Below are positions 1 through 64,000 of a DNA stretch of 64,000 nt, piece by piece (positions within the stretch are counted from its first letter, which is position 1; every line of letters starts with the position of its first letter). The notes under the pieces were generated by a model. That model worked only from the letters and a program-made list of their open reading frames with translations. It searched no databases and was not told where the DNA came from. Origin of the DNA: Fimbriimonadaceae bacterium (GTDB lineage: Bacteria; Armatimonadota; Fimbriimonadia; Fimbriimonadales; Fimbriimonadaceae); assembly GCA_022843485.1 (NCBI GenBank), contig JALHNM010000001.1:620001-684000 (forward strand), given 5' to 3'. Both the position numbers and the translations under genes were made by a program.

Positions 1-480
1 GCCCAAGAAGAGTACGGCCTGCGTTGCCTCCTTTCCCTCGCTCGTGAGGGGGACGACGGGTTCCTCACCATCCCGGAGATCAGCAAGCGCGAGGGGTTGA
101 CCCCCAGCCACGTCGCGAAGCTCCTCTCGATCCTGCGCCGGGCCGGGTTCGTGAACAGCACCCGGGGCCAGCTCGGCGGCTACAGCCTGGGTCGCCGGGC
201 GAAGGACATGGTCGTGCGCGACGTGCTCGAGGCGCTCGGTGGGCGGCTTTACGACGAGGGGTTCTGTGAGCGACACTCGGGCATCCTGACGTCGTGCGTC
301 CACGACACCGACTGCTTGATCCGACCGCTCTGGTCGAATGTCCAGCACGCGGTGGACTCGGTCCTCTCGAACGTGACCGTGGCTGACCTGGTGGCCGGTG
401 AACTGGCCGACCGGAACGTCACCTTCGGGACTCGGCCGGAGCGGGCCAACGGGAAGCCGCACGACCCGGTCGAGGCGTGA
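1..480 (+). CDS. Rrf2/IscR-family Fe-S regulator (5' truncated)
   Basis: Reading frame 1 is open from the first base, so the N-terminus lies outside the window; 159 residues are visible. The visible part starts inside the winged helix-turn-helix (EYGLRCLLSLA, then PSHVAKLLSILRRAGFV and RGQLGGYSL), the Rrf2 pattern. Three cysteines at visible positions 89, 99 and 105 (spacing C-X9-C-X5-C) match the place where IscR/SufR-type members bind an Fe-S cluster. The stop overlaps the GTG start of an IscA-type protein, so the pair is translationally coupled. Inference: a cluster-sensing regulator of Fe-S assembly genes, some of which probably lie to the left. The TTG at 97 is an internal codon, not a start. 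Confidence 0.88.
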   Translation, partial: AQEEYGLRCLLSLAREGDDGFLTIPEISKREGLTPSHVAKLLSILRRAGFVNSTRGQLGGYSLGRRAKDMVVRDVLEALGGRLYDEGFCERHSGILTSCVHDTDCLIRPLWSNVQHAVDSVLSNVTVADLVAGELADRNVTFGTRPERANGKPHDPVEA

Positions 481-830
481 GCGTGGCCGACCGCCCGTTC
501 CCCGTCGAGGTGACTGACGGCGCGGCCGAGGTGCTGCGACGGATGCTCGCGAAGGCGACCGCCCCCAGCGTGTTCGTCCGAGTCGGGGTCAAGGGCGGGG
601 GCTGTAGCGGGCTCGAGTACGTGGTCAAGCTGGACGACCGGGAGATCCCCGGTGACGTGCGGTGGGTCGCCGAGGGAGTGACTGTGGTTTGCGACCCGAA
701 GTCGGCCGAGTTCCTCGAAGGCTCCCGGCTCGTAGCCTCCGGCAACCTCATCGGCGGCGGCCTGACGTTCGAGAACCCCAACGCCGCCCGCTCCTGCGGC
801 TGCGGCACGAGCTTCCTGCCGAAGGGTTGA
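477..830 (+). CDS. Iron-sulfur cluster assembly accessory protein (HesB/IscA/ErpA family)
   Basis: A 117-residue cytoplasmic A-type carrier, the usual family length. The three conserved cysteines are present: Cys43 in GGGCSGLEY and Cys107/Cys109 in SCGCG near the C-terminus. These bind iron or a transient Fe-S cluster for delivery to apo-proteins. The GTG start (GTGA) overlaps the stop of the Rrf2 regulator, giving a two-gene coupled unit. Whether it is IscA, SufA or ErpA cannot be decided from sequence alone. Confidence 0.93.
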   Translation: MSVADRPFPVEVTDGAAEVLRRMLAKATAPSVFVRVGVKGGGCSGLEYVVKLDDREIPGDVRWVAEGVTVVCDPKSAEFLEGSRLVASGNLIGGGLTFENPNAARSCGCGTSFLPKG

Positions 831-876
831 CCGCCCTTCCCCGACCTACCAGGTCAGCCTTGGGCCTGGGTCGATG

Positions 877-1920
877 TCACTCGACCTCTCCCGTGAGCCG
901 TCGGTAGGTCTCGACGACGCGGCGGACGTAGTTTTGGGTCTCGCGGAACGGGGGGACGCCGCCGTGGCGGCGGACGGCACCCGGTCCGGCGTTGTAGGCC
1001 GCAAGGGCGAGGACGAGGCCCTCGAAGGTGTCCCCAGTCTTGGCGATGTAGGTGTCGAGGTGCTGGCGCAGGAGCTTGACCGTGCCGTAGAGGTTCTGCT
1101 CGGTGTCGTAGGCGTCGGTGACGCCGAGCATCCGGGCGGTTCCGGGCATGAGCTGGCCAAGGCCCATCGCGCCCTTGTGGCTGGTCGTTTCGGGTCGGAA
1201 CGTGCTCTCGGCGAGGACGAGGGCGACCACGAGGCGGGCGTCCACTCCCCTAGCTGCGCTGAACGCGAGGATGGTCTCGGCGATGTGCTGCGCCTTGTCC
1301 GGGCTCAGACGGGGGTTCTGGCGGCGGATGAAGTCGGCATAGGCCGGGACGAGGGCGATCAGGCGTTCCGGGACGGCGACCTGCTTCGTGACGGGCGGGG
1401 CGACCTCGCGGGGGATGTCCCCGGGCATGGGCGAGGGTCGGCGGCCAGAGCGGGAGCTTTGGTTGGTGGGCCGAGTCCGCGAAGGTCCAGCCCGCGGCGG
1501 GGTCGGGGAGGGGCGCTGGGCTTCTTCCCAGGCCGCGATCGTCCGTTCGGGCGCAGCGGCGACGAGCTCGGACTCGAGGCTGGCCGTGCGGCTCGCGCGG
1601 CGGGCTCGGACGAGGAGCCGGGCGTTCACCCGGTTGGCACCGAGCCAGTCGGGCACGGTCGTGGCTCGGACGAGCACCTGGGGACCCCCGACCACGCTGA
1701 CGATCAAGAGGGTCGAGCCTTCGGCCCCCACGGTGCCCCCGACTTCGCCGCGAAGTTCGATGACCCGGTCACCGACGAAGGCGTCGATCCCGGCGGGGGT
1801 GGCGGCGGAGCGAACGCCGTGCTGCCGCCGGACCTGGAGGTAGTCCTCGAGGGACTGGGCGGCGACGACCGACGGAGCGGTCACGAGACCGAGCGCAAGG
1901 GCGATGGTGAGCGGTCGCAC
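877..1920 (-). CDS. Secreted lytic transglycosylase (SLT domain)
   Basis: A 347-residue protein. The open frame continues upstream into a tRNA gene, so I place the start at the GTG at 1920, which gives a clean signal peptide (RPLTIALALGLVTAPSVVAAQ). An uncharacterised N-terminal region and a Pro/Arg-rich linker follow, then a C-terminal SLT domain with LAESTFRPE (catalytic Glu near residue 238), GAMGLGQLMPGTA and LALAAYNAGPGAV. Family role: cleaves the MurNAc-GlcNAc bond of peptidoglycan in the periplasm with 1,6-anhydro product. The start is only 14 nt after the encoded CCA end of tRNA-Ser, so the mRNA 5' end may be made by tRNA processing. Confidence 0.9.
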   Translation of the reverse strand: MRPLTIALALGLVTAPSVVAAQSLEDYLQVRRQHGVRSAATPAGIDAFVGDRVIELRGEVGGTVGAEGSTLLIVSVVGGPQVLVRATTVPDWLGANRVNARLLVRARRASRTASLESELVAAAPERTIAAWEEAQRPSPTPPRAGPSRTRPTNQSSRSGRRPSPMPGDIPREVAPPVTKQVAVPERLIALVPAYADFIRRQNPRLSPDKAQHIAETILAFSAARGVDARLVVALVLAESTFRPETTSHKGAMGLGQLMPGTARMLGVTDAYDTEQNLYGTVKLLRQHLDTYIAKTGDTFEGLVLALAAYNAGPGAVRRHGGVPPFRETQNYVRRVVETYRRLTGEVE

Positions 1921-1934
1921 GATGGACTTTCGAA

Positions 1935-2025
1935 TGGCGGACAGGTCGGGATTCGAACCCGAGAGAGGATATAATCCCCTACCCACTTAGCAGGCGGGCG
2001 CTTTCGTCCACTCAGCCACCTGTCC
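1935..2025 (-). tRNA. tRNA-Ser (anticodon GCU)
   Basis: Read on the minus strand, a 7-bp acceptor stem GGACAGG/CCTGTCC, a D-arm, an anticodon stem CCCGC/GTGGG around loop CTGCTAA (anticodon GCU, reading AGC/AGU), a long variable arm typical of class II tRNA-Ser, and a T-arm containing GGTTCGAATCCC. The discriminator base is G and the 3' CCA is encoded (1937-1935). Confidence 0.96.
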
Positions 2026-2038
2026 GCATGGCCTCCTC

Positions 2039-2044
2039 ATTATG
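2039..2044 (-). promoter_or_regulatory. -10 box of tRNA-Ser
   Basis: CATAAT on the minus strand ends 13 nt before the first tRNA base. It overlaps the proposed ATG of the divergent carotenoid gene, so the two transcription units start back to back. Confidence 0.45.
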
Positions 2045-2797
2045 CATGATCGGTCGCCCGGCCCGCTAGAGTCAGGCCCCTCCCGTGTCTTTGGACCGGT
2101 CAGGCGTGGCTGGGCGGGGCTCAGCCTGCCGTGCCGGGCCTATCTGGGGCTCGTAGCGTTCTCGCTGGCGGGGTCGGCGCTGTCGCGGGCGACGGGGTTG
2201 GACGCGGGGTGGGTCGGTCGGGTCGCCGCCCTCGTGACGCTGGCGATGGGGGTGGGGACGGTGCTCCGGGCCCTGGGGCCGGGGGCGAAGACGTGGCCGT
2301 TCGCGCTCCTCATCGGGGCGGCTTCGGAGGTTTGTGGGCTGTACACGGGCCTGCCGTTCGGGGCGTACGCGTACACGGACGCCTGGTGGCCAACGGTGCC
2401 GCTGCCGGGCGGGCACCGGTTTCCGGTAGCGCTACCGTTCGCTTGGCTGATGATGGCGGGGGCGGGGTATCTGGTGGCGGCGAGGTGGGCTCGGCGCCCA
2501 GGGACATCGCCGGCCTGGTGGGCGGTGCCGCTGGGCGGGGTGCTCGCCGCACTGGCGGACGTGCCGATGGAGCCGGTGATGGCGGGGCCGTTGGGCTACT
2601 GGCGGTGGCTCGAGCCGGGCCCGTTACCTGGTGGTGCGCCGGTGGCCAACTTCGTGGGGTGGGTCGTGGTCTCGGCGGCGGCGGGGGCGGTGCTCCGGCT
2701 CGGTCCGCCGCCCCCGGACTCCCGGGAACCGCTGATCGTGCTCCTAGTCCACTCGCTGTTCGTCGTGGCGCTCGGGGCATTGCTCGTCGTCGGCTGA
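2042..2797 (+). CDS. Carotenoid hydratase-like membrane protein (CruF/DUF422 family)
   Basis: A 251-residue, very hydrophobic protein with about seven membrane segments. Family-type motifs are visible: EVCGLYTGLPFGAYAYTD near residue 95, PFAWLMMAGAGYL near 130, a conserved acidic segment LADVPMEPVM, and VANFVGWVVVSA near 205. CruF-type enzymes hydrate the 1',2' double bond of acyclic carotenoid ends (gamma-carotene or bisanhydrobacterioruberin). The next gene, a CrtI-type desaturase, supports a carotenoid role. The ATG at 2042 is the only obvious start but has no ribosome-binding site, so the N-terminal 25 residues are uncertain. Confidence 0.8.
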   Translation: MHDRSPGPLESGPSRVFGPVRRGWAGLSLPCRAYLGLVAFSLAGSALSRATGLDAGWVGRVAALVTLAMGVGTVLRALGPGAKTWPFALLIGAASEVCGLYTGLPFGAYAYTDAWWPTVPLPGGHRFPVALPFAWLMMAGAGYLVAARWARRPGTSPAWWAVPLGGVLAALADVPMEPVMAGPLGYWRWLEPGPLPGGAPVANFVGWVVVSAAAGAVLRLGPPPPDSREPLIVLLVHSLFVVALGALLVVG

Positions 2798-2807
2798 GTC
2801 GTCCAGC

Positions 2808-2855
2808 GGGGCGAGCAAGCTCGCTACTCCAGAGCGAGAGCAAGCTCTCGCAGTC
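2808..2855. repeat. REP-like palindromic repeat (orphan copy)
   Basis: Contains the core AGCTCGCTACTCCA and flanking GCGAGC/GCTCGC palindrome of the repeats that surround the RAYT gene at 28 kb, followed by a second small palindrome GAGAGC-AA-GCTCTC. It sits between cruF-like and crtI-like genes. Confidence 0.8.
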
Positions 2856-2912
2856 CTTTGGTGTGGGACTCGGGCGACGATCGGGCGGGGAGGGGGGTAG
2901 ACCCCGAGGAGG

Positions 2913-4373
2913 GTGGCACAGAAGCGTTTCGTCGTCGTCGGGGCGGGGCTCGGGGGGTTGGCGGTGGCTTTGCGCCTGGCCCACCGGGGGCACCGTGTGA
3001 CGGTCCTCGAGAAGACCGACCAGGTCGGTGGCAGGAACCGGCGAGTCCGGGTCGGAGAGTGCGAGTTCGACGGCGGGCCGACGCTCCTCATGATGCTCGA
3101 CCCGTTCCGGAAGCTCTTCGCCGACGTCGGCGAGCGGCTGGAGGACCACCTCGACCTCCGGCTCTGCGACCCCAGCTACCGGGTCTTCTACGCCGACGGC
3201 TCGACGGTCGAAGGCACTCCGGACCGGGGCCGGATGACCGAGAACCTCCGCGCCCTCGCCGGGGATCGCGACGCCGACCGCTACCCAGGGCTCCTGGAAG
3301 ACCTCAAGGCCCTCTACGACGACGCGATCCCCAACTTCGTGCGCAAGAACTTCGAGTCGGTGGCGGACTTCGTCGGGCCGAAGCAGCTTGCGATGGTCGT
3401 CCGGCACCGCATGCTCTCGAACCTTGCCAAGCGGGTCGAGCACTACGCGGACGACCCCCGGGTCCGGATGCTCTACAGCTTCCAGACGATGTACCTCGGC
3501 ATGAGTCCGTACGACGCGCCCTGGGTCTATGCCGTGCTCACGTACATGGAGTACGGGGAGGGCGTCTGGTACCCGATGGGCGGCATGGTGCGGCTGTCGG
3601 AGGTCGTGGCGGGCCTGGCCGAAGCCCGGGGGGCGGAGATCCGTCTCGGGTGCCCGGTGGCGAGGGTCGAGTCGGGGGCGGTGACGTTGGCTTCGGGCGA
3701 GCGCATCGAGGCTGACGCGGTCGTGTGCAACGCCGACCTTCCGTACGCCGAGGAGGCCCTGACCGGAGACCGACCGGCGGGAAGCCGCGACCCCCGTCGG
3801 TACTCCTGTAGCGCGGCCATGATGTACGTCGACTACGAGGGCCGACTCGACGGCTTGCTCCACCACAACGTCTTCTTCGGGGCGGACTTCAAGGGGAACC
3901 TCGACGCTCTGTTCCACGAGCCGCTCGGGCTGCCGGAGGACCCGGCCTTCTACGTGTGCCTCACGAACCGGACGGACCCGGCCAAGGCACCGCCGGGGAG
4001 GGAGAACCTCTACGTCCTCGTGCCCGTCCCGAACCTCGACCGGCCGCTCTCAGCGTCCGAGGAGCGGCGGCTCCAGGGCCACGTCTTCGGTCGGCTGTGC
4101 GCAGTGGCCGGTTTCGACCCGTCCCGGGTTCGGGCGATGCGGACGTACGGCCCCGCAGAGTGGGCGTCGGACCTGAACCTGGCGCGGGGGGCGGCGTTCG
4201 GGTTGAGCCACGACTTCTGGCAGAGCGCCTTCTTCCGGCCCTCGAACGCGAGCGCCTCGGACCCCCGGCTCTTCTTCGTCGGCGCGAGCACTCAGCCGGG
4301 GAACGGCCTCCCGATGGTGCTCATCTCGGCCGAGCTCGCGGAACAACGCCTCGTCCGAGCGGGATTGGCGTAA
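2913..4373 (+). CDS. Phytoene desaturase-type FAD oxidoreductase (CrtI family)
   Basis: A 486-residue flavoprotein. The N-terminus holds the dinucleotide-binding motif VVVGAGLGGLAVALRLA and, about 20 residues on, LEKTDQVGGRNR (CrtI signature region). FDGGPTLLM near residue 50 and the C-terminal FVGASTQPGNGLPMVL segment are typical of bacterial phytoene desaturases and related carotene desaturases/isomerases. It would introduce double bonds into phytoene at the inner membrane. The GTG start directly follows GAGGAGG, so the initiation site may be a few codons off. An orphan REP lies between it and the CruF-like gene. The exact substrate (phytoene versus a later intermediate) cannot be fixed. 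Confidence 0.87.
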   Translation: MAQKRFVVVGAGLGGLAVALRLAHRGHRVTVLEKTDQVGGRNRRVRVGECEFDGGPTLLMMLDPFRKLFADVGERLEDHLDLRLCDPSYRVFYADGSTVEGTPDRGRMTENLRALAGDRDADRYPGLLEDLKALYDDAIPNFVRKNFESVADFVGPKQLAMVVRHRMLSNLAKRVEHYADDPRVRMLYSFQTMYLGMSPYDAPWVYAVLTYMEYGEGVWYPMGGMVRLSEVVAGLAEARGAEIRLGCPVARVESGAVTLASGERIEADAVVCNADLPYAEEALTGDRPAGSRDPRRYSCSAAMMYVDYEGRLDGLLHHNVFFGADFKGNLDALFHEPLGLPEDPAFYVCLTNRTDPAKAPPGRENLYVLVPVPNLDRPLSASEERRLQGHVFGRLCAVAGFDPSRVRAMRTYGPAEWASDLNLARGAAFGLSHDFWQSAFFRPSNASASDPRLFFVGASTQPGNGLPMVLISAELAEQRLVRAGLA

Positions 4374-4515
4374 CCGGCCCCGCCGTCAGGCCCGCCCCCG
4401 ACAGGGTTCGAGGACCCGCTTAGGGCTTCCTTACCCGAAACCTTGACCTTGCCCTGAAGTTCGGACTTCCGGTGCCCGATACATTCACCGGGTCGATTCG
4501 ACCGGAGACGCGTGC

Positions 4516-5331
4516 ATGTACGAACAGTATTGGGGCCTCACCGAGCCACCTTTCTCCCTTACCCCGGACCCCCGGTTCCTCTACATGAGCCGGGCACACG
4601 ACGACGCGCTCACGATGCTGCACTACGCCGTGACCCGGAACAAGGGCGCGGCGATGCTGGCCGGGGACATCGGGCTCGGTAAGACCACGATCAGCCGCAA
4701 GCTGCTCGAGACGCTGGACCCGCTCCAGTTCCGGGTCGTGCTCATCGTGAACCCGATCCTGACGCCCACCCAGATGCTGCAGGAGATCCTGGACCAGCTC
4801 GAAGTGCAGTGCGTCTCGCGGAACCGCCAGGTGCTCGTCCAGCGGCTGCACCTGGCCCTCCTCGAGCACTACGACCGGGGGCGCCGGGTGGTCGTGATGA
4901 TCGACGAGGCCCACCTCGTCCGCTCGGCGACGACCCTCGAGGAGATGCGGTTGCTCTTGAACTGCCAGATGAACGACCAGTTCTTGATCAGTCTGCTGTT
5001 CCTCGGTCAGACCGAACTCCCGCCGAAGATCGCGAAGGTTCCCGCGCTCGATCAGCGGATGGCGGTGCGCCACATTCTGAAGCCGCTCGACGTGGTCGAG
5101 ACGGGCGAGATGGTGCTCCACCGGCTTCGGGTGGCGGGCTACACCCGCGACAACAGCCCGTTCACTCCGGACGCCGTGCACCAGCTCCACCTTGCCTCTG
5201 GCGGCGCCCCCCGGGTGGTCTGCCAACTCGCCGACAACGCCCTGCTGATGGCCATGGTCCGGAAGCAGCCGATGATCGACGCCTTCCTGATGCGGGAAGT
5301 CGCCGACGAACAACAAGGAGTGGCCGCGTGA
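4516..5331 (+). CDS. ExeA/GspA-like AAA ATPase
   Basis: A 271-residue ATPase. MYEQYWGLTEPPFSLTPDP at the N-terminus is the classic opening of ExeA-type proteins. Walker A GDIGLGKTT is at about residues 51-59, Walker B VVVMIDEAH at about 125-133, and LFLGQTEL and HILKPLD correspond to sensor regions. ExeA helps assemble secretins across peptidoglycan in type II secretion; related TniB/MuB proteins serve transposons. Here it heads the pilMNOPQ operon, so a role in secretin or pilus assembly is inferred. Unlike ExeA it lacks a C-terminal membrane and peptidoglycan-binding part. GGAG at 4503-4506 gives a ribosome-binding site, so this gene is leadered. Confidence 0.87.
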   Translation: MYEQYWGLTEPPFSLTPDPRFLYMSRAHDDALTMLHYAVTRNKGAAMLAGDIGLGKTTISRKLLETLDPLQFRVVLIVNPILTPTQMLQEILDQLEVQCVSRNRQVLVQRLHLALLEHYDRGRRVVVMIDEAHLVRSATTLEEMRLLLNCQMNDQFLISLLFLGQTELPPKIAKVPALDQRMAVRHILKPLDVVETGEMVLHRLRVAGYTRDNSPFTPDAVHQLHLASGGAPRVVCQLADNALLMAMVRKQPMIDAFLMREVADEQQGVAA

Positions 5332-5801
5332 ACTTCGCCGAAGCCGTACGCCGTGCGTCCCGCGACGCCGGCCAGCCCATCGTCAACGAGCCCACCAGCT
5401 TTGAGACCCCGTCGCCTGCCCCCCCGATCGGGGAGTCGAACCCGGAGAGCGGCGCGGTGTCGATGCCGCAGATCTCTTCGGTCTCGGCGAGCGCGGCCCC
5501 CGAAGGGCCGCACCCCGCCGTAGCCGCGGGAAACGTCGTCCGCCTCGAACTCTTCCTGACCGCCGAGCAGACGTCGAGCATGCTGCGGGCGATCATCAGC
5601 GGCCAGCACACCGTGTTGACCGTGGGCGAAGCAGCCCAGTACCTGCGGGTTCGACCCCAGGCGCTTGCCCGACTCGCCGAGGACGGGCTCGTCCCGGGCG
5701 TTGTCGTGGACGGGAAGTGGCGGTTCCCGAAGAACACGCTCGACGAATGGCTCGCCAACGGCGGGGCCCCGACCCTGGAGGACCAGTCGCATGTCGCTTA
5801 G
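5328..5801 (+). CDS. Helix-turn-helix (excisionase/MerR-type) protein of the pil operon
   Basis: 157 residues. The GTG start overlaps the previous stop (GTGA) and AAGGAG lies 7 nt upstream. The first ~95 residues are low-complexity and Pro/Ser-rich. The C-terminal ~50 residues form a HTH_17/excisionase-type domain (LTVGEAAQYLRVRPQALARL, then GKWRFPKNTLDEWLA). It overlaps pilM by 11 nt. No integrase or phage gene is near, so it is not a prophage excisionase; a DNA-binding or protein-adaptor role in pilus expression is inferred. Function unknown. Confidence 0.8.
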   Translation: MNFAEAVRRASRDAGQPIVNEPTSFETPSPAPPIGESNPESGAVSMPQISSVSASAAPEGPHPAVAAGNVVRLELFLTAEQTSSMLRAIISGQHTVLTVGEAAQYLRVRPQALARLAEDGLVPGVVVDGKWRFPKNTLDEWLANGGAPTLEDQSHVA

Positions 5802-6876
5802 ACTCTTTCGCAGCAAGTCGTACGTCGGCCTCGATATCGGGGCCAAGGTCATCAAAGCCGTCCAGGTCGAGCGTAGCAACTCGGGGTGGAAGGTCACCCG
5901 GGTCGCCCACGGGCCGACCCCGCCGGGAGCCCTGAAGGACGGGGTCGTGTCCGAGGTCGAGGCACTTGCGCACGCGATTCAGGGCCTGCTCCGCTCGGGC
6001 CGGATCTCCGCGACCACCGCTGTGATCGGGGCCTCGGGGGCCTCGGTCGTCGTGCGCAAGGTCACTGTCGGCAAGATGCCGGAAGCGGTCCTGCGCAAGT
6101 CGATCAAGCTCGAAGCCGGCCGTTACGTCTCGTCGAGCGTCGAGGACAGTTTCATCGAGTTCGAGATCCTCGGTGACACCGAGGACGGGCAGATGGAGAT
6201 CCTCGTCGTTGCGGCCCCTCGCGAGTTGGTCCAGACGCGGGTGCTCGCCTGCGAGCAGGCCGGGCTCGAGGTCGAGGTCGTCGACGTGGACCCGTTCGCG
6301 ACGTACCGAGTCCTGGTCGAGGCGGCGCCGGACGGTGCGCTCTACGAGGAGACGGTCGCTCTTGTGGACGTCGGGGCCCAGACGACGAACGTGAGCGTGG
6401 TCCGGTCGGGCGTCTTCGCGATGACCCGCACGATCCCTCAAGGTGGCCAACTGCTCACCGAGGCGCTCTCCTCCTACTTCAAGCTTGAGGAGGAGCAGGC
6501 CGAACAAGGGAAGGCGCAGCTCGACTTGCGGGTGCTCTTGAACGAGGCCCAGCCTCAAGAGAACCCCCCGCTTCGGGTCGTCCAGCCCCACGTGGACGAC
6601 CTTGTTCGCGAGATCCGGCGCTCGCTCAACTACTTCCAGTCGCAGCAGGCCGACGGCCAGGGCAGCCCCGTGAACCGGGTCCTGCTCTGTGGCGGCGCGG
6701 CGGCGATGCCTGGGCTGGCGGCCTATATGGAGCACCGGCTCGGCATTCCGACCCAGCTCGTGGGCGTGTTCGACAACCCGCGGTTCACCTTCGCCGGCCT
6801 CGAGGAGGTCGGTCAGGGTCTCGACTTGACTGTGGCGTCCGGCCTCGCGATGCGGCCGTTCGCCCGCGCCGCCTAA
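5791..6876 (+). CDS. pilM: Type IV pilus assembly protein PilM
   Basis: 361 residues from the ATG at 5791, which has GGAGG about 10 nt upstream. Actin-like fold: phosphate-1 motif YVGLDIGAKVIKAVQVE at the N-terminus, ALVDVGAQTTNVSVV in the middle and VLLCGGAAAMPGLAAYM near the C-terminus. PilM is the cytoplasmic ring-forming partner that binds the N-terminus of PilN and links the inner-membrane alignment complex to the motor. An alternative upstream start would run through the preceding HTH gene and is rejected. Confidence 0.93.
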   Translation: MSLRLFRSKSYVGLDIGAKVIKAVQVERSNSGWKVTRVAHGPTPPGALKDGVVSEVEALAHAIQGLLRSGRISATTAVIGASGASVVVRKVTVGKMPEAVLRKSIKLEAGRYVSSSVEDSFIEFEILGDTEDGQMEILVVAAPRELVQTRVLACEQAGLEVEVVDVDPFATYRVLVEAAPDGALYEETVALVDVGAQTTNVSVVRSGVFAMTRTIPQGGQLLTEALSSYFKLEEEQAEQGKAQLDLRVLLNEAQPQENPPLRVVQPHVDDLVREIRRSLNYFQSQQADGQGSPVNRVLLCGGAAAMPGLAAYMEHRLGIPTQLVGVFDNPRFTFAGLEEVGQGLDLTVASGLAMRPFARAA

Positions 6877-6888
6877 CCGAGAGACACT

Positions 6889-7497
6889 ATGCCGATCGTC
6901 AACCTGATCTACGAACAGCGCCTCGCCGTCGAGCAGCGGGAGCGGCAGACGCGGATGCTCGTGCTGACCATGGTCGGCGTGGGGGCGCTCGCGTTCCTCG
7001 CCACCGGGTTCTTCCTCTTCGAGACCGCCCGCTTCCAGCTTATGTCCGGTGAGCTCGAGGCCCGCAAACAGAAGCTCAAGCCGATGATGGACCAGCTCGC
7101 AGGGAACCAGCTCGACCTGCGCGACATGGAGCCGAGGCTGAAGACGCTGCGAGACGCGGTGAAGCTCACCGAGCAGTGGAACCGGATCATGGACCACGTG
7201 GCGGTGAACACCCCCGGGGACGTGTGGTTCACCTCGTTCCGCTCGAACGTCTCGGACCCCGCCCGCGGGGTGCAAGTGTCGTTCGGCGGGTATGGGACGA
7301 CGCAGTCGGCGATCGGCGAACTCCAACTCCGGCTCGCGACCAGCACGGACCTTTCGAAGGTCGGTCTGCGCTTCAGCCAGGAGCGTCTGATCGACCAGGC
7401 CCGGGCACTGGAGTTCCAAATCGACGCGACGGTGACCGGCACCGAGAAGAAGCCGGTCGTGAAGAAGAAGGACGATAAGGCCAAGGGGGCCGGATGA
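6889..7497 (+). CDS. pilN: Type IV pilus assembly protein PilN
   Basis: 202 residues. The cytoplasmic N-terminus MPIVNLIYEQRL resembles the INLLP-type motif that PilM binds. One membrane helix (about residues 22-45) is followed by a coiled-coil-like stretch and a periplasmic ferredoxin-like domain. A Lys-rich tail ends the protein. Its stop overlaps the start of pilO (ATGA). Confidence 0.88.
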   Translation: MPIVNLIYEQRLAVEQRERQTRMLVLTMVGVGALAFLATGFFLFETARFQLMSGELEARKQKLKPMMDQLAGNQLDLRDMEPRLKTLRDAVKLTEQWNRIMDHVAVNTPGDVWFTSFRSNVSDPARGVQVSFGGYGTTQSAIGELQLRLATSTDLSKVGLRFSQERLIDQARALEFQIDATVTGTEKKPVVKKKDDKAKGAG

Positions 7498-8132
7498 CCA
7501 TGAACTCGAACGTGAAGTCGATCGCCCTGCTCGCCGGGGTCGTGATCCTAGTGGGCGGCGGTGCCGTGGCCTGGTCTTTGAACCTGAGCCAGGGCGCCAA
7601 GGACCGCCACGCGGGGCTCAAGTCGTCGATCCCGGACGATAAGCAACTCCGGACGATGCTGGCCGACTCGCAGTACCTGGTCGACGTCTCCCGCCGGGAG
7701 CTCGACCACCTGGAGCAGTCGATCCCGAACCTGGCTTACGTCCCGACCCTCCTGCGGGAGCTCGAAGCGTTGGGCCGGCGGGTCGATATCGAGGTAACCG
7801 GCGTGCGACCGGTGGCCGAGCGCCAGCAGCGAAGGGCCCCGGACCCGAAGGCGGCCCCCGAGAAGAAGCCTCCTTACGAGGAGATCAACATCGAGATCAG
7901 TGGGCGCGGCAAGTTCGCCGACCTGATGCGGTTAGTCGAAGAGCTCAAGGCGTTCCCGAAGATCGTGGCGGTGCAGTCGATCACGCTCGCGCCGCGACGC
8001 GAGGCGGCCAGGGCCGGCGATGAGCCGAGCTCGGAGTCGCCGAACCTCGACGCGACGATCCGCATCAAGGCGTTCGCGTTCACCCCGAAAGCGGAGGGCG
8101 CCCCGACTGGCGTCCAGGCAGCGACATCGTGA
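7494..8132 (+). CDS. pilO: Type IV pilus assembly protein PilO
   Basis: 212 residues with one N-terminal membrane helix (SIALLAGVVILVGGGAVAW), a coiled coil, and a periplasmic domain with the PilO-type segment YEEINIEISGRGKFADLMRL. It forms heterodimers with PilN in the inner-membrane subcomplex. Coupled by 4-nt overlaps on both sides. Confidence 0.9.
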   Translation: MTMNSNVKSIALLAGVVILVGGGAVAWSLNLSQGAKDRHAGLKSSIPDDKQLRTMLADSQYLVDVSRRELDHLEQSIPNLAYVPTLLRELEALGRRVDIEVTGVRPVAERQQRRAPDPKAAPEKKPPYEEINIEISGRGKFADLMRLVEELKAFPKIVAVQSITLAPRREAARAGDEPSSESPNLDATIRIKAFAFTPKAEGAPTGVQAATS

Positions 8133-8785
8133 AAGGCGACAAGAAGAAGCTGATCGTTGTAGTGGCCGTCCTGGTGGTGGTTCTGGGCGTGGGGGCGTTC
8201 TCGTTCCTCTCGGCTCCGGCCCCGACGGTCACGGCGACGAAGACGTCCTCGACCAAGCCGTCCACCCCGGGCGAAGCGGGGGCCAAGCCGAAGACGGACC
8301 CGCAGCGCGACGCCCTGATGGCGATGGTGACGGGCCCTCTCCCCGAGCGGGACCCGTTCAAGCGGCCCGCCTCGACGCAGACCGCCACCGAGCCCACAGC
8401 CGCCGCCCCCGCCAAGCCGGCCGCCGCACGTCCTGCCGTGCCCGCGGGCCGTCTCTCGCCGCCGGTGGCCCGGACTCGCGTCGAACCGATCGACCCGCTT
8501 CCTGGCGGAGACACGCTCGGCTCGCCGCGGGGCCCCTCTGCTAGGGGGTTCGAAGTGACAAAGGGGGCGCCGGTGCGCAACCCGGACGAATTCGCCTTCC
8601 GCGTCCAGGGCGTGGTCCTCGGTGAGAAGCCGATGGCCGTGCTCCAGGACGAAGAGGGCAACCAGACGCTCGTCCCGCTCGGCGGGACGATCGGTGGGGG
8701 GCGCGTCATCGCGATCGAACGCGACGGCGTGCGCATCCGCCACCGGGGCAAGGACAAGGTCGTGCCCCTTTCCGAGGGACCGTAA
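8129..8785 (+). CDS. PilP/GspC-like periplasmic linker protein
   Basis: 218 residues. The GTG start overlaps the pilO stop. One N-terminal membrane helix, a long Pro/Ala/Thr-rich linker (about 45-140) and a small C-terminal beta domain (FRVQGVVLGEKPMAVLQDEE, then VIAIERDGVRIRH) resembling the HR domain of PilP/GspC. In Pseudomonas PilP is a lipoprotein that bridges PilNO and PilQ; here a membrane anchor replaces the lipobox. Position between pilO and pilQ strongly supports this role. Confidence 0.8.
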   Translation: MKGDKKKLIVVVAVLVVVLGVGAFSFLSAPAPTVTATKTSSTKPSTPGEAGAKPKTDPQRDALMAMVTGPLPERDPFKRPASTQTATEPTAAAPAKPAAARPAVPAGRLSPPVARTRVEPIDPLPGGDTLGSPRGPSARGFEVTKGAPVRNPDEFAFRVQGVVLGEKPMAVLQDEEGNQTLVPLGGTIGGGRVIAIERDGVRIRHRGKDKVVPLSEGP

Positions 8786-11622
8786 TGCTGAGAACACTCC
8801 TCTCTGTCGGCCTTCTGGCCGTGAGCCTCCCGTCGGTGTTCGCCCAGGCGAAACTGACGGGCATCGAGACCAGGACGACCGACACCGGTCTCGACATCGT
8901 CATCCGCGGCGAGGGCCTGACGGCCCCGCAGACTTCGCGCGTCAAGGGCGGTACGTCCTTGATCCTCGAGTTCCCGGCCGCCCTCGTGGGTCCCCGGGCC
9001 CGCCAGACCGTCGTGTTCTCGGGCGTCGAGTTCGTTGAGGTCGTGCAGTTCACGACCCGGCCGCTCCGGTCGCGGGTCCACATCCGGCTCGAGCCGGGTG
9101 TCCGGCCCTCGATCGCCCAGGTCAACGGCCTGTGGACCGTCCGGTTCGCCGGGCGCCCGGTGGCCAAGAAGACCGCCGTCGATTCGGACCGTCTGGCCAT
9201 GGACGCGGCGGCGGCCGAACTCACACGACCGGTGAAGGCGAAGGTCTCGACTCCGGTCGCGAATCGACCCCCGGTCGCGAAGGCTGACCCGGTCGGCGAG
9301 TTCCTCACGGCAGCAACGGCCCAGCCGACCCCGGTGGTGACCGCGGCGCCGATCGCGGACCCGCAGCCTCAGGCGGACCTCCCCAAGTTGATCGACCGCG
9401 CCGCACGTCCGGCCCCGGCCACGACGCCGGCTCCGGCCGCCAGCCCTCGCCCTCGCCCGACGATCAGCCCGGAAGAGGCGCAGATGCGTCAGCGGGTGTC
9501 GCTCAACTTCATGGCGACCGACATCGTCCAGATCCTCCGCGGGCTGTCGCAGCAGGTCGGGGTGAATATCATCACGTCGCCCGAGGTGAGCCCGCCAGAC
9601 AAGCCGGTCCGACTCACGATGGCCCTCAACAACGTCACGGTCGAGGAGGCGCTCTCCATGATCACGGCGACGACGGGCCTGCGCTACGGCCGGGCCGGGA
9701 ACACCTTCGTCGTGGCCCCGAACACCAGTTTCCCGATGGTCATGCGCCAGATCATGGAGCGCGGGGCCGAGAACTACGAGACGCGGGTCGTCAACCTCAT
9801 CAGTGGCGAGGCCCAGCAGATCCGTGAGGCGACGCTCAAGGCGATCCCGCCGGACGGGCGGGGCGGCTACTACGACATCATCGTCCAGGCCCCGAAAGAG
9901 GCTGCTCCGGCGAACCCGGGTGGCGGCACCGTGCCGAACCTGATCGACCCGGGGATGATGGCCGGCCGGCCGAACCTGAACGCGGCCGCGCCGCAGGACG
10001 CTCCGGCGGCCCCCGCCGGCGAGGACAGCGCCCCGCCTTCGAAGGGACGTGCGTTCTACGTCATGCTCGTAGGCGACCCGACCCGGCTCGTCGAAGTCGA
10101 GGACTACGTCCGCAACCTGGACGCCAAGATCGCGAAGTCGTTCTCGATCAGCCGGGCCAACACGACCGGGACGGTCGTCGTCCCGATCCAGAGCGGCCAG
10201 ACCGAGCGGATCAAGACGATGATCAACCGGCTCCTGGAGGACAATCCCCGGCGGTCGGACTACTCGATCACCGAGACCAACGTGCGCGACCTCCAGCAGG
10301 GCGAACTGTCCACGCGGGTCCTGCTTATGATCGGCCCGAACGAGGAGCTCGAAACGCTTCGGCGGTTCGCAACGGCCCTCGACCGTGACCTCTGCGTCGC
10401 GGGCGGGATCGCCTATGCCGACGACGCGGCCGGTCTCGAGCGCTTCTACGAGGTCGTCGAGCTCAAGCATATCGAGCCGACCATCGCCGAGTTCGACCTG
10501 AAGGGCCGCGTCCGCGGGCTTTGGGTCACCGTGCTCCCCGACCCCGTGACGCCCGGCATCCAGGGCGAGGCCGAGGGTGAGAAGGCGGCGACGCCGACCG
10601 ACCAGGCCGTGCCAGGTACCTCAGGTGGCCAGGCGCCGAAGGGCGAGGAGACGAAGCTGACGCGCCAGATCGGCCGGGAGCCGATGCGGCTCGTGCTCCG
10701 TGGCACCCGCCAGCAGATCGACGAGGCGAAGGCGTACCTGGCCCTCGTCGACGTCGCTCCGCGCCAGGTCGCCCTCGAGCTGCGGGTCATGGAGCTCTCG
10801 CGAGAGGACGCCCTCCGGGTCGGCCTCGATTGGAGCGTGCTCGCTGGGAGCCGGGCGAACGTCATCCGGTTCAACCAGAACCTCGGCGACACCCCGGGCA
10901 GCCCGGGCACGATCTCGGGCGACCTCAACTTCGGCACGAAGACGAACCCGGTCGACGGGTCGGTCTTCGCCGAGCAGTTCAGCGTCCTCGGGACCCTCGA
11001 CTCGATCTCGAACAACCGGAACCTCATCGCTCGGCCGAACGCCTTGGTCTCGGACGGCCGGACGACGGACCTCTTCGTGGGCGACACGGTTCGCTACATC
11101 AAGAGCATCCAGACGAGCCAGAACGGGATCACGGTCCTTACGGACGAGATCAAGGTCGGCGTGCGGTTCGGCATTCGGGCCAGGGCGGGTGCGGACGGCA
11201 ACGTCGCGCTCGACCTCCGGCAGAACTTCAGCATCCTGACGGCGTTCACGCCGGTGCCGGGCGGCGGACAGTTGCCGCAGACGAGCGACCGGGAGACGAG
11301 CCTGTTCGTGAACATGCGGACGGGCGAGACGATCGCCCTAGGCGGGCTCATCCTCGACCAGGACCGCAAGAACTACTCGGGCATCCCGATCCTGAAGGAC
11401 CTGCCGATCATCGGTCGGCTCTTCGGTCGGACGAACAACAGCCGTGTCCGCACGGAGATCGTGTTCTTCTTGACGGCGGTCACGGTCGATCCCGGCAATC
11501 GGGCCAACGCGGCCTCGCCGGTCGGTTCGCTCGAGCGGTCCCCACGGCCGGCCGAGGATTACAAGAAAGCCCGGGAAGAGGCCGAGAAGCGCGGCCTCGA
11601 GCGGCGCAAGCAGGGCGGCTGA
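8785..11622 (+). CDS. pilQ: Type IV pilus secretin PilQ
   Basis: 945 residues with a signal peptide ending near VFAQA. An AMIN domain (peptidoglycan binding) spans about 20-130, then a Pro/Ala-rich linker, a secretin N/STN domain (LNFMATDIVQILRGLSQQV, about 240-310), further N-domains with linkers, and the secretin channel domain from about 660 to 905 (LIARPNALVSDGRTTDLFVG, GETIALGGLI, PILKDLPIIGRLFG). It forms the outer-membrane pore for the pilus. The start overlaps the upstream stop (TAATG). A strong hairpin follows the gene. Confidence 0.95.
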   Translation: MLRTLLSVGLLAVSLPSVFAQAKLTGIETRTTDTGLDIVIRGEGLTAPQTSRVKGGTSLILEFPAALVGPRARQTVVFSGVEFVEVVQFTTRPLRSRVHIRLEPGVRPSIAQVNGLWTVRFAGRPVAKKTAVDSDRLAMDAAAAELTRPVKAKVSTPVANRPPVAKADPVGEFLTAATAQPTPVVTAAPIADPQPQADLPKLIDRAARPAPATTPAPAASPRPRPTISPEEAQMRQRVSLNFMATDIVQILRGLSQQVGVNIITSPEVSPPDKPVRLTMALNNVTVEEALSMITATTGLRYGRAGNTFVVAPNTSFPMVMRQIMERGAENYETRVVNLISGEAQQIREATLKAIPPDGRGGYYDIIVQAPKEAAPANPGGGTVPNLIDPGMMAGRPNLNAAAPQDAPAAPAGEDSAPPSKGRAFYVMLVGDPTRLVEVEDYVRNLDAKIAKSFSISRANTTGTVVVPIQSGQTERIKTMINRLLEDNPRRSDYSITETNVRDLQQGELSTRVLLMIGPNEELETLRRFATALDRDLCVAGGIAYADDAAGLERFYEVVELKHIEPTIAEFDLKGRVRGLWVTVLPDPVTPGIQGEAEGEKAATPTDQAVPGTSGGQAPKGEETKLTRQIGREPMRLVLRGTRQQIDEAKAYLALVDVAPRQVALELRVMELSREDALRVGLDWSVLAGSRANVIRFNQNLGDTPGSPGTISGDLNFGTKTNPVDGSVFAEQFSVLGTLDSISNNRNLIARPNALVSDGRTTDLFVGDTVRYIKSIQTSQNGITVLTDEIKVGVRFGIRARAGADGNVALDLRQNFSILTAFTPVPGGGQLPQTSDRETSLFVNMRTGETIALGGLILDQDRKNYSGIPILKDLPIIGRLFGRTNNSRVRTEIVFFLTAVTVDPGNRANAASPVGSLERSPRPAEDYKKAREEAEKRGLERRKQGG

Positions 11623-11643
11623 GCCCAGCGGGATCCCTCGGAC

Positions 11644-11676
11644 GCCCGCCCTTCCCCCGCCTGGGGGAGGGGCGGG
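11644..11676 (+). terminator. Rho-independent terminator after pilQ
   Basis: A 14-bp GC-rich stem (one G:U pair) closed by a 4-5 nt loop, followed by TGGGTCTTTA. The U-tract is weak. Confidence 0.65.
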
Positions 11677-11783
11677 TGGGTCTTTATACCCCCCTTGTAA
11701 CCCCCTTGTTCGGGGCCGGTGACCGATTCGGGGGGCCGGGAAACCCTGGCCGACGGGGCGCGTAGAAGCCCCTGTCAACGCCT

Positions 11784-13325
11784 ATGTGGATCGCAGACAC
11801 GAACCGCTGCCGAGAGATCGATCACCGGGCGACCGAAGAGTTCGGGATGCCGGCGATGGTCCTCATGGAACGCGCAGGGTTGGCCGTCTTCGACGCGGTG
11901 CGGCAGATGCTGCCCGAGGGCGGGCGGATCGCGGTGCTCTGTGGCCGGGGCAACAACGGCGGCGATGGGTTCGTCCTCGCCCGCCTCGCCCAGGAGCACG
12001 GGCTCGGGGTGGACTGCCTCGTCACGGCGACCGAGGGTGAACTCAGGGAGGAGTGCCGCCAGCAGATGCTCCAGGCCCGCGCCCAGGGGGTGCACCCGAT
12101 CTTCTGCGACGACGCCCGGTGGACCCGCCGGATCGACTGCCTCACGGGCTACGACCTGGTCGTGGACGCGGTCCTCGGGATTGGGGCAGCGGGCGAATTG
12201 CGGGGCCATGTCGCCCATGCGATCCATGCGATGAACCGCTCGGGCACGCCGGTGATCTCGGTGGACGTGCCGAGCGGCATCCACACTGACACGGGCTCGG
12301 ACCTGGGCGAAAGCGTCTGGGCCCTGCGGACGATCACGTTCGGGCTTCCCAAGCCCTACCTCTTCCAGGGTATCGGTCTCGAGCACGCGGGGTACTGGAG
12401 CGTGGCGGACATCGGCTTCCCGTCGCAACTCCTTCACGAGCCTACCGGGGCGAAGCTCATCGACGCGGCCTGGGTGGCGGGTCTGGTGCCGGAGAGGCTG
12501 AAGGCGAGCCACAAGGGTTCGAACGGTCACGTGTTGATCGTCGCGGGGAGCCGGTCGATGCGAGGGGCGGCGGCGCTGGCGGCGGTCGGAGCCCTACGTA
12601 GTGGGGCGGGGATGGTGACGGTCGCGGGGGTGGAGCCGGTGCTCCAAGCCGTCATCCAGCACGCCCCGGAGTGTACGTTGATCCCCCTCGACGAGCGGGA
12701 CGGCGTCATCGACCCGGCGGGGATCGATCTCTTGGCCGCGAACCAGCACCGGTTCACGAGCGCCCTGTTCGGCCCGGGGCTGACCCACGAGGCTCCGGTG
12801 CTCGACGCCTTGGCCCGGGTGTGGTCGCGGTGGGAGACGCCCTGCGTCATCGACGCCGACGCGCTGAACGCGGTCGCCCACGGGGTGGCCCTTCCGCCGT
12901 GCGAGGCCGTGTTGACGCCGCACCCCGGGGAGATGGGCCGGCTCCTCCAGCGGACGGTGGCCGAAGTCCAGGCGGACCGGTTCGCGACGGTCCGCGACTC
13001 AGTCGAGCGGTTCGGCAAGGCGGTCCTGCTGAAGGGTCCGCACAGCATCGTCGGCGCGCCTCATGAGCCCCTCCTTGTCAACACGACTGGGAACCCGGGG
13101 ATGGCTTCGGCCGGGATGGGGGACGTGCTCGGCGGGCTCCTGGCGGCGTTGCTCGGCCAAGAGTTGCCGCCCTACGAAGCCGCCGGGGTCGCGATGTTCT
13201 GGCACGGCCGGGCGGGCGACCACAGCGCCCAGACCGAGGGGCCGGTCGGGTTCACGGCTCGCGACGTTGCGAGGAACCTGCCGTTGGCGCGGGCTAAACT
13301 GTGCGCAACGTGCTCGGAAGACTGA
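11784..13325 (+). CDS. nnr: Bifunctional NAD(P)H-hydrate epimerase / ADP-dependent dehydratase (NnrE-NnrD)
   Basis: 513 residues. The N-terminal YjeF_N half (1-215) carries CGRGNNGGDGFVLAR and SVDVPSGIHTDTG, the epimerase signatures. The C-terminal ribokinase-like half (about 235-510) has SHKGSNGHVLIVAGS, LTPHPGEMGRLL and NPGMASAGMGDVLGG (about residue 437), the ADP-dependent dehydratase motifs. Together they repair hydrated NAD(P)H. Same fused architecture as E. coli NnrD. The end overlaps the next gene by 25 nt. Confidence 0.94.
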   Translation: MWIADTNRCREIDHRATEEFGMPAMVLMERAGLAVFDAVRQMLPEGGRIAVLCGRGNNGGDGFVLARLAQEHGLGVDCLVTATEGELREECRQQMLQARAQGVHPIFCDDARWTRRIDCLTGYDLVVDAVLGIGAAGELRGHVAHAIHAMNRSGTPVISVDVPSGIHTDTGSDLGESVWALRTITFGLPKPYLFQGIGLEHAGYWSVADIGFPSQLLHEPTGAKLIDAAWVAGLVPERLKASHKGSNGHVLIVAGSRSMRGAAALAAVGALRSGAGMVTVAGVEPVLQAVIQHAPECTLIPLDERDGVIDPAGIDLLAANQHRFTSALFGPGLTHEAPVLDALARVWSRWETPCVIDADALNAVAHGVALPPCEAVLTPHPGEMGRLLQRTVAEVQADRFATVRDSVERFGKAVLLKGPHSIVGAPHEPLLVNTTGNPGMASAGMGDVLGGLLAALLGQELPPYEAAGVAMFWHGRAGDHSAQTEGPVGFTARDVARNLPLARAKLCATCSED

Positions 13326-14575
13326 CAGGGTCCGTCATCGCCGCCTCCCTCGCGTTCGGCGCCGTCGCCCAGGACTCGGCCTCGATCCGCCTCCAATTCG
13401 GCTCGGAGGGTGAGCGGGAGGTCTGGGTGGGCTCGCTCGATCGCCCCGGCGAAGTGAGCGGGAGCCAGGTCGTAAGCGGGGTGAGCGCGATCCTCCCCGT
13501 CACGACCCGGCCGAACCGGGCGATGGTCTTCGTCCACGACCGCTCGACCGGGAACGTGGCCGAGCGGCCGCTGGCAGACGTGCTGAAGACGGGGACCTGG
13601 AGGGTCGGGATCCGCGACGAGAAACGGGTCTACCGGATGGACTTCGTGGTGGAGCACGACGGGAAACCGGTGGCCAGCGCCGTCGTGCGGGCGCGGGCTG
13701 GGGGCGAGACGCGGGAGGCCCTCGTGAGCCCCTCGGACGAGGGGAAGGCGAGCGTCTTCAACCTGAAGGCAGGTCGCGTCGAAGTCACGGTCCAGTACAA
13801 AACGGGCGAGCAGACGAAGTCGACGCCGGCGCAGACGTTCGACGCCAAGCTGGGGTTGGGCCCGACGGCGGCGCGTAAGCTTGTGATCTCGGAGAAGGTC
13901 GAGACGGTCGCCCCGACCGCAGGTTCAGGGCCGGCCACGGAATCGACGCCGGGGTCGGCGCGACCGGAAGGGTCGAGGCCGGAGACGGCGCCCCCCCCTC
14001 CGGCCGCTGCCCCCAACCCGCTCGGGACGCTGCTGAACCTGGTGGTCGGACTGGCCGTGGTCGGAGGGGTCGGGTACGCGATCTACCGCTACGTCGCGAA
14101 GAACCCGCAGCAGGTCCAGGACGCCTTGAAGCAGGTCGGTCTCGGCGACCAGGGCCAGGCGGGGGCGTCGGACCCCGCGCCCGTGCCTCAGGCTCCCCAA
14201 CCGGTGAAGCCGATCGTTCTCGACCCCGCGGGGGCCCCTGAGCTCTCGCCGGGCCCGCTCGCAAGCCCCGTGGCTGGAGCGGTGGCGGCGGTTAAGAACC
14301 CGCGGTTGGTCGGGGCGGACGGCTCGGTCGCGCTGCTGCTCGAGGGTGTTGCTACGGTCGGCCGCGAGGCGGGGCTCGAGGTGTCGCTGGTGGGCCAGGA
14401 CACGGTCTCCCGCCGGCACGCCCAGGCCGAACGGGCGGGCGACTCCGTGACCCTCACCGACCTCGGGAGCACGAATGGGACGTTCGTGAACGGGGTGCGG
14501 TTGACATCCCCGGTCGTGTTGCAGCCTGGGGACGCCGTCCAGTTCGGCTCGGTCGCCTTCCGGTTCGAGGTCTAG
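13301..14575 (+). CDS. Membrane-anchored FHA-domain protein with signal peptide
   Basis: 424 residues; GTG start inside the end of nnr. A signal peptide (GSVIAASLAFGAVAQ) precedes an extracytoplasmic beta-rich, Ig/carboxypeptidase-regulatory-like region (to about 200), a Pro-rich linker, one membrane helix (about 242-264) and a cytoplasmic FHA domain (about 336-424) with GREAG, SRRHAQ and LTDLGSTNGTFVNG, the phosphothreonine-binding loops. This topology lets an outside-sensing part report to a phosphopeptide-binding part inside. First gene of an FHA-FHA-VWA cluster. No close named family recognised. Confidence 0.8.
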   Translation: MRNVLGRLTGSVIAASLAFGAVAQDSASIRLQFGSEGEREVWVGSLDRPGEVSGSQVVSGVSAILPVTTRPNRAMVFVHDRSTGNVAERPLADVLKTGTWRVGIRDEKRVYRMDFVVEHDGKPVASAVVRARAGGETREALVSPSDEGKASVFNLKAGRVEVTVQYKTGEQTKSTPAQTFDAKLGLGPTAARKLVISEKVETVAPTAGSGPATESTPGSARPEGSRPETAPPPPAAAPNPLGTLLNLVVGLAVVGGVGYAIYRYVAKNPQQVQDALKQVGLGDQGQAGASDPAPVPQAPQPVKPIVLDPAGAPELSPGPLASPVAGAVAAVKNPRLVGADGSVALLLEGVATVGREAGLEVSLVGQDTVSRRHAQAERAGDSVTLTDLGSTNGTFVNGVRLTSPVVLQPGDAVQFGSVAFRFEV

Positions 14576-14578
14576 GGA

Positions 14579-15955
14579 ATGGGAGACGCCGTCCTTCGTT
14601 CGTTCGCCTGCGCGGTCGCGGGCACCCTCGCTTGGTTGCTCTGCGAGCCATGGTTCCCGAAGCAGTTCTCGGGCGAGGTCGCGCTCCGATCGGACCCGCG
14701 GTGGGCGGCGGTCGAGCAGGCGATGTTCCTCCTGCTGGGAGCGCTCATCGGGGCGACGGCGGGGCTCATCCATGGTTGGCGGAAGGGGGGTCGGCGGAAC
14801 TTGCTCCTTTCGGGGGCGCTCGGGCTCGTCTTCGGTGCGGTCGGGGGTGGGTTCGGGCACGTCGTGGGGGGAGCGTTCTTCACGGCGGCCTCGATCGCGT
14901 TCGGCCTCAACAACCCGATCGCCCGGGTCGCCGGGTTTGTGCCGATGGGTATGGCGATCGGGGCGGCGGTCGGGGCATCGGCGCTCACGGTCCGCTCGAC
15001 GGTGTCGGGGGCGATCGGGGGGTTGCTCGCGGGGTTCGCGGGGGGTGCCTTGTTCGACCCGGTCGCGCAGGTCTTCGGGACGCTGCTGATGCCGGCGAAC
15101 ATGGTGGCGGCCCAACCGGGCCAGCAAATCGAGGTCGGGGCCCCCGGGCGGGCGGTGGCGTCGTTCGGCCTGGGGCTCTTGATCGGGCTGTTCACGGCCC
15201 TCGTCGACCGTGCGACCCGACGGGCGTGGATCCGGCTCGTGCTCGGGCGGAACGAGGGGAAGGAGTGGCCGGTGGACGCGGCGCAGACGCTGATCGGGCG
15301 TGACGAGCGGGCGCACGTGCCGTTGTTCGGCGACCCGACTCTCCCGCCGCTCGCGGCGGTGATCGCTCGGCAGGGCGCCCAGTACGTGCTCCACGACCCG
15401 GGGACGCCGATGGGGGTCGGCCACAACGGGGTCCGGGTCCCGCAAGCGGTGCTGGGGCACGGGGACACGATCCAAGTCGGGGGCTTCAACTTGCAGTTCT
15501 TCCTGAGAGCCGGGGCCGCGAGGGCGGCGGCCGAGGGGCGGGCGCGGGCGCAGCCGGTCGGTGGCGGGGCCCCCGCCTATGGGCCCCCGGCGGGCGTCTC
15601 CCAAGCCCCTCAGCCTGCCTACCCCATGCCCGGCCCGGCGCCCCATGGCATGGCCCCGGCTCCAGCCGTTGCGGTCGGGCAGGTGCTGGTCGCGCTCTCC
15701 GGTCCGCTCACGGGCCAGCGGTTCGTCGTCTCGGGGAGCCTCGAGCTCGGCCGGGAGGCGGCGGGGGTGCCGCTCGGGTTCGACTCGCAGGCCTCGCGGC
15801 GGCACGCGGTCGTCGCCCAGACCCCAGCTGGTCTTCAGGTCACCGACCTTGGGAGCACGAACGGGACGTTCGTGAACGGGCAGCGCGTACCGATGAGCCC
15901 ACTCCGCCCGGGCGACTCGTTGACCATCGGATCGACGTCGTTCCGGATCGAGTGA
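14579..15955 (+). CDS. Polytopic membrane protein with two FHA domains
   Basis: 458 residues. About six Gly/Ala-rich membrane segments fill residues 5-210. A divergent FHA-like domain follows (about 229-305; LIGRDERAHVPLF, HGDTIQVGGFNLQF), then a Pro/Ala linker, then a canonical FHA domain (about 367-458; GREAAGVPL, SRRHAV, VTDLGSTNGTFVNG). The first FHA lacks the SxxH and STNGT core, so it may not bind phosphothreonine. It starts 3 nt after the preceding stop. Probable partner of the VWA protein downstream. Confidence 0.82.
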   Translation: MGDAVLRSFACAVAGTLAWLLCEPWFPKQFSGEVALRSDPRWAAVEQAMFLLLGALIGATAGLIHGWRKGGRRNLLLSGALGLVFGAVGGGFGHVVGGAFFTAASIAFGLNNPIARVAGFVPMGMAIGAAVGASALTVRSTVSGAIGGLLAGFAGGALFDPVAQVFGTLLMPANMVAAQPGQQIEVGAPGRAVASFGLGLLIGLFTALVDRATRRAWIRLVLGRNEGKEWPVDAAQTLIGRDERAHVPLFGDPTLPPLAAVIARQGAQYVLHDPGTPMGVGHNGVRVPQAVLGHGDTIQVGGFNLQFFLRAGAARAAAEGRARAQPVGGGAPAYGPPAGVSQAPQPAYPMPGPAPHGMAPAPAVAVGQVLVALSGPLTGQRFVVSGSLELGREAAGVPLGFDSQASRRHAVVAQTPAGLQVTDLGSTNGTFVNGQRVPMSPLRPGDSLTIGSTSFRIE

Positions 15956-16011
15956 ACATTCGAGTCGGGTCTCCTCGGGAGAACCTGTCCCATGCTGGAA
16001 GCCTGGGACCC

Positions 16012-16030
16012 CATCGGCTGGAAGCCGATG
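16012..16030. repeat. Perfect 8-bp hairpin upstream of VWA gene
   Basis: CATCGGCT-GGA-AGCCGATG. It ends one base before the -10 box of the next gene, so it fills the -35/spacer region. It may be a REP-like intergenic palindrome or an operator. Confidence 0.6.
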
Positions 16031-16031
16031 C

Positions 16032-16037
16032 TACACT
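16032..16037 (+). promoter_or_regulatory. -10 box (TACACT) of VWA gene, leaderless
   Basis: TACACT is followed by six bases and then the ATG at 16044. No Shine-Dalgarno sequence fits in between. Confidence 0.55.
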
Positions 16038-16043
16038 GGCCCT

Positions 16044-17456
16044 ATGGGCCAGGTTCCGCCCGATCCGAACAAGACGCAGATGAGCGGGTTCGACCCGAAC
16101 AAGACCGTGGTGGGAGGGTCGCCGGTCGGGAACCGGACGGTGGCGATGGGGGCCGCGCCCGGGGCGTCCGACCCGAACCGGACGACGGCCTGGGCCCCGC
16201 CGAGCCCCGAACTCACCGTCACCCTGACGCCGAGCCGTACCGCGACGATGGCGAACGGCCCGGCGCGGGAGCAGTTCTTGCTCGAGCTGGCCGCCCCCGC
16301 TGAGCCGGGGCTTCCGGGAGTGGTCTCCCAAGGCACGAGGACCCCGCTCAACCTGTGCCTGGTCATCGACCGGAGCGGGTCGATGGAGGGGCCGGCCCTC
16401 GAGTACGCGAAGCAGGCGTGCGGGTTCGTGGTCGACCTGCTGAGCCCCAACGACGTGCTCTCGATCGTGGTGTTCGACGAAACGGTCGAGGTGCTCATGT
16501 CGCCGCAGCGGGTGACGAACCGGCAGGCCGTGAAGGACGGGATCGCCCAACTCACGCCCGGCTACACGACGAACCTCTACGATGGGGTGACTCTGGCCGC
16601 GCACCAGCTCGGGCAGTTCGTGGAGGGGGGTCGGGCCACGCGGATGGTCGTGCTCACCGACGGCGAGCCCACGGCGGGCATCAAGGACTTCGCCTCGTTG
16701 GTGCAGCACGCGGGGGACCTGAAGGCGAAGGGGATCACCTGTACGTTCCTCGGCTTTGGGCCGGAGTACAACGAGGAGCTGCTCGCGGCGATGGCGAAGA
16801 AGGCGGGCGGCAACTACTACTACATCCCCCAACCTCAGCTGATCCCGGAGATCTTCCGTACGGAACTGCAGAAGCTCATGACCGTGTCGGCGATGCACCT
16901 GCGCCTGAGCCTGAAGCTGGCGAGGTGGGTGCGGCTACGGTCGGCGACGGGGATGTCGGTGCCGACGGACGCGAGGGAGTTCACGCTCGACCTGGCGGAC
17001 TTGGAACGGGGGGCGGTCTTGCAGCAGGTGCTGGACTTCGAGTTCTCGAACCACCCGCTGGGGCACTACCGGGTCGCCGGGGGGAAGCTGAGCTACACCG
17101 ACGCCGGCGGGACGGACCGGGTCGTCGATGTGGACCTCGTGATGGAGTTCACGGCCGACGCGGCGCGGTACTCGGCCCCGATCGACCCCCGGGTCGCGGC
17201 GGCGCACGAGGTGAGCGCGGCGAGCCGGGTGGTCGAGAAGACGATCTTGGGCCTGAAGACGCAGGCGATCACCGCCGCCGTCGCCCTCGCCGACCTCCAG
17301 AAGACGCAGGCGCTGCTGCTGGGTCAAGGGCGGACGGCGGAGGCGCAGGAGGTCACGATCGCGATGCAGGCCATCCAACGCGGCGACACCGGCGGGGCCG
17401 AGAAGACGCTGATGGGCACGATGGTCAACCTGGACCAGGGCAAGCGCCAGGGGTGA
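16044..17456 (+). CDS. Cytoplasmic von Willebrand factor A (VWA) protein with N-terminal NKT repeats
   Basis: 470 residues without a signal peptide. The first ~50 residues are unstructured and repeat (D)PN[KR]T: threonines at 11, 21 and 47, plus NRT at 32. The VWA domain (about 98-280) has an intact MIDAS: DRSGS at about 109, then TPGYTTN and LTDGEPT. A beta-rich domain and a helical C-terminus (AVALADLQKTQALLLGQG) follow, as in other bacterial VWA proteins of this length. The two preceding genes carry FHA domains, which bind phosphothreonine, so the repeats may be kinase targets read by those FHA domains (inference). Apparently leaderless. Confidence 0.86.
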   Translation: MGQVPPDPNKTQMSGFDPNKTVVGGSPVGNRTVAMGAAPGASDPNRTTAWAPPSPELTVTLTPSRTATMANGPAREQFLLELAAPAEPGLPGVVSQGTRTPLNLCLVIDRSGSMEGPALEYAKQACGFVVDLLSPNDVLSIVVFDETVEVLMSPQRVTNRQAVKDGIAQLTPGYTTNLYDGVTLAAHQLGQFVEGGRATRMVVLTDGEPTAGIKDFASLVQHAGDLKAKGITCTFLGFGPEYNEELLAAMAKKAGGNYYYIPQPQLIPEIFRTELQKLMTVSAMHLRLSLKLARWVRLRSATGMSVPTDAREFTLDLADLERGAVLQQVLDFEFSNHPLGHYRVAGGKLSYTDAGGTDRVVDVDLVMEFTADAARYSAPIDPRVAAAHEVSAASRVVEKTILGLKTQAITAAVALADLQKTQALLLGQGRTAEAQEVTIAMQAIQRGDTGGAEKTLMGTMVNLDQGKRQG

Positions 17457-17469
17457 GCGCTCCGGGGGG

Positions 17470-18366
17470 TCAGCCACCGCTGGACGAGCCTGGGATCGGG
17501 TACTTCTCGATGAAGCGCAGCCGGCCGTCGGACGCCCGGATCGAGACCCAGACCCAGTCCCGGAGCCCCTTGACCCGCTCGCTGTAGGAGTCGGGGTCGA
17601 AGACCTGCATCTCGTAGACGTAGTCGCCGACCGGCGCCTCTTCGTAGGTCAACTCGAGCATCGACTCGACCTTCCGGGGGGGCTTCCAGCCCTCGGGCGT
17701 ATCCACTGCGAGCATCACGGGGAGTTTCTCGACCCAAGCCTTGGCACCGTACTTCTTCGCGACGGCGTCCTCCATGACCCTGCGGGCGTCCTCGAGAGGG
17801 ATCACCCTCGGCGGCTTCGCCGGGGATCGGGGGACGAACTGCGGGCCAAGCATCATCACCATCCGACCTGATCGGTGATCGATGAGAGCTACGGTCTGGT
17901 AGTGGAAAGATACGGGAACCCCGTGGTAGACGGGTACGAAATCCGCTTGGACCCCGAACCCTCGGACGAACGTGTCGTCCTGGTGCTCGACCGGCTGTAC
18001 CCTGCAAAAGTGGACATCCTGGATCGGGAAGCCCATGGCGTTCAAGCACCGGGTGGTGGGGGCCCGAAGTTTCGCATCGGGGAGCCTCTCTTCGGGGTCG
18101 AACGTCGTCGCGAGCGCCCCGTGGACCAGACTCGCCCCGACCATGCGTCCATCCGAGGTGCGGACCGACCCGCTGGCAAATCCAGAACTTATGTGCACGA
18201 ACGGATCGTCCGGACGCCTGTCCGAGACGCGTAAGGTCGCTGGGTCGAACTCCCGACCCACGGCGCGTCCCTCCTCGCCGCGGGCCATGGCGGCGAAGAC
18301 GGTCTTAGCCCGTTCGACCGGGTCCACGACCGGGGCCAGGAGCAGGAGGGCTAAGTGAGCGACCAT
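17470..18366 (-). CDS. Secreted protein of unknown function (PepSY-like layout)
   Basis: 298 residues from the ATG at 18366; a longer frame upstream is rejected because this start gives a short hydrophobic leader (MVAHLALLLLAPVV). The body contains repeated patterns such as VYHGVPVSFHYQTVALIDHR and IPLEDARRVMEDAV that recall PepSY/YPEB folds, where a beta strand pair precedes a helix. Layout resembles the two proteins at 22-24.7 kb, but I cannot show homology by eye. Function unknown. Convergent with the VWA gene. Confidence 0.7.
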   Translation of the reverse strand: MVAHLALLLLAPVVDPVERAKTVFAAMARGEEGRAVGREFDPATLRVSDRRPDDPFVHISSGFASGSVRTSDGRMVGASLVHGALATTFDPEERLPDAKLRAPTTRCLNAMGFPIQDVHFCRVQPVEHQDDTFVRGFGVQADFVPVYHGVPVSFHYQTVALIDHRSGRMVMMLGPQFVPRSPAKPPRVIPLEDARRVMEDAVAKKYGAKAWVEKLPVMLAVDTPEGWKPPRKVESMLELTYEEAPVGDYVYEMQVFDPDSYSERVKGLRDWVWVSIRASDGRLRFIEKYPIPGSSSGG

Positions 18367-18541
18367 AGAATGAGGACGTCTGTCCGGAGGGAGTGGTACT
18401 CCTGACAGTCGTCGCGGAGCGACCGACCCGTGGGGGCGGTGCGAGCCGCGCCGGGGCATGGGAACGGCGCGGAGAGCCTCAGGCAACTAGGCTAGTGGCG
18501 GCGTATTTATGGTAACAGGATCGCTTTTTAGGCCACGGATG

Positions 18542-18571
18542 TTGACATTTGGCATAACTCTGGCCCATAAT
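18542..18571 (+). promoter_or_regulatory. Sigma-70-type promoter of glutamine synthetase
   Basis: Consensus -35 TTGACA (18542-18547), 18-nt spacer, -10 CATAAT (18566-18571). The ATG at 18580 lies 8 nt after the -10 box, so the predicted first transcribed base is at or next to the A of ATG. Confidence 0.75.
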
Positions 18572-18579
18572 AGCCCATC

Positions 18580-20040
18580 ATGCACAGCGCGACCCCTCAC
18601 ACGCCGAGCCGACCGCTCAAGAACTTCCTCGAGATCCCTTACGACCAGCTCGAGGAGCTGAACCTGGAGGCTAAGGGACGGCAGCTCGCCCGGGAGGACT
18701 CGGGGGCGCTCCGCGAGCACTACTTGAAGTACCTGGCCGAGACGAAGGAGATCAAGGCGGTCACGGTCTGCTTCAGCGATATCGAGGGCCGGTTCCACAT
18801 GCTGGACTACGACAAGAAGTTCCTGCTGAAGTCGTGGGACAACCTGACGTTCGACGGGTCGAGCATCCGGGGCTTCAGCGTGGTGAGCGAGTCGGACCTG
18901 CGGCTGGCGGTGGACTGGGGGAGCTTCCGATGGTTGCCAAGCGACGTGTTCGGGCCGGGGAAGGTGATCGTATTCGGGCTGATCCTCGATCGGGACGGGG
19001 TGCCCTACTCGAGCGACATGCGCGGCCGGCTAAAGAGCCTGAGCGACGAGATGGCGGCGAAGGGGATGGTGGCGAACGTGGCGGTCGAGTGCGAGGGGTT
19101 CCTGTTCAACGGCCAGGACGCAGAGCAAGTCTACGACGGCAAGAAGGGGTTCGAACTGGTTCATACGGGGGGGTACTTCCACTGCCTTCCGAACGACCCG
19201 CTTAAGCTCTTCATCGATGCGTTAGCCGAGGCGCAGCGGGCGTTGGGGTTCGAGAACGAGAAGGATCACCCGGAGGTGGCCCCCAGCCAGTTCGAACTGA
19301 ACTACCAGTACACCGAGGCGCTGGTGGCGGCGGACCAGCTGCAGCTCTACAAGCTTACGGCCCGACAGGTCGCGGCGAACATGGACTGTACGGCGTCGTT
19401 CCTCCCTAAGCCGATCGCGGGGATCAACGGGAGCGGGATGCACACGAACCTTTCGATAAGCCAGGGAGGCAAAAACCTCATGTACGACGCGAAGGGGGAG
19501 GACGGGTTGAGCTCGTTCGCTTGGGACTTCGTGGACCGGCTCTTGAACAGTGCGAACGACATCTGCCTGGTCTTGAACCCGAGCGTGAACGCCTATCGGC
19601 GGCTCGACCCGAACTACGAAGCGCCGAACCAGATCAAGTCCTCGGCGGTGGATCGGACGTCGATGGTCCGTATCCCGTTAGGCAACGAAAAATCATCGCG
19701 GCTCGAGGTTCGGACGGTGGCCCCAGACGCGAACCCTTACCTCGCCTTCTATACGATCCTCCGCACCGGATTGGAGGGGCCGATGACGGAGAAGATCACC
19801 AGCGAGTCAAGGCGAACGCGGACACGGTTCTTGCCCGGGAACGTGTACGATGCTATGCGACACTTCAAGGGGAGCGAACTGGTCACATGGTTGCTTGGGG
19901 AGGCCCCGAAAGAGAAGTACTTAGAGCGTAAAGAGCGGGCCGCGGACCGGTGTCCGAGGGAATTGGGGGCGATGGTGAAGGAGCAGGAGATCCTGTTCCA
20001 CCACGAGGTGACGAACCAGTATCTGTGGTCGAAGTTCTGA
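18580..20040 (+). CDS. glnA: Glutamine synthetase (type I fold)
   Basis: 486 residues. Forms glutamine from glutamate, ammonia and ATP in the cytosol. Motifs: FDGSSIRGF near residue 92 (latch), VECEGFLF (metal Glu), [16 protein letters not shown] at about 276 (ATP/ammonium site), [12 protein letters not shown], and [18 protein letters not shown] near the C-terminus. I see no NLY-type adenylylation loop of the enterobacterial enzyme. The extra ~40 N-terminal residues before the beta-grasp domain are unusual. Preceded by a near-consensus promoter that leaves almost no 5' leader and by no Shine-Dalgarno sequence. Confidence 0.95.
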
Positions 20041-20197
20041 GCCGGGGCTCAGGGTCGGAGGGTTTGGCCGGAGCGGGTGCGGCGGTCTCCGGCCGGGGGC
20101 CTGGTCTCGCGCCTCCGGTCTCGCTCTTCGACGGTGCGGGTGGGGCTGGGGCGGACTTCTGGAAGCTGTGAGCCCGGGAGGCAGATGGGCTCGCCGG

Positions 20198-20203
20198 TAC
20201 AAT
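20198..20203 (+). promoter_or_regulatory. -10 box (TACAAT) of typA
   Basis: TACAAT ends 13 nt before the ATG, leaving a predicted leader of only about 6 nt without a Shine-Dalgarno sequence. No good -35 is visible. Confidence 0.45.
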
Positions 20204-20216
20204 CCTGACCAACGCC

Positions 20217-22046
20217 ATGGCTGCCCCGAATATCCGCAACGTCGGCATCATCGCCCACGTCGACCATGGCAAGACGACCTTGGTCGACGCCATCTTCCGC
20301 CAATCGGGCATGTTCCGAGACAACGAGCACGTCGCCGACCGGGTCATGGACTCGAACGACCTCGAGCGGGAGCGCGGGATCACCATCCTCTCGAAGGTGG
20401 CGAGCTGTAGTTACCAGGGTACGAAGATCAATATCGTCGACACCCCGGGGCACGCCGACTTCGGGGGCGAGGTCGAGCGGGTCCTGAGCATGGTCGACGG
20501 GGTCCTGCTCATCGTCGATGCCTTCGAGGGGCCGATGCCACAGACGCGGTTCGTCCTCAAGAAGGCTTTCGACAACGGGCTCAAGCCGATCGTTTGCATC
20601 AATAAGGTGGATCGCGACAACGCCCGCCCCACCGACGTTTACGACCAGACGCTCGACCTCTTCATCGACCTCGGCTGCAGCGAGGAGGACCTCTTCTTCC
20701 CGCACCTTTACACGAGCGGGGCGGGCGGGTTCGCTCGGGCCGAGCCCAACGGGGGCGAGACCGATATGCGGTTGCTCTTCGAGGCGATCGTCAACCACGT
20801 CCCTGCGCCAAAGGTCCAACAAGAGGGCCCGCTGAGGATGCAGGTCAATAACCTCGACTACAGCGACTATCTGGGGCGCATGTTCGGCGGTAAAGTGATC
20901 CGGGGCCGCGTCCGGGTGGGAGACCGGCTGACTCGCGTCGGCGAGACCAAGCAAGACAGCTTCAATGTCACGAAGGTCTGGACGTACCAAGGGCTTAAGC
21001 TCACCGAAGTCGAAGAAGTCGAAGCGGGTGAGATCGCGATGATGTCCGGCCTCGACGAGGTGATCATCGGCGACAGTATCTGCGACGCTCAGTTCGTGGA
21101 GCCGCTTCCCAGGATCGAGGTCGAACCATCGACCTTGACCATGAACTTCTTCGCGAACAGCAGCCCGATGGCCGGTAAGGACGGCGGGAAGTTCTTGACG
21201 ATCCACAAGATCAGGGAGAGGCTCGAAAAGGAGGAGAAGGTCAGTGTCACCCTCAAGATCGACCGCACCGCCGCCGCCGACACGGTGAAAGTCGCCGCCC
21301 GGGGCGAGATGCAGCTCTCGGTCCTGATCGAAACGATGCGCCGCGAAGGTTACGAGCTCGCGATCGCCCGCCCACAGGTGATCTTTAAGGAGAACGATAT
21401 GGGGAAACGGCTCGAGCCCGTCGAGCGTCTGACCCTCGAGTTCGACGACGAGGCGATGGGTGGCGTTATGGAAGAGCTCGCCCGAAGAAAGGCCGAGATC
21501 GAGGATATGGCGCCGCTCGGAAACGGGCGCACCAAGATCGTCGCCTCCATCCCCACCCGCGGCCTTATCGGCTTCCGTACCGTCTATCTCACGCTGAGCC
21601 GTGGCTCCGGGCTTATGGGCTCGATCTTCGAAGGGTACGAGGTCTTCCGCGGGGACGTGCAGAGCAGGATCCAGGGCTCGCTCATCGCTAAAGACCCGGG
21701 GAAGCTGACGCGATACGCCTACGAAGGGGTGCAAGAGCGAGGCACGTTCTTCTACCCGGTCGGCACCGAGGTCTATGCCGGGATGATCGTCGGCGCGTGT
21801 AGCCGGGACGAGGACATGGTCGTGAACGTGACGCTGCAGAAGGCGGCGACGAACATGCGCAGCGCGAACGCCGACGCCACCACGGTGCTCGACCCTCACC
21901 GCGAGTTCTCGCTCGAACAGGCCCTGTCCTGGCTCCGCGACGACGAGCTGCTCGAAGTCACACCGAAACAGCTCCGCTTCCGCAAGAAGATCCTCGACCA
22001 CAGCGAGCGTCGCGTCGCCGAGCGAAAGGCTGCGGCTGTCAGCTAA
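20217..22046 (+). CDS. typA: Ribosome-associated GTPase TypA/BipA
   Basis: 609 residues, the usual length. G1 [13 protein letters not shown] (residues 13-25), G2 region [10 protein letters not shown]3 [14 protein letters not shown] and G4 NKVD are all present, followed by EF-G-like domains II, III and V and the BipA-specific C-terminal domain ([31 protein letters not shown]). It assists 50S assembly and stress adaptation. Confidence 0.96.
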
Positions 22047-22070
22047 CCAGGCCTGGGTGGCGCCTGGCTT
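22047..22070. terminator. Possible terminator between convergent genes
   Basis: CCAGGC, 9-nt loop, GCCTGG, then CTTTG, starting right after the typA stop. Short stem and weak U-tract. Confidence 0.4.
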
Positions 22071-22076
22071 TGTCGG

Positions 22077-23258
22077 TCATCGTGTCGCCGGTTGACCCGG
22101 CCCAATCTGCACGGCGAAGCGCTCCCCGCCTACCTTCACACTCTGCAGAAGAGGGTCGTAGTGGGCCCGAAAGAGTCGATTGCCCTGTACGAGCGTGACG
22201 GGCATTCCGGGGCTCGACGCGAGGGTCTCATCTGTGCGCGGGTCGCGGGACACGACGAACAGCGTTCGCCCCGGAGAGCCGAAGATCGTCGCCGGTTCGG
22301 CAGGCGAAAACCCGGTTCGGGCAGGTGTGCGGGAGCGCTCGCAATCCCGGCCGGAGAGCGCGGCGCGAGCCAAGCGGGGATCGACGAAGGGCGTCATCTT
22401 CCCGTTCACGGCGTCGAAGATCGCGTCGGTGATCACCCCGTACGCCCCGCGTTCTTGCGACCAAGACGAGAGGTCGCAGACCGTGACTCTGTACTGGAGA
22501 GTGAACTCGGCGCGATCCCGCGCCTCCGCGAGCCAAGGATCGAGCTTACCGAGGACCTCCTGAACCGACCTGTACTCGACGGGGTGGACCCGGATCTCGA
22601 TCTCTGGCCACATCCCTTCGGTCGAGAGGGCCTGTCGAGCCCCCCGCTCCCAGACCTCGGCGGGCGAGAGCTGGGGTTCGTCGGGCCCCCGGAATCCGAT
22701 TCGTGCCATGGGGACCACAAACGACCCCACAAGACCGGAGCGCGGATCGATCTCCACCATGCCGACCCGAGGTACGAGGTGCCGTCTTCCATCTGGGTTC
22801 GGCTCGAACCAGAAATCGAAGTTGCCCCGAATCGTCTCGTGCTCGCCGGGCATGGGTACGAGGTCGAGGTCGGGACGGACGTTCCTCAGTGCTCGGTGCG
22901 CAGCGGCGAGAGCCGTCGCCCGGTCGAGGGGCGCGGGCCCTTCACGCTCCGGTGCGGCGAAGTAGAACGAGACGAGGCCGGTCTTGCGCCTGAACCCGAT
23001 GAAGCAGTAGCCCCAGTCGAATGTGACTCGACTCTTGTCCATAATCAGTAGGTAAGGCAGGCTGTCCCGAACGTAAGGCTTGTGATCGGGGTCGAGCAAT
23101 GCCTCGGCGACATCGCGCCCCCTTACGAGCAGCTCCTCCTTTGACCAAGGGGCGGTCATCGCGGGTTCGATGTCGTCGAACGGTATCCGCTTGAGGAACT
23201 CGGACTTGTCCTGTGTCGTGAAGACGGTAAGGAGTGTGAGGATTGTGTTGGCAGTCAT
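22077..23258 (-). CDS. Uncharacterised exported protein, paralogue A
   Basis: 393 residues from the ATG at 23258. The start overlaps the stop of a remnant reading frame (ATGA), exactly as in the neighbouring gene pair. The N-terminus is weakly hydrophobic (MTANTILTLLTVFT), so export is likely but not certain. A central part has two PepSY-like units (WGYCFIGFRRKTGLVSFYFA; PRVGMVEIDPRSGLVGSF). A segment near residue 225 (EIRVHPVEYRSVQEVLGKL, then YRVTVCDLS and DAIFDAVNGKM) aligns by eye with the protein encoded at 23402-24670 (PLSYRPV, NDLATYDP, YMDAVTGEV). The tail (VTLVQGNRLFRAHYD) resembles copper-amine-oxidase-N-like repeats. Function unknown. Confidence 0.72.
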   Translation of the reverse strand: MTANTILTLLTVFTTQDKSEFLKRIPFDDIEPAMTAPWSKEELLVRGRDVAEALLDPDHKPYVRDSLPYLLIMDKSRVTFDWGYCFIGFRRKTGLVSFYFAAPEREGPAPLDRATALAAAHRALRNVRPDLDLVPMPGEHETIRGNFDFWFEPNPDGRRHLVPRVGMVEIDPRSGLVGSFVVPMARIGFRGPDEPQLSPAEVWERGARQALSTEGMWPEIEIRVHPVEYRSVQEVLGKLDPWLAEARDRAEFTLQYRVTVCDLSSWSQERGAYGVITDAIFDAVNGKMTPFVDPRLARAALSGRDCERSRTPARTGFSPAEPATIFGSPGRTLFVVSRDPRTDETLASSPGMPVTLVQGNRLFRAHYDPLLQSVKVGGERFAVQIGPGQPATR

Positions 23259-23395
23259 GGGAGCCTCAAGTACCAAGTCTGAGCAGAGCCCATCGGCGGG
23301 TCACCTGGTCGTCGGTAGACCCGGTACATTGTAGCGTCCGGATCGCCGAGCGCAACGCTTCTACAATCGGCTAGCTTACCGGCGAGAGCCCTTCA
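23255..23395 (-). pseudogene. Remnant C-terminal tail of the 24667-26022 protein
   Basis: Between in-frame stops, the minus strand reads a 45-codon fragment ending TMYRVYRRPGDPP, then QTWYLRLP and stop. The intact gene at 24667-26022 ends TMKRVYRRPIDPP, then PSWYLTLP and stop. In both places the final TGA overlaps the ATG of a downstream paralogue. This is direct evidence of a segmental duplication followed by loss of the upstream gene body. No start codon or ribosome-binding site supports translation of the fragment itself. Confidence 0.75.
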
Positions 23396-23401
23396 CGTCG
23401 A

Positions 23402-24670
23402 TCAGCGGGCCCTCCAGGCCTTCCTTCCCACTACGTTTCCTAAGGTTTCTGGCCCCAGACCTCGCAGGGCTGAACTCAGTGAATCAGAAGGCACGTAGGA
23501 TCGCCCGCCGAACAGGATCGTTCCGGCGGTCGCCGACCAATTCGCCTGATCGAAGCATGTGCCGACTGCCATCCAAACGGGGGTCGCCGTTATTCGCTGG
23601 AACCACCCAGCCGGAGCCTTGGCAGGGACGAGGTGCCAGGCCGATTCCGTCTTCCAACCGTCCGCGCCCCTCACCGCCACTTCGCCCGTGACGATCGGGG
23701 CCTCGGCCACTCGTGATTGCTCGACTCGCACTTCGGTGCGGAGAAGGGCGGGGATGTTGATGGAGGGAACACCTAGCTCGGAAAGCAGGAAGACCTCACC
23801 TGTCACTGCATCCATATATCCAGGGTCGATCCAATCGGAGCGCCCCAGCTTCGGGTCATAAGTGGCAAGGTCGTTCACGTGGACGACACGCTGAAGAATC
23901 AGGGCTCCAGACGCCATCGCCTCGGCAGCCCTCCGGCTCCGCTTGGCTAAGCACTTACTGACCGGTCGGTAACTCAGGGGTGCAAAGCTCACTTTGGCGG
24001 CCCTGAAGAAGGCCCCGTTCTTGATGTACTCGTCAGCGATGAGGCGAGTCGTCTCTTCGTCCGAGAACGGCGACTCGTCTGGTCCGGACACAGTAGGCAT
24101 CCTATGGCTCGCGGTAAGTGACACCAGGTCACCGAAGGTGCGCTCTACCGTGACCTCGGCGATAGGAGGCATGTCCTGCTTACGGCCCTCGACCTTCATG
24201 TTGAAGACGACCGTGAAGCGATTTCCTGGTGCGTCTTCTCGGACGGTGTCAAACGTGACCGAGAGGTCTGGCCTGACGCGATGAAGCTGATGAAGCGCTC
24301 TTGCCTTGCTCTTTTCGAGCGACAGGTTTGGTGCCGGCTCGTATTCGGTCGACACCTGGATCCCCCACACCCCGAGCGACTCCAGATTTATTGAGGCTGA
24401 GTAGCCTTCCCAGTACAGATCGATAGCCTCGTGCTCCGATCTCAAATGAACGACGGGGATTGAGTTTCTGACACGTACGCTTAGCTGGGTTAGGCGCCCT
24501 TGGTCGTCCAGATTCTCCAACGCTCGAAGGGCGACCGCTATCACGTCTGCCTTAGTACGCGGGGACAACCGAGACTCCTCGACCGTGTCCCAGCTCTCGA
24601 ACGGCGCATCCCACTGAGCACCTGCGAGCGGACAGGTCAACAGCAAGAAGAGGAGGAAAGTTTGCTTCAT
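23402..24670 (-). CDS. Uncharacterised exported protein, paralogue B
   Basis: 422 residues. The ATG at 24670 overlaps the stop of the upstream gene (ATGA). A clear signal peptide (KQTFLLFLLLTCPLAGAQ). Middle region has PepSY-like strands (IDLYWEGYSASINLES; LEKSKARALHQLHRVRPDL) and shares segments with the paralogue at 22077-23258. The C-terminal part includes TILFGGRSYVPSDSLSSAL, again reminiscent of a copper-amine-oxidase-N-like repeat. Base composition is less GC-rich than the surroundings. Function unknown; coupling implies it acts with the upstream secreted protein. Confidence 0.75.
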   Translation of the reverse strand: MKQTFLLFLLLTCPLAGAQWDAPFESWDTVEESRLSPRTKADVIAVALRALENLDDQGRLTQLSVRVRNSIPVVHLRSEHEAIDLYWEGYSASINLESLGVWGIQVSTEYEPAPNLSLEKSKARALHQLHRVRPDLSVTFDTVREDAPGNRFTVVFNMKVEGRKQDMPPIAEVTVERTFGDLVSLTASHRMPTVSGPDESPFSDEETTRLIADEYIKNGAFFRAAKVSFAPLSYRPVSKCLAKRSRRAAEAMASGALILQRVVHVNDLATYDPKLGRSDWIDPGYMDAVTGEVFLLSELGVPSINIPALLRTEVRVEQSRVAEAPIVTGEVAVRGADGWKTESAWHLVPAKAPAGWFQRITATPVWMAVGTCFDQANWSATAGTILFGGRSYVPSDSLSSALRGLGPETLGNVVGRKAWRAR

Positions 24671-26022
24671 GGGAGTGTCAAGTACCAAGACGGGCTTGCG
24701 GCGGAAGGGGGGTCGATCGGGCGACGGTACACTCGTTTCATCGTAGATCGGGGGTCGCCCGCGAGACCCGCCGGCAAGTAGAGCAGTTGAGCCCCTGCAA
24801 CCCGTCTAGGGGGGAAGTGCCGGTTCGCCGCATCGAGTGCCGCTTGTGCCGTTACGACCGGAAGGGTTGCGCTTCCAGTCGGGGAAACGCCCATACCTTG
24901 TAAGACCCTGTTGAAGTGCATCCGCAGGCTGCCTTTAGGGACCGCTGGGTCTGCCGTAAGGTCTTCAAACAAGTCCAAGATCGTGAGGGGTAGCAGCCCG
25001 TCTTCTCCGCCGCTCGAGTTCGGCTTAAGGAACGAGACAACGTCTTGATCGAAACCGATCAAGAACCGGCTCCACGTAATGGGATCGTTCGTGACAGCCT
25101 CGGGCAAGTTGAATGCGTCCAAGACGTCGGGGCCGCCGCCTAGAGTGCCACAAGCGTAAAGAAACACCCAGTTCGGTGAGGGAAGGATCCGCTGTGAGGT
25201 CACGGCGCTCTCTATGGTCGCCCACGGCATGTATCCGACTTGGCCCTGTGAGATGGTCTTTGAGTCGTTAAGTCCCTGCGATGTCCCGTGTGTGCTCGCG
25301 TAGACAGACGTTGCATGCTTCAATGCCGCCCCGATCTGGAATTGGTCAGAATGGGGAGCGGGCACGAGGTTGAGATGGTTCAAGTTCGACACGATGGCAG
25401 CCCTGAACGCCAGGACTTCGAACTCAGACATATCCTTGAGAGTCGGTAGGTTCGTCAGGCCGTTGATCGGTGGCCTGTCGTCTTCGTTACCCCAACTCAA
25501 CTCCGCATTATAGGCGCTGAGATCCGCTGTGGTCTCGACAGTCTCGGTGCCGTCGGGGATCTCGTCGCCGTCGGGGAGGAAGAGGTCGAACTCGACCTTG
25601 ACCGAGAGCGTGACGGTCGAACCGTGGGGGAACCGGGTACTGGCGAACCGGGCGCGGCCGGTGCCGGAGGCGCTGGGTGGGAGGCCGGCGAAGGTCGTCC
25701 AGACCATATCGTCCGAGTCGGCGATCTTTCCGGTGATCTTCTTTATCTTAACGCCCGACCAAGGGTCCGACCCTTGGTAGTTTGCCCCGGTGTTCCCCTG
25801 GCCGTTGAACGAGACGTTGACGGCGGTGCCGCTGACCTTGAGCCCGGCCGCCAGCGGTCCCCAGTGGGGGTCGGTGCCCAGCGACGCGGTCAGCGTCATG
25901 TTCCTGTTCGTGACGGTCTTCTGGCCGTAGGGGTCGCTCGCGTGCACCGCCTGAGGTGCGAGCGCGGTCACCAGCGCGGCAAAGGCCGTTGCGACGGTCT
26001 TGAAGGTTGCGAGCCTTGCCAT
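24667..26022 (-). CDS. Secreted protein with caspase-like (clan CD) His/Cys motifs
   Basis: 451 residues with a signal peptide ending near AVHASD. The N-terminal half (to about 185) is a beta-rich, Ig-like region. The second half contains ALKHATSVYASTHGTSQG and, about 45 residues later, WVFLYACGTLGGG. This His-Gly then Ala-Cys-Gly spacing after hydrophobic strands is what clan CD peptidases (caspases, gingipains, CHAT) show around their catalytic dyad. I infer a possible cysteine peptidase fold; no family is recognised and the similarity is motif-level only. Short C-terminal tail RVYRRPIDPP is duplicated downstream as a remnant. Translationally coupled to the next gene. Confidence 0.7.
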   Translation of the reverse strand: MARLATFKTVATAFAALVTALAPQAVHASDPYGQKTVTNRNMTLTASLGTDPHWGPLAAGLKVSGTAVNVSFNGQGNTGANYQGSDPWSGVKIKKITGKIADSDDMVWTTFAGLPPSASGTGRARFASTRFPHGSTVTLSVKVEFDLFLPDGDEIPDGTETVETTADLSAYNAELSWGNEDDRPPINGLTNLPTLKDMSEFEVLAFRAAIVSNLNHLNLVPAPHSDQFQIGAALKHATSVYASTHGTSQGLNDSKTISQGQVGYMPWATIESAVTSQRILPSPNWVFLYACGTLGGGPDVLDAFNLPEAVTNDPITWSRFLIGFDQDVVSFLKPNSSGGEDGLLPLTILDLFEDLTADPAVPKGSLRMHFNRVLQGMGVSPTGSATLPVVTAQAALDAANRHFPPRRVAGAQLLYLPAGLAGDPRSTMKRVYRRPIDPPSAASPSWYLTLP

Positions 26023-26028
26023 GGATCG

Positions 26029-26034
26029 ACAGTA
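26029..26034 (-). promoter_or_regulatory. -10 box (TACTGT), leaderless start of 24667-26022 gene
   Basis: On the minus strand TACTGT is followed by six bases (cgatcc) and the ATG at 26022. No Shine-Dalgarno sequence. Confidence 0.55.
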
Positions 26035-26176
26035 CCGCGCCTGGGGGGGGGTGTCAAGAGTTTCTCCAAAGTTTCTTGGTGGGGTGTCGTGGACGGGTTG
26101 GACTTTGTGGACTGGGTGGGCGGGGAGGGGGAGGCGGGGGTTGGCCCTGGCAGGCCGGGGGATGGGGGTGCCGGGC

Positions 26177-26182
26177 TAGAAT
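26177..26182 (+). promoter_or_regulatory. -10 box (TAGAAT), leaderless start of GH57 gene
   Basis: TAGAAT, six bases (agggtg), then ATG at 26189. Confidence 0.6.
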
Positions 26183-26188
26183 AGGGTG

Positions 26189-27898
26189 ATGTCCGTCGGC
26201 CGGTTCATGCTCGTCCTCCACTCGCACATGCCCTATGTGCTGAGCCACGGGAAGTCGCCGCACGGGACGGACTGGATCTTCGAGAGCGCGGCGGAGTGCT
26301 ACCTCCCGCTCCTCGACGCCCTCGACCGCCTGCGCAACCAGGGCATCAAGCCGCGCTGGACGGTGAACCTCACGCCGATCCTGGGCGAGCAGCTCGACGA
26401 CCCGAGCTTCAAGGCGGGGTTCGAGGAGTACTGCGAGGAGAAGGTCGAGTTCGCCCGCCGCGACCAGGAGCAGTTCGCGGCCCAGGGCGAGCTGCGGATG
26501 GTGGGCCTCGCGGCGATGTGGCAGCGGGTCTATGGCCGGGCGCTCGTACAGTTCCGTCATCAGTGGGACCGTTCGATCGTCGGGGCGCTCCGTCAGTTCC
26601 AGGAGGACGGGCTCATCGAGGTGATCACCTGCGGCGCGACCCACGGGTACTTCCCATTGCTCGGCACGGACGAGAGCGTGCAGGCCCAGGTCAAGCTTGC
26701 GGTGGACACGCACGTCCGTCGGTTCGGCAAGCGGCCGCGAGGGATCTGGCTCCCGGAGTGCGCCTATCGCCCGCACTACGAGTGGAAGGCTCCGACGGGC
26801 GACGAGGAGCCCTGGCCGCGGAAGGACGTCGAGGAGTTCCTGGCCGAGAACGGCATCGAGTACTTCTTCGTGGACAGCCACATGATCCGCGGGGGCGAGC
26901 CGCTCGGGACGTACTGGCAGAAGTTCCCGCAGCTCGCAGAGCTCTTCGCGCGCACCCGGGGGCTGTTCACACCCCCTTCCGAGTTCCGGAGCGAGTACGA
27001 GCACTACGCGCTCGATCGCGGGACGACCGTCTTCAGCCGCGACCCGGAGAGCACGGTCAAGGTGTGGTCGGGCGACGTCGGCTATCCGGGTGACCCGTTC
27101 TACCTGGAGTTCCACAAGCAGCTCTACCCCGGGCGGCACCGGTACTGGAGGATCAGCGAAGAGAAGGCCGACCTCGGGAAGAAGCAGCCGTACGACCCGT
27201 GGGTGGCCTACGACAAGATCGGCTCGCACGCCCGGGACTTCGTGCAGATCGTCAAGGGGACGCTCGCGCACTATCGGGGGTTGGCCGGGCGCGACGGGTG
27301 CCTAGTGGCGATGTACGACACCGAGCTCTTCGGACATTGGTGGTGGGAAGGGCCTGAGTTCCTGTACGAGGTCGCGCTCGAGATGCACCGGGACGGGAGC
27401 GTGCAGATGGCCAGCGGGGGGGACGTGGTCGACTCCGAGCCGCCGCGCCACAAGATCCACCTGCCCGAGGGCTCTTGGGGCGAAGGGGGCTACCACAGCG
27501 TCTGGCTCAACGAGGACAACTTCTGGACGTGGCAAAAGCTGTACCCGGTCGAGCGGCGGTTCCGGGACATGGCTGCGACGATGGCGGACGGGCCGGCGCG
27601 GGAGATCGTCGAGCAGTGCGCCCGGGAGATGTTGCTCGCGGAAGCGTCGGACTGGCAGTTCCTGATCTCGACCTGGGCGGCGAGGGACTATGCCGAGGCG
27701 CGGTTCGAGGACCATGTCGAGCGGTTCGATCGGTTGGCGGAGATGGCGGACAGAGTCCACAAGGGAGGGGCGCTCACGGCAGAGGAAGAAGAGTTCCTGC
27801 GCGAGTGTCAGGAGAAGGACGCCTGCTTCCCGGTGATCGACCTTTCGCACTGGGCCCGGCTCGACCACCCGCTGACCGTGCCCGGGGTTCCGGGGTAG
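26189..27898 (+). CDS. GH57 1,4-alpha-glucan branching enzyme (DUF1957-type)
   Basis: 569 residues from the ATG at 26189 (a GTG one codon earlier is possible). GH57 motifs: FMLVLHSHMPYV at the N-terminus (HxH), the nucleophile region GIWLPECAY (Glu near 190), and the acid/base region MYDTELFGHWWWEG (Asp near 377). The DUF1957 C-terminal helical domain follows, with SDWQFLISTWAARDYAE. Archaeal and bacterial members cleave alpha-1,4 links and form alpha-1,6 branches in glycogen. No other glycogen gene is nearby. Apparently leaderless. Confidence 0.92.
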   Translation: MSVGRFMLVLHSHMPYVLSHGKSPHGTDWIFESAAECYLPLLDALDRLRNQGIKPRWTVNLTPILGEQLDDPSFKAGFEEYCEEKVEFARRDQEQFAAQGELRMVGLAAMWQRVYGRALVQFRHQWDRSIVGALRQFQEDGLIEVITCGATHGYFPLLGTDESVQAQVKLAVDTHVRRFGKRPRGIWLPECAYRPHYEWKAPTGDEEPWPRKDVEEFLAENGIEYFFVDSHMIRGGEPLGTYWQKFPQLAELFARTRGLFTPPSEFRSEYEHYALDRGTTVFSRDPESTVKVWSGDVGYPGDPFYLEFHKQLYPGRHRYWRISEEKADLGKKQPYDPWVAYDKIGSHARDFVQIVKGTLAHYRGLAGRDGCLVAMYDTELFGHWWWEGPEFLYEVALEMHRDGSVQMASGGDVVDSEPPRHKIHLPEGSWGEGGYHSVWLNEDNFWTWQKLYPVERRFRDMAATMADGPAREIVEQCAREMLLAEASDWQFLISTWAARDYAEARFEDHVERFDRLAEMADRVHKGGALTAEEEEFLRECQEKDACFPVIDLSHWARLDHPLTVPGVPG

Positions 27899-28061
27899 GG
27901 GGAGCGAGCAAGCTCGCTACTCCATAGCGTCTCTGGGGAGACGCACTCCGCCGGGCTGCGCCCGGAGTGCCGCTCTTCGGAGTCGCTACGGGATAGCGAG
28001 CTCGCTCGCCGGAGTGCGACTGCTCGCAGTCGCTCTGGAGTAGCGAGCTTGCTCGCTCCCC
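27899..28061. repeat. REPIN-like inverted repeat element upstream of RAYT
   Basis: Two perfect 26-bp copies in inverted orientation, at 27899-27924 and 28036-28061, bracket 111 nt. Each copy is itself a hairpin (AGCGAGC-AA-GCTCGCT). The interior holds further palindromes (GCGTCTC/GAGACGC, CTCCG...CGGAG around CGGGCTGCGCCCG, GCGACTGC/GCAGTCGC). The element begins at the GH57 stop codon and ends 15 nt before the transposase ATG. Confidence 0.9.
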
Positions 28062-28064
28062 AGG

Positions 28065-28070
28065 TACCGT
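28065..28070 (+). promoter_or_regulatory. -10 box (TACCGT) of RAYT gene, leaderless
   Basis: TACCGT, six bases (tccggc), ATG at 28077. The -35 region would fall inside the right arm of the REP element. Confidence 0.5.
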
Positions 28071-28076
28071 TCCGGC

Positions 28077-28649
28077 ATGAGTCGCGAAGCTGGAGGGATC
28101 CGTCGATACCCCCATGCGCCAGCCCATTACTTCGAGCGACCAGGGCACTACATTCTGACCGCCGGGACATACGGCAAGGCCCATCGATTCTCTCGCGCGG
28201 CCGACCTCGATTTCGTAGTCGCGTCCCTGATGGGCCTGACCTCGAGGTACGGGGTCTCTCTGCACGCATACGCGGTGTTCTCGAACCACTACCACTTGAT
28301 CGTGGAGACTCAGGAGCCGAGCGTGCTCCCGCGGTTCGTCCAGCACTTCCACGGGGAGACCGGGCGTTACGCGAATCAGCGCGATCACACCCCGGGCCGC
28401 AAGGTGTGGTACCAGTACTGGGACACGTATCTCGACGACACGACGTCCCTCTACTCCCGTTGGAAGTACGTTCTAGACAACCCGGTTCGTCACGGGCTCG
28501 TCAAGGATCCCGAACAGTACCGATGGTGCTCCGCGCGGGCGTTCATCCACCTAGGGTCTGACCGCGCTGTGGTGAGCACTGTTCTGCAATTCAAGGCCGA
28601 TGCGGTGTCGGTCGTCGACGACTACGAGCCGCTGGCCCCCGTCGAGTGA
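28077..28649 (+). CDS. REP-associated tyrosine transposase (RAYT, Y1/HUH family)
   Basis: 190 residues, typical RAYT length. HUH motif in YAVFSNHYHLIVET (about residues 66-79). An N-terminal strand HYILTAGTYGKAHRF and the downstream segment WKYVLDNPVRHGLV and EQYRWCSARAF are the conserved RAYT blocks. These IS200/IS605-related enzymes nick single-stranded DNA at REP hairpins and are thought to spread REP/REPIN elements rather than their own gene. The gene is flanked on both sides by such repeats, the expected configuration. The catalytic tyrosine is one of several in the YQYWDTYLDD/YSRWKYV region; I cannot say which. Confidence 0.92.
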   Translation: MSREAGGIRRYPHAPAHYFERPGHYILTAGTYGKAHRFSRAADLDFVVASLMGLTSRYGVSLHAYAVFSNHYHLIVETQEPSVLPRFVQHFHGETGRYANQRDHTPGRKVWYQYWDTYLDDTTSLYSRWKYVLDNPVRHGLVKDPEQYRWCSARAFIHLGSDRAVVSTVLQFKADAVSVVDDYEPLAPVE

Positions 28650-28660
28650 TCGCGGGGCCT

Positions 28661-28731
28661 GGGGAGCGAGCAAGCTCGCTATTCCATAGCGTCTCCAAGG
28701 AGACGCACTCCACCGGGCTACGCCCGTGGGG
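28661..28731. repeat. REP element copy downstream of RAYT
   Basis: Starts with the same GGGGAGCGAGC arm (one C-to-T change: CTATTCC), followed by the GTCTCC/GGAGAC hairpin and a CCACCGGGC/GCCCGTGGG hairpin. Lacks the closing inverted arm. Confidence 0.85.
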
Positions 28732-28758
28732 CGGAGGAACTAAGGGGAGAAAGGCCAT

Positions 28759-28873
28759 GGGAGCGAGCGAGCTCGCTATTCCATAGCGTCTCCAAGGAAA
28801 CGCACTCCGGCGGGCTGTGCCCGGAGTACGGCCTCTTGGGGCCGCCCTGGAGTCGCGAGCTTGCTCGCCAGGG
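28759..28873. repeat. Second REP element downstream of RAYT
   Basis: Left arm GGGAGCGAGCGAGCTCGC at 28759 and a diverged inverted right arm ending GCTTGCTCGCCAGGG at 28873, with interior hairpins (CTCCGG/CCGGAG, GGCCTC...GGGGCC). Its right end touches the -10 box of the next gene. Confidence 0.85.
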
Positions 28874-28879
28874 TAGATT
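28874..28879 (+). promoter_or_regulatory. -10 box (TAGATT) of DUF885 gene, leaderless
   Basis: TAGATT, six bases (gttcgc), then GTG at 28886. The -35 region lies in the REP arm. Confidence 0.55.
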
Positions 28880-28885
28880 GTTCGC

Positions 28886-30550
28886 GTGGGCGTGTCGCTC
28901 GTTCCCGTCCTCGTCGCCGCGATGTCACTGACCCTCTCCCCCGCCCCGCCTGGGCTCGCCGACCGCGTCCAACAGGTCGCCGCGGATCTCGGCGCCCTCG
29001 ATCGCAAGTGGCCGCTCGAGCTCTCCCCACGTGGCCTCGAGTCGAAGGAGACGTACCTCCGCAGCGCCCTCGCCGACGCCGAAACCCTACGGCCCGACCC
29101 GAACGACCGCGAGGCCCAGGCCGATAAGGCTCTCCTGCGCCTCGAACTCGGCCAACGGCTCACCCAGATCGCCCGCGCCCGAACCCGCCAGGCCGAGGTC
29201 GCCGCCCTTCTCCCGTTCCGCGAGACCGTCACCGCGCTCGACGAGTCCCTCCGCGAGTTCAAGCCGGTCGACGGCAGGGCGAGCGCCGAGACCCTCGACA
29301 CGCTCGTCGACGAGGTGAAGACGGCCCGGGGCTCGATCGACAGCGCCCAAGTCACCCCGATGCGAGGGCTGCGCGCCGCCGGCTACACCGCCGACCTCCG
29401 GCGGTCCCTGGAGGGTTGGTTCCGGTTCTACGACGGCTACGACCCCGAGTTCGGATGGTGGTGTCGCAAGCCGTTCGAAGCGGCCGCCACCGCGCTGCGG
29501 GAGTACGAAGATGCGCTCCGAACCAAGTTCGGCCCGACCGGCGACGGCGCCCCGATCACCGGCGACCCCGTCGGGCGCGACGCCCTCATCGAGGCCCTCC
29601 GGGCAGACCTCATCCCCTACGACCCTGAGCGCCTCGTCGAGATCGCTCGCCGCGAGTACGCCTGGTGCCTCTCCGAGATGAAGAAGGCGAGCGCGGAGCT
29701 GGGCTTCGGCGACGATTGGCTCCGGGCGCTCGAGCACGTCAAGCGGCTTCACGTCGCCCCGGGCGAACAGCCGGAGCTTATCCGGGAGCTCGCGGTAGAA
29801 GCGATCGCCTTCCTCAAGGAGCGTGACCTCGTGACTGTGCCCCCCCTCGCGGAAGAGACCTGGCGGATGGCGATGATGTCCCCCGAGCAGCAACTCGTGA
29901 GCCCGTTCTTCCTCGGCGGCGAGTCGATCGTCGTCGCGTTCCCGACCGACGCGATGGGGCACGACGCCAAGCTCATGAGCCTGCGCGGGAACAACCGGCA
30001 CTTCGCCCGCGCCACCGTCCAGCACGAACTCATCCCCGGCCATCACCTCCAGCAGTTCATGAACGCCCGGTACCGACCGTACCGGAACCTCTTCTCGACA
30101 CCGTTCTGGATCGAGGGCTGGGCGCTGTACTGGGAGATGCGCCTGTGGGACCTCGGGTTCCCGAAGACACCGGAGGACCGGATCGGGATGCTGTTCTGGC
30201 GCATGCACCGGTGCGCACGGATCGAGTTCTCGCTCGGCTTCCATCTCGGCGAGATGTCGGCGGCGGAGTGCGTCGAGTTCTTGGTGCAGAAAGTCGGGCA
30301 CGAGCGGGCGAACGCCGAGGCGGAGGTGCGCCGCTCGTTCGGCGGCCAGTACCCGCCGCTCTACCAACTCGCGTACATGATCGGGGGCCTCCAGTTCCGA
30401 TCCCTCCATACGGAACTGGTGGGGTCGGGTCGCATGACGGAGAAGGCGTTCCACGACGCTGTCCTCCAGGCGGGCCAGATGCCTGTAGCCGTCGTACGAG
30501 CCCTCTTGGCTGGGCACGACTTCGAAGCGGAGTGGCGCTTCGACGACTGA
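28886..30550 (+). CDS. DUF885-family metallopeptidase
   Basis: 554 residues. Zinc-peptidase motif HELIPGHHLQ at about 380-389 and the third-ligand region EGWALYWEMRLW about 25 residues later define the DUF885 family (gluzincin type). A hydrophobic N-terminus (SLVPVLVAAMSLTLS) suggests export. The middle is helical and full length for the family. Expressed from a leaderless GTG start directly behind a REP element. Substrate unknown. Confidence 0.9.
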   Translation: MGVSLVPVLVAAMSLTLSPAPPGLADRVQQVAADLGALDRKWPLELSPRGLESKETYLRSALADAETLRPDPNDREAQADKALLRLELGQRLTQIARARTRQAEVAALLPFRETVTALDESLREFKPVDGRASAETLDTLVDEVKTARGSIDSAQVTPMRGLRAAGYTADLRRSLEGWFRFYDGYDPEFGWWCRKPFEAAATALREYEDALRTKFGPTGDGAPITGDPVGRDALIEALRADLIPYDPERLVEIARREYAWCLSEMKKASAELGFGDDWLRALEHVKRLHVAPGEQPELIRELAVEAIAFLKERDLVTVPPLAEETWRMAMMSPEQQLVSPFFLGGESIVVAFPTDAMGHDAKLMSLRGNNRHFARATVQHELIPGHHLQQFMNARYRPYRNLFSTPFWIEGWALYWEMRLWDLGFPKTPEDRIGMLFWRMHRCARIEFSLGFHLGEMSAAECVEFLVQKVGHERANAEAEVRRSFGGQYPPLYQLAYMIGGLQFRSLHTELVGSGRMTEKAFHDAVLQAGQMPVAVVRALLAGHDFEAEWRFDD

Positions 30551-30655
30551 CTCCCCCGGGGCGCGGAGCTCCCGCTCACGCGCCCTTGCTCGTTGGCACT
30601 CCTTGCGCCTCCCAAACGTATCTAGGAGTACGCCGGTGCATTCACCGGTGTCGTC

Positions 30656-31825
30656 ATGACTGCGCCGACCCCTGCCCTCGCCCTCGTCGCCACCCTCGTC
30701 GTCGCGACGGCCTGCACGGCCCAACAGCCGACTTCCAACCTCGTCTCCGGCTCCCCGGCTGAGTTCAAGGGGTTCCGTGCCGTCACCGTGCTCGACGGGC
30801 TCGACCGCCCGTGGGGCATCGCCTGGCTCCCTGGCGGCCGGGCGCTCGTAACCGAGAAGGGTGGCCGGCTCTGGTCCGTCGACCTGACGGCGAAACAGAA
30901 GACCGAAGTCACCGGCCTCCCGGGGGTGTTCTCGCGAGGGCAGGGCGGGCTGATGGACGTCGCCCTCCACCCAGACTTCGCGACCAACTCCCTCGTCTAC
31001 TTCACCCTGAGCGAGGGCACCGGTGAGGCGAACCGCACGGCTCTCGTGCGTGGGAAGCTCGAGGGGAGGCGCCTCTCGAACGTCCAGACGCTCTTCCGGG
31101 TCTCGCAGCAGAAGTCCGGCGGCCAGCACTTCGGCTCGCGCCTCCTTTGGCTGCCCGACAAGACGCTGCTCATGTCCATCGGGGACGGTGGCAACCCGCC
31201 CACGAGCCTGAACGGCGAGAACATCCGCAACCAGGCGCAGAGCACGGCGAGCCACCTCGGCAAGGTGCTCCGCCTCACCGCCGACGGCAAGCCCGCGCCC
31301 GGGAACCCCTTTGCGGGGCGCAACGGGGCCGCGGCTGAAGTCTGGAGCCTCGGGCACCGGAACATCCAGGGCATGGCTCGCGACCCCCAGTCCGGCCGGG
31401 TCTATGTGAACGAGCACGGGGCCAAAGGGGGCGACGAGGTCAACGTCGTCGAGAAGGGCAAGAACTACGGCTGGCCCCTCGTGACGTGGAGTACCGAGTA
31501 CTGGGGGCCCAAGATCAGTGACCTGACCACGAAGTCCGGCATGGTCGACCCCATCGTGGTCTGGACGCCCTGCCCGGCCCCGTCCGGCCTCGCGTTCGTG
31601 ACGGGCGACCGGTACCCGGCCTGGCGAGGCGACCTCCTCAGCGGGGGGCTCGCCGGGAACGACGTCCGGCGAGTAGACCTCGACGCCAACGGCAAGGTGC
31701 TTGGCCAGCAGCGCCTCGTCATCGGGGACCGAGTGCGCGACGTCCGCCAGGGCCCCGACGGTTGGGTCTACGTCCTGACCGACGAGCAGAACGGGCGGCT
31801 CCTGCGAATCGAACTCACCCGCTAG
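30656..31825 (+). CDS. PQQ-dependent sugar dehydrogenase-type beta-propeller (GSDH family)
   Basis: 389 residues with a lipoprotein-like leader (LALVATLVVATAC). Family blocks: LDRPWGIAWLPGGRALVTEK, GGLMDVALHPDFATNSLVYF, GDGGNPP, EVWSLGHRNIQGMARDP, NEHGAKGGDEVNVV and YGWPLVTW. These match soluble aldose dehydrogenases such as YliI. It would oxidise sugars outside the cytoplasmic membrane with PQQ as cofactor; PQQ synthesis genes are not in the window. Its stop overlaps the stop of the convergent quinone reductase gene. Confidence 0.92.
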   Translation: MTAPTPALALVATLVVATACTAQQPTSNLVSGSPAEFKGFRAVTVLDGLDRPWGIAWLPGGRALVTEKGGRLWSVDLTAKQKTEVTGLPGVFSRGQGGLMDVALHPDFATNSLVYFTLSEGTGEANRTALVRGKLEGRRLSNVQTLFRVSQQKSGGQHFGSRLLWLPDKTLLMSIGDGGNPPTSLNGENIRNQAQSTASHLGKVLRLTADGKPAPGNPFAGRNGAAAEVWSLGHRNIQGMARDPQSGRVYVNEHGAKGGDEVNVVEKGKNYGWPLVTWSTEYWGPKISDLTTKSGMVDPIVVWTPCPAPSGLAFVTGDRYPAWRGDLLSGGLAGNDVRRVDLDANGKVLGQQRLVIGDRVRDVRQGPDGWVYVLTDEQNGRLLRIELTR

Positions 31826-32439
31826 GGCCGGCTCGCCGCACCGCCGCCCACCTGTCGGCGGGATCGGCCCGCGGCGTCGGTCGCCGCTAGGCGCCCGAGC
31901 GTGCCGCGCCACGATTCGACCTTGGGCCCGGCTGCCATCCGGGCGTGGGGGATGAGCGTCGTCTTGACCGACCCGAAACCGCAGAACTCCAGCGTCGCCG
32001 CCTTGATGGCCTTGATGCCACAACTGCCGTAGACGAGCCGGTACCACCACGACGGCGACCCCATCGTCGTCACGATCCGAGCGGTCCGGCCCTTGAGGAG
32101 CTTCTTCGGCAGACCAGAGGGGAGGTACTCGAACGCGAACCCTGGCTCGAACACCCGGTCGATCCATCCTTTGAGCACCGCCGGGTACGTGCCCCACCAC
32201 GTGGGGAAGACGAGCACCAGGTGGTCGCACCACGCGATCAACTCTTGCGACCGGAGCACGTCGGGCTCGGCGTGGCCGCGCAAGGGCCTCGGGTCGCCTA
32301 GAGCGTCGAACTCCAAGTCGCCCAGACGCAAGACCTCGACCTGGGCGCCGGTTCGAGCGGCGGCGTCAGCGTAGGCGGTCGCTAGGGCCCCGCAAAGGGA
32401 GTCCGGGGCTGGGTGGGCGAGGACGACGAGGGTTTTCAT
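31822..32439 (-). CDS. NAD(P)H quinone reductase / KefF-like flavodoxin-fold protein
   Basis: 205 residues from the ATG at 32439, which has AAGGAG 7 nt upstream. Motifs MKTLVVLAHPAPDSL (FMN phosphate loop), LVFPTWWGTYPAVLKGWIDR and GFAFEY are typical of the NQO/MdaB/KefF family: FMN-dependent two-electron reduction of quinones. The C-terminal ~35 residues after SFCGFGSVKTTL-type region are Arg-rich and family-atypical. Divergent from a TetR regulator, which probably controls it. Confidence 0.9.
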   Translation of the reverse strand: MKTLVVLAHPAPDSLCGALATAYADAAARTGAQVEVLRLGDLEFDALGDPRPLRGHAEPDVLRSQELIAWCDHLVLVFPTWWGTYPAVLKGWIDRVFEPGFAFEYLPSGLPKKLLKGRTARIVTTMGSPSWWYRLVYGSCGIKAIKAATLEFCGFGSVKTTLIPHARMAAGPKVESWRGTLGRLAATDAAGRSRRQVGGGAASRP

Positions 32440-32495
32440 CTTCTGGCTCCTTCGTGCTCCGCGGGCAGGGCCCGAAGTGAGCACTGTCAACATAG

Positions 32496-32501
32496 TACCA
32501 T
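32496..32501 (+). promoter_or_regulatory. -10 box (TACCAT) of tetR-type gene, leaderless
   Basis: TACCAT, six bases (ggcgat), GTG at 32508. Confidence 0.5.
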
Positions 32502-32507
32502 GGCGAT

Positions 32508-33134
32508 GTGGACGGTGCCCACATATCTGAGCAGAAGGGACCAGCGAGGCGTTACCACCACGGCAGCCTCGAGGCGGCGTTGCGCGAGGCCGCGGCCCAG
32601 GTCGTCGACGAGAGGGGCCCGACTGGGCTCTCGCTCCGGGAGCTGGCCCGGACGTTGGGAGTCTCGCCGAACGCGCCCTACCGTCACTTCAAGGACCTGG
32701 ACGCCCTGCTCAACGAGGTCGCGGCGGACGGGTTCGACGAGCTCCGCCGGCGGCTCCTCGAAGCCCCGACGGGTCCGGGCCAGATCGCGGAGATCGGCCG
32801 TGCCTACCTAGACTATGCCTGGGAGCACCCGGGTCTGTACCGGCTCATGTTCTCCCGCCGCATCCCCGCCTCCGGGCACCAGGGCCTTCAACGATCAGCC
32901 GAGCGGGCGTGGCATGTGCTCCTCGAAGCCGTGCGGGCGGAGGGCCATGAGGGCGACGCCGCCGATCAGCGGGCCCTCGTCCTTTGGTCGTCCGTCCACG
33001 GGTACGCCCTCCTCAGCCTGGACGGCCTGGTCGGGGGAGCGTGCCCGACCGGGCCGGTCGACGTCGCCTGGATGCTCGCCGGCCTTGGGGCCGAAGGGAG
33101 GGAGGGCGCCCCGGGGCGCACTCCCGAGGGTTAG
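32508..33134 (+). CDS. TetR-family transcriptional regulator
   Basis: 208 residues. N-terminal HTH at about 20-65 ([20 protein letters not shown], then [18 protein letters not shown]). The ligand domain contains [18 protein letters not shown], as in the TetR_C WHG-type subgroup. Divergent from the quinone reductase gene; the two starts are 68 nt apart. Inference: a repressor of that gene, responding to quinones or electrophiles. Confidence 0.92.
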
Positions 33135-34372
33135 ATCCAGCCACGAAGGCGGCACGCCTCCGCCACCCGCTCGACCGAGACGAGGTAGGCCGCGAGGCGC
33201 GTGTGCACCGACCGCGCCGCCCGGACGTCGTGGACGGCGTGGAAGGCGGCGGTCATGATGCCGTCGAGCTTCGCCGTGACCCGATCTCGGTCCCACTTGT
33301 CGAGCCCGGCGTTCTGGACCTGCTCCATCCAGCTCACCGTGACCCCGCCCGCGTTGCAGAGGAAGTCCGGGATGACGTAGACCCCCTTCTCGTGGAGGAT
33401 CCGGTCTGCCTCTGGGGTCGTCGGCCCGTTCGCGAGTTCCGCGCTGACCTTGGCCTTGATCCGGCCCGCGTTCGCCTCGGTGATCACGTTCTCGAGGGCG
33501 CTCGGCAGGAGCACCGTCACGTCCAGTTCAAGGAGCGCCTCATTGCTGACCGCCTGGGCGCCGGCGAAGCCGACGACGCTCCCTGTGGCCTTCTTGTGGG
33601 CGGCGAGGTCGGCGAAGGCCAGGCCGTTCGGGTTGTAGACCCCGCCCTTGGAGTCGCTCGCGGCGACCACGGTCGTGCCGAACATCTCCTCGAGCAGACG
33701 GTGGGCGTGCTGACCCGCGTTGCCGTACCCTTGGACGGCGGCGGTCGCGCTCCCCAGGTTCACCCCGAGGGCGGCGGCGCACTCGCGCAACGTCACCATC
33801 CCGCCTCGTGCGGTCGCGTCGTCCCGGCCGGCCACGCCCCCGACCTGGAGCGGCTTGCCCGTGATCACCCCGGCCTGGTGCTTGCCCTGGGTCGCCTCGT
33901 ACTCGTCCATCATCCAGGCCATGATCTGCCCGTCGGTGTAGACGTCCGGGGCGGGGACGTCGCGGTCCGGGCCGATCACGTTGCTGATCTGGCGGACGAA
34001 CCCGCGGGCGAGCCGCTCCTTCTCGCCCATCGACATCTCCTTCGGGTTACAGATCACGCCCCCTTTGCCGCCGCCGAGGGGGATATCGACCACGGCCGTC
34101 TTCCACGTCATCCACGCGGCCAGGGCGCGGACGGTGTCGACCGTCTCCTCGGGGTGCCACCTGATGCCCCCCTTTGCCGGGCCCCGGGCGTCGTTGTACT
34201 GGACGCGGAACCCCTGGAACACCTTGACCTTCCCGTCGTCCATCCGAACCGGGATGCGGAAGTGGTACTCCCGCATCGGCCAACGGAGGAACTCGTGGGT
34301 CGAGGGGTCGAGCTGAAGGAGGGCGGCGGCTTCGTCGAGCTGCGCTTGCGCCGTTGCAAACGGGTTCTGCAT
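33131..34372 (-). CDS. gdhA: Glutamate dehydrogenase (Glu/Leu/Phe/Val family)
   Basis: 413 residues from the ATG at 34372; the longer open frame upstream overlaps RNase J sequence and is rejected. Substrate and catalytic regions: [20 protein letters not shown] (Lys), [15 protein letters not shown] (catalytic Lys), [17 protein letters not shown]. Rossmann motif [15 protein letters not shown]. Interconverts glutamate and 2-oxoglutarate plus ammonia. CATAAT on the minus strand ends 9 nt before the ATG, so it also looks leaderless. The window thus has both routes of ammonia assimilation (with GS at 18.6 kb). Confidence 0.95.
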
Positions 34373-34421
34373 CGTCCCGGAATTATGCTTGGGCGGGGCC
34401 GGGTCGGCCCGGTCCCCCGGG

Positions 34422-34619
34422 TCACCCAGCGCGGCGGAAGGCCCTTTCCAGGAGCCCTTGGACTTGGAGGAGGGCCCAGAACGTCGCGGCCCACGCCACG
34501 AACTCGAGCGCGAAGCTGCCGAACTTGAACGCGACCTCTGCCACCGCGACCGAGACGACGACGGCGGGGGCGAACCGAAGGGCGAGTGAGAGCGACGATG
34601 GGGTGGACGCCTGTTCCAT
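34422..34619 (-). CDS. Small membrane protein (65 aa), unknown
   Basis: Two predicted membrane helices ([18 protein letters not shown] and [18 protein letters not shown]) and a basic C-terminus. TAACTT on the minus strand ends 9 nt before the ATG, matching the promoter style of real genes here. Sits between gdhA and RNase J in an otherwise empty gap. No family recognised. Confidence 0.55.
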
Positions 34620-34704
34620 CTGGGGCTCAAGTTACCCCACGACGAACCTTGCCGAGCCCTCGCGCCCGAGGGGGGTGAGGCGGGGGCGGTACGCTCACGC
34701 TCCA

Positions 34705-36351
34705 ATGAGCGATGTACGCGTGATCCCCCTGGGCGGGTGTGGCGAGATCGGCAAGAACTGCACGGTCGTCGAACAGGGCGACGAACAGATCGTCGTCGAT
34801 TGCGGACTCAGCTTCCCGCACGAAGAGCACTACGGGGTGGACATCGTCGTGCCCGACTTCCGGTATCTCATCGAGGGGCGCAAGAACCTCAAGGGCGTGT
34901 TCCTGACCCACGCCCACGAGGACCACGTGGGGGCGCTCTCGTTCCTCCTCCCCAAGGTCAAGGTCCCGGTCTACGCCACGCCGCTCACGGCCGCCCTCGT
35001 CCGCAGCAAGCTCGAAGAGCGGATCGGTCGGAGCGAGGTCGACCTGCGAATCGTGAAACCCGGCGACACGGTCACGCTGGATGAACTGAGCGTCGAGTTC
35101 GTCCGGGTCACGCACTCGATCCCAGAGACGTGTGCGCTCGCCGTGCGGACCGTACACGGGGTCGTGTTCTTCACGGCCGACTTCAAGATCGACTTCACCC
35201 CAGTGGACCGCAAGCTGACCGACCTGGGTCGGCTCACCGAGATCGCCCAGGAAGGCGTCGTGCTCCTTCTGAGCGACTCGACCAACGTCGACCGACCCGG
35301 CTGGGGGCCGAGCGAGTCGCAGGTCCGGGCGAGCTTCGAGCACCTCTTCGCCGAAGCGCAGGGCCGGGTCATGGTCACGATGTTCAGTAGCAACATCCAC
35401 CGCATGCAGCAGGCGTTCGACGCCGCGCAGGCGACCGGGCGGAAGATCGCCTGTACTGGGCGGAGGATGGAGACGACCATCGAGATCTGCCGCTCGCTCC
35501 AGTACCTCACCATTCCCGAGAACACGTTCGTGAAGCTTGAGGACGCGGCCAAGTTGCGGCACAAGGAAGTCGCGTTCCTCGTCACCGGCAGCCAGGGCGA
35601 GCCGATGGCGGCCCTCAGCCAGATGAGCCGGGGCGAGTACTCCCGGATGAAGATCGTGCCCGGGGACACGGTCGTCTACTCCGCCCGCCCGATCCCGGGC
35701 AACGAGGGTGCGATCTGGCGGACCGTCAACCGCCTCGTCCAACAAGGCGCCCACGTCATCACCGAGCACGACTCCCCGATCCACGTCTCCGGCCACGCCT
35801 ACCAGGAGGAGCTCAAGACCATGGTCAACCTCCTGAAGCCGTACTACATCGCCCCGGTTCACGGCGAGCCCCGGCACCAACAGCTCTACGGCGACATGGC
35901 CTTCGCGATGGGCTTCCCCGAGCACCGGGTCTTCCGGTTGGCCAACGGCGACACGCTCCACCTCGACGACAACAAGGCCTGGATCGGTGAGCGGGTCGCG
36001 GCGGGCGACGTGCTCATCGACCAACACGGGAACGTGCCTGTGACCGAAAAGGTCCTGGCTCAGCGCTCGGCCTTGGGACACGACGGGGTCGTTGTCATGA
36101 CCCTTGGCGTCGACCTCGAGAAGGGCGAGATCGTCGCCCGGCCCGAAGCCCAGACCCTCGGGTACTCCGGCCCCGGGGCGGCCATCGAGGACGCGCTTGA
36201 CGGGGTTTGCGACGCTCTGGCGGGGATGCGCAAGGACGCCCTCCGCGACCGGGACGCCATCGAGAAGGCGATCGTCCAGACTGCGGGCGCGATCATAAGC
36301 CGGCGCTGTCAGCAGCGACCTGTGGTTGTCCCCGCCCTCGTCGAAGTGTGA
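34705..36351 (+). CDS. rnj: Ribonuclease J
   Basis: 548 residues from the ATG at 34705, where TACGCT ends 9 nt upstream. Metallo-beta-lactamase motif [13 protein letters not shown] at about residue 67-79, [14 protein letters not shown] at the N-terminus, the beta-CASP domain with [13 protein letters not shown] and FSSNIHR, and PVHGEPRH in the final motif. RNase J combines 5'-3' exonuclease and endonuclease action in mRNA decay and rRNA maturation. Full length. Followed by a strong hairpin terminator. Confidence 0.96.
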
Positions 36352-36371
36352 GGCGGAAGGATAGAGAGAGA

Positions 36372-36400
36372 CCCGCGCCCTCCGGACGGAGGGACGCGGG
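36372..36400 (+). terminator. Terminator hairpin after RNase J
   Basis: CCCGCG-C-CCTCC, loop GGAC, then GGAGG-GA-CGCGGG; followed by CTTGAGAGAGTTT. Stable stem, weak U-tract. Confidence 0.55.
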
Positions 36401-36484
36401 CTTGAGAGAGTTTCGACCACGGAGCGCGGGCGCTTTCGGTGTTCCCTTCGACGCTCGGCCCTATCTGAGTATTGTCGCGAGACT

Positions 36485-36517
36485 CGTTAGATGTGACATG
36501 TCTAGCGAAAAAACTTT
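36485..36517 (+). promoter_or_regulatory. Hairpin with A-rich tail in queC leader
   Basis: CGTTAGA pairs with TCTAGCG around a 9-nt loop and is followed by AAAAAACTTT. A hairpin followed by an A-rich tail upstream of a queuosine gene recalls class I preQ1 riboswitches, but the loop and stem do not match the consensus I know. Kept as a candidate only. Confidence 0.25.
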
Positions 36518-36562
36518 CTTCGACCTTCGATGTCCCACTTCTCGGATGGGGTTGCGGGGTCG

Positions 36563-37243
36563 ATGAAGGCGGTCGTCCTCCTCAGCGGCGGCCTCGACTC
36601 CGCGACCGTCCTCGCGATCGCCCGGGCCCAGGGGTTCGAGTGCCACGCCTTGACGGTGGCCTATGGGCAACGCCACTCGGTGGAGCTCGAGTGTGCCCGC
36701 CGCGTCGCCACCGCGGGCGGGGCCGTTGAGCACCGGACCCTCCACGTCGACCTCCGAGCCATCGGCGGGTCGGCGCTGACCGACGACATCGACGTCCCCA
36801 AGGAAGCCCCGACCGAGGGCGCGATCCCCGTCACCTACGTCCCCGCCCGCAACACCGTGTTCCTCTCCCTTGCGCTCGGTTACGCCGAGGTCATCGGCGC
36901 GAGCGACCTGTTCCTAGGGGTCAACGCCGTCGACTACAGCGGCTACCCTGACTGCCGACCCGAGTTCGTGGCTGCGTTCGAAGCCCTGGCGAACCTGGCG
37001 ACGAAGGCCGGGGTCGAGGGGACCCGTTTCCGCGTTCACGCCCCGCTCCTCGGCCTGACGAAGCCTGAGATCGTGGCGGCGGGGCTCCGGCTGGGCGTGG
37101 ATTACGCCTTGACGACGTCCTGCTACGACCCGGACCCCGACGGGGGCGCGTGCGGGTCTTGCGACTCGTGCCGGATTCGGGCGGAGGCGTTCTCGTCGCT
37201 CGGCGTGCCGGACCCGGCGGGTCGCGGCCCCGGCGGGAGGTAG
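36563..37243 (+). CDS. queC: 7-cyano-7-deazaguanine synthase QueC
   Basis: 226 residues from the ATG at 36563; an in-frame ATG at 36530 would add 11 unconserved residues. PP-loop [15 protein letters not shown] (residues 6-20) binds ATP. A zinc site of four cysteines lies near the C-terminus ([17 protein letters not shown]). Converts 7-carboxy-7-deazaguanine to preQ0 with ATP and ammonia. Its TAG stop is the start of the TAGCCT -10 box of queE. Confidence 0.95.
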
Positions 37244-37246
37244 CCT
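37241..37246 (+). promoter_or_regulatory. -10 box (TAGCCT) of queE, overlapping the queC stop
   Basis: TAGCCT, six bases (cgaccc), then GTG at 37253. The first three bases are the queC stop codon. No Shine-Dalgarno sequence. Confidence 0.45.
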
Positions 37247-37252
37247 CGACCC

Positions 37253-37945
37253 GTGGCCAGGCTTAGGGTCGCGGAGGTCTTCACGAGCGTCCAAGGTGAG
37301 GGGCGCTGGCTTGGCACCCCTTCGACGTTCGTGAGGGTCTCGGGCTGTAACCTACGCTGCGTCTGGTGCGACACACCCTACGCCAGTTGGCGACCCGAAG
37401 GCCCCGTGGTCGAGGTCGAGGACGTCGTCCGCCAGGTCTCAGAGCGAGGGGTCCGGCACGTGGTCGTGACTGGGGGTGAGCCGATGCTGTTCCCGAGCGT
37501 GGAACCGCTCACTGGCCGCCTGCGAGAGTTGGGGCACGTGATCACGATCGAGACGGCAGGGACGGTCTTTCGGCCCGTGACCTGTGACCTGATGTCGATC
37601 AGCCCGAAGCTCGCAAACTCGACCCCCGAAGGGCGCTGGCGCGAGCCCCATGAGCGGCGTCGCAAGGATCTGGACCCGCTCCGGCGCCTCGTGGCCGAGT
37701 ACGACGTCCAGCTCAAGGTCGTTCTCGACCCCGAGGGTGGGACGAACGACGTGGCCGAACTCGAGGCCTTGCTGGCGGACCTGCCGCCCTTACCACCCGA
37801 CGCCGTGATGGTGATGGCCGAGGGCCGGGACTCCGAGACGCTCCACCGGCGGGAACGGCTTCTGGTGCCGATCGTGATGGCCCGCGGGTGGCGGTTGACC
37901 CCCCGGTTCCAGATCGACCTCTTCGGCGACACCAGGGGCACGTAG
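37253..37945 (+). CDS. queE: 7-carboxy-7-deazaguanine synthase QueE (radical SAM)
   Basis: 230 residues. EVFTSVQGEGRWLGTPSTFV opens the protein; radical-SAM cysteines Cys32, Cys36 and Cys39 form C-X3-C-X2-C. TGGEPML and ETAGT are SAM-binding motifs. It contracts the ring of 6-carboxytetrahydropterin to give CDG, the QueC substrate. Adjacent to queC with a 9-nt gap. queD and queF are not in the window. Confidence 0.94.
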   Translation: MARLRVAEVFTSVQGEGRWLGTPSTFVRVSGCNLRCVWCDTPYASWRPEGPVVEVEDVVRQVSERGVRHVVVTGGEPMLFPSVEPLTGRLRELGHVITIETAGTVFRPVTCDLMSISPKLANSTPEGRWREPHERRRKDLDPLRRLVAEYDVQLKVVLDPEGGTNDVAELEALLADLPPLPPDAVMVMAEGRDSETLHRRERLLVPIVMARGWRLTPRFQIDLFGDTRGT

Positions 37946-37988
37946 ACCCAAGTATCTGGAGTTTTCGCGGTTTTTTTGCGGTGAGGGG

Positions 37989-38017
37989 TTGTAAAACTAC
38001 GGGTGCTTGACTATACT
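37989..38017 (+). promoter_or_regulatory. Promoter of the deacetylase-like gene
   Basis: -35 TTGTAA, 17-nt spacer, -10 TATACT (38012-38017). The ATG at 38026 follows after 8 nt, a leaderless arrangement. An AT-rich tract with seven T's lies just upstream. Confidence 0.6.
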
Positions 38018-38025
38018 GAGGCTCC

Positions 38026-38745
38026 ATGAACCCGGGCAACGGCGCCGCTGGGGAACGAGCACTGGTCACTCTGACGTACGATGGCACTCTGCCTTCGCAC
38101 CTTCGCGTCGTGCTCCCATCGCTCCAGCACTTCGGGTTTCAAGCCACCTTTTTCGCCGATCCGGCGCTGATGCTCGACGACCTTCCGGCGTGGCGGGCGG
38201 CGGTGCGGACGGGCCACGAGGTCGGGAACGGCTGTCTGCTCGCGGCGGCGCTCCCGGACGGGTCGCTGCCAGCCTGGACCCCCGACATGATCGCGACCGA
38301 CGTGGCGGAGGTCGACGACCTCTTGCGCGAGCTCTTCCCGGACCAAGCCGACTTCTCGTTCGCCTTCCCGTGGGGACCCTCCCGCTGCGCCGCCGGCCGC
38401 GACTACCACCGTGTCGTCGAGCGACGCCACGAGGTCTGTCGGAGCGGCGAGGTCGGACTGAACCCGATCGAGGCTCCGACCCTGAACCGCCTCAAGTGCG
38501 TGCCCCTGGCGGGGGCCGACTCGGCCCAAATGCTCGACTACGTGGACGCCGCTGTGGCGACCAACGCGTGGGCGATCCTTGCCTTCGAAGGGATCGGAGA
38601 GGGGGATCGCAGCGTGACCGAAGAGGCTCACGAGGGCCTCCTCGACAGCCTCTCGCTCCGGCGCGACCTCCTGCGGGTCGTCCCTCTCATCGAGGCCCGA
38701 GCGTGGCTCGGTATGCCCACCCGCCGCCAAGCGCGCCTGATGTGA
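38026..38745 (+). CDS. Polysaccharide deacetylase-fold protein, probably non-catalytic
   Basis: 239 residues, no signal peptide. ALVTLTYDGTLPSHLRVVLP and FGFQATFFADPALM match the opening of the NodB/CE4 fold (normally TFDDG...ATFF), and GHEVGNGCLLAAAL occupies the place of the metal-binding HTxxH motif. Here one of the two aspartates and both motif-2 histidines are missing. FAFPWGPSRCAAGRDYHR corresponds to the FRPPYG region. Inference: a CE4-fold protein that has lost its zinc site, perhaps a binding protein, or a divergent relative. Strong own promoter. Confidence 0.75.
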   Translation: MNPGNGAAGERALVTLTYDGTLPSHLRVVLPSLQHFGFQATFFADPALMLDDLPAWRAAVRTGHEVGNGCLLAAALPDGSLPAWTPDMIATDVAEVDDLLRELFPDQADFSFAFPWGPSRCAAGRDYHRVVERRHEVCRSGEVGLNPIEAPTLNRLKCVPLAGADSAQMLDYVDAAVATNAWAILAFEGIGEGDRSVTEEAHEGLLDSLSLRRDLLRVVPLIEARAWLGMPTRRQARLM

Positions 38746-38793
38746 CGCATGCCCCTGGCGCGAGCCCATCGGGCACGTGCACAATAGGGGCGA

Positions 38794-40854
38794 GTGGAAC
38801 CAACGCGAAGCGAGTTCATGCACATGCCCGAACCGGGCTGGAAGCTGGCCTTCTACGGGCTCACCTTCCTCAGCCTCGCCGTCATGGCCTGGCAGTTCGT
38901 GGGCCCGGCCCGGCACTGGATGAAGGGAAAACCGATCGGCTGGAAGCCCGACTACGTCGCGGGAGTGATGCGGTACATCCTTGGCCAGCGCAAGGTTCAG
39001 GGGAGCCGCCCCAAGGACGGGGCCCCGCTCCACCTGATGATCTTTTACGGGTTCCTCTCGCTGTTCGTGGCGACGACGCTGCTCGCGATCGCCACCTACG
39101 GCCCGCTCATCGGCCTGCCGAACTTCCACCGGGGCCTGTACTACCTGGTCTACGAGACCGTCTTCGACGTCCTCGGGCTGTTCTTCGTCGCGGGCGTGGT
39201 CTGGGCGTTCGTCAGGCGGTGGCGCAACGACCGCCTCCATGGCCAGCCCCCGCTCGACGCCGAGACGGGCAAGCCCGTGTTCAGCCGGAACCCGCTCACG
39301 AGCGAGGCGAAGGACTACGTGACGCTGCTCATCCTCTTCATGCTCGGAGTGACCGGGTACGTCATCGAGGCGGCCCGGATCGCGAACTCCCCCCAGGAGT
39401 GGGACTGGGCCTCGCCGGTCGGCCTCGCGTTGTCGCGCCTTACCCCCGGGCTGAGCGACCAGGCCTACGTCGGGCTCTGGTGGTTCCATGCGGCCTGGGC
39501 GTGGGCGTTCTTCGCGTTCCTGCCCCAAATGCGGCTCAAGCACATCGTGACCGCGACGCTTACCGCGGCGGGGAGCCCAGAACAGAAGATGGGCGAGCTG
39601 CTCCCGATCCGGATGGAGGAGGTCGAGCGGACCGGCCAGATCGGCGTGGCCCAGGCCACCGACTATTCCCGCTGGCACCTGCTCTCGCTCGACGCCTGCA
39701 TGTCGTGCGGGCGGTGTACCGAAGTGTGCCCGGCCTATAACGTCGGCAAGGTCTTGAACCCCAAGCAGGTCGTCGCCGACGTCCACCGGGCCCTCGTGAC
39801 GGGGGATGGGGTGGCGGCCTCGGTCAGCGAGGAGGCGCTTTGGGCCTGTACGACGTGCAACGCGTGTGTCGAGGCCTGTCCGGTGCTGATCCGCCATGTG
39901 GACATCATCGTCGACGCCCGGCGTAACCTGGTCGCGGAGGGCAAGCTGAGCGGGACGCCCACCGTGATGCTTCGCCAAGTGGCCGCGAGCGGGAACGCCT
40001 GGGGGGCACCTTCGTCGAACCGCGAAGACTGGATGAAGGGCCTCGACGTCCCCTTATGCCGGGACGGGGTCGAGTTCGACGTCCTACTCTGGGTGGGCTG
40101 TGCGGGCGCGACCGACCCAGGCGCGGTCCGTACGACCAAAGCCGTGGCTACCCTGCTCAAGAAGGCTGGGGTGAAGTTCGCCTGCCTGGGCCAGGAGGAG
40201 GCCTGCACCGGGGACCCCGCCCGAAGGACCGGGGACGAGTTCCTCTTCCAGGAGCAAGCGGGCAAGAACGTCCACGTCTTCGAGAAGTACGGTGTGACCA
40301 AGGTCGTCACCCCCTGCCCGCACTGCTTCAACACGTTCAAGAACGAGTACCACCAGTTCGGCGGACGGCTCGAGGTCGTCCACCACACCCAGTTCCTGAA
40401 CGAGCTCGTCCAGCAAGGCCGACTGGAGCCGGCGACGCCCGAGCCGGGCAAGGTCGCCTACCATGACCCCTGCTACCTCGCCCGTGTGAACGGCGTGAGC
40501 GACGCCCCGCGCGCCCTGGTCGGGGACCGGACCCACTTCGACACGGACGAGCCCGCCGTCGTCCACGCCCTCACTCGCGAGCCGGACGACCCCCGGCGCC
40601 TCGCCGAACCCGTGCAACACGCCCAAAAGACCCTGTGTTGCGGGGCGGGCGGGGGGCGGATGTGGTTCGACGAGGAGCCAGGGAAGCGGCCGAGCGAGAG
40701 GCGCGTCCGGCAGCTGCTCGACACCGGTGCGAAGCAGATCGCCGTGGCCTGCCCGTTCTGCCGGATCATGCTCGACGCCAGCGTCAAGCAAGCGACGGAC
40801 GAGGACGTGCGACTGGTCGACCTCGCCGAGATGCTGCTCGACTCGAATCGGTGA
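38794..40854 (+). CDS. Membrane Fe-S oxidoreductase (HdrD/GlpC-like with N-terminal membrane domain)
   Basis: 686 residues. Five or so membrane helices in the first ~260 residues resemble NarI/HdrE-type quinol-interacting domains. Two 4Fe-4S motifs follow (CMSCGRCTEVCP and CTTCNACVEACP, about 305-365). Two cysteine-rich CCG domains complete it (WVGCAGAT with CPHCFNTF; DPCYLARVN with LCCGAGGG and CPFCRIML). Fused proteins of this kind pass electrons between the quinone pool and a partner dehydrogenase, often ETF-linked; the partner is not in the window. GTG start with CACAAT ending 8 nt upstream; an ATG at 38818 is the alternative. Confidence 0.88.
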   Translation: MEPTRSEFMHMPEPGWKLAFYGLTFLSLAVMAWQFVGPARHWMKGKPIGWKPDYVAGVMRYILGQRKVQGSRPKDGAPLHLMIFYGFLSLFVATTLLAIATYGPLIGLPNFHRGLYYLVYETVFDVLGLFFVAGVVWAFVRRWRNDRLHGQPPLDAETGKPVFSRNPLTSEAKDYVTLLILFMLGVTGYVIEAARIANSPQEWDWASPVGLALSRLTPGLSDQAYVGLWWFHAAWAWAFFAFLPQMRLKHIVTATLTAAGSPEQKMGELLPIRMEEVERTGQIGVAQATDYSRWHLLSLDACMSCGRCTEVCPAYNVGKVLNPKQVVADVHRALVTGDGVAASVSEEALWACTTCNACVEACPVLIRHVDIIVDARRNLVAEGKLSGTPTVMLRQVAASGNAWGAPSSNREDWMKGLDVPLCRDGVEFDVLLWVGCAGATDPGAVRTTKAVATLLKKAGVKFACLGQEEACTGDPARRTGDEFLFQEQAGKNVHVFEKYGVTKVVTPCPHCFNTFKNEYHQFGGRLEVVHHTQFLNELVQQGRLEPATPEPGKVAYHDPCYLARVNGVSDAPRALVGDRTHFDTDEPAVVHALTREPDDPRRLAEPVQHAQKTLCCGAGGGRMWFDEEPGKRPSERRVRQLLDTGAKQIAVACPFCRIMLDASVKQATDEDVRLVDLAEMLLDSNR

Positions 40855-40864
40855 GGCGGGACCG

Positions 40865-41209
40865 GTGCTGATCGGGCTCGGGTTGGACTTAGTGTCGATC
40901 GCGCGGATCGAGCGGGCGATGCGGAGGCCGCGGTTCGTCGAACGGGTCCTGACGCCGCTCGAGCGCGACTACTGTCGGACCCCAACCCAGGTCGCAGGGC
41001 GTTGGGCGGCGAAGGAAGCGGTCGCGAAGGCGGTCGGTCGGCCGTTGGGCTGGCACGACGTCGAGGTCCTTCCCGACGATCGTGGGCGGCCGGTGGCGAG
41101 GACGTCGGCGGGAGTCCTGGCCCCAGGGTGGAGGCTACACGTGTCCATCTCCCACGAAACGACCCATGCGGCGGCGGTCGCGGTCCTTGAGGACGGCCCG
41201 GGGAGTTAA
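40865..41209 (+). CDS. acpS: Holo-[acyl-carrier-protein] synthase AcpS
   Basis: 114 residues from the GTG at 40865. IGLGLDLVSIARIERAM (metal Asp) and RWAAKEAVAKAVG (metal Glu) are the AcpS signatures; VSISHETTHAAAVAVLE closes the fold. Transfers 4'-phosphopantetheine from CoA to ACP. Ten nt behind the Fe-S oxidoreductase. The stop codon lies inside the Pho-box-like repeat of pstS. Confidence 0.94.
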   Translation: MLIGLGLDLVSIARIERAMRRPRFVERVLTPLERDYCRTPTQVAGRWAAKEAVAKAVGRPLGWHDVEVLPDDRGRPVARTSAGVLAPGWRLHVSISHETTHAAAVAVLEDGPGS

Positions 41210-41238
41210 CATTCCCTTAACCTCACTCCGCCCACAAT
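41206..41238 (+). promoter_or_regulatory. Pho-box-like direct repeat and -10 of pstS
   Basis: TTAACA (41206-41211) and TTAACC (41217-41222) are direct repeats with an 11-bp period, the arrangement of PhoP/PhoB binding boxes. CACAAT at 41233-41238 is a -10 candidate 10 nt further on. Confidence 0.6.
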
Positions 41239-41256
41239 CGCCGTTGGAGCGACACG

Positions 41257-42306
41257 ATGATGAAGCGATTTGGCACCCTGTCCGCGCTCGCCGCGTTGAC
41301 GGCCCTCGTCCTTGGCGGCTGCGGGACGGCCCCGACTACCGGCACCGATTCGGCGACTAAGCCTGCCGGGGGCGGGGCGACCTCCGACGTGAGCGGCGTC
41401 GTCAGCATCGACGGCAGCAGCACGGTCACCCCGATCTTCGAGGCGGTGGCCGAGGAGTTCATGAAGAAGCACCCGAACGCCCGGGTCACGGTCGCGACGA
41501 GCGGCACCGGCGGCGGCTTCAAGAAGTTCACGAACGGCGAGATCGAGGTCGCGATGGCCTCGCGCCCGATCAAGCAGGAAGAGCTCGACAAGGCGACCGC
41601 CGGCGGGATCGAGTTCATCGAGCTGCCGATCGCGTTCGACGGGCTCTCGATCGTCGTGAACAAGGAGAACACGTGGGTCGACAGCCTGACCGTCGCCGAA
41701 CTCAAGAAGATCTGGGAGCCGAACAGCGCGGTCAAGAGCTGGAAGGACGTGCGAGCGGGCTTCCCCGACGTGCCGATCAAGCTCTACGGCGCGGGAACGG
41801 ACTCGGGCACGTTCGACTACTTCACGCTCGCGATCAACGGTAAGGAGAAGGCGAGCCGCCCCGACTACACGGCCAGCGAGGACGACAACATCTTGGTGCA
41901 GGGCGTCCGTGGCGACAAGGGGGCTCTGGGCTACTTTGGGTTCGCCTACTATGAGCAGAACGCGAACGAGTTGAAGCTCGTCCCGGTGGACGGCGGTAAG
42001 GGCCCGGTCGCCCCGAGCGTCGAGACCATCGCGAACGGAACGTACCAACCGTTGAGCCGCCCGCTCCTCGTCTACATCGACCGCAAGAAGTCCGAGTCGA
42101 ACGTGGCCCTCAAGACGTTCGTGGACTTCATGCTCTCGGATGGGGCCGCCCTGATCAAGGAAGTCGGTTACATCCCGTTCCCGGACGACCTGCTCGCCAC
42201 GGTGAAGGCTCACTGGGACGGGCGTAAGGCTGGCACCGTGTTCAAGGGCGCCGAAGTCGGTGTCGGCGTCGCCGAGATCATGGCCCGAGAGAAGGCAGGA
42301 AGCTGA
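41257..42306 (+). CDS. pstS: Phosphate ABC transporter substrate-binding lipoprotein PstS
   Basis: 349 residues with lipobox LVLGGC (signal peptidase II). SIDGSSTVTPIFEAVAEEFM, TSGTGGGFKKFTNGEIEVAMASRP and GAGTDSGTFDYF are the phosphate-binding loops of PstS. GGAG lies 7 nt before the ATG. First gene of pstSCA; expression under phosphate starvation is inferred from the Pho-box-like repeat. Confidence 0.95.
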   Translation: MMKRFGTLSALAALTALVLGGCGTAPTTGTDSATKPAGGGATSDVSGVVSIDGSSTVTPIFEAVAEEFMKKHPNARVTVATSGTGGGFKKFTNGEIEVAMASRPIKQEELDKATAGGIEFIELPIAFDGLSIVVNKENTWVDSLTVAELKKIWEPNSAVKSWKDVRAGFPDVPIKLYGAGTDSGTFDYFTLAINGKEKASRPDYTASEDDNILVQGVRGDKGALGYFGFAYYEQNANELKLVPVDGGKGPVAPSVETIANGTYQPLSRPLLVYIDRKKSESNVALKTFVDFMLSDGAALIKEVGYIPFPDDLLATVKAHWDGRKAGTVFKGAEVGVGVAEIMAREKAGS

Positions 42307-43268
42307 AGGCGCTTGACCGACCCGCGGCCGGGTCGCCCCAGGGCGGCCCGGTCGGCAACTCCCGTCTCGCGAGGCGGCTGACCGCGCTCGGCGTTCAGGA
42401 GGGCATCGCGAGCGCGATCTGCTTCGCCTGCGCGATCGTCTCGGTCCTCACGACGTTCGGCATCGTGTTCATCCTCGGGACCGAGACGGTGCGGTTCTTC
42501 CAGCTGTCCGGGGTTTCGGTCTGGGACTTCTTGACGGGGACGAAGTGGACTCCGACCTTTGCCGACGCCCACTTCGGGATCCTCCCGCTTGTCGCCGGCA
42601 CCGCGCTGATCACGGTCGGCGCGGCGGTCATTGCCCTGCCCTTGGGCCTCGCTGCCGCCGTGTTCCTCTCGGAGTATGCCGACCCCCGGCTGCGCCGGAT
42701 CCTGAAGCCGGTCCTTGAGGTGCTCGCCGGGGTGCCCACCGTCGTCTACGGCTTCTTCGCCCTCCTCCACATCACCCCGCTCCTCCGGTCGATCTTCCCG
42801 GACGTCCAGGTCTTCAACGCCGCCTCGGGCGCGATCGTGGTCGGGGTCATGATCTTGCCCCTCGTCACTTCGCTGTGCGACGACGCCCTTAACGCCGTAC
42901 CTAGGGCCTTGCGAGAGGGCGGCTTGGCAATGGGCTCGACGAGCTACGAGGTCACGCGACAGATCGTCATCCCTGCCGGGCTGAGCGGGATCATGGCCGC
43001 ATTCATCCTTGCCGTCTCGCGGGCCGTGGGCGAGACCATGGCCGTCACGCTCGCCGCCGGGTCGACGCCGAAGCTCACCTGGAACCCCACCGAGAGCATC
43101 CAGACGATGACCGCCTATATCGTCCAGATCTCGAAGGGCGACACCCCCGCGGGCAGCCGTGAGTACCTCACGCTCTTCGCCGTCGGCGCCGTCCTGTTCG
43201 CGATTACCTTCGGCCTCAACATCCTCGCGAAGGTTCTCGTCAAGCGCTACCGGATGGTGTACTCCTAA
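42303..43268 (+). CDS. pstC: Phosphate ABC transporter permease PstC (probable CTG start)
   Basis: From the CTG at 42303 the product is 321 residues, normal PstC length. The first ATG/GTG in frame is a GTG at 42465, which would cut into the first membrane helix (SAICFACAIVSVLTTFGIVF). The CTG overlaps the pstS stop as CTGA, exactly like the ATGA/GTGA couplings elsewhere in the window, and AGGA lies just upstream. The permease signature EALRE-like segment VPRALREGGLAMGSTSYEVT and GETMAVTLAAG are present. Inner-membrane channel subunit. Confidence 0.88.
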   Translation: MKALDRPAAGSPQGGPVGNSRLARRLTALGVQEGIASAICFACAIVSVLTTFGIVFILGTETVRFFQLSGVSVWDFLTGTKWTPTFADAHFGILPLVAGTALITVGAAVIALPLGLAAAVFLSEYADPRLRRILKPVLEVLAGVPTVVYGFFALLHITPLLRSIFPDVQVFNAASGAIVVGVMILPLVTSLCDDALNAVPRALREGGLAMGSTSYEVTRQIVIPAGLSGIMAAFILAVSRAVGETMAVTLAAGSTPKLTWNPTESIQTMTAYIVQISKGDTPAGSREYLTLFAVGAVLFAITFGLNILAKVLVKRYRMVYS

Positions 43269-44140
43269 TGGCCTTCGCTGCCACGGGTCCCCTCGGCCGC
43301 CGACGAAAGCTCGCCGACACCGTGTTCCGAGTCGTCTGCTTCGCCGCCGTCCTCGTGGCCTGTGCGTTCCTCGCCTACCTGCTCATTTCGATCGTGCGGG
43401 ACGGGATCGGCCGGATCCGTCCCGACTTCTTCACCAGCTTCTCGTCGCGCCGGCCGGAAGAGGCGGGGATCCGAGCCTCGATCTTCGGCACACTCTGGGT
43501 CATCGGCCTGACCGCGGCCGTCGCCGTGCCCGTCGGCGTGGCGGCCGCGATCTACCTCGAAGAGTTCAGCCCGAAGAACAACCGTTGGGTCTCGATGATC
43601 CAGCTGAACATCAACAACCTCGCGGGCGTGCCGTCCATCATCTACGGGCTGCTGGGTCTGGCCGTGTTCGTGCGGTTCTTCGCGCTCGAGCGGTCGGTCA
43701 TCGCGGGGGCCCTGACGATGAGCCTGCTGATCCTCCCGACGATCATCGTTGTCAGCCAGGAGGCGATCCGTGCCGTACCGTCCAGCTTCCGCGACGGGGC
43801 GCTCGCCCTCGGTGCGACGCCGTGGCAGACGATGCGCACCCAGACCCTCCGTATCGCCGTGCCCGGGATCATCACGGCGATCATCCTGAGCCTCTCCCGC
43901 GCCATCGGCGAGACGGCGCCCCTCATCACCATCGGCGCCGTGACCTTCATCGCGGCCGTGCCGGACGGGATCATGAGCAAGTTCACGGTGCTGCCGATCC
44001 AGATCTTCGACTGGACCTCGCGGCCCCAACCCGGGTTCCATACCGCCGCCGCCGCCGCGATCATCTGCCTGATGGTCGTGCTGCTCCTGCTGAACCTGGC
44101 GGCGATCGTCATCCGGGCTCGCACGCAACAACGCATCTAG
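43268..44140 (+). CDS. pstA: Phosphate ABC transporter permease PstA
   Basis: 290 residues with six membrane helices. Start overlaps the pstC stop (TAATG). FSPKNNRWVSMIQLNINNLAG, SIIYGLLG, VPSSFRDGALALGATPWQT (EAA-type loop) and SRAIGETAPLITIGA are typical PstA segments. No pstB ATPase follows; the next gene is an unrelated carbohydrate-binding-type protein. Confidence 0.94.
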   Translation: MAFAATGPLGRRRKLADTVFRVVCFAAVLVACAFLAYLLISIVRDGIGRIRPDFFTSFSSRRPEEAGIRASIFGTLWVIGLTAAVAVPVGVAAAIYLEEFSPKNNRWVSMIQLNINNLAGVPSIIYGLLGLAVFVRFFALERSVIAGALTMSLLILPTIIVVSQEAIRAVPSSFRDGALALGATPWQTMRTQTLRIAVPGIITAIILSLSRAIGETAPLITIGAVTFIAAVPDGIMSKFTVLPIQIFDWTSRPQPGFHTAAAAAIICLMVVLLLLNLAAIVIRARTQQRI

Positions 44141-44146
44141 CCGCCA

Positions 44147-44935
44147 ATGACGCCGACCCCGTACCTGTGCCGTCGCGCTCCGTGGCCCCTCACGGTCGAC
44201 GGTGACCTCACGAAACCGTGTTGGATTGCGGCGGAGCGCACGGGGCGGTTCGTCGACATGGCCTCGGGCGAGCCCGCAGTCCTGGACACCCAGGCGGCCC
44301 TCCTCTGGGACGACCGCGCCCTCTACGCGGCGTTCTGGGTTGCCGACCCCTACCCGACCGCTCGGCTGACCGACCGCGACTGCCTCATCTTTCAGGAGAA
44401 CGACGTCGAGGTCTTCGTGGCCGGCGACGACGCCTACTACGAGTTCGAGATGAACGCCCTGGGGACGGTCTACGAAGTGTTCTTCATCTGGAAGGACGCG
44501 TACCACCGGTTCGACCCGAACGAGTTCGACGTCCACCGGCGGGACGTCGGGCTGTTCGGCGGCAACTTCGACCGCACCGAGACCCACTTTTGGCGCGGCA
44601 CCCACCCGCGAGGGCTGCGGTGGGCGTTCCTGGATTGGGACCTCCCCGGCCTTGAGACCGCCGTCCAAGTCCAGGGTCGCTTGAACTCTGTCGACAACCC
44701 GTCCGAGGGCTGGACGGCGGAGGTCGCCTTCCCATGGGCCGGGCTCGCACCGCTCAGCGGCGACCGGCCGTTTCCGCCGCGAGACGGCGACGAACTCCGC
44801 GTGTTCCTGGGCCGCTTCCAGAAGATCCGCGCGGGAGGCACCGAAGTCCAGGCCGCCTGGTGCGCCACTCCCCACGGCACCTACGACACCCACCTCCCCG
44901 AGAAGTTCACGCCCGTGCGGTTCGTGGCTGGTTGA
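44147..44935 (+). CDS. CBM9-like carbohydrate-binding domain protein
   Basis: 262 residues, no signal peptide. The single domain follows the CBM9_1 pattern: LTVDGDLTKPCWIAAERTG, LLWDDRALYAAFWVADP, NDVEVFVAGDDAYYEFEMN and GWTAEVAFPWAGL. In extracellular enzymes this fold binds sugars; stand-alone cytosolic versions are common in this type of genome but uncharacterised. Six nt after pstA, yet no functional link is evident. Confidence 0.85.
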   Translation: MTPTPYLCRRAPWPLTVDGDLTKPCWIAAERTGRFVDMASGEPAVLDTQAALLWDDRALYAAFWVADPYPTARLTDRDCLIFQENDVEVFVAGDDAYYEFEMNALGTVYEVFFIWKDAYHRFDPNEFDVHRRDVGLFGGNFDRTETHFWRGTHPRGLRWAFLDWDLPGLETAVQVQGRLNSVDNPSEGWTAEVAFPWAGLAPLSGDRPFPPRDGDELRVFLGRFQKIRAGGTEVQAAWCATPHGTYDTHLPEKFTPVRFVAG

Positions 44936-45004
44936 AGCCAGGCGGGACCTGGCCCTCCCAGCCCCAGGCTCGCGAACCAAGGCTTGCCAAACTCCGTCCA
45001 CACC

Positions 45005-45943
45005 ATGGTGCAGACGACCCTTCGTTGGGGCATAGTCCTTGGCCTCGCCCTTGTGGCAGCAGGCTGTAGCGGCCCATCACGGATCGGGTACGAGCCGGCG
45101 CGCCCGAGCGGCTCTGTGGCCGAGTCGAAGGGACCGGTAGAGACGAACTCCCCCGTAGCCCCTTCCCGACCCGGGGCCAAGCGGCCGGAGCCGCCGGCGA
45201 GGATGAAGTTCCGGCCGGGGACGTTCGACGTGAAGGCGCCGAAGTCGGATGGGTGGTCGGAGGCGAGTTCGGACCTCGTCGAGTTGGGGAGGCGGATGGA
45301 CCAAGCGATGCTGGGGCTGCGCGAGGTGCGGGCCGCGGTACAGGCGAACTACGAGGTCCGGGGCGACCAACTCAGCGGCCGGGCGGCCTGGCGGATCCGA
45401 AACACCGACGTCTTCCATGTCGAGTACTACCTGCCCGAGACGAAGGGGACCCTCAACCGCCTCGTGAGCGACGGCACCAGCCGGGCCGAGTACTTCAGGA
45501 ACGAGTGGCGACGCCCCGTCCCGCCGCCCTCCGCGCCCCTCAGCGACCAAGCGGCGGCCGATTGGCCGCTCCAGTCGATGCGCCTGGCTTTGGGCACGTA
45601 CCTCGGCTCGCCCGGTCAATGGGAACGTGTGTTCAGCGCGTGGAAGGCGGGCAAGGGTGGCGTGAAGGCGACGGTCGAGCGACGCACCCAAACGGTTCGG
45701 GGCGAAGAGCGAACCGTGTTCCGGGTCCTCGCAACGACCTCGACCGGAGGCGCGACGACGACCGAGGTTCTGATCGACGGGAAGCGGTACCTCCCGGGGA
45801 GCCTCCGCTTCGACCGCACCCGCCCGGACGGGGCCAAGGACAGACTCATGTGGTCGATCGAGTGGGGCTTCGGCGGGAAACACGAGGCACGCGACTTCGC
45901 AGTCCCGGTGAACCTTTCCGCCCAGCCTTCGTCCTCCGGGTGA
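45005..45943 (+). CDS. Lipoprotein of unknown function
   Basis: 312 residues from the ATG at 45005 (one at 44984 would lengthen the leader). Lipobox LVAAGC. A Pro-rich linker follows, then a beta-rich region (VRAAVQANYEVRGDQLSGRA, WRIRNTDVFHVEYYLPET, TTTEVLIDGKRYLPGSLRFD) that looks like a LolA/LolB or outer-membrane-lipoprotein-sorting fold. This is a fold guess from strand pattern only. Confidence 0.75.
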   Translation: MVQTTLRWGIVLGLALVAAGCSGPSRIGYEPARPSGSVAESKGPVETNSPVAPSRPGAKRPEPPARMKFRPGTFDVKAPKSDGWSEASSDLVELGRRMDQAMLGLREVRAAVQANYEVRGDQLSGRAAWRIRNTDVFHVEYYLPETKGTLNRLVSDGTSRAEYFRNEWRRPVPPPSAPLSDQAAADWPLQSMRLALGTYLGSPGQWERVFSAWKAGKGGVKATVERRTQTVRGEERTVFRVLATTSTGGATTTEVLIDGKRYLPGSLRFDRTRPDGAKDRLMWSIEWGFGGKHEARDFAVPVNLSAQPSSSG

Positions 45944-45980
45944 CCCCCGGACGTCCAGTAGGGGTAGGAGACTCGCAAGG

Positions 45981-46967
45981 ATGCTGACACCCCTCGCCCT
46001 CGCCGCCCTCGCCGCACCCTCCGGTCAGGCCGTTCGCTTGGCCCCCGTCCGGACGTTCGACCAGTTCCGCGTCACAGCCCTCGCCGCCGCCCCCACCGGC
46101 GGCCGCATCGCTTTCGCGACCGAAGGCCGCGAGGTCGTCATGATGGACGCCTCCACCGGCCAAAGACTTAGGACAATGACCGGCCACCCGGACGCGGTCC
46201 TGTCCCTCTCGTTCAACCGGGCAGGCACACTCCTCGCTTCGGCCGACGCGACCGCCCGGATCTACCTCTGGGACGTCAAGACCGGGAAGAAGGTTCGGGA
46301 ATTCCCGCGGACGAAGGGGCATCAGCGGGGTATCAGCGCGATCGCGTTTTCGCCCGACGGGAGCCGGCTCGCGACGGTCGGGAACGACGACTCGATCCGC
46401 GTCTGGCGCACGAGCGGGGGCGACCCCGTGAAGGCGATCATAGGCAAGAACGACAACTTCTACGGCGTCGCATTCGGGCCGAACGGTGCGCTCCTGACGG
46501 GGACACTGAAGGACGGCCTACGGGTCTACTCGCCGGGCTCGTTCAACCTGTTCGCGACCTTGCCCGTCCCTGGCGGCCAGGGCGTCAACAACATCGCCCT
46601 CCACCCCATGGGGCTGTTCGCGGTCACGGCGGGACGTGACGGCCGGGCCACGTTGTTCGACGTCCGCGCCCGGCAGCGGCTGACCGGAATGCAAGGCCAC
46701 GGAGACTGGGTGATGGGCGCCGCGTTCTCGCCGAACGGGCGCTTTGTCGCGACGACCTCGAACGACGCGAACCTCATCCTCTGGAGCGTCGCCTCGCGAA
46801 GTCAAGTCGCCAAGCTCGACGGCCGGTCCTACGTGGGCTCTCCGGTCGCCTTCACGGGCGACGGGCGGTTCCTGGTCACCACGACCTCGGCCGACGCCGT
46901 CCAGATCTTCAGCGTGACGCCGCCCCAAGGGGCGGCCGCGCCGCCGACTGGCCGCCGCCGGCGGTAA
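45981..46967 (+). CDS. WD40-repeat beta-propeller protein
   Basis: 328 residues with about seven WD40-type repeats, for example MTGHPDAVLSLSFNRAGTLL, ATARIYLWDVKTGKK, ISAIAFSPDGSRLATVGNDD and MQGHGDWVMGAAFSPNGRF. A short hydrophobic N-terminus (LTPLALAALAAPSGQA) suggests export. Likely a protein-interaction scaffold. Arg-rich C-terminus. Confidence 0.9.
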   Translation: MLTPLALAALAAPSGQAVRLAPVRTFDQFRVTALAAAPTGGRIAFATEGREVVMMDASTGQRLRTMTGHPDAVLSLSFNRAGTLLASADATARIYLWDVKTGKKVREFPRTKGHQRGISAIAFSPDGSRLATVGNDDSIRVWRTSGGDPVKAIIGKNDNFYGVAFGPNGALLTGTLKDGLRVYSPGSFNLFATLPVPGGQGVNNIALHPMGLFAVTAGRDGRATLFDVRARQRLTGMQGHGDWVMGAAFSPNGRFVATTSNDANLILWSVASRSQVAKLDGRSYVGSPVAFTGDGRFLVTTTSADAVQIFSVTPPQGAAAPPTGRRRR

Positions 46968-47003
46968 GCCCGGTCGCCCAGCCTGCCCCATCCAGGGGCA
47001 GGC

Positions 47004-48050
47004 TCACTCTTCGATGAGGTACTCGGCGATGAGCGACGCCGTGTCGCGAAGGGCATCGATATGGGTGCGCTCGTAGCCGTGGCTCGTATCGACCCCTGGG
47101 CCGATCAGGGCGACTTGGGCCCGCCCACCGGCCGCCCAGTACGCGGTGCCGTCGCTGCCGTAGTGGGGGTAGACGTCGGGTCGGAGTTCGATCCCGGCCC
47201 GGTCGGCAACGATGCGGAGCCGGTCGCTCAGATCCTTGCTGTACGGGCCCCCGCTGTCCTTCAGGCAGATCGAGCAGGTGAGTTCGCTCCCGTTCTGACC
47301 TTCGCCTACGCAGGCCATATCGACCACGACGAGCTCCGCCAGGTCCTCGGGCAGCCCGTCCATTCCCCCGTGACCGACCTCCTCGAAGTTGCTGAAAAGC
47401 ACGTGCGTCTTCTGGCCTGGGCTCACCCCAGCGTCGCGAAGGGCCTTGATCGCGGTGACCACGCAGGCGACCGCCGCCTTGTCGTCGAGGAAGCGCGACC
47501 GCACGAACCCACTCGGCCCGGCTTCGAAGCGGGGGTCGAAGTAGACGAAGTCGCCGACCTCGATCCCGAGGAGCTGGGTCTCCTCTTTGGACTGCGTGCG
47601 CTCGTCGATCCGGACCTCAAGGGTCTGAGCGTCACGGGTCTTCGTCGTCGCCTCCTTGTTGACATGGACCGCACCGTTCGCGAGCACGATCGACCCGCGG
47701 TACTGGTTCCCTTTGCGAGTGTTGATGGTGACGCCTTCACTCTCGACCGACGGCCACATCACCCCGTTGAGCGCCGTGAGCCGGAGGCGACCGTTCGACT
47801 TGATCTCGGCCACCATCGCCCCGAGGGTGTCGATGTGGGCGGTCAGGGCTCGCGGCTGGTCCAGCTTGAACCCGTCCATGTTCGCGAGCAAGGCGCCTTT
47901 GGTCGTTCGCACGGCCTGGACCCCGAGGCTCTCGAGCTCGTTCTCGACGAACCCGACGGCCCAATCCGTGTCGCCGGTTGGGCTCGGCGTCTCGAGCAGA
48001 TCCTTCAGGAATCGCAGCAGGTAGTCGGTGGAGACCTCGAAACGCGGCAT
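47004..48050 (-). CDS. M42-family glutamyl aminopeptidase
   Basis: 348 residues. Zinc ligands: ALTAHIDTLGAMV (His-Asp), RFLDDKAAVACVVTA (bridging Asp), NFEEVGHGG (catalytic Glu), VVDMACVGEG, and HYGSDGTAYWAAG/GPGVDTSHGYERTH at the C-terminus. M42 enzymes form large tetrahedral peptide-degrading complexes in the cytosol. TAAACT on the minus strand ends 9 nt before the ATG, so the start looks leaderless. Confidence 0.93.
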   Translation of the reverse strand: MPRFEVSTDYLLRFLKDLLETPSPTGDTDWAVGFVENELESLGVQAVRTTKGALLANMDGFKLDQPRALTAHIDTLGAMVAEIKSNGRLRLTALNGVMWPSVESEGVTINTRKGNQYRGSIVLANGAVHVNKEATTKTRDAQTLEVRIDERTQSKEETQLLGIEVGDFVYFDPRFEAGPSGFVRSRFLDDKAAVACVVTAIKALRDAGVSPGQKTHVLFSNFEEVGHGGMDGLPEDLAELVVVDMACVGEGQNGSELTCSICLKDSGGPYSKDLSDRLRIVADRAGIELRPDVYPHYGSDGTAYWAAGGRAQVALIGPGVDTSHGYERTHIDALRDTASLIAEYLIEE

Positions 48051-48365
48051 CGCGGGGCTAGTTTAGCCGGATGGACACTTCAACGGTGGTCTCACACGGC
48101 GGTCCCCAAGCGAGTGAACCCGCGGGGTCGAACTCCTCGCCGCCTTCCAGCCGGGTTGAATCGACTAGGCCCCTTGCATGGCGTGAGCGAGGCCGATGGC
48201 AAGTGTTGGTACCCTCGGCGCCTCGGTATCCCGGAACCTCCCCACTGCGTGACCACCGAAGTGGCTGAGATCCCCCGGGTGGACTCTTGGCTTACGCCCA
48301 GGTGCCGAAGGTCGCCGACCCTTAGCTGTGTCGCCCATGAGTGCCTGATCCATAATCGACCGAAG
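48051..48365. other. 315-nt intergenic region, no gene seen
   Basis: Divergent space between the M42 peptidase and rimO. It holds the two outward promoters (TAAACT on the minus strand near 48062; CATAAT at 48351-48356 on the plus strand). Frames across it are open but have no plausible start or family similarity. No tRNA, SRP, RNase P or riboswitch consensus recognised. Confidence 0.6.
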
Positions 48366-49748
48366 ATGCCCAATCGAACTGAGAACGTCCGCATCGTGAC
48401 CCTCGGGTGTGCGAAGAACGAGGTCGATAGCGAGGAGATCGCGGGCGTCTTGCGGGGGGCGGGGTACTCGGTCGACGGGGCGGCGGAAGCCGGGGTCACG
48501 GTGATCAACACCTGCGGCTTCCTCGAGGCGGCGAAGGCAGAGTCGATCGCGGCGATCAAGAAGGCCGTCGCAGAGAAAGGCGCCGGCAAGGTGATCGTCG
48601 CCGGCTGCTTGGCCCAGCGCCTCGGTGAAGAGCTTCAAAGCCTCGCTCCCGGGGCGGACGCCTATGTCGGGGTCGGTCAGATGGGCCGCTTCGACGAGAT
48701 CGTCCGCGGCGTGTTCGGGCGGCGCGAGCCGCTCGTCGAGGTCGAGCCCCCTCACCACCGGTGGGCCGACGTGCCGACCCGGGCCCGCACCGGCCGACCA
48801 TGGAGCGCCTACCTCAAGGTCAGTGAGGGGTGCGACCATCGGTGCACGTTCTGCACGATCCCCAGCTTCCGCGGCGGCCACCAGAGCAAGCCCATCGAAC
48901 GGGTCCTCGCCGAGGCCCGCCACCTTTCCTCGACCGGCGCGCGCGAGCTCAACCTCATCGCCCAGGACGTCACGCAGTACGGTTACGACTTGTACCGTGA
49001 ATTCACCCTGCCACGACTCCTTCGGGAACTCGACGGCGTCGAGGGGGTCGAGTGGGTGCGGCTCCTCTACTTCTATCCGAACCGCCTGACCGACGAGGTG
49101 ATCGAGGCGATGTCCACGCTGCCGTCAGTGCTGCCCTACGTCGACATCCCGCTCCAGCACGTCCACCCCGACACGCTGCGCAGGATGAAGCGGCCGTGGG
49201 ACGGCGAGCGCTACCTCCGACTCCTCGAAAGGGTGCGGGCCGCGATGCCCGACGTCGCGATCCGGACGACCTTCATCGTCGGCTTCCCAGGCGAGACCGA
49301 GGCCGAGTTCCAGGCCCTCCTCGATTTCGTCCGGGAGGCCCGCCTCGACCGGGTCGGCGCGTTCACCTTCAGCCGCGAGCCGGGCACGCCCAGCCACGAC
49401 ATGCCCGGCCAGGTCCCGTTCCGAGTCAAGCGCGAGCGCTACGACCGGCTGATGCGGTTCCAACAGTCCGTCTCGCTCGAGAAGAACAAGGCCTGGGTCG
49501 GCCGCAGCTTGAAAGTGTTAGTGGACGAAGCGAAGGACGGCTGGATCGCGGGCCGTTCGTTCCGGGACGCCCCCGAGATCGACGGCTGGGTCTACGCCGA
49601 GGGGTTGAGCGCCCCCGGGGAGTTCGTCGAGGTCCAGGTCACCCGGGCCGAGCACCACGACCTCTACGGTCGGCTCACCAACGCCCCCGGCTCGCGCACG
49701 GCTGCCCTCCGGCCCCTCAGAATGGCCAGCCCCGCACCCCCCCGCTAA
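48366..49748 (+). CDS. rimO: Ribosomal protein S12 methylthiotransferase RimO
   Basis: 460 residues from the ATG at 48366. The N-terminal UPF0004 domain has three cluster cysteines (TLGCAKNEVDSE, NTCGFLE, AGCLAQ). The radical-SAM site SEGCDHRCTFCTIP has Cys156, Cys160 and Cys163. The C-terminal TRAM domain is present (SLKVLVDEAKDGWIAGRSF). LIAQDVTQYGYDLY favours RimO over MiaB. It adds a methylthio group to an Asp of S12. CATAAT ends 9 nt before the ATG. Confidence 0.95.
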   Translation: MPNRTENVRIVTLGCAKNEVDSEEIAGVLRGAGYSVDGAAEAGVTVINTCGFLEAAKAESIAAIKKAVAEKGAGKVIVAGCLAQRLGEELQSLAPGADAYVGVGQMGRFDEIVRGVFGRREPLVEVEPPHHRWADVPTRARTGRPWSAYLKVSEGCDHRCTFCTIPSFRGGHQSKPIERVLAEARHLSSTGARELNLIAQDVTQYGYDLYREFTLPRLLRELDGVEGVEWVRLLYFYPNRLTDEVIEAMSTLPSVLPYVDIPLQHVHPDTLRRMKRPWDGERYLRLLERVRAAMPDVAIRTTFIVGFPGETEAEFQALLDFVREARLDRVGAFTFSREPGTPSHDMPGQVPFRVKRERYDRLMRFQQSVSLEKNKAWVGRSLKVLVDEAKDGWIAGRSFRDAPEIDGWVYAEGLSAPGEFVEVQVTRAEHHDLYGRLTNAPGSRTAALRPLRMASPAPPR

Positions 49749-49753
49749 CCCCT

Positions 49754-49782
49754 CCCCCGGAGCGCGGGCTTTCAGCCCGCAC
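49754..49782. repeat. REP-like palindrome, family 2, copy 1
   Basis: CCCCCGGAGC then a hairpin GCGGGCT-TTC-AGCCCGC. The same sequence in inverse orientation occurs at 54990-55019. Lies 5 nt after the rimO stop. Confidence 0.8.
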
Positions 49783-49932
49783 CCTGGTCCGTGGCCTGTC
49801 CAGGCCGCAGGGCCTGGCTGGCACCCTTGTCCCCGAGGCCGCCCCCACTCAGGCCCATGGTCCTGCCCCCGTACGGGATCGGCACGAGTCGTGCCCCCGG
49901 AGGCCTCGGGCCGCCTGCGCCCGGTGACCACG

Positions 49933-50748
49933 ATGAACAGAACCCTATTCTTCGCACTCCTCCTCACGGCCTCGACGATCGCGTCGGCCCAAGTCCTCGG
50001 CGTCGCCGCTGCCGGTCCCAACGCCGTCAGCAACGCCGTCGCCCCTCGCCAAGACGTCTTCGTGCAAGACGGTTACACCAGCGGCGGGTCCGTCTTCGGG
50101 AGGGCCAGCTTCGAAGTCTGGAACGACGGCTGGATCCAGAACAACCAGGGCACCTTCGGCTGGACCGACGCCCTCGCCGTCGAGACTGGCAACGCCATCC
50201 ACATGAACCCCGACCGAGGCAAGGACGCGGCTGCCTTCTCGCGCTCGGTCTCGCTCAGCGACGTCTTCAGCTCGTCGAACAAGAACCTGAACTGGATCAT
50301 CGACACCGAGGACAACCATGGCGGTGCGCTCGAACTCCGCTACGGTGGCGGTCGGTGGATCGACGTCGCCGCTGGCCGGGCCCACGTGATGGTGCTCGAG
50401 CGGGGCGGGAACAGCAAGATCCGAGTCCACGGCGTCAAGCAGGACGGTTCGATCACGGCCAACTCGATCCTCGTCGATAAGTTCTCGACCTACGCCGATA
50501 CCGCTGCGGGCTTCTCGATCGAGACGACCGAGATCGGATCGGCCCAGGCCGTCCACGGGGTCGGCCTCGACCTCTCGGGCCTCGGTGAGAGCCGGCTGTA
50601 CGGCGTCCACATCGCCGTCGAAGGTTCGTACAACGGTCCGGACATCGTCGGTGTCGCCTCGCTGGAGGCTGTGCCGGAGCCGGCGACGATGCTCGCCCTC
50701 GGGGTGGGTGTTGCCGCCCTCGCCCGCAAGCGCCGCGCCCGGGCCTGA
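49933..50748 (+). CDS. PEP-CTERM sorting-domain protein
   Basis: 271 residues from the ATG at 49933. Signal peptide LFFALLLTASTIASAQ; C-terminal sorting signal VPEPATMLALGVGVAALARK with basic end RRARA. PEP-CTERM proteins are cleaved by an exosortase and sent to the envelope or matrix. The body is beta-rich (GGALELRYGGGRWIDVAAGR) without a recognised domain. The exosortase gene is elsewhere. Confidence 0.92.
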   Translation: MNRTLFFALLLTASTIASAQVLGVAAAGPNAVSNAVAPRQDVFVQDGYTSGGSVFGRASFEVWNDGWIQNNQGTFGWTDALAVETGNAIHMNPDRGKDAAAFSRSVSLSDVFSSSNKNLNWIIDTEDNHGGALELRYGGGRWIDVAAGRAHVMVLERGGNSKIRVHGVKQDGSITANSILVDKFSTYADTAAGFSIETTEIGSAQAVHGVGLDLSGLGESRLYGVHIAVEGSYNGPDIVGVASLEAVPEPATMLALGVGVAALARKRRARA

Positions 50749-50772
50749 CCCCTAGACCACACTCCAAAACCC

Positions 50773-50815
50773 TTGACGCCGCAGGTCGCCTCGATGGCGA
50801 TCCCTGCGGCGTCAA
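50773..50815. terminator. Bidirectional terminator
   Basis: Perfect 13-bp stem (TTGACGCCGCAGG and its complement) plus an inner 5-bp stem TCGCC/GGCGA. CCAAAACCC precedes it, giving a U-tract for the minus strand. It separates two convergent genes. Confidence 0.8.
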
Positions 50816-50837
50816 TCTCGAACCCGGTGCCCCTCGG

Positions 50838-52505
50838 TCAGTTCCCGGGCGGGGCGATGTAGGGAACGCGGCCGTTGATCGAGAAGTAGCGCCAGGCGGC
50901 CGTGGGGGTGGGGATGGGCCGGCCCCCAAGGCCCCTCGGGTCGAGGGCCTCGGCCTGCCGGATCGCGACCCGGGCCTCTTCGCTTTGTCGGGTCGCGAAC
51001 AGGGCCGCCGCCCGGACGTAGTGGGCGGGGGCGTACTCTGCCCCGGCCTTAACCGCTGCGTTCGCGCTCGTCACGGCGTCCGCGGCCTTACCGTCGAGCA
51101 ACCGAACCGCCGCAAGACCGGTATGTGCTTCGAACGACTCCGGCCGGGCCACCAAGGCCGCCTCGAACAGCGCCGCCGCGAGGTCACGCTGGTACTGGGC
51201 GTCCTCGGGCGCGGTCGAGGATTGGACCGCGAAGAACAGCGACTGGTTCGCCCGCTCGATGTAGGTGTCGTAGCTCGCCGGTTCGGCCAGGAGCGCCTCC
51301 TGGAACCGGCTCTCCGCCTGGTCGTACTGGCCGTCGAGGAAGTAGAGCGCGGAGAGGTTGTACTGGACCACGGGGCTCTGGCCCGCCAGACCCTGCAACT
51401 CGTTCGCCAAGTTCCCCATCGTCTTCGTGTCGTTCCGGCGAAGTGCGAGGTACGCCTGGGCCGTCTTGACGCCGACTCCGGTCGGGTCGCTCAGGATCGC
51501 CTCCTTCTCCATCTCCAGGGCCTGCCGCGTGTCCCCGGCGAAGACGTAGAGGATCGACTTGAGTGCGTAGACGTACCCGTCCGGCTCGCCGAACCGGTCG
51601 ACGTCCTTCATCGTCTGGGCGGCGTCCTTGATCCGGCCCGCCCGGATCTGGGCGTAGAGGAGCCGTGCGGCCACGGCGTTGTCCTTGGGCGTCTCGCGGA
51701 AGACGGGGGCCAGGATGGAGATCACTCGGGAGTACCGACCGGCGGCGAGCAGAGTGTCGGCGAGGGCGATGCGGTTCGCGGGGGTGGGCTCGCCGAGGGC
51801 CTCCACCGCAAGGTCGAGTGACTTCACGCGGGCCTCTGAGGCCGCTTTGAAGGCCGCCTTCAGCGTGACGAGGGTCTCCTTGCGGTCGTCGACCCCGCCC
51901 GCGAACGTCGAGAAGCCCCGGCGGAGATGGATCGCGCTCAGGAGGTCGAGCGGGGCCCGATCCTTCGGCGCGGCCTCGGCGGCGTCCTCGGCGAACTTCT
52001 GGGCCAGGTCGAAGACCCGAAGCCCCAGGTTCGCGCGCGCCATGAGCAGCCGAGCCCGGTTGTCGGTCGGGGCGATCTTGAGCGCCACCCGACCGGCCTG
52101 GATCGCGTCCGCCCATGCGCTGTTCGCGAGAAAGTCCTGGCCCCGCTCCAAGTGGAAGTCGACGCCCTTGCCCAGCCCGTTTTCGACCTTGAGGCTCAAG
52201 GTCTGGCGGGCCTGCTTGCCGTCCTGGTTGAACGCCGCGAAGGTCACCTTGAACTCGCCGTCCTTTTCCTGGAGCGTATCGACGGTGAACTCGTACGGGG
52301 TGCTCTCGTCCGTCCCCCTCAGGTCGTCGCCGACGTAGAACTCGACGCTCCGCACGAGCGAATCGGACTCGACGGTGATGCGGAAGGTGAACTCGCCCGC
52401 CACGACCTGGCCGTCCTTGACGTTCGAGCGGATCGTGATCGTCGCGAAGGCGAGGCTCGTCGCAAGGGCGGCGAGGGCGGTCAGGAGGGGCTTGGCAGTT
52501 CTCAT
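50838..52505 (-). CDS. Secreted Ig-like plus TPR-repeat protein
   Basis: 555 residues with a signal peptide (LLTALAALATSLAFA). An Ig/cadherin-type domain (about 20-100; VRSVEFYVGDDLRGTDESTP) is followed by at least ten TPR-like helical pairs (ANSAWADAIQAGRVALKIAP, QYDQAESRFQEALLAEPASY, AALFEAALVARPESFEAHTG). The end WRYFSINGRVPYIAPPGN is distinctive. Periplasmic scaffold by inference. Confidence 0.85.
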   Translation of the reverse strand: MRTAKPLLTALAALATSLAFATITIRSNVKDGQVVAGEFTFRITVESDSLVRSVEFYVGDDLRGTDESTPYEFTVDTLQEKDGEFKVTFAAFNQDGKQARQTLSLKVENGLGKGVDFHLERGQDFLANSAWADAIQAGRVALKIAPTDNRARLLMARANLGLRVFDLAQKFAEDAAEAAPKDRAPLDLLSAIHLRRGFSTFAGGVDDRKETLVTLKAAFKAASEARVKSLDLAVEALGEPTPANRIALADTLLAAGRYSRVISILAPVFRETPKDNAVAARLLYAQIRAGRIKDAAQTMKDVDRFGEPDGYVYALKSILYVFAGDTRQALEMEKEAILSDPTGVGVKTAQAYLALRRNDTKTMGNLANELQGLAGQSPVVQYNLSALYFLDGQYDQAESRFQEALLAEPASYDTYIERANQSLFFAVQSSTAPEDAQYQRDLAAALFEAALVARPESFEAHTGLAAVRLLDGKAADAVTSANAAVKAGAEYAPAHYVRAAALFATRQSEEARVAIRQAEALDPRGLGGRPIPTPTAAWRYFSINGRVPYIAPPGN

Positions 52506-52565
52506 CGGCTCAGGGACCCGTACGCGGGATTATGACGCCCCGCCCGCCCCAGAGATTCGGCGACC

Positions 52566-53240
52566 TCAGGCGAACCGGGTCGTCCGCCAGTGCCGCACGA
52601 CTCGAACGAAGTAGCTCACGAAGTTCAGCGGGTCGCGGAAGAGGTCGATCGTCGCCGAGACGGGCTCGTCCGGCCGCCGCCTCTTGACGATCATCGCGAG
52701 GTCGTAGGCCAGGTACACCGCCCACGTCCCGAGCGCGGCTAAGGTCGGCCCGAGCGTCTCCTGGGCCGTCCAACCGAGCCCAGCCCCGGCCGCCAGACCC
52801 AGGGCCCCCGCCCCGAAGACCGCCACCGGGACGAACGAAAAGCTGAAGTCCCGCCCGCAAAGAGCGGTGTAGACCCCGAAGAGGAGGCTGCCTAGGGGGA
52901 GCGCCACCATGGGGAGCCCTTCGGCGAGCGCCCACTGGCCCGCGCCGACGAGACCGAGCCCCGCCGGCACCGAAAGCGCGAGGCTCGCGACCTGCTCGGC
53001 CCGCCCGCCGTCGCCGGCCCTTCGCGCCACTAGCAGCCCGAGGTAGCCCACGGCGAGTAGCACGAGCGTCCACCGAGGGCTCACCGACGGTCCGACCAAG
53101 ACCCCGAGCGTCAACACCGCCATCGCCGCCACGTGCCCGGCCACAACCAGGCGCACGAACCGCACGCGGACGTCATAGGGGGCGTCCGCGACGTTGCCCG
53201 CCACCAGGATCGGTTCAGGGAAGAAGGGCTGGATGTGCAC
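52566..53240 (-). CDS. Bax inhibitor-1-like membrane protein
   Basis: 224 residues; GTG start with GGGGAG 6 nt upstream. Six or seven membrane segments. The C-terminus YLAYDLAMIVKRRRPDEPVS and TIDLFRDPLNFVSYFVRVVR matches the end of BI-1/TMBIM proteins (normally LYLDILNLFLYLLRLL). The rest is too diverged to confirm. Related proteins are Ca2+/H+ leak channels; function here unknown. Confidence 0.65.
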   Translation of the reverse strand: MHIQPFFPEPILVAGNVADAPYDVRVRFVRLVVAGHVAAMAVLTLGVLVGPSVSPRWTLVLLAVGYLGLLVARRAGDGGRAEQVASLALSVPAGLGLVGAGQWALAEGLPMVALPLGSLLFGVYTALCGRDFSFSFVPVAVFGAGALGLAAGAGLGWTAQETLGPTLAALGTWAVYLAYDLAMIVKRRRPDEPVSATIDLFRDPLNFVSYFVRVVRHWRTTRFA

Positions 53241-53372
53241 GTTGGCTCCCCAAATTCGGGCGACGGCCGAGCCCGCGGCGGGCCGGGCGTCCTCCTCGGG
53301 CGTCGGGCCCAGCGGCCCGCGGTTCTAGACCGACCCCGAACCGCCGCGCCCCGTCGGCCCGTCCCGTCCTGC

Positions 53373-54917
53373 TCATGCCCCCACCCCGACCTTGCCCCGA
53401 GCCCGCTTGAGCCGGGCCAGCATCCGGTCCGAACCCAGCGCGGCCATGAGTTCGAACAGCCCCGGGCCGACGGTGCGCCCAGTGAGCGCCACCCGAGTCG
53501 GGTGGACGGCGGGCCCGAGCTTCTCCAGCCCGAGCGCCTCCGCCGCCCCGCGGACCAGGCTCTCGCACGCCTCGGCCGTCCACGTCTGGTCCTGCGTCTC
53601 CAGGGCGGTCGCCAGGTGGTCGAGCAACCTCGGCACGTGGGGCTCGTGGAACCACTTCTCGACGGCCTTCGGGTCGAACTCCGGTTCTTCGTCGAAGAAG
53701 AACGAACACGCCGGGCCGAGGTCGGCGAGCGTCGTCACGCGCTCCTGTTCCAGCCGCACCGCTTCCAGGGCGTAGCCCGGGTCGGCCTCGGCGAGCATCC
53801 GCAGGCCCTTGAGTCGCACATGGGGGTCGACCTCGCCGGGCCCCGGCACCCGCTTGGCCCAGTAGCCGACCGTCTCCTCGCGCCGGGCGTAGTCCACCGC
53901 CCCCGCGTAGAGCGACTCCGTCGGCGTCTGGCGCAGGTAGACGCCGTTCATCCAGTTCAGCTTGTCCAGGTCGAACACCCCGGGCGAGGGTTGGATGCCC
54001 TTGAGGTCGAACGCCTCCGCCATCTCGTCCATCGACATGACCTCTCGGTCGCCCCCGGGCGCCCAGCCGATCAGGGCGATGAAGTTCGCGAGGGCCCCCG
54101 ACAGGTACCCCGCGCGGCGGAAATCGAGGCAGGCCGTGTCGCCGTGGCGCTTGCTCAGCTTCGCCCCGTCCTTGCCCTTGATGACGGGCACGTGCACGAA
54201 GACGGGCGGCTCCCAGCCGAGCGAGCGGAACAGGACCAAGTGCTTCGGGGCGCTGCTGATCCACTCCTCGCCGCGGAAGACGTGGGTGATGCCCATCAGG
54301 CGGTCGTCCACCATCGCGGCGAAGTGGTAGGTCGGCATCCCGTCCGCCTTGATGAGCACGGGGTCGTCGACCAGGTTCGAGTCGTACTCGATGCGCCCTC
54401 GGATCGCGTCGTCGAGCACGATCGTCTCGCCCCGGGGCACTTTGAGCCGGACCACCCCCGGCTTGCCCGCCGCCCGGGCCTCATCGGCCTTCGCGGGGTC
54501 GGCGTCTCGCCACACGCCCCCGAAGTAGCCGGTCGGCTTCTTGTTGATCTGCTGGAACTCGCGCATCTCCTCGAGCTCCTCGGGGGTGTCGAACGCCCAG
54601 TACGCCGACCCCTCCTCCAGCATCCGCCGCCAGACCGGCTCGTAGACCCCGGCCTCCTTGCGGTCGCTCTGGCGATAGGGTCCGTGCGCCCCCCCGACGC
54701 CGTCTCCCTCCTGCCATTCCACGCCCACATAGCGCAGGCTCTCGCGGATCTCGTCCTCACAGCCCTCCACGAGCCGCGCGCGGTCCGTGTCCTCGATCCG
54801 CAGGATGTGGACGCCCCCGTGCCGCCGGGCGAAGAGGTGGTTGAAGAGCGCCGTCCGGATGTTCCCGACGTGCGGGCTCCCGGTCGGGCTTGGGGCATAG
54901 CGGACTCGAACCGACAT
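53373..54917 (-). CDS. gltX: Glutamyl-tRNA synthetase
   Basis: 514 residues from the ATG at 54917 (an ATG four codons earlier also exists). Class I motifs: RYAPSPTGSPHVGNIRTALF (HIGH region), RIEDTDRAR, and KLSKRHGD (KMSKS-type) near residue 250. The C-terminal anticodon domain is complete. TATGCT on the minus strand ends 7 nt before the ATG, so this gene too looks leaderless. Whether it is discriminating or also charges tRNA-Gln cannot be told from the window. Confidence 0.96.
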   Translation of the reverse strand: MSVRVRYAPSPTGSPHVGNIRTALFNHLFARRHGGVHILRIEDTDRARLVEGCEDEIRESLRYVGVEWQEGDGVGGAHGPYRQSDRKEAGVYEPVWRRMLEEGSAYWAFDTPEELEEMREFQQINKKPTGYFGGVWRDADPAKADEARAAGKPGVVRLKVPRGETIVLDDAIRGRIEYDSNLVDDPVLIKADGMPTYHFAAMVDDRLMGITHVFRGEEWISSAPKHLVLFRSLGWEPPVFVHVPVIKGKDGAKLSKRHGDTACLDFRRAGYLSGALANFIALIGWAPGGDREVMSMDEMAEAFDLKGIQPSPGVFDLDKLNWMNGVYLRQTPTESLYAGAVDYARREETVGYWAKRVPGPGEVDPHVRLKGLRMLAEADPGYALEAVRLEQERVTTLADLGPACSFFFDEEPEFDPKAVEKWFHEPHVPRLLDHLATALETQDQTWTAEACESLVRGAAEALGLEKLGPAVHPTRVALTGRTVGPGLFELMAALGSDRMLARLKRARGKVGVGA

Positions 54918-54989
54918 CCCCCCCAGCATACCGGCCCCTCCCTGGCCTCCCTCCCCCGAAGTCCACCCAGCACACCAAGGCCACGCCCC

Positions 54990-55042
54990 GTGCGGGCTAG
55001 AAAGCCCGCGCTCCGGGGGTTGGCCGTGCTGGAAGCACGGCC
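54990..55042. repeat. REP-like palindrome, family 2, copy 2, plus adjacent hairpin
   Basis: 54990-55019 is the inverse of the repeat at 49754-49782, with a one-base longer loop. It is followed by a hairpin GGCCGTGCT-GGA-AGCACGGCC (55022-55042). Located between the rfbB stop and the gltX start. Confidence 0.8.
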
Positions 55043-55058
55043 TCCGGGGGTTGGGGGG

Positions 55059-56084
55059 TTAGAGGTCTTCGGCGAGGGTGGGGCCGTAGAAGGAGTGGAC
55101 GAACTGGCGGTAGGCGTCGTCTTCGACGAGGGGGCGCCACCACCACTCGTTCTCGCGGTACCAGCGGGCGGTCTCGCGGAGGGCGGTCTCGAAGGGGACC
55201 TCGGGGGCCCAGCCGAGGTCGCGGCGGGCTTTGGCGCAGTCCATCGAGTAGCGCTGGTCGTGCGCCCCAGCCCGGGGGTCGGGGATGCGCTTGACGAAGG
55301 ACTCGTCGCGTTCTGTCTCTTCCAGCAGCACCCGAACGACCTCGGCGTTCGTGCGCTCGTTGGCGTCGCCGACGTTATAGGCCTCTCCCGGCGCCCCCCG
55401 TTCGAGGGCGGCCCAGACCCCGGCCGCGTGGTCGCGGGCGTGGATCCACTCGCGCACCTGCCCGCCGTCGCCGTAAAGGGGCACCTTCTTCCCGTCCAGC
55501 AGCCGGGTGAGGAAGAACGGGATGAGCTTCTCAGGGTATTGGAACGGCCCGTAGGTGTTGCCTCCGCGGGTGACGACGACGGGGGTGCGGAAGGCGACGT
55601 GGTGGGCCCGGGCGAGGAGGTCGCCGCCCGCCTTGCTCGCGGCGTAGGGCGTGTTCGGCCGCAGCGGGCTGTCCTCGGTGAAGTCCCCCTCGGCGATGGA
55701 GCCGTAGACCTCGTCCGTGCTCACCTGGACGACCTTCTCGACCCCGTGCCGCCGGGCTTGGTCGAGGAGGACCTGGACCCCGAACGTGTTCGTGTGGACG
55801 AAGGCGCCGTTGTCCTGGAGCGAGCGGTCGTTGTGGCTCTCGGCCGCGAAGTTGACGACGTGGGTGACTTTTTCGACCTCGATCACGTGGCCGACGAGGG
55901 TGGGGTCTTGCACGACGCCCGGGTAGAAGCGGACCTGCTCCCAGAAGTCCTGCATGGTCGAGAGGTGGCCGCTGTAGCGCAGGGCGTCCAGGACCACGAC
56001 GTGCGCCCCGGGGGCCCGCTCGAGGGCGAGGCGGACGAAGTGGGAGCCGATGAACCCGGCCGCGCCGGTGACGAGCAGCCTCAC
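55059..56084 (-). CDS. rfbB: dTDP-glucose 4,6-dehydratase
   Basis: 341 residues from the GTG at 56084, which overlaps the upstream stop (GTGA). NAD-binding LLVTGAAGFIGSHFV, NFAAESHNDRSL, VSTDEVYG, and the catalytic YAASKAGGD; TPYAASKAG gives Tyr and Lys. Converts dTDP-glucose to dTDP-4-keto-6-deoxyglucose for surface polysaccharides. rfbA and rfbD are not in the window. Confidence 0.95.
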   Translation of the reverse strand: MRLLVTGAAGFIGSHFVRLALERAPGAHVVVLDALRYSGHLSTMQDFWEQVRFYPGVVQDPTLVGHVIEVEKVTHVVNFAAESHNDRSLQDNGAFVHTNTFGVQVLLDQARRHGVEKVVQVSTDEVYGSIAEGDFTEDSPLRPNTPYAASKAGGDLLARAHHVAFRTPVVVTRGGNTYGPFQYPEKLIPFFLTRLLDGKKVPLYGDGGQVREWIHARDHAAGVWAALERGAPGEAYNVGDANERTNAEVVRVLLEETERDESFVKRIPDPRAGAHDQRYSMDCAKARRDLGWAPEVPFETALRETARWYRENEWWWRPLVEDDAYRQFVHSFYGPTLAEDL

Positions 56085-56539
56085 GGCAGTCGGAACCTCG
56101 CTCCGGGGTCGTCCTCGTGGCGGATCTCGTCGACCGGCTCGGCCCGTCCCCACCCGGCGTAGAGCTTATCGGGGAAGTTGAGGACGAAGGCGTCGGCCGG
56201 GCCGACGTTGCGGTAGGCGTGGACGACGCCTGGCGGCACGAAGACCACGCAGGGGGCGGCGGCGCCGACGCGGAGGGTCTCGCTGCGCTCGGGGTGGTCG
56301 GGCCGGTTCTCCCAGAGGTGCAGCTCGTACTCGCCGTCGAGGAAGGCGAACCCGTCGGTCTGGTGGGCGTGCTCGTGGGGCCCGCGGGCGACTCCGGGCC
56401 GGGTGACGCTGAGGTAGGCCATCGCCGGGTCGAAGCCTTCGGGGAGCTCGTCGCGCCGGAAGAGTTCGGCGAGCCAGCCGCGCGCGTCCTCGTGCCGGCG
56501 GATCGGGCGGACGACCACGCCGGGCCAGTCGGTGACCAT
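56081..56539 (-). CDS. dTDP-4-dehydrorhamnose 3,5-epimerase-like cupin
   Basis: 152 residues. Cupin core RGPHEHAHQTDGFAFLDGEY and VVFVPPGVVHAYRNVGPADAF; RHEDARGWLAELFR is the RmlC-type opening with RG. Slightly short and divergent for RmlC, so a ketoisomerase or other sugar-nucleotide epimerase is possible. Coupled to rfbB. CAGAAT on the minus strand ends 6 nt before the ATG. Confidence 0.85.
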   Translation of the reverse strand: MVTDWPGVVVRPIRRHEDARGWLAELFRRDELPEGFDPAMAYLSVTRPGVARGPHEHAHQTDGFAFLDGEYELHLWENRPDHPERSETLRVGAAAPCVVFVPPGVVHAYRNVGPADAFVLNFPDKLYAGWGRAEPVDEIRHEDDPGARFRLP

Positions 56540-56616
56540 GGCGCTATTCTGAGGGGCGCGGGGGTGCGGCCGGGGGCCTGTTGGGCTGGTGGAGCTTGGG
56601 GGCCTGGCTCGATCCT

Positions 56617-56645
56617 ATAAGTCCTATAGGCCCTATAGGACTTAT
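56617..56645. repeat. 14-bp perfect palindrome made of 9-bp repeats
   Basis: ATAAGTCCTATAGG and its exact complement around one base. Read as direct repeats it is CCTATAAGT-CCTATAGGC-CCTATAGGA. Strikingly AT-rich for this genome; 38 nt upstream of the next ATG. Confidence 0.85.
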
Positions 56646-56683
56646 CCTCCCCCGTGCTGCCCCGGGGCCTAGACTTGGGGTCC

Positions 56684-57202
56684 ATGAAACAGGAGCGCAA
56701 GTCCGGTCGTCGGGTCTGGCTTTGGGTGGGCCTTGTCGGGCTGGTCTCGTGCGGGGTGGTGCTGGCGTGGCTCGGGCCGATCGTGGCGGACTTCTATCGG
56801 GCGGGGTTCTTCGAGCAGGCCGAGCAAGGGAGCTACGACCCGGACGTGGAGAAGAACCTGGTCGCGATCCACCGGGCCTTGACGCTCTATGTGGAGAGCG
56901 AGGGGGCCCTGCCTCCCGCCGAGACGTGGATGGACGCGGCGTGGCTGCGCCTCCAGACCCGCGACCTGCCGAAGGAAGAGGCGAAGGAGAAGCTCGTGAA
57001 CCCGAACGTGGCGCGGGGGGCGGACCAGTACGGCTTCGCCTACAACCCGGCGCTCGCGGGCAAGCACCCGGACGACGTGGCGGACAAGGCGACGCCGCTC
57101 GTCTGGGAGTCCGAGGCCACCGCCTGGAACGCCCACGGCGGCCGCCCCCGACCCGGAGGCGCGCAGGTGAGCGTGGCGGGCGAAGTCACCAAGGGCCAGT
57201 GA
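56684..57202 (+). CDS. Single-pass membrane/secreted protein, unknown
   Basis: 172 residues from the ATG at 56684. A basic N-terminus and one membrane helix (VWLWVGLVGLVSCGVVLAW) are followed by an outside domain (VEKNLVAIHRALTLYVESEG, DQYGFAYNPALAG) that recalls the pseudopilin-like head region, but no family is certain. TAGACT ends 8 nt before the ATG, a leaderless pattern. Confidence 0.75.
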   Translation: MKQERKSGRRVWLWVGLVGLVSCGVVLAWLGPIVADFYRAGFFEQAEQGSYDPDVEKNLVAIHRALTLYVESEGALPPAETWMDAAWLRLQTRDLPKEEAKEKLVNPNVARGADQYGFAYNPALAGKHPDDVADKATPLVWESEATAWNAHGGRPRPGGAQVSVAGEVTKGQ

Positions 57203-57260
57203 GGGAGAGGCTTTGGGCCCAGCGCCTTGAAGCGTTGGGCTTCTGGCCACCGCCTGTGTC

Positions 57261-57266
57261 TATAGT
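57261..57266 (+). promoter_or_regulatory. -10 box (TATAGT), leaderless start of small ORF
   Basis: TATAGT, six bases (agggcc), GTG at 57273. Confidence 0.5.
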
Positions 57267-57272
57267 AGGGCC

Positions 57273-57464
57273 GTGACTACGACGTCGTTTCCGTTCTCTG
57301 TCGACAATCGGGGTCGTCCGCTGAAGCGGCTCTCCGGGCAGTGTCTCGTCGATCACTCCCGGAGCCCACGCGAAGCGGAACGGAGGGGGGTGACCCCGCC
57401 CTCCCATGAGCCCTCGTTCGAAGGGCACGATCTCGCGTGTGATGTGCCGTGGGGGCGGGCGTGA
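57273..57464 (+). CDS. Small ORF (63 aa) coupled to lipoprotein gene
   Basis: No known family and no membrane segment; Arg/Ser/Pro-rich. Supported only by context: a TATAGT-N6-GTG start of the type used by real genes here, and a TGA that overlaps the GTG of the next gene (GTGA). May be a genuine small protein or a leader ORF that controls translation of the lipoprotein. Confidence 0.45.
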   Translation: MTTTSFPFSVDNRGRPLKRLSGQCLVDHSRSPREAERRGVTPPSHEPSFEGHDLACDVPWGRA

Positions 57465-58357
57465 GGAGCGTCTTCACCGCCGTCATGCTCCTCGTTGGAG
57501 CCTGTGCCCTGCTGGCCACCGGCTGCGAGCCCGACAAGACCACAGCGGCTACCGAGGACCCGCCGGAGCCCAGGTACACGGGACCCGCGGATCGGGCCCG
57601 GATCACCGCCCTCGTCGAGGGGCCTATCCGAGACGAGCGGTACGACGAGGCCCTCGCGGAGCTGTCCAAGGGGCTCCGCTTCCACGTCGACGACTGGGAT
57701 CGGCTCTGTGCGGTGCTGATCCTGAACCGCTACCGGGACCGCGACAACTACGACGGCCCCGGGGTGGACCAGATGTGGCCGCGCCCCCCCGGTCCGAACC
57801 CCAGCCGAGTCGCAGACTGGTTGGTGAGGGAGGGCCCGAACAACCCGATCGTCCTCTTCGAACTCCTGGCCTGGTACAGCGAGGACTCTCTCTCCATCGA
57901 CCAACCGGACTGGACTCGGATCACGGACTTCCTCCTGACCGAGATCCCTGGAGGGTCTGCCCAGTCGCCGATCGTCCAGCGAGACGTCGTCACGTACCGG
58001 CTTCCTAAGGCGTGGGCAGAGACAAGGGCGGAGCTCTTTCACCGGCTCCAAGCGAGCCACCCTGGAAGTCCCGAGGCCAAGTTCGCCCGAGCGGTGGCGC
58101 TCGACGACGCCAAGACGGCCTACCTGCTCCTCGGGGACGTCGAATCGACCACCGACAGCGAACTCTACTGGCGGTACGACCTCCTGGCCTCGATGGCGCT
58201 CCGCGCCAGGCGCCTCGGCAACGAGGACGCCCAGAAGCGGGTGGTCGCGGGGCTGTCGCACTTGGGCGTCGTCGGGCCCGTGAACCGGACGCTCTACCGA
58301 CTGTCAGGCATCGACAAGGTCGTCCACGTGGCTCCCACGCAACCGAGTTCCCCATAG
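57461..58357 (+). CDS. Lipoprotein of unknown function
   Basis: 298 residues from the GTG at 57461 (GTG at 57449 is the alternative). Lipobox LLATGC after SVFTAVMLLVGACA. The body is helical (YDEALAELSKGLRFHVDDWD, SPEAKFARAVALDDAKTAYL), compatible with TPR-like repeats. No family recognised. Confidence 0.78.
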   Translation: MRSVFTAVMLLVGACALLATGCEPDKTTAATEDPPEPRYTGPADRARITALVEGPIRDERYDEALAELSKGLRFHVDDWDRLCAVLILNRYRDRDNYDGPGVDQMWPRPPGPNPSRVADWLVREGPNNPIVLFELLAWYSEDSLSIDQPDWTRITDFLLTEIPGGSAQSPIVQRDVVTYRLPKAWAETRAELFHRLQASHPGSPEAKFARAVALDDAKTAYLLLGDVESTTDSELYWRYDLLASMALRARRLGNEDAQKRVVAGLSHLGVVGPVNRTLYRLSGIDKVVHVAPTQPSSP

Positions 58358-58424
58358 CGGGCGCGGCGTTCCGATATACTCCCGGGCGTACAGCCCGACC
58401 CGGGCGGTCAAGGATCAGACGAAG

Positions 58425-60392
58425 ATGTCCACCGTCGCCGGAACCCCTACGATGACCAAGCTTGACTACCTCCGCCTCATGATGCTGAGCCGCGAAGGCG
58501 ACCGGCGCGAGGCGATCTTGCTCCGCCAGAGCAAGGGGTGGTTCCACGTCGGCGGCACGGGGCACGAGGCTCTCGGGGCCCTCGCCCTGCACCTCAACCC
58601 GGACGACTGGCTCTACCCGTACTACCGCGACCGGGCGATCATGCTCGTGCGGGGCCTGACGACGTACGAGCTCGCCCTCGCCTACTTCGCGAAGCGGGAG
58701 TCGAGCAGTGGTGGCCGCCAGATGCCCGGGCACTACAGCAGCCGCAAGCACAACGTCATGAGCGTCTGCACCCCCACGGGCGGGGGCCTCATCCCGGCGG
58801 CGGGGACGGCCTGGGGCGTCCAGCTGCAGGGTAAGGACAACGTCGTGCTCGCCACCGTCGGCGACGCGGCCATGCGGCAAGGGGAGTTCTACGAGGCCTG
58901 GGCGTACGCGGTGCAGGAGAAGCTCCCGCTCATCCTCGTGATCGAGGACAACAAGTACGGGATCAGCACCCCGACCGAGAAATTCATGGCCCTCAACGTG
59001 CCAGGCATCCTCAGCGAGGAGCTCGTGGTCAAGATGAACGCCCGCTCCTACGACGAGGTCTACGCTAAGGGCGGCGAGGCGATCGCGAAGGCGCGCCGGG
59101 GCGAAGGGCCGACCCTGATCTGGGCCGACCTCGACCGCCTGAGCAGCCACACCAGCTCGGACGACCACCGCGTCTACCGCGACGCCGAAGACATCGAGAA
59201 GATGTTCGAGCGGGACCCGATCAAGCTGCTCGCGGACGAGTTGATCGCCTCCGGCCAGCTCACCAAGGAGCAGCTCGAGGGGATACAGGACGACATCGTC
59301 GTCGAGGTGCGCGACGCCTACGACAAGGCGGAGGGGGCCGAAGACCCGCGGCGCGATGAGCTGTTCAAGGACGTCTGGGGCGAGCAGCGCCCCGCCCCCC
59401 GCCCGCCGATCGAACCGGGCGAGATGACGATGGTCGAGTCGATCAACAAGACCTTCCACAAGGCCTGCGAGAACGACCCGAACGTCGTCTTCTTCGGCGA
59501 GGACATCGAGGACCCTAAGGGCGGCGTCTTCGGCATGACGAAGGGGCTGACCGAGAAGTACCCGAAGCAGGTGTTCAACTCGCCGCTCGCCGAGGCGACG
59601 ATCATCGGCGTCGGCGCGGGCCTCGCGGCCTACGGCATGAAGCCGGTCTTCGAACTTCAGTTCATCGACTTCTTCGGGCCGTGCTTCAACCAGATCATCA
59701 CGAACCTCTCGACCACCCGCTGGCGCAGCTTCGGCGAATGGCCGACATCTATGGTCGTGTATGCGCCGTACGGGGCCTATTTCGGAGGCGGATCGCTCTG
59801 GCACAGCCAGTCGAACGAAGCGTTCCTCGCCCACATGCCTGGGCTCAAGGTGGCCGTCCCGAGCACGCCGGAAGACGCAGCCGGCCTCTTCTGGACCGCG
59901 ATCCACAGCGACGACCCCTGCTTCGTCCTCGTGCCGAAGCACGTGTTCCGCGTCCGCCGCGACGTCCAGCAGGTCGAGCCGGTGCCGTTCGGTAAGGCGC
60001 GGGTCGTCCGCGAAGGCACAGACGTCACGATCGTCGGCTGGGGCAACACCGTGCACCTCGCCGAGGAGGTCGCCGAGAAGCTCGCTGGCGAGGCGAGCGT
60101 CGAGGTCGTCGACCTACGCTCGATCGTGCCCTGCGACTACGAGACGGTCACGCGCTCGGTCGAGAAGACCGGGCGGCTCGTGGTTGTTCAGGAGGACACG
60201 CGGACCTGCGGCTTCGGACAGGCCGTCATCGCCGAGATGACCTCCACGCCCGAGCGGTTCGGCCTGTTCTTGGCCCACCCCGAGCTCTGCTCGCGGCCGG
60301 ACGTCCATATCGGGTTCCACCCGAACTACGAGTTCGCAGCCCTGGCCTCGGTCGACGACGTGATCGCCGCCGTAAGGCGGACGCTGGCGTAG
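58425..60392 (+). CDS. 2-oxoacid dehydrogenase E1, fused alpha-beta subunits
   Basis: 655 residues. The alpha half (1-330) holds the ThDP region GDAAMRQGEFYEAW with EDNKYGIST, and HYSSRKHNV; the beta half (about 335-655) starts MTMVESINKTFHKAC and has FGEDIEDPKGGVFGMT, FNSPLAEATIIGVGAGLA and VVDLRSIVPCD. Such fusions act as pyruvate or branched-chain 2-oxoacid dehydrogenase E1. E2 and E3 are not nearby, so the substrate is open. TATACT at 58375 is followed by a 44-nt leader with AAGGA, so this gene is leadered. Confidence 0.92.
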   Translation: MSTVAGTPTMTKLDYLRLMMLSREGDRREAILLRQSKGWFHVGGTGHEALGALALHLNPDDWLYPYYRDRAIMLVRGLTTYELALAYFAKRESSSGGRQMPGHYSSRKHNVMSVCTPTGGGLIPAAGTAWGVQLQGKDNVVLATVGDAAMRQGEFYEAWAYAVQEKLPLILVIEDNKYGISTPTEKFMALNVPGILSEELVVKMNARSYDEVYAKGGEAIAKARRGEGPTLIWADLDRLSSHTSSDDHRVYRDAEDIEKMFERDPIKLLADELIASGQLTKEQLEGIQDDIVVEVRDAYDKAEGAEDPRRDELFKDVWGEQRPAPRPPIEPGEMTMVESINKTFHKACENDPNVVFFGEDIEDPKGGVFGMTKGLTEKYPKQVFNSPLAEATIIGVGAGLAAYGMKPVFELQFIDFFGPCFNQIITNLSTTRWRSFGEWPTSMVVYAPYGAYFGGGSLWHSQSNEAFLAHMPGLKVAVPSTPEDAAGLFWTAIHSDDPCFVLVPKHVFRVRRDVQQVEPVPFGKARVVREGTDVTIVGWGNTVHLAEEVAEKLAGEASVEVVDLRSIVPCDYETVTRSVEKTGRLVVVQEDTRTCGFGQAVIAEMTSTPERFGLFLAHPELCSRPDVHIGFHPNYEFAALASVDDVIAAVRRTLA

Positions 60393-60914
60393 CCTCCCCA
60401 ACCGGGTCGTCTCTCGGGCTCCCAGAACCCCTCGATCCAGGGGCAGGGTAGCCCCACTGGGCCGCATGGCTCGCTGTTGCTCGCGGGGCAGGTTATAGTA
60501 TACGTTACATCACCTCTCTGCCGAGGCGATACTCACGTCAAATCGACTCCACCTAGAGCCGACCACACGCCCTTTCTGTCCTCCGGTTCGAGTCTCGAAA
60601 GTGCGACACCTTAGCCGAACGGCCTAACGGCTCAAACAACACTCCTATCGGGCGTCAAGGCGAGACCGAAACATGCGCATGAAGCAATCAATCGCCAGGG
60701 GCTCTCATTGAACCGAGCCTCAGGTTCGAAACGGGATGACAACGGCCAGATTCCGCAAGGACGGGCCGTTACATCTTGAGTGCGAAAACATAACTTGAGG
60801 CACGTTACTCCCCCGTGGCCTGAATCCGTGATGGACAACGGTGACCCTCAGAGGGCACGATTCACGCACGGCGCCCGGGGAGATGGGTGATAACACTGCG
60901 GCGGAATACATAGA
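60393..60914. other. 522-nt intergenic region with promoter-like sites, no gene seen
   Basis: AT content is higher than in flanking genes. TATAGT/TATACG boxes overlap at 60494-60504, inside a 19-nt sequence shared with the glyA promoter (60491-60509). Short frames on both strands lack starts, ribosome-binding sites or family similarity. Could encode a small RNA. Confidence 0.6.
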
Positions 60915-61682
60915 ATGGAAGCCAGGCTCACGGATCGGTTCAGTTCGCCGGGGTCGGCACGCCTCCCGAGGCGGCTCAGTCAAGTTTTGTACCTGGCATC
61001 GATGGGTCACCCCGACAAGGAGATTGCCCAGGCCCTTCGTATCAGCAGCCAAACTGTCGAGTCTCACTGGAAACGGATCCGGACCCACTACGGGACCTCG
61101 AGTCGGACCCACATCGTGACCCTCGCGCTTTGCGGACTTGTGGACGACGTCCGACGGGAAGGGGAACTCCTCTGGCAGTCGCTCCGGCCCTTCCTCGATG
61201 TTCGGTCGGGCGAGACCGTGCCGGATTCGTTCGTCGAGCCGAACTGGTCGGACGCCGGCCTCGACTCGGTTCCAGCGTACGTCCCTCCTGGGGTCGTGCG
61301 CCAACTTAGCCATCTTCTGCCGGTCACTCTCCGGTTCTCCTACGAAGAGCTCCTCCGGCCCACGCCCACCTTGCAGCCCGGCGACCGAGAGCCGGTCGAG
61401 ATCGAGTGGTACCGGCGACACAATTCCGGGCAGGAACTTCGGGTCACCATGGTCGAGCTCATGCAGGAGAAGGCGCGCGCCATGGAGGCTGGCCGCAAGC
61501 GAGGGGTCGAGTACATCGAACTCGTCCACGCGACCGGGCGAGAGGGGATCTACCTTTCCTCCCGCTTCCTTCCCGCCTATCTGGGTCAACCGGCCGAGGT
61601 GGTCTGCTTCGGATTCCAAGCTGACCCGTGGTTCCGAACCGTCTCCCCAGACCTCATGCCCTCCGAACCGACCTATTGGTAG
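60915..61682 (+). CDS. LuxR-type HTH regulator with N-terminal DNA-binding domain, paralogue 1
   Basis: 255 residues. The LuxR/GerE HTH is at the N-terminus (about 17-75; [40 protein letters not shown]), the reverse of the usual order. The C-terminal ~180 residues look like a PAS-type sensor (VEIEWYRRHNSGQELRVTMV, GREGIYLSSRFLP). Paralogue of the gene at 63106-63897; the HTH regions are nearly the same ([20 protein letters not shown]). The two flank glyA. Confidence 0.85.
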   Translation: MEARLTDRFSSPGSARLPRRLSQVLYLASMGHPDKEIAQALRISSQTVESHWKRIRTHYGTSSRTHIVTLALCGLVDDVRREGELLWQSLRPFLDVRSGETVPDSFVEPNWSDAGLDSVPAYVPPGVVRQLSHLLPVTLRFSYEELLRPTPTLQPGDREPVEIEWYRRHNSGQELRVTMVELMQEKARAMEAGRKRGVEYIELVHATGREGIYLSSRFLPAYLGQPAEVVCFGFQADPWFRTVSPDLMPSEPTYW

Positions 61683-61708
61683 CCCGGGCATCCGGCGACC
61701 CTCCCCCA

Positions 61709-62974
61709 TCACGCGTCGTGGATGGGGAAGCGGGAGCACAGCTCGATCACCTGGCGCTTCACATTCTCAGCTACGCCCAGGTCGGCCGGCGTCCGGAGAA
61801 CCTCGGCGATCCAGCCCGCGATCTGGGCCATCTCCGGCTCGCGCATGCCTCTCGTCGTAACGGCGGGCGTCCCCAGCCTCAAGCCGGAGGTGACGAACGG
61901 CTTCTCGGGGTCGTTCGGAATGGCGTTCCGGTTCGTGGTGACGTTCGCGTGCTCGAGGGCCTCCTGGGCGACCTTGCCCGTCACCCCGTAGCTGCGGAGG
62001 TCGACGAGCATCAGGTGGCTGTCCGTGCCACCCGAGACGATGCGGAACCCGTGCCCGGTGAGCGCGGCGGCGAGGGCTTGCGCGTTGCGTTTGACCTGCG
62101 CCGCGTACTCCCGGAACTCCGGCCGGAGGGCCTCGCCGAACGCCACGGCTTTAGCCGCGATCACATGCATCAGCGGTCCGCCCTGGATACCGGGGAAGAC
62201 CGCCATCCGGATCGCCTTGTCGTACTGCTCGTCGTCGTACAGGATGATCCCCCCTCGCGGCCCGCGGAGCGACTTATGGGTCGTCGACGTGATGACGTCG
62301 GCATGGCCCACGGGTGAGGGGTAGGCCTTGCCCGCGATCAGGCCGCTGTAGTGCGCCATATCGCACATATGGAGGGCGCCGACCTCCTTGGCCACCCGGC
62401 CGATGAAGGCGAAGTCGATCTCCCGCGAGTACGCGCTCGCGCCGCTGACGATGATCTTGGGCCGGGACTCTTGGGCGAGTCTGCGCAGGCCGTCGTAGTC
62501 GATCGTCTCGTCCTCTTTGAGGCCATAGGAGACGATGTGGTAGGTCTGGCCGCTATGCGCGACGGGCGAGCCGTGCGTGAGGTGGCCCCCGTCGCTCAGG
62601 CTCAGCGAGAGGAGCGTGTCGCCCGGCTTGAGGAACGCGTGGTAGACGCAGAGGTTGGCCCCGGCGCCGCAATGGGGTTGGACGTTCGCGAAGTTGACGC
62701 CGTAGAGCTCGCGGAGTCGGTCGATCGCGAGCTGCTCGACCTGGTCGGCGAACTCGCAACCGCCGTAGTACCGACGCCCCGGGTAGCCCTCGGCGTACTT
62801 ATCGGTCAGGGCGCTCGCCATCGCCTCCCGCACCGCCCGGCTCGCGATGTTCTCGCTGGCGATGAGTTCGAGGTTGTTCTGCTGCCGTGCCTCCTCCTTA
62901 CGCAGGATTTCGCCGATCAGGGGATCAGATTCGTTGACGGATTCCCGGTGTCGCGTAGCGACTGGACTGACCAT
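61709..62974 (-). CDS. glyA: Serine hydroxymethyltransferase
   Basis: 421 residues from the ATG at 62974; the longer open frame is rejected because TATACT ends 6 nt before this [37 protein letters not shown] and the PLP-lysine region [17 protein letters not shown] are diagnostic. Interconverts serine and glycine with tetrahydrofolate. Lies between two paralogous LuxR-type regulators. Confidence 0.96.
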
Positions 62975-62980
62975 GGTGAT

Positions 62981-62986
62981 AGTATA
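62981..62986 (-). promoter_or_regulatory. -10 box (TATACT) of glyA, leaderless
   Basis: On the minus strand TATACT, six bases (atcacc), ATG at 62974. It lies in a 19-nt sequence (62975-62993) that recurs at 60491-60509. Confidence 0.65.
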
Positions 62987-63105
62987 CGGGACAGCGAGGA
63001 GTGTCGGCACAACGGCGTGCGACCCCTCCATACCCCCTGGTGGGGCGTGAGTGTCTAATGTTAGGGGCGCGGGTTCTGGGCGCCAACAGTGATGGATGGT
63101 GAAGT

Positions 63106-63897
63106 GTGAGGGCAAACATACGAGCTCAAGGATTTGTCGGTGACTCTGGGAGCGAACGGGCTCCGGTAAAGGGGCTCCCACCCCGACTCAGCCAGATTCT
63201 GCGGCTCGCGTCGCACGGACGCACCGACAAGGAGATCGCGACCGAACTCGGGATTAGCCCCCAGACGGTCGAGTCGCACTGGAAGCGGCTACGGGAGCAC
63301 TTCGGGACCTCGAGCCGGACGCACATTGTGGCAAGGGCCATGGAGGACGTGCTGGAAGATGTCCGCCGCGAGTGCGAACTGCTTCGTTACAAGCTGGGCC
63401 AAGAACACGCCGTCCGGATCGCGGCCGAGCATCGCTTCTCGCCTTACGACGCCTTGCAAGGCATCGACGATGAGCTAGCGGCCGTGCTCATGCTCGGTCA
63501 GGAGCCCGAAGTGCCCGCCATGCTGCTGGCCGTGGACTGTGCGTCGTGCTTCCTGATCGACGACTTGCGCTCGATCCACGCCACGACGCCGGAGGCCATC
63601 CTTCCGGAGCCGTTCCAAGGGCTGTTCCACCGAACGGGGGGGACGTGCACCGGGGTGTTTCGGGGGTACCAACTCATCGAGGAGATCGTTCGAGCTTCGG
63701 ACGAGGGGCGGAGGCAGGGGACCGACTTCCTTGTCCGCGAGCACGGCGGAGAGGCCCGGACTCTCTTCGTGACGATGCGGTTTGGCCCGACCGTCGCCGG
63801 CGAATCGTCGAGCCTCTTCCGGGTCGGATGTGACGTGACCGGCTGGATCGACCCTTCGCACCTGAGCCAGGCATTGGTGGGGCCGGTCTTCCGCTAG
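63106..63897 (+). CDS. LuxR-type HTH regulator with N-terminal DNA-binding domain, paralogue 2
   Basis: 263 residues; GTG start at 63106 is provisional. N-terminal HTH (about 25-85; [40 protein letters not shown]) nearly matches paralogue 1, then a short coiled segment ([15 protein letters not shown]) and a PAS-like sensor domain ([40 protein letters not shown]) that differs from that of paralogue 1. Divergent from glyA. Same DNA-binding part with different sensing parts is inferred. Confidence 0.85.
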
Positions 63898-64000
63898 GCG
63901 CCCACCGAGGCGAGGGCGGACTCGAGGTCGCGGAGGATGTCCCGCTCGTCCTCCAACCCGATCGAGAGGCGAACCCCGCCAGGCACGATGCCCGCCTTGG
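63894..64000 (-). CDS. Cys/Met metabolism PLP-dependent enzyme (C-terminal fragment)
   Basis: The window ends inside this gene. The last 34 residues read KAGIVPGGVRLSIGLED and [17 protein letters not shown], the conserved C-terminus of trans-sulfuration enzymes (cystathionine gamma-synthase, beta- or gamma-lyase, MetY/MetZ). Member cannot be fixed. Its stop overlaps that of the LuxR-type gene. Confidence 0.8.
   Translation of the reverse strand, partial: KAGIVPGGVRLSIGLEDERDILRDLESALASVGA

Follow-up and report, generated by a model that had tools for sequence, protein, structure and literature searches.

The closest described counterpart of the locus reported here is the ArnA-ArnB pair of Sulfolobus acidocaldarius, which regulates the archaellum (PMC6509490, PMC12852372; PDB 8s05, 5a8j, 5a8i). 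ArnA is a zinc-finger FHA protein, and the Hanks kinase ArnC targets Thr residues in the helical bundle of ArnB; phosphorylated ArnB is then bound by the FHA domain of ArnA, and reversal by PP2A has been reported (PMC12852372). FHA domains prefer phosphothreonine (pThr) over phosphoserine (PMC6509490). Among bacteria, the ABC transporter Rv1747 of M. tuberculosis makes multivalent contacts through its two FHA domains, and its clustering is promoted by a kinase and reversed by PstP (PMC9312465). In the PpkA/PppA/Fha pathway of type VI secretion, Fha binds the N-terminal pThr of the membrane component TssL (T14) (PMC3953482), and PpkA carries a VWA domain (PMC1262709).

We analyzed 64,000 nucleotides of a Fimbriimonadaceae bacterium of the phylum Armatimonadota (GCA_022843485.1, contig JALHNM010000001.1, positions 620,001 to 684,000; hereafter the window), which contains adjacent genes for two FHA proteins and one VWA protein. 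A preliminary description of this DNA recognized no named system of this layout; ArnA-ArnB has much of it. No paper on the repeats or the gene cassette described below was found in the open literature. We consider it probable that the three genes form part of a six-protein pThr switch, in which a kinase would generate pThr in the tails of its substrates, FHA domains would bind these sites multivalently at the membrane, and a PP2C phosphatase would reverse the process.

Genes of the window and the six-gene cassette

ORFs and Pfam matches place FHA1 (13301..14575, + strand; 424 aa), FHA2 (14579..15955, + strand; 458 aa) and the VWA protein (16044..17456, + strand; 470 aa; Pfam VWA, 2.8e-18) exactly where the preliminary description had located them. 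Their upstream neighbour is nnrD (11784..13325, + strand), which encodes an NAD(P)HX epimerase/dehydratase (Pfam YjeF_N and Carb_kinase) and overlaps FHA1 by 25 bases. The order nnrD-FHA1-FHA2-VWA is seen repeatedly across Armatimonadota, and nnrD probably belongs to the same operon as FHA1 while standing outside the switch itself. The pilMNOPQ genes lie just upstream of nnrD in the window. A link to type IV pili was tempting because ArnAB governs a pilus-like machine, but it was rejected, as just 1 of 124 loci (some of which end at contig edges) has PilQ next to the module.

The complete cassette has the order FHA1-FHA2-VWA-ZFHA-PP2C-kinase, where ZFHA is a protein with a zinc ribbon and two FHA domains. 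The cassette is intact, with every gene in the same orientation, in 17 named genomes among the best 80 of 443 relatives; these 80 are mostly labelled as Armatimonadota or its classes and families, some only as 'bacterium', and one labelled Actinomycetota (L272) has the match coordinates of a genome placed in Armatimonadota (G211). One genome from outside the order of the window genome (G219) carries nnrD followed by FHA1, FHA2, VWA, ZFHA, PP2C and kinase in a single run. The genome G096 keeps the first five cassette genes together and has the kinase on a separate contig. The run VWA-ZFHA-PP2C-kinase occurs in 33 of the 80 named-genome loci (best 80 of 443 relatives), many of which end at contig edges. 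Conservation of the FHA-FHA-VWA order, which had been put forward as a check, is found in 30 of 47 loci from the same order and in 35 of 80 named-genome loci (again the best 80 of 443 relatives).

The window genome has its cassette split into three loci, located on contigs C1 (the window), C6 and C3. The ZFHA gene (C6:585-1451) encodes a CxxC-x10-CxxC zinc motif, two FHA domains with invariant R, S and N, and the same N-terminal repeats as the VWA protein; it is followed by the PP2C gene (both within C6:585-2291), and one full orthologue of the Hanks-type membrane kinase lies at C3:180329-182041. Because of this split, the kinase and phosphatase that appear to be missing from the window exist elsewhere in the genome: its two kinase matches and its single PP2C of the cassette family are all outside the window, in agreement with the earlier remark that the window itself holds neither enzyme. 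For the same reason, the pairing of kinase and substrates in this organism rests on synteny in relatives together with co-loss. The phosphatase is of PP2C type (Pfam PP2C_2), with 234.2 against a cut-off of 230 for the Stp1/IreP model NF033484. The kinase matches the PASTA kinase PknB model NF033483 in the kinase domain only and stays below its cut-off (286.1 vs 450).

The genes also vary together across the phylum. VWA was found in 195 and ZFHA in 193 of 291 Armatimonadota genomes; both are present in 182 genomes, neither in 85, and only one of them in 13 and 11 (Fisher p 2e-46, relatedness ignored). The 1.5-Mb genomes G029 and G157, both from a single genus, are reduced and have lost much else too. 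They lack FHA domains altogether, as well as VWA, ZFHA, PP2C and the orthologue of the cassette kinase; only a distant kinase remains. Since relatives carry the genes at separate loci, their joint loss points to one functional unit.

Both window FHA proteins have TM segments by hydropathy, as expected from their earlier description as membrane-bound. FHA1 contains hydrophobic segments at residues 4-22 (signal-peptide-like) and 243-265 (the sole TM segment), and its predicted topology comprises an extracytoplasmic region, the TM segment and a C-terminal cytoplasmic FHA domain (residues 352-416; 14354..14548, + strand; Pfam PF00498, 4.2e-17). The extracytoplasmic region had been described as a sensing region; hydropathy agrees with the region, and sensing is a proposal. 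The N-terminal half of FHA2 is polytopic, with several hydrophobic segments from residues 4 to 210 (hydropathy), and Pfam detects two FHA stretches in this protein. The Gly-Arg, Ser-x-x-His and Asn residues of the pThr site are present in FHA1, in the canonical C-terminal FHA domain of FHA2 (FHA2-C; 15749..15931, + strand; Pfam and conservation) and in both ZFHA domains (ZFHA-a and ZFHA-b), and absent from the N-terminal one (FHA2-N; 15287..15481, + strand). The latter is a degenerate 26.8-bit match whose sequence and conservation reveal no pThr-binding Ser/His (no S-R-H), and it is probably unable to bind pThr. At the intact sites, R355, S370, R371 and N392 of FHA1 are at least 97% conserved, and R392, S406, R407 and N428 of FHA2-C are unchanged in 42/42 orthologues.

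Threonine repeats in the VWA and ZFHA tails

The AlphaFold2 model of the VWA protein (mean pLDDT 85.3) consists of a vWA domain, a beta-sandwich and a C-terminal helical bundle (17187..17438, + strand; helices 382-406, 411-427, 431-445 and 449-465). Residues 1-51 have pLDDT below about 50 (about 40-46 in residues 1-50), so this tail is predicted to be disordered, as had been proposed. A cytoplasmic location of the protein, proposed at the same time, accords with hydropathy, which gives no signal peptide and no TM segment outside the folded domain. Residues 55-468 align with ArnB (8s05_A) with Z 35.4 over 373 residues and an rmsd of 3.4; the TM-score is 0.76 by target and the identity about 17%. 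A profile of the VWA protein searched against PDB sequences has the same chain, 8s05_A, as its top match. Pfam matches of the protein at E<=0.001 do not include ArnB_C, a model that the Pfam copy used may lack.

The N-terminal candidate bait tail (residues 1-54; 16044..16205, + strand), recognized by its low pLDDT and conserved repeats, reads ...DPNKT(11)QMSGFDPNKT(21)VVGGSPVGNRT(32)VAMGAAPGASDPNRT(47). Its four repeats, all on the + strand, are DPNKT with T11 (16062..16076), DPNKT with T21 (16092..16106), NRT with T32 (16131..16139) and DPNRT with T47 (16170..16184). The four Thr positions are as given in the preliminary description, but they differ in conservation among 42 orthologues: Thr is found in 90% at T21, 90% at T32 and 95% at T47, and in only 19% at T11, which makes repeat 1 lineage-specific. 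A VWA tail holds a median of 3 and a maximum of 5 candidate sites. In the aligned VWA tails only T32 and T47 reach at least 95%, and in the aligned ZFHA tails only T20 and T31 plus two prolines do so.

The repeats are not due to chance. In 48 VWA tails there are 85 copies of DPN[KR]T, where shuffled sequences average 0.012; the ZFHA tails contain 66, where shuffling gives 0.01. A tandem DNA pattern made of two such motifs gave 126 matches in 73 of 291 Armatimonadota genomes (0 for the reversed-pattern control), and all 126 lie inside VWA or ZFHA genes when the listed matches are compared by eye with gene places. The repeats, which the preliminary description had suggested seeking in other proteins, are thus found as a tandem pattern in ZFHA besides VWA and nowhere else in the 291 genomes.

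The repeats use Thr rather than Ser. There are 176 instances of DPx[KR]T and 0 of DPx[KR]S, though Ser is common in the tails, and 180 [KR]T against 1 [KR]S in the loci of 80 named genomes across the phylum (the best 80 of 443 relatives). Kinases and N-glycosylation both accept Ser. Because FHA domains select pThr and neither of these alternatives would exclude Ser, we regard this bias as the most discriminating evidence available. Retention of Thr in orthologues across the phylum also answers the doubt, raised with the first description, that the repeats might lack conservation. The basic residue before Thr, previously taken as suiting Ser/Thr kinases, is not a general feature, since ATQ or PTQ takes its place in other classes, and it was discarded as a kinase determinant. 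Another resemblance, between the kinase activation loop EPN[LI]T[MI]DG and DPN[KR]T in Fimbriimonadia, was considered as possible mimicry and given little weight, because other classes have EPS/EPT/EEAS and the loop amounts to a single conserved site.

Proposed switch and competing readings

The overall interpretation given in the preliminary description is supported in part, by conserved repeats, synteny and intact FHA pockets, and it missed ZFHA, PP2C, the kinase and the ArnA-ArnB precedent. With these components included, the membrane kinase would phosphorylate Thr residues in the N-terminal repeats of VWA and ZFHA, and perhaps also invariant Thr residues of the VWA C-terminal bundle. The FHA domains of FHA1, FHA2 (FHA2-C) and ZFHA would then bind the pThr sites of the tails. 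Such binding would be multivalent, since each tail offers several sites and each complex several FHA domains; it could gather VWA and ZFHA at the membrane and make the response steep. PP2C would strip the phosphates and reset the switch, and the extracytoplasmic regions of FHA1 and the kinase may sense or transmit the state of the envelope. We infer phosphorylation by the cassette kinase, FHA binding and membrane assembly from these components and their conservation. A more specific version seems to us about evenly balanced between right and wrong: the cassette may be a membrane-linked bacterial relative of ArnA-ArnB in which the tandem sites of VWA and ZFHA serve as a shared bait of tunable valency for four FHA pockets, and one kinase and one PP2C reversibly cluster the six-protein complex across the phylum.

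The rival that survives best, although we think it unlikely, is self-inhibition as in GarA/OdhI, in which the phosphorylated ZFHA tail would block its own FHA domain and switch binding off, with the VWA tail merely competing. The Thr motifs of ZFHA do precede its FHA domains, as in OdhI (PMC2784874), and the conserved E[ITP]TA motif at the N-terminus of PP2C resembles ET14T15SVF of OdhI. Such a lock fits poorly with repeats that are tandem rather than single and with a ZFHA that has two FHA domains. Moreover, the same repeats in the VWA protein, which has no FHA domain of its own, can act only in trans.

It is quite unlikely that the tail Thr residues are autoregulation sites of the kinase or a phosphate sink that no FHA domain reads, with ArnAB-like assembly through the bundle alone. 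This proposal draws on T400, T421 and T455 of the VWA bundle, which occur in [KR]T[QILVM] contexts, are invariant in 42/42 orthologues and thus exceed any tail site in conservation; the pThr sites of ArnB also sit in the bundle (PMC12852372). It leaves aside that ZFHA, a protein unlike ArnB, carries these repeats too and that they have been retained as an ordered array; several of the bundle Thr residues may be kept for the fold.

We regard as improbable a phosphorylation-independent role, in which DPN[KR]T docks elsewhere, for example with its Asp on the VWA MIDAS metal, and Thr is retained because it serves in packing. In favour of it are an intact MIDAS (D109, S111 and S113 of DxSxS, T175 and D206), with DxSxS, T175 and D206 invariant, and the ability of such sites to bind acidic partner residues (PMC6509490). 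However, the ZFHA tails of one whole family lose D, P and N of the motif and yet retain Thr within T-[QV]-x-hydrophobic. The exclusion of Ser, complete in DPx[KR] repeats and nearly so in other classes, also speaks against docking, as does the fact that all cassette partners belong to Thr-phosphate signalling. Finally, a reading of NKT/NRT as D-x-N-x-T glycosylation sequons, suggested by their fit to N-x-T, is rejected as already contradicted, since Ser never replaces Thr though sequons permit it, N at -2 is replaced with Thr kept in 25/176 DPx[KR]T repeats, and neither VWA nor ZFHA has a signal peptide-like segment (hydropathy).

The proposed switch would offer a complete and testable pThr circuit of kinase, phosphatase, readers and bait in a phylum whose molecular biology is almost unstudied. 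It would also provide a natural case of FHA valency encoded by repeats, in which Thr positions are retained and the flanking motif is altered.

Comparison with known systems

Several bacterial systems share parts of this arrangement. In GarA/OdhI of Actinobacteria, Hanks kinases phosphorylate a conserved N-terminal Thr motif that an FHA domain recognizes, but these proteins use a single motif, a single FHA domain and an intramolecular lock, with no zinc ribbon and no VWA partner; the NCBIfam OdhI model, with its cut-off of 200, gives 44.5 bits for FHA1, 54.2 for FHA2 and 51.8 for ZFHA. Rv1747 differs in that its FHA domains and linker are inside one transporter protein, with no VWA protein and no DPNRT repeats. 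The type VI PpkA/PppA/Fha pathway has a Hanks kinase, a PP2C phosphatase and an FHA protein in common with the cassette, whereas its VWA domain is fused to the kinase and tandem repeats are absent; scores for the type VI Fha (TagH) model TIGR03354 (cut-off 120.25) are 74.4 bits for ZFHA, 33.8 for FHA1 and 32.9 for FHA2. The mycobacterial FhaA/FhaB-PstP-PknB cluster likewise combines FHA, PP2C and kinase genes, but has no VWA and no zinc-ribbon FHA protein, and ZFHA falls below the cut-off of the FhaB model (96 vs 125). The search of the open literature gave no hit for the TerY kinase-PP2C-vWA triad.

ArnA-ArnB comes closest. In both systems an ArnB-fold VWA protein is paired with a zinc-finger FHA protein, and ZFHA matches the ArnA chains 8s05_C and 5a8i at E 1.2e-13; a Hanks-type kinase and a phosphatase are also common to the two. 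In Sulfolobus the locus tags are neighbours (Saci_1210/1211), and VWA and ZFHA are adjacent in many Armatimonadota. On the other hand, the Armatimonadota VWA protein adds the predicted disordered N-terminal tail, typically with 3-5 candidate bait sites; ZFHA has a second FHA domain and a candidate bait tail as well, two further FHA proteins are membrane-bound, and PP2C stands in place of PP2A. The pThr sites of ArnB are in the C-terminal bundle and the Armatimonadota repeats in the N-terminal tail, so the role proposed for the tail is not inherited from the ArnB precedent. The host is a bacterium, VWA identity is about 17%, and the likeness concerns folds, partners and enzyme types in outline, not motility. 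Because these agree in outline while tails, additional FHA proteins and domains and the phosphatase differ, we file the cassette as a variant working like ArnA-ArnB and not as a member of ArnAB, which links the archaeal motility switch to a bacterial system built from the same protein folds.

Genes upstream of FHA1

Throughout the phylum, the gene that precedes FHA1 is nnrD, which in the window lies at positions 11784-13325 and overlaps the FHA1 start by 25 bases. The product of nnrD is a metabolite-repair enzyme, while the cassette belongs to signalling. Immediately before nnrD and the FHA genes comes a pilM-N-O-P-Q-like operon (window 5665-11622), which includes the secretin gene pilQ (window 8785-11622). 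This neighbourhood is not conserved, being found at only one of 124 loci, some of which end at contig ends.

Further FHA and kinase genes in the window genome

Besides the five FHA domains of the cassette, the window genome encodes only one more (G000:C1:834396-834617), in a small protein of at most 185 aa that is unlinked to the cassette. A second Ser/Thr kinase match was detected 25 kb left of the window (G000:C1:595454-596149; stretches L088/L002). By eye, PASTA-like segments are repeated in its C-terminal half, and the cassette kinase is no more than a distant relative of it.

Genomes with absent or damaged cassette genes

Two reduced genomes of 1.5 Mb within the window's own family (G029 and G157, genus g29) contain neither FHA domains nor cassette genes; they are useful as natural knock-outs. 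In addition, the ZFHA gene of G033 (C1:284164-285023) is split across two frames, and the VWA gene of G039 (C148:3799-5160) contains an in-frame TAA. Each defect is either decay or an assembly error.

Threonine motifs in VWA and PP2C

The C-terminal helical bundle of VWA (residues 382-465; window 17187-17438) contains three invariant [KR]T sites, T400, T421 and T455. In ArnB, the Sulfolobus VWA protein, the phosphothreonine sites sit in this same domain (PMC12852372). Sequence comparison also revealed an N-terminal motif, E[ITP]TA[KRE][FYIL], common to PP2C of the window genome (L095 1467-2291) and its orthologues, which may provide an additional FHA docking or phosphorylation site. It is alike in form to the phospho-motif ET14T15SVF of the actinobacterial FHA protein OdhI (PMC2784874).
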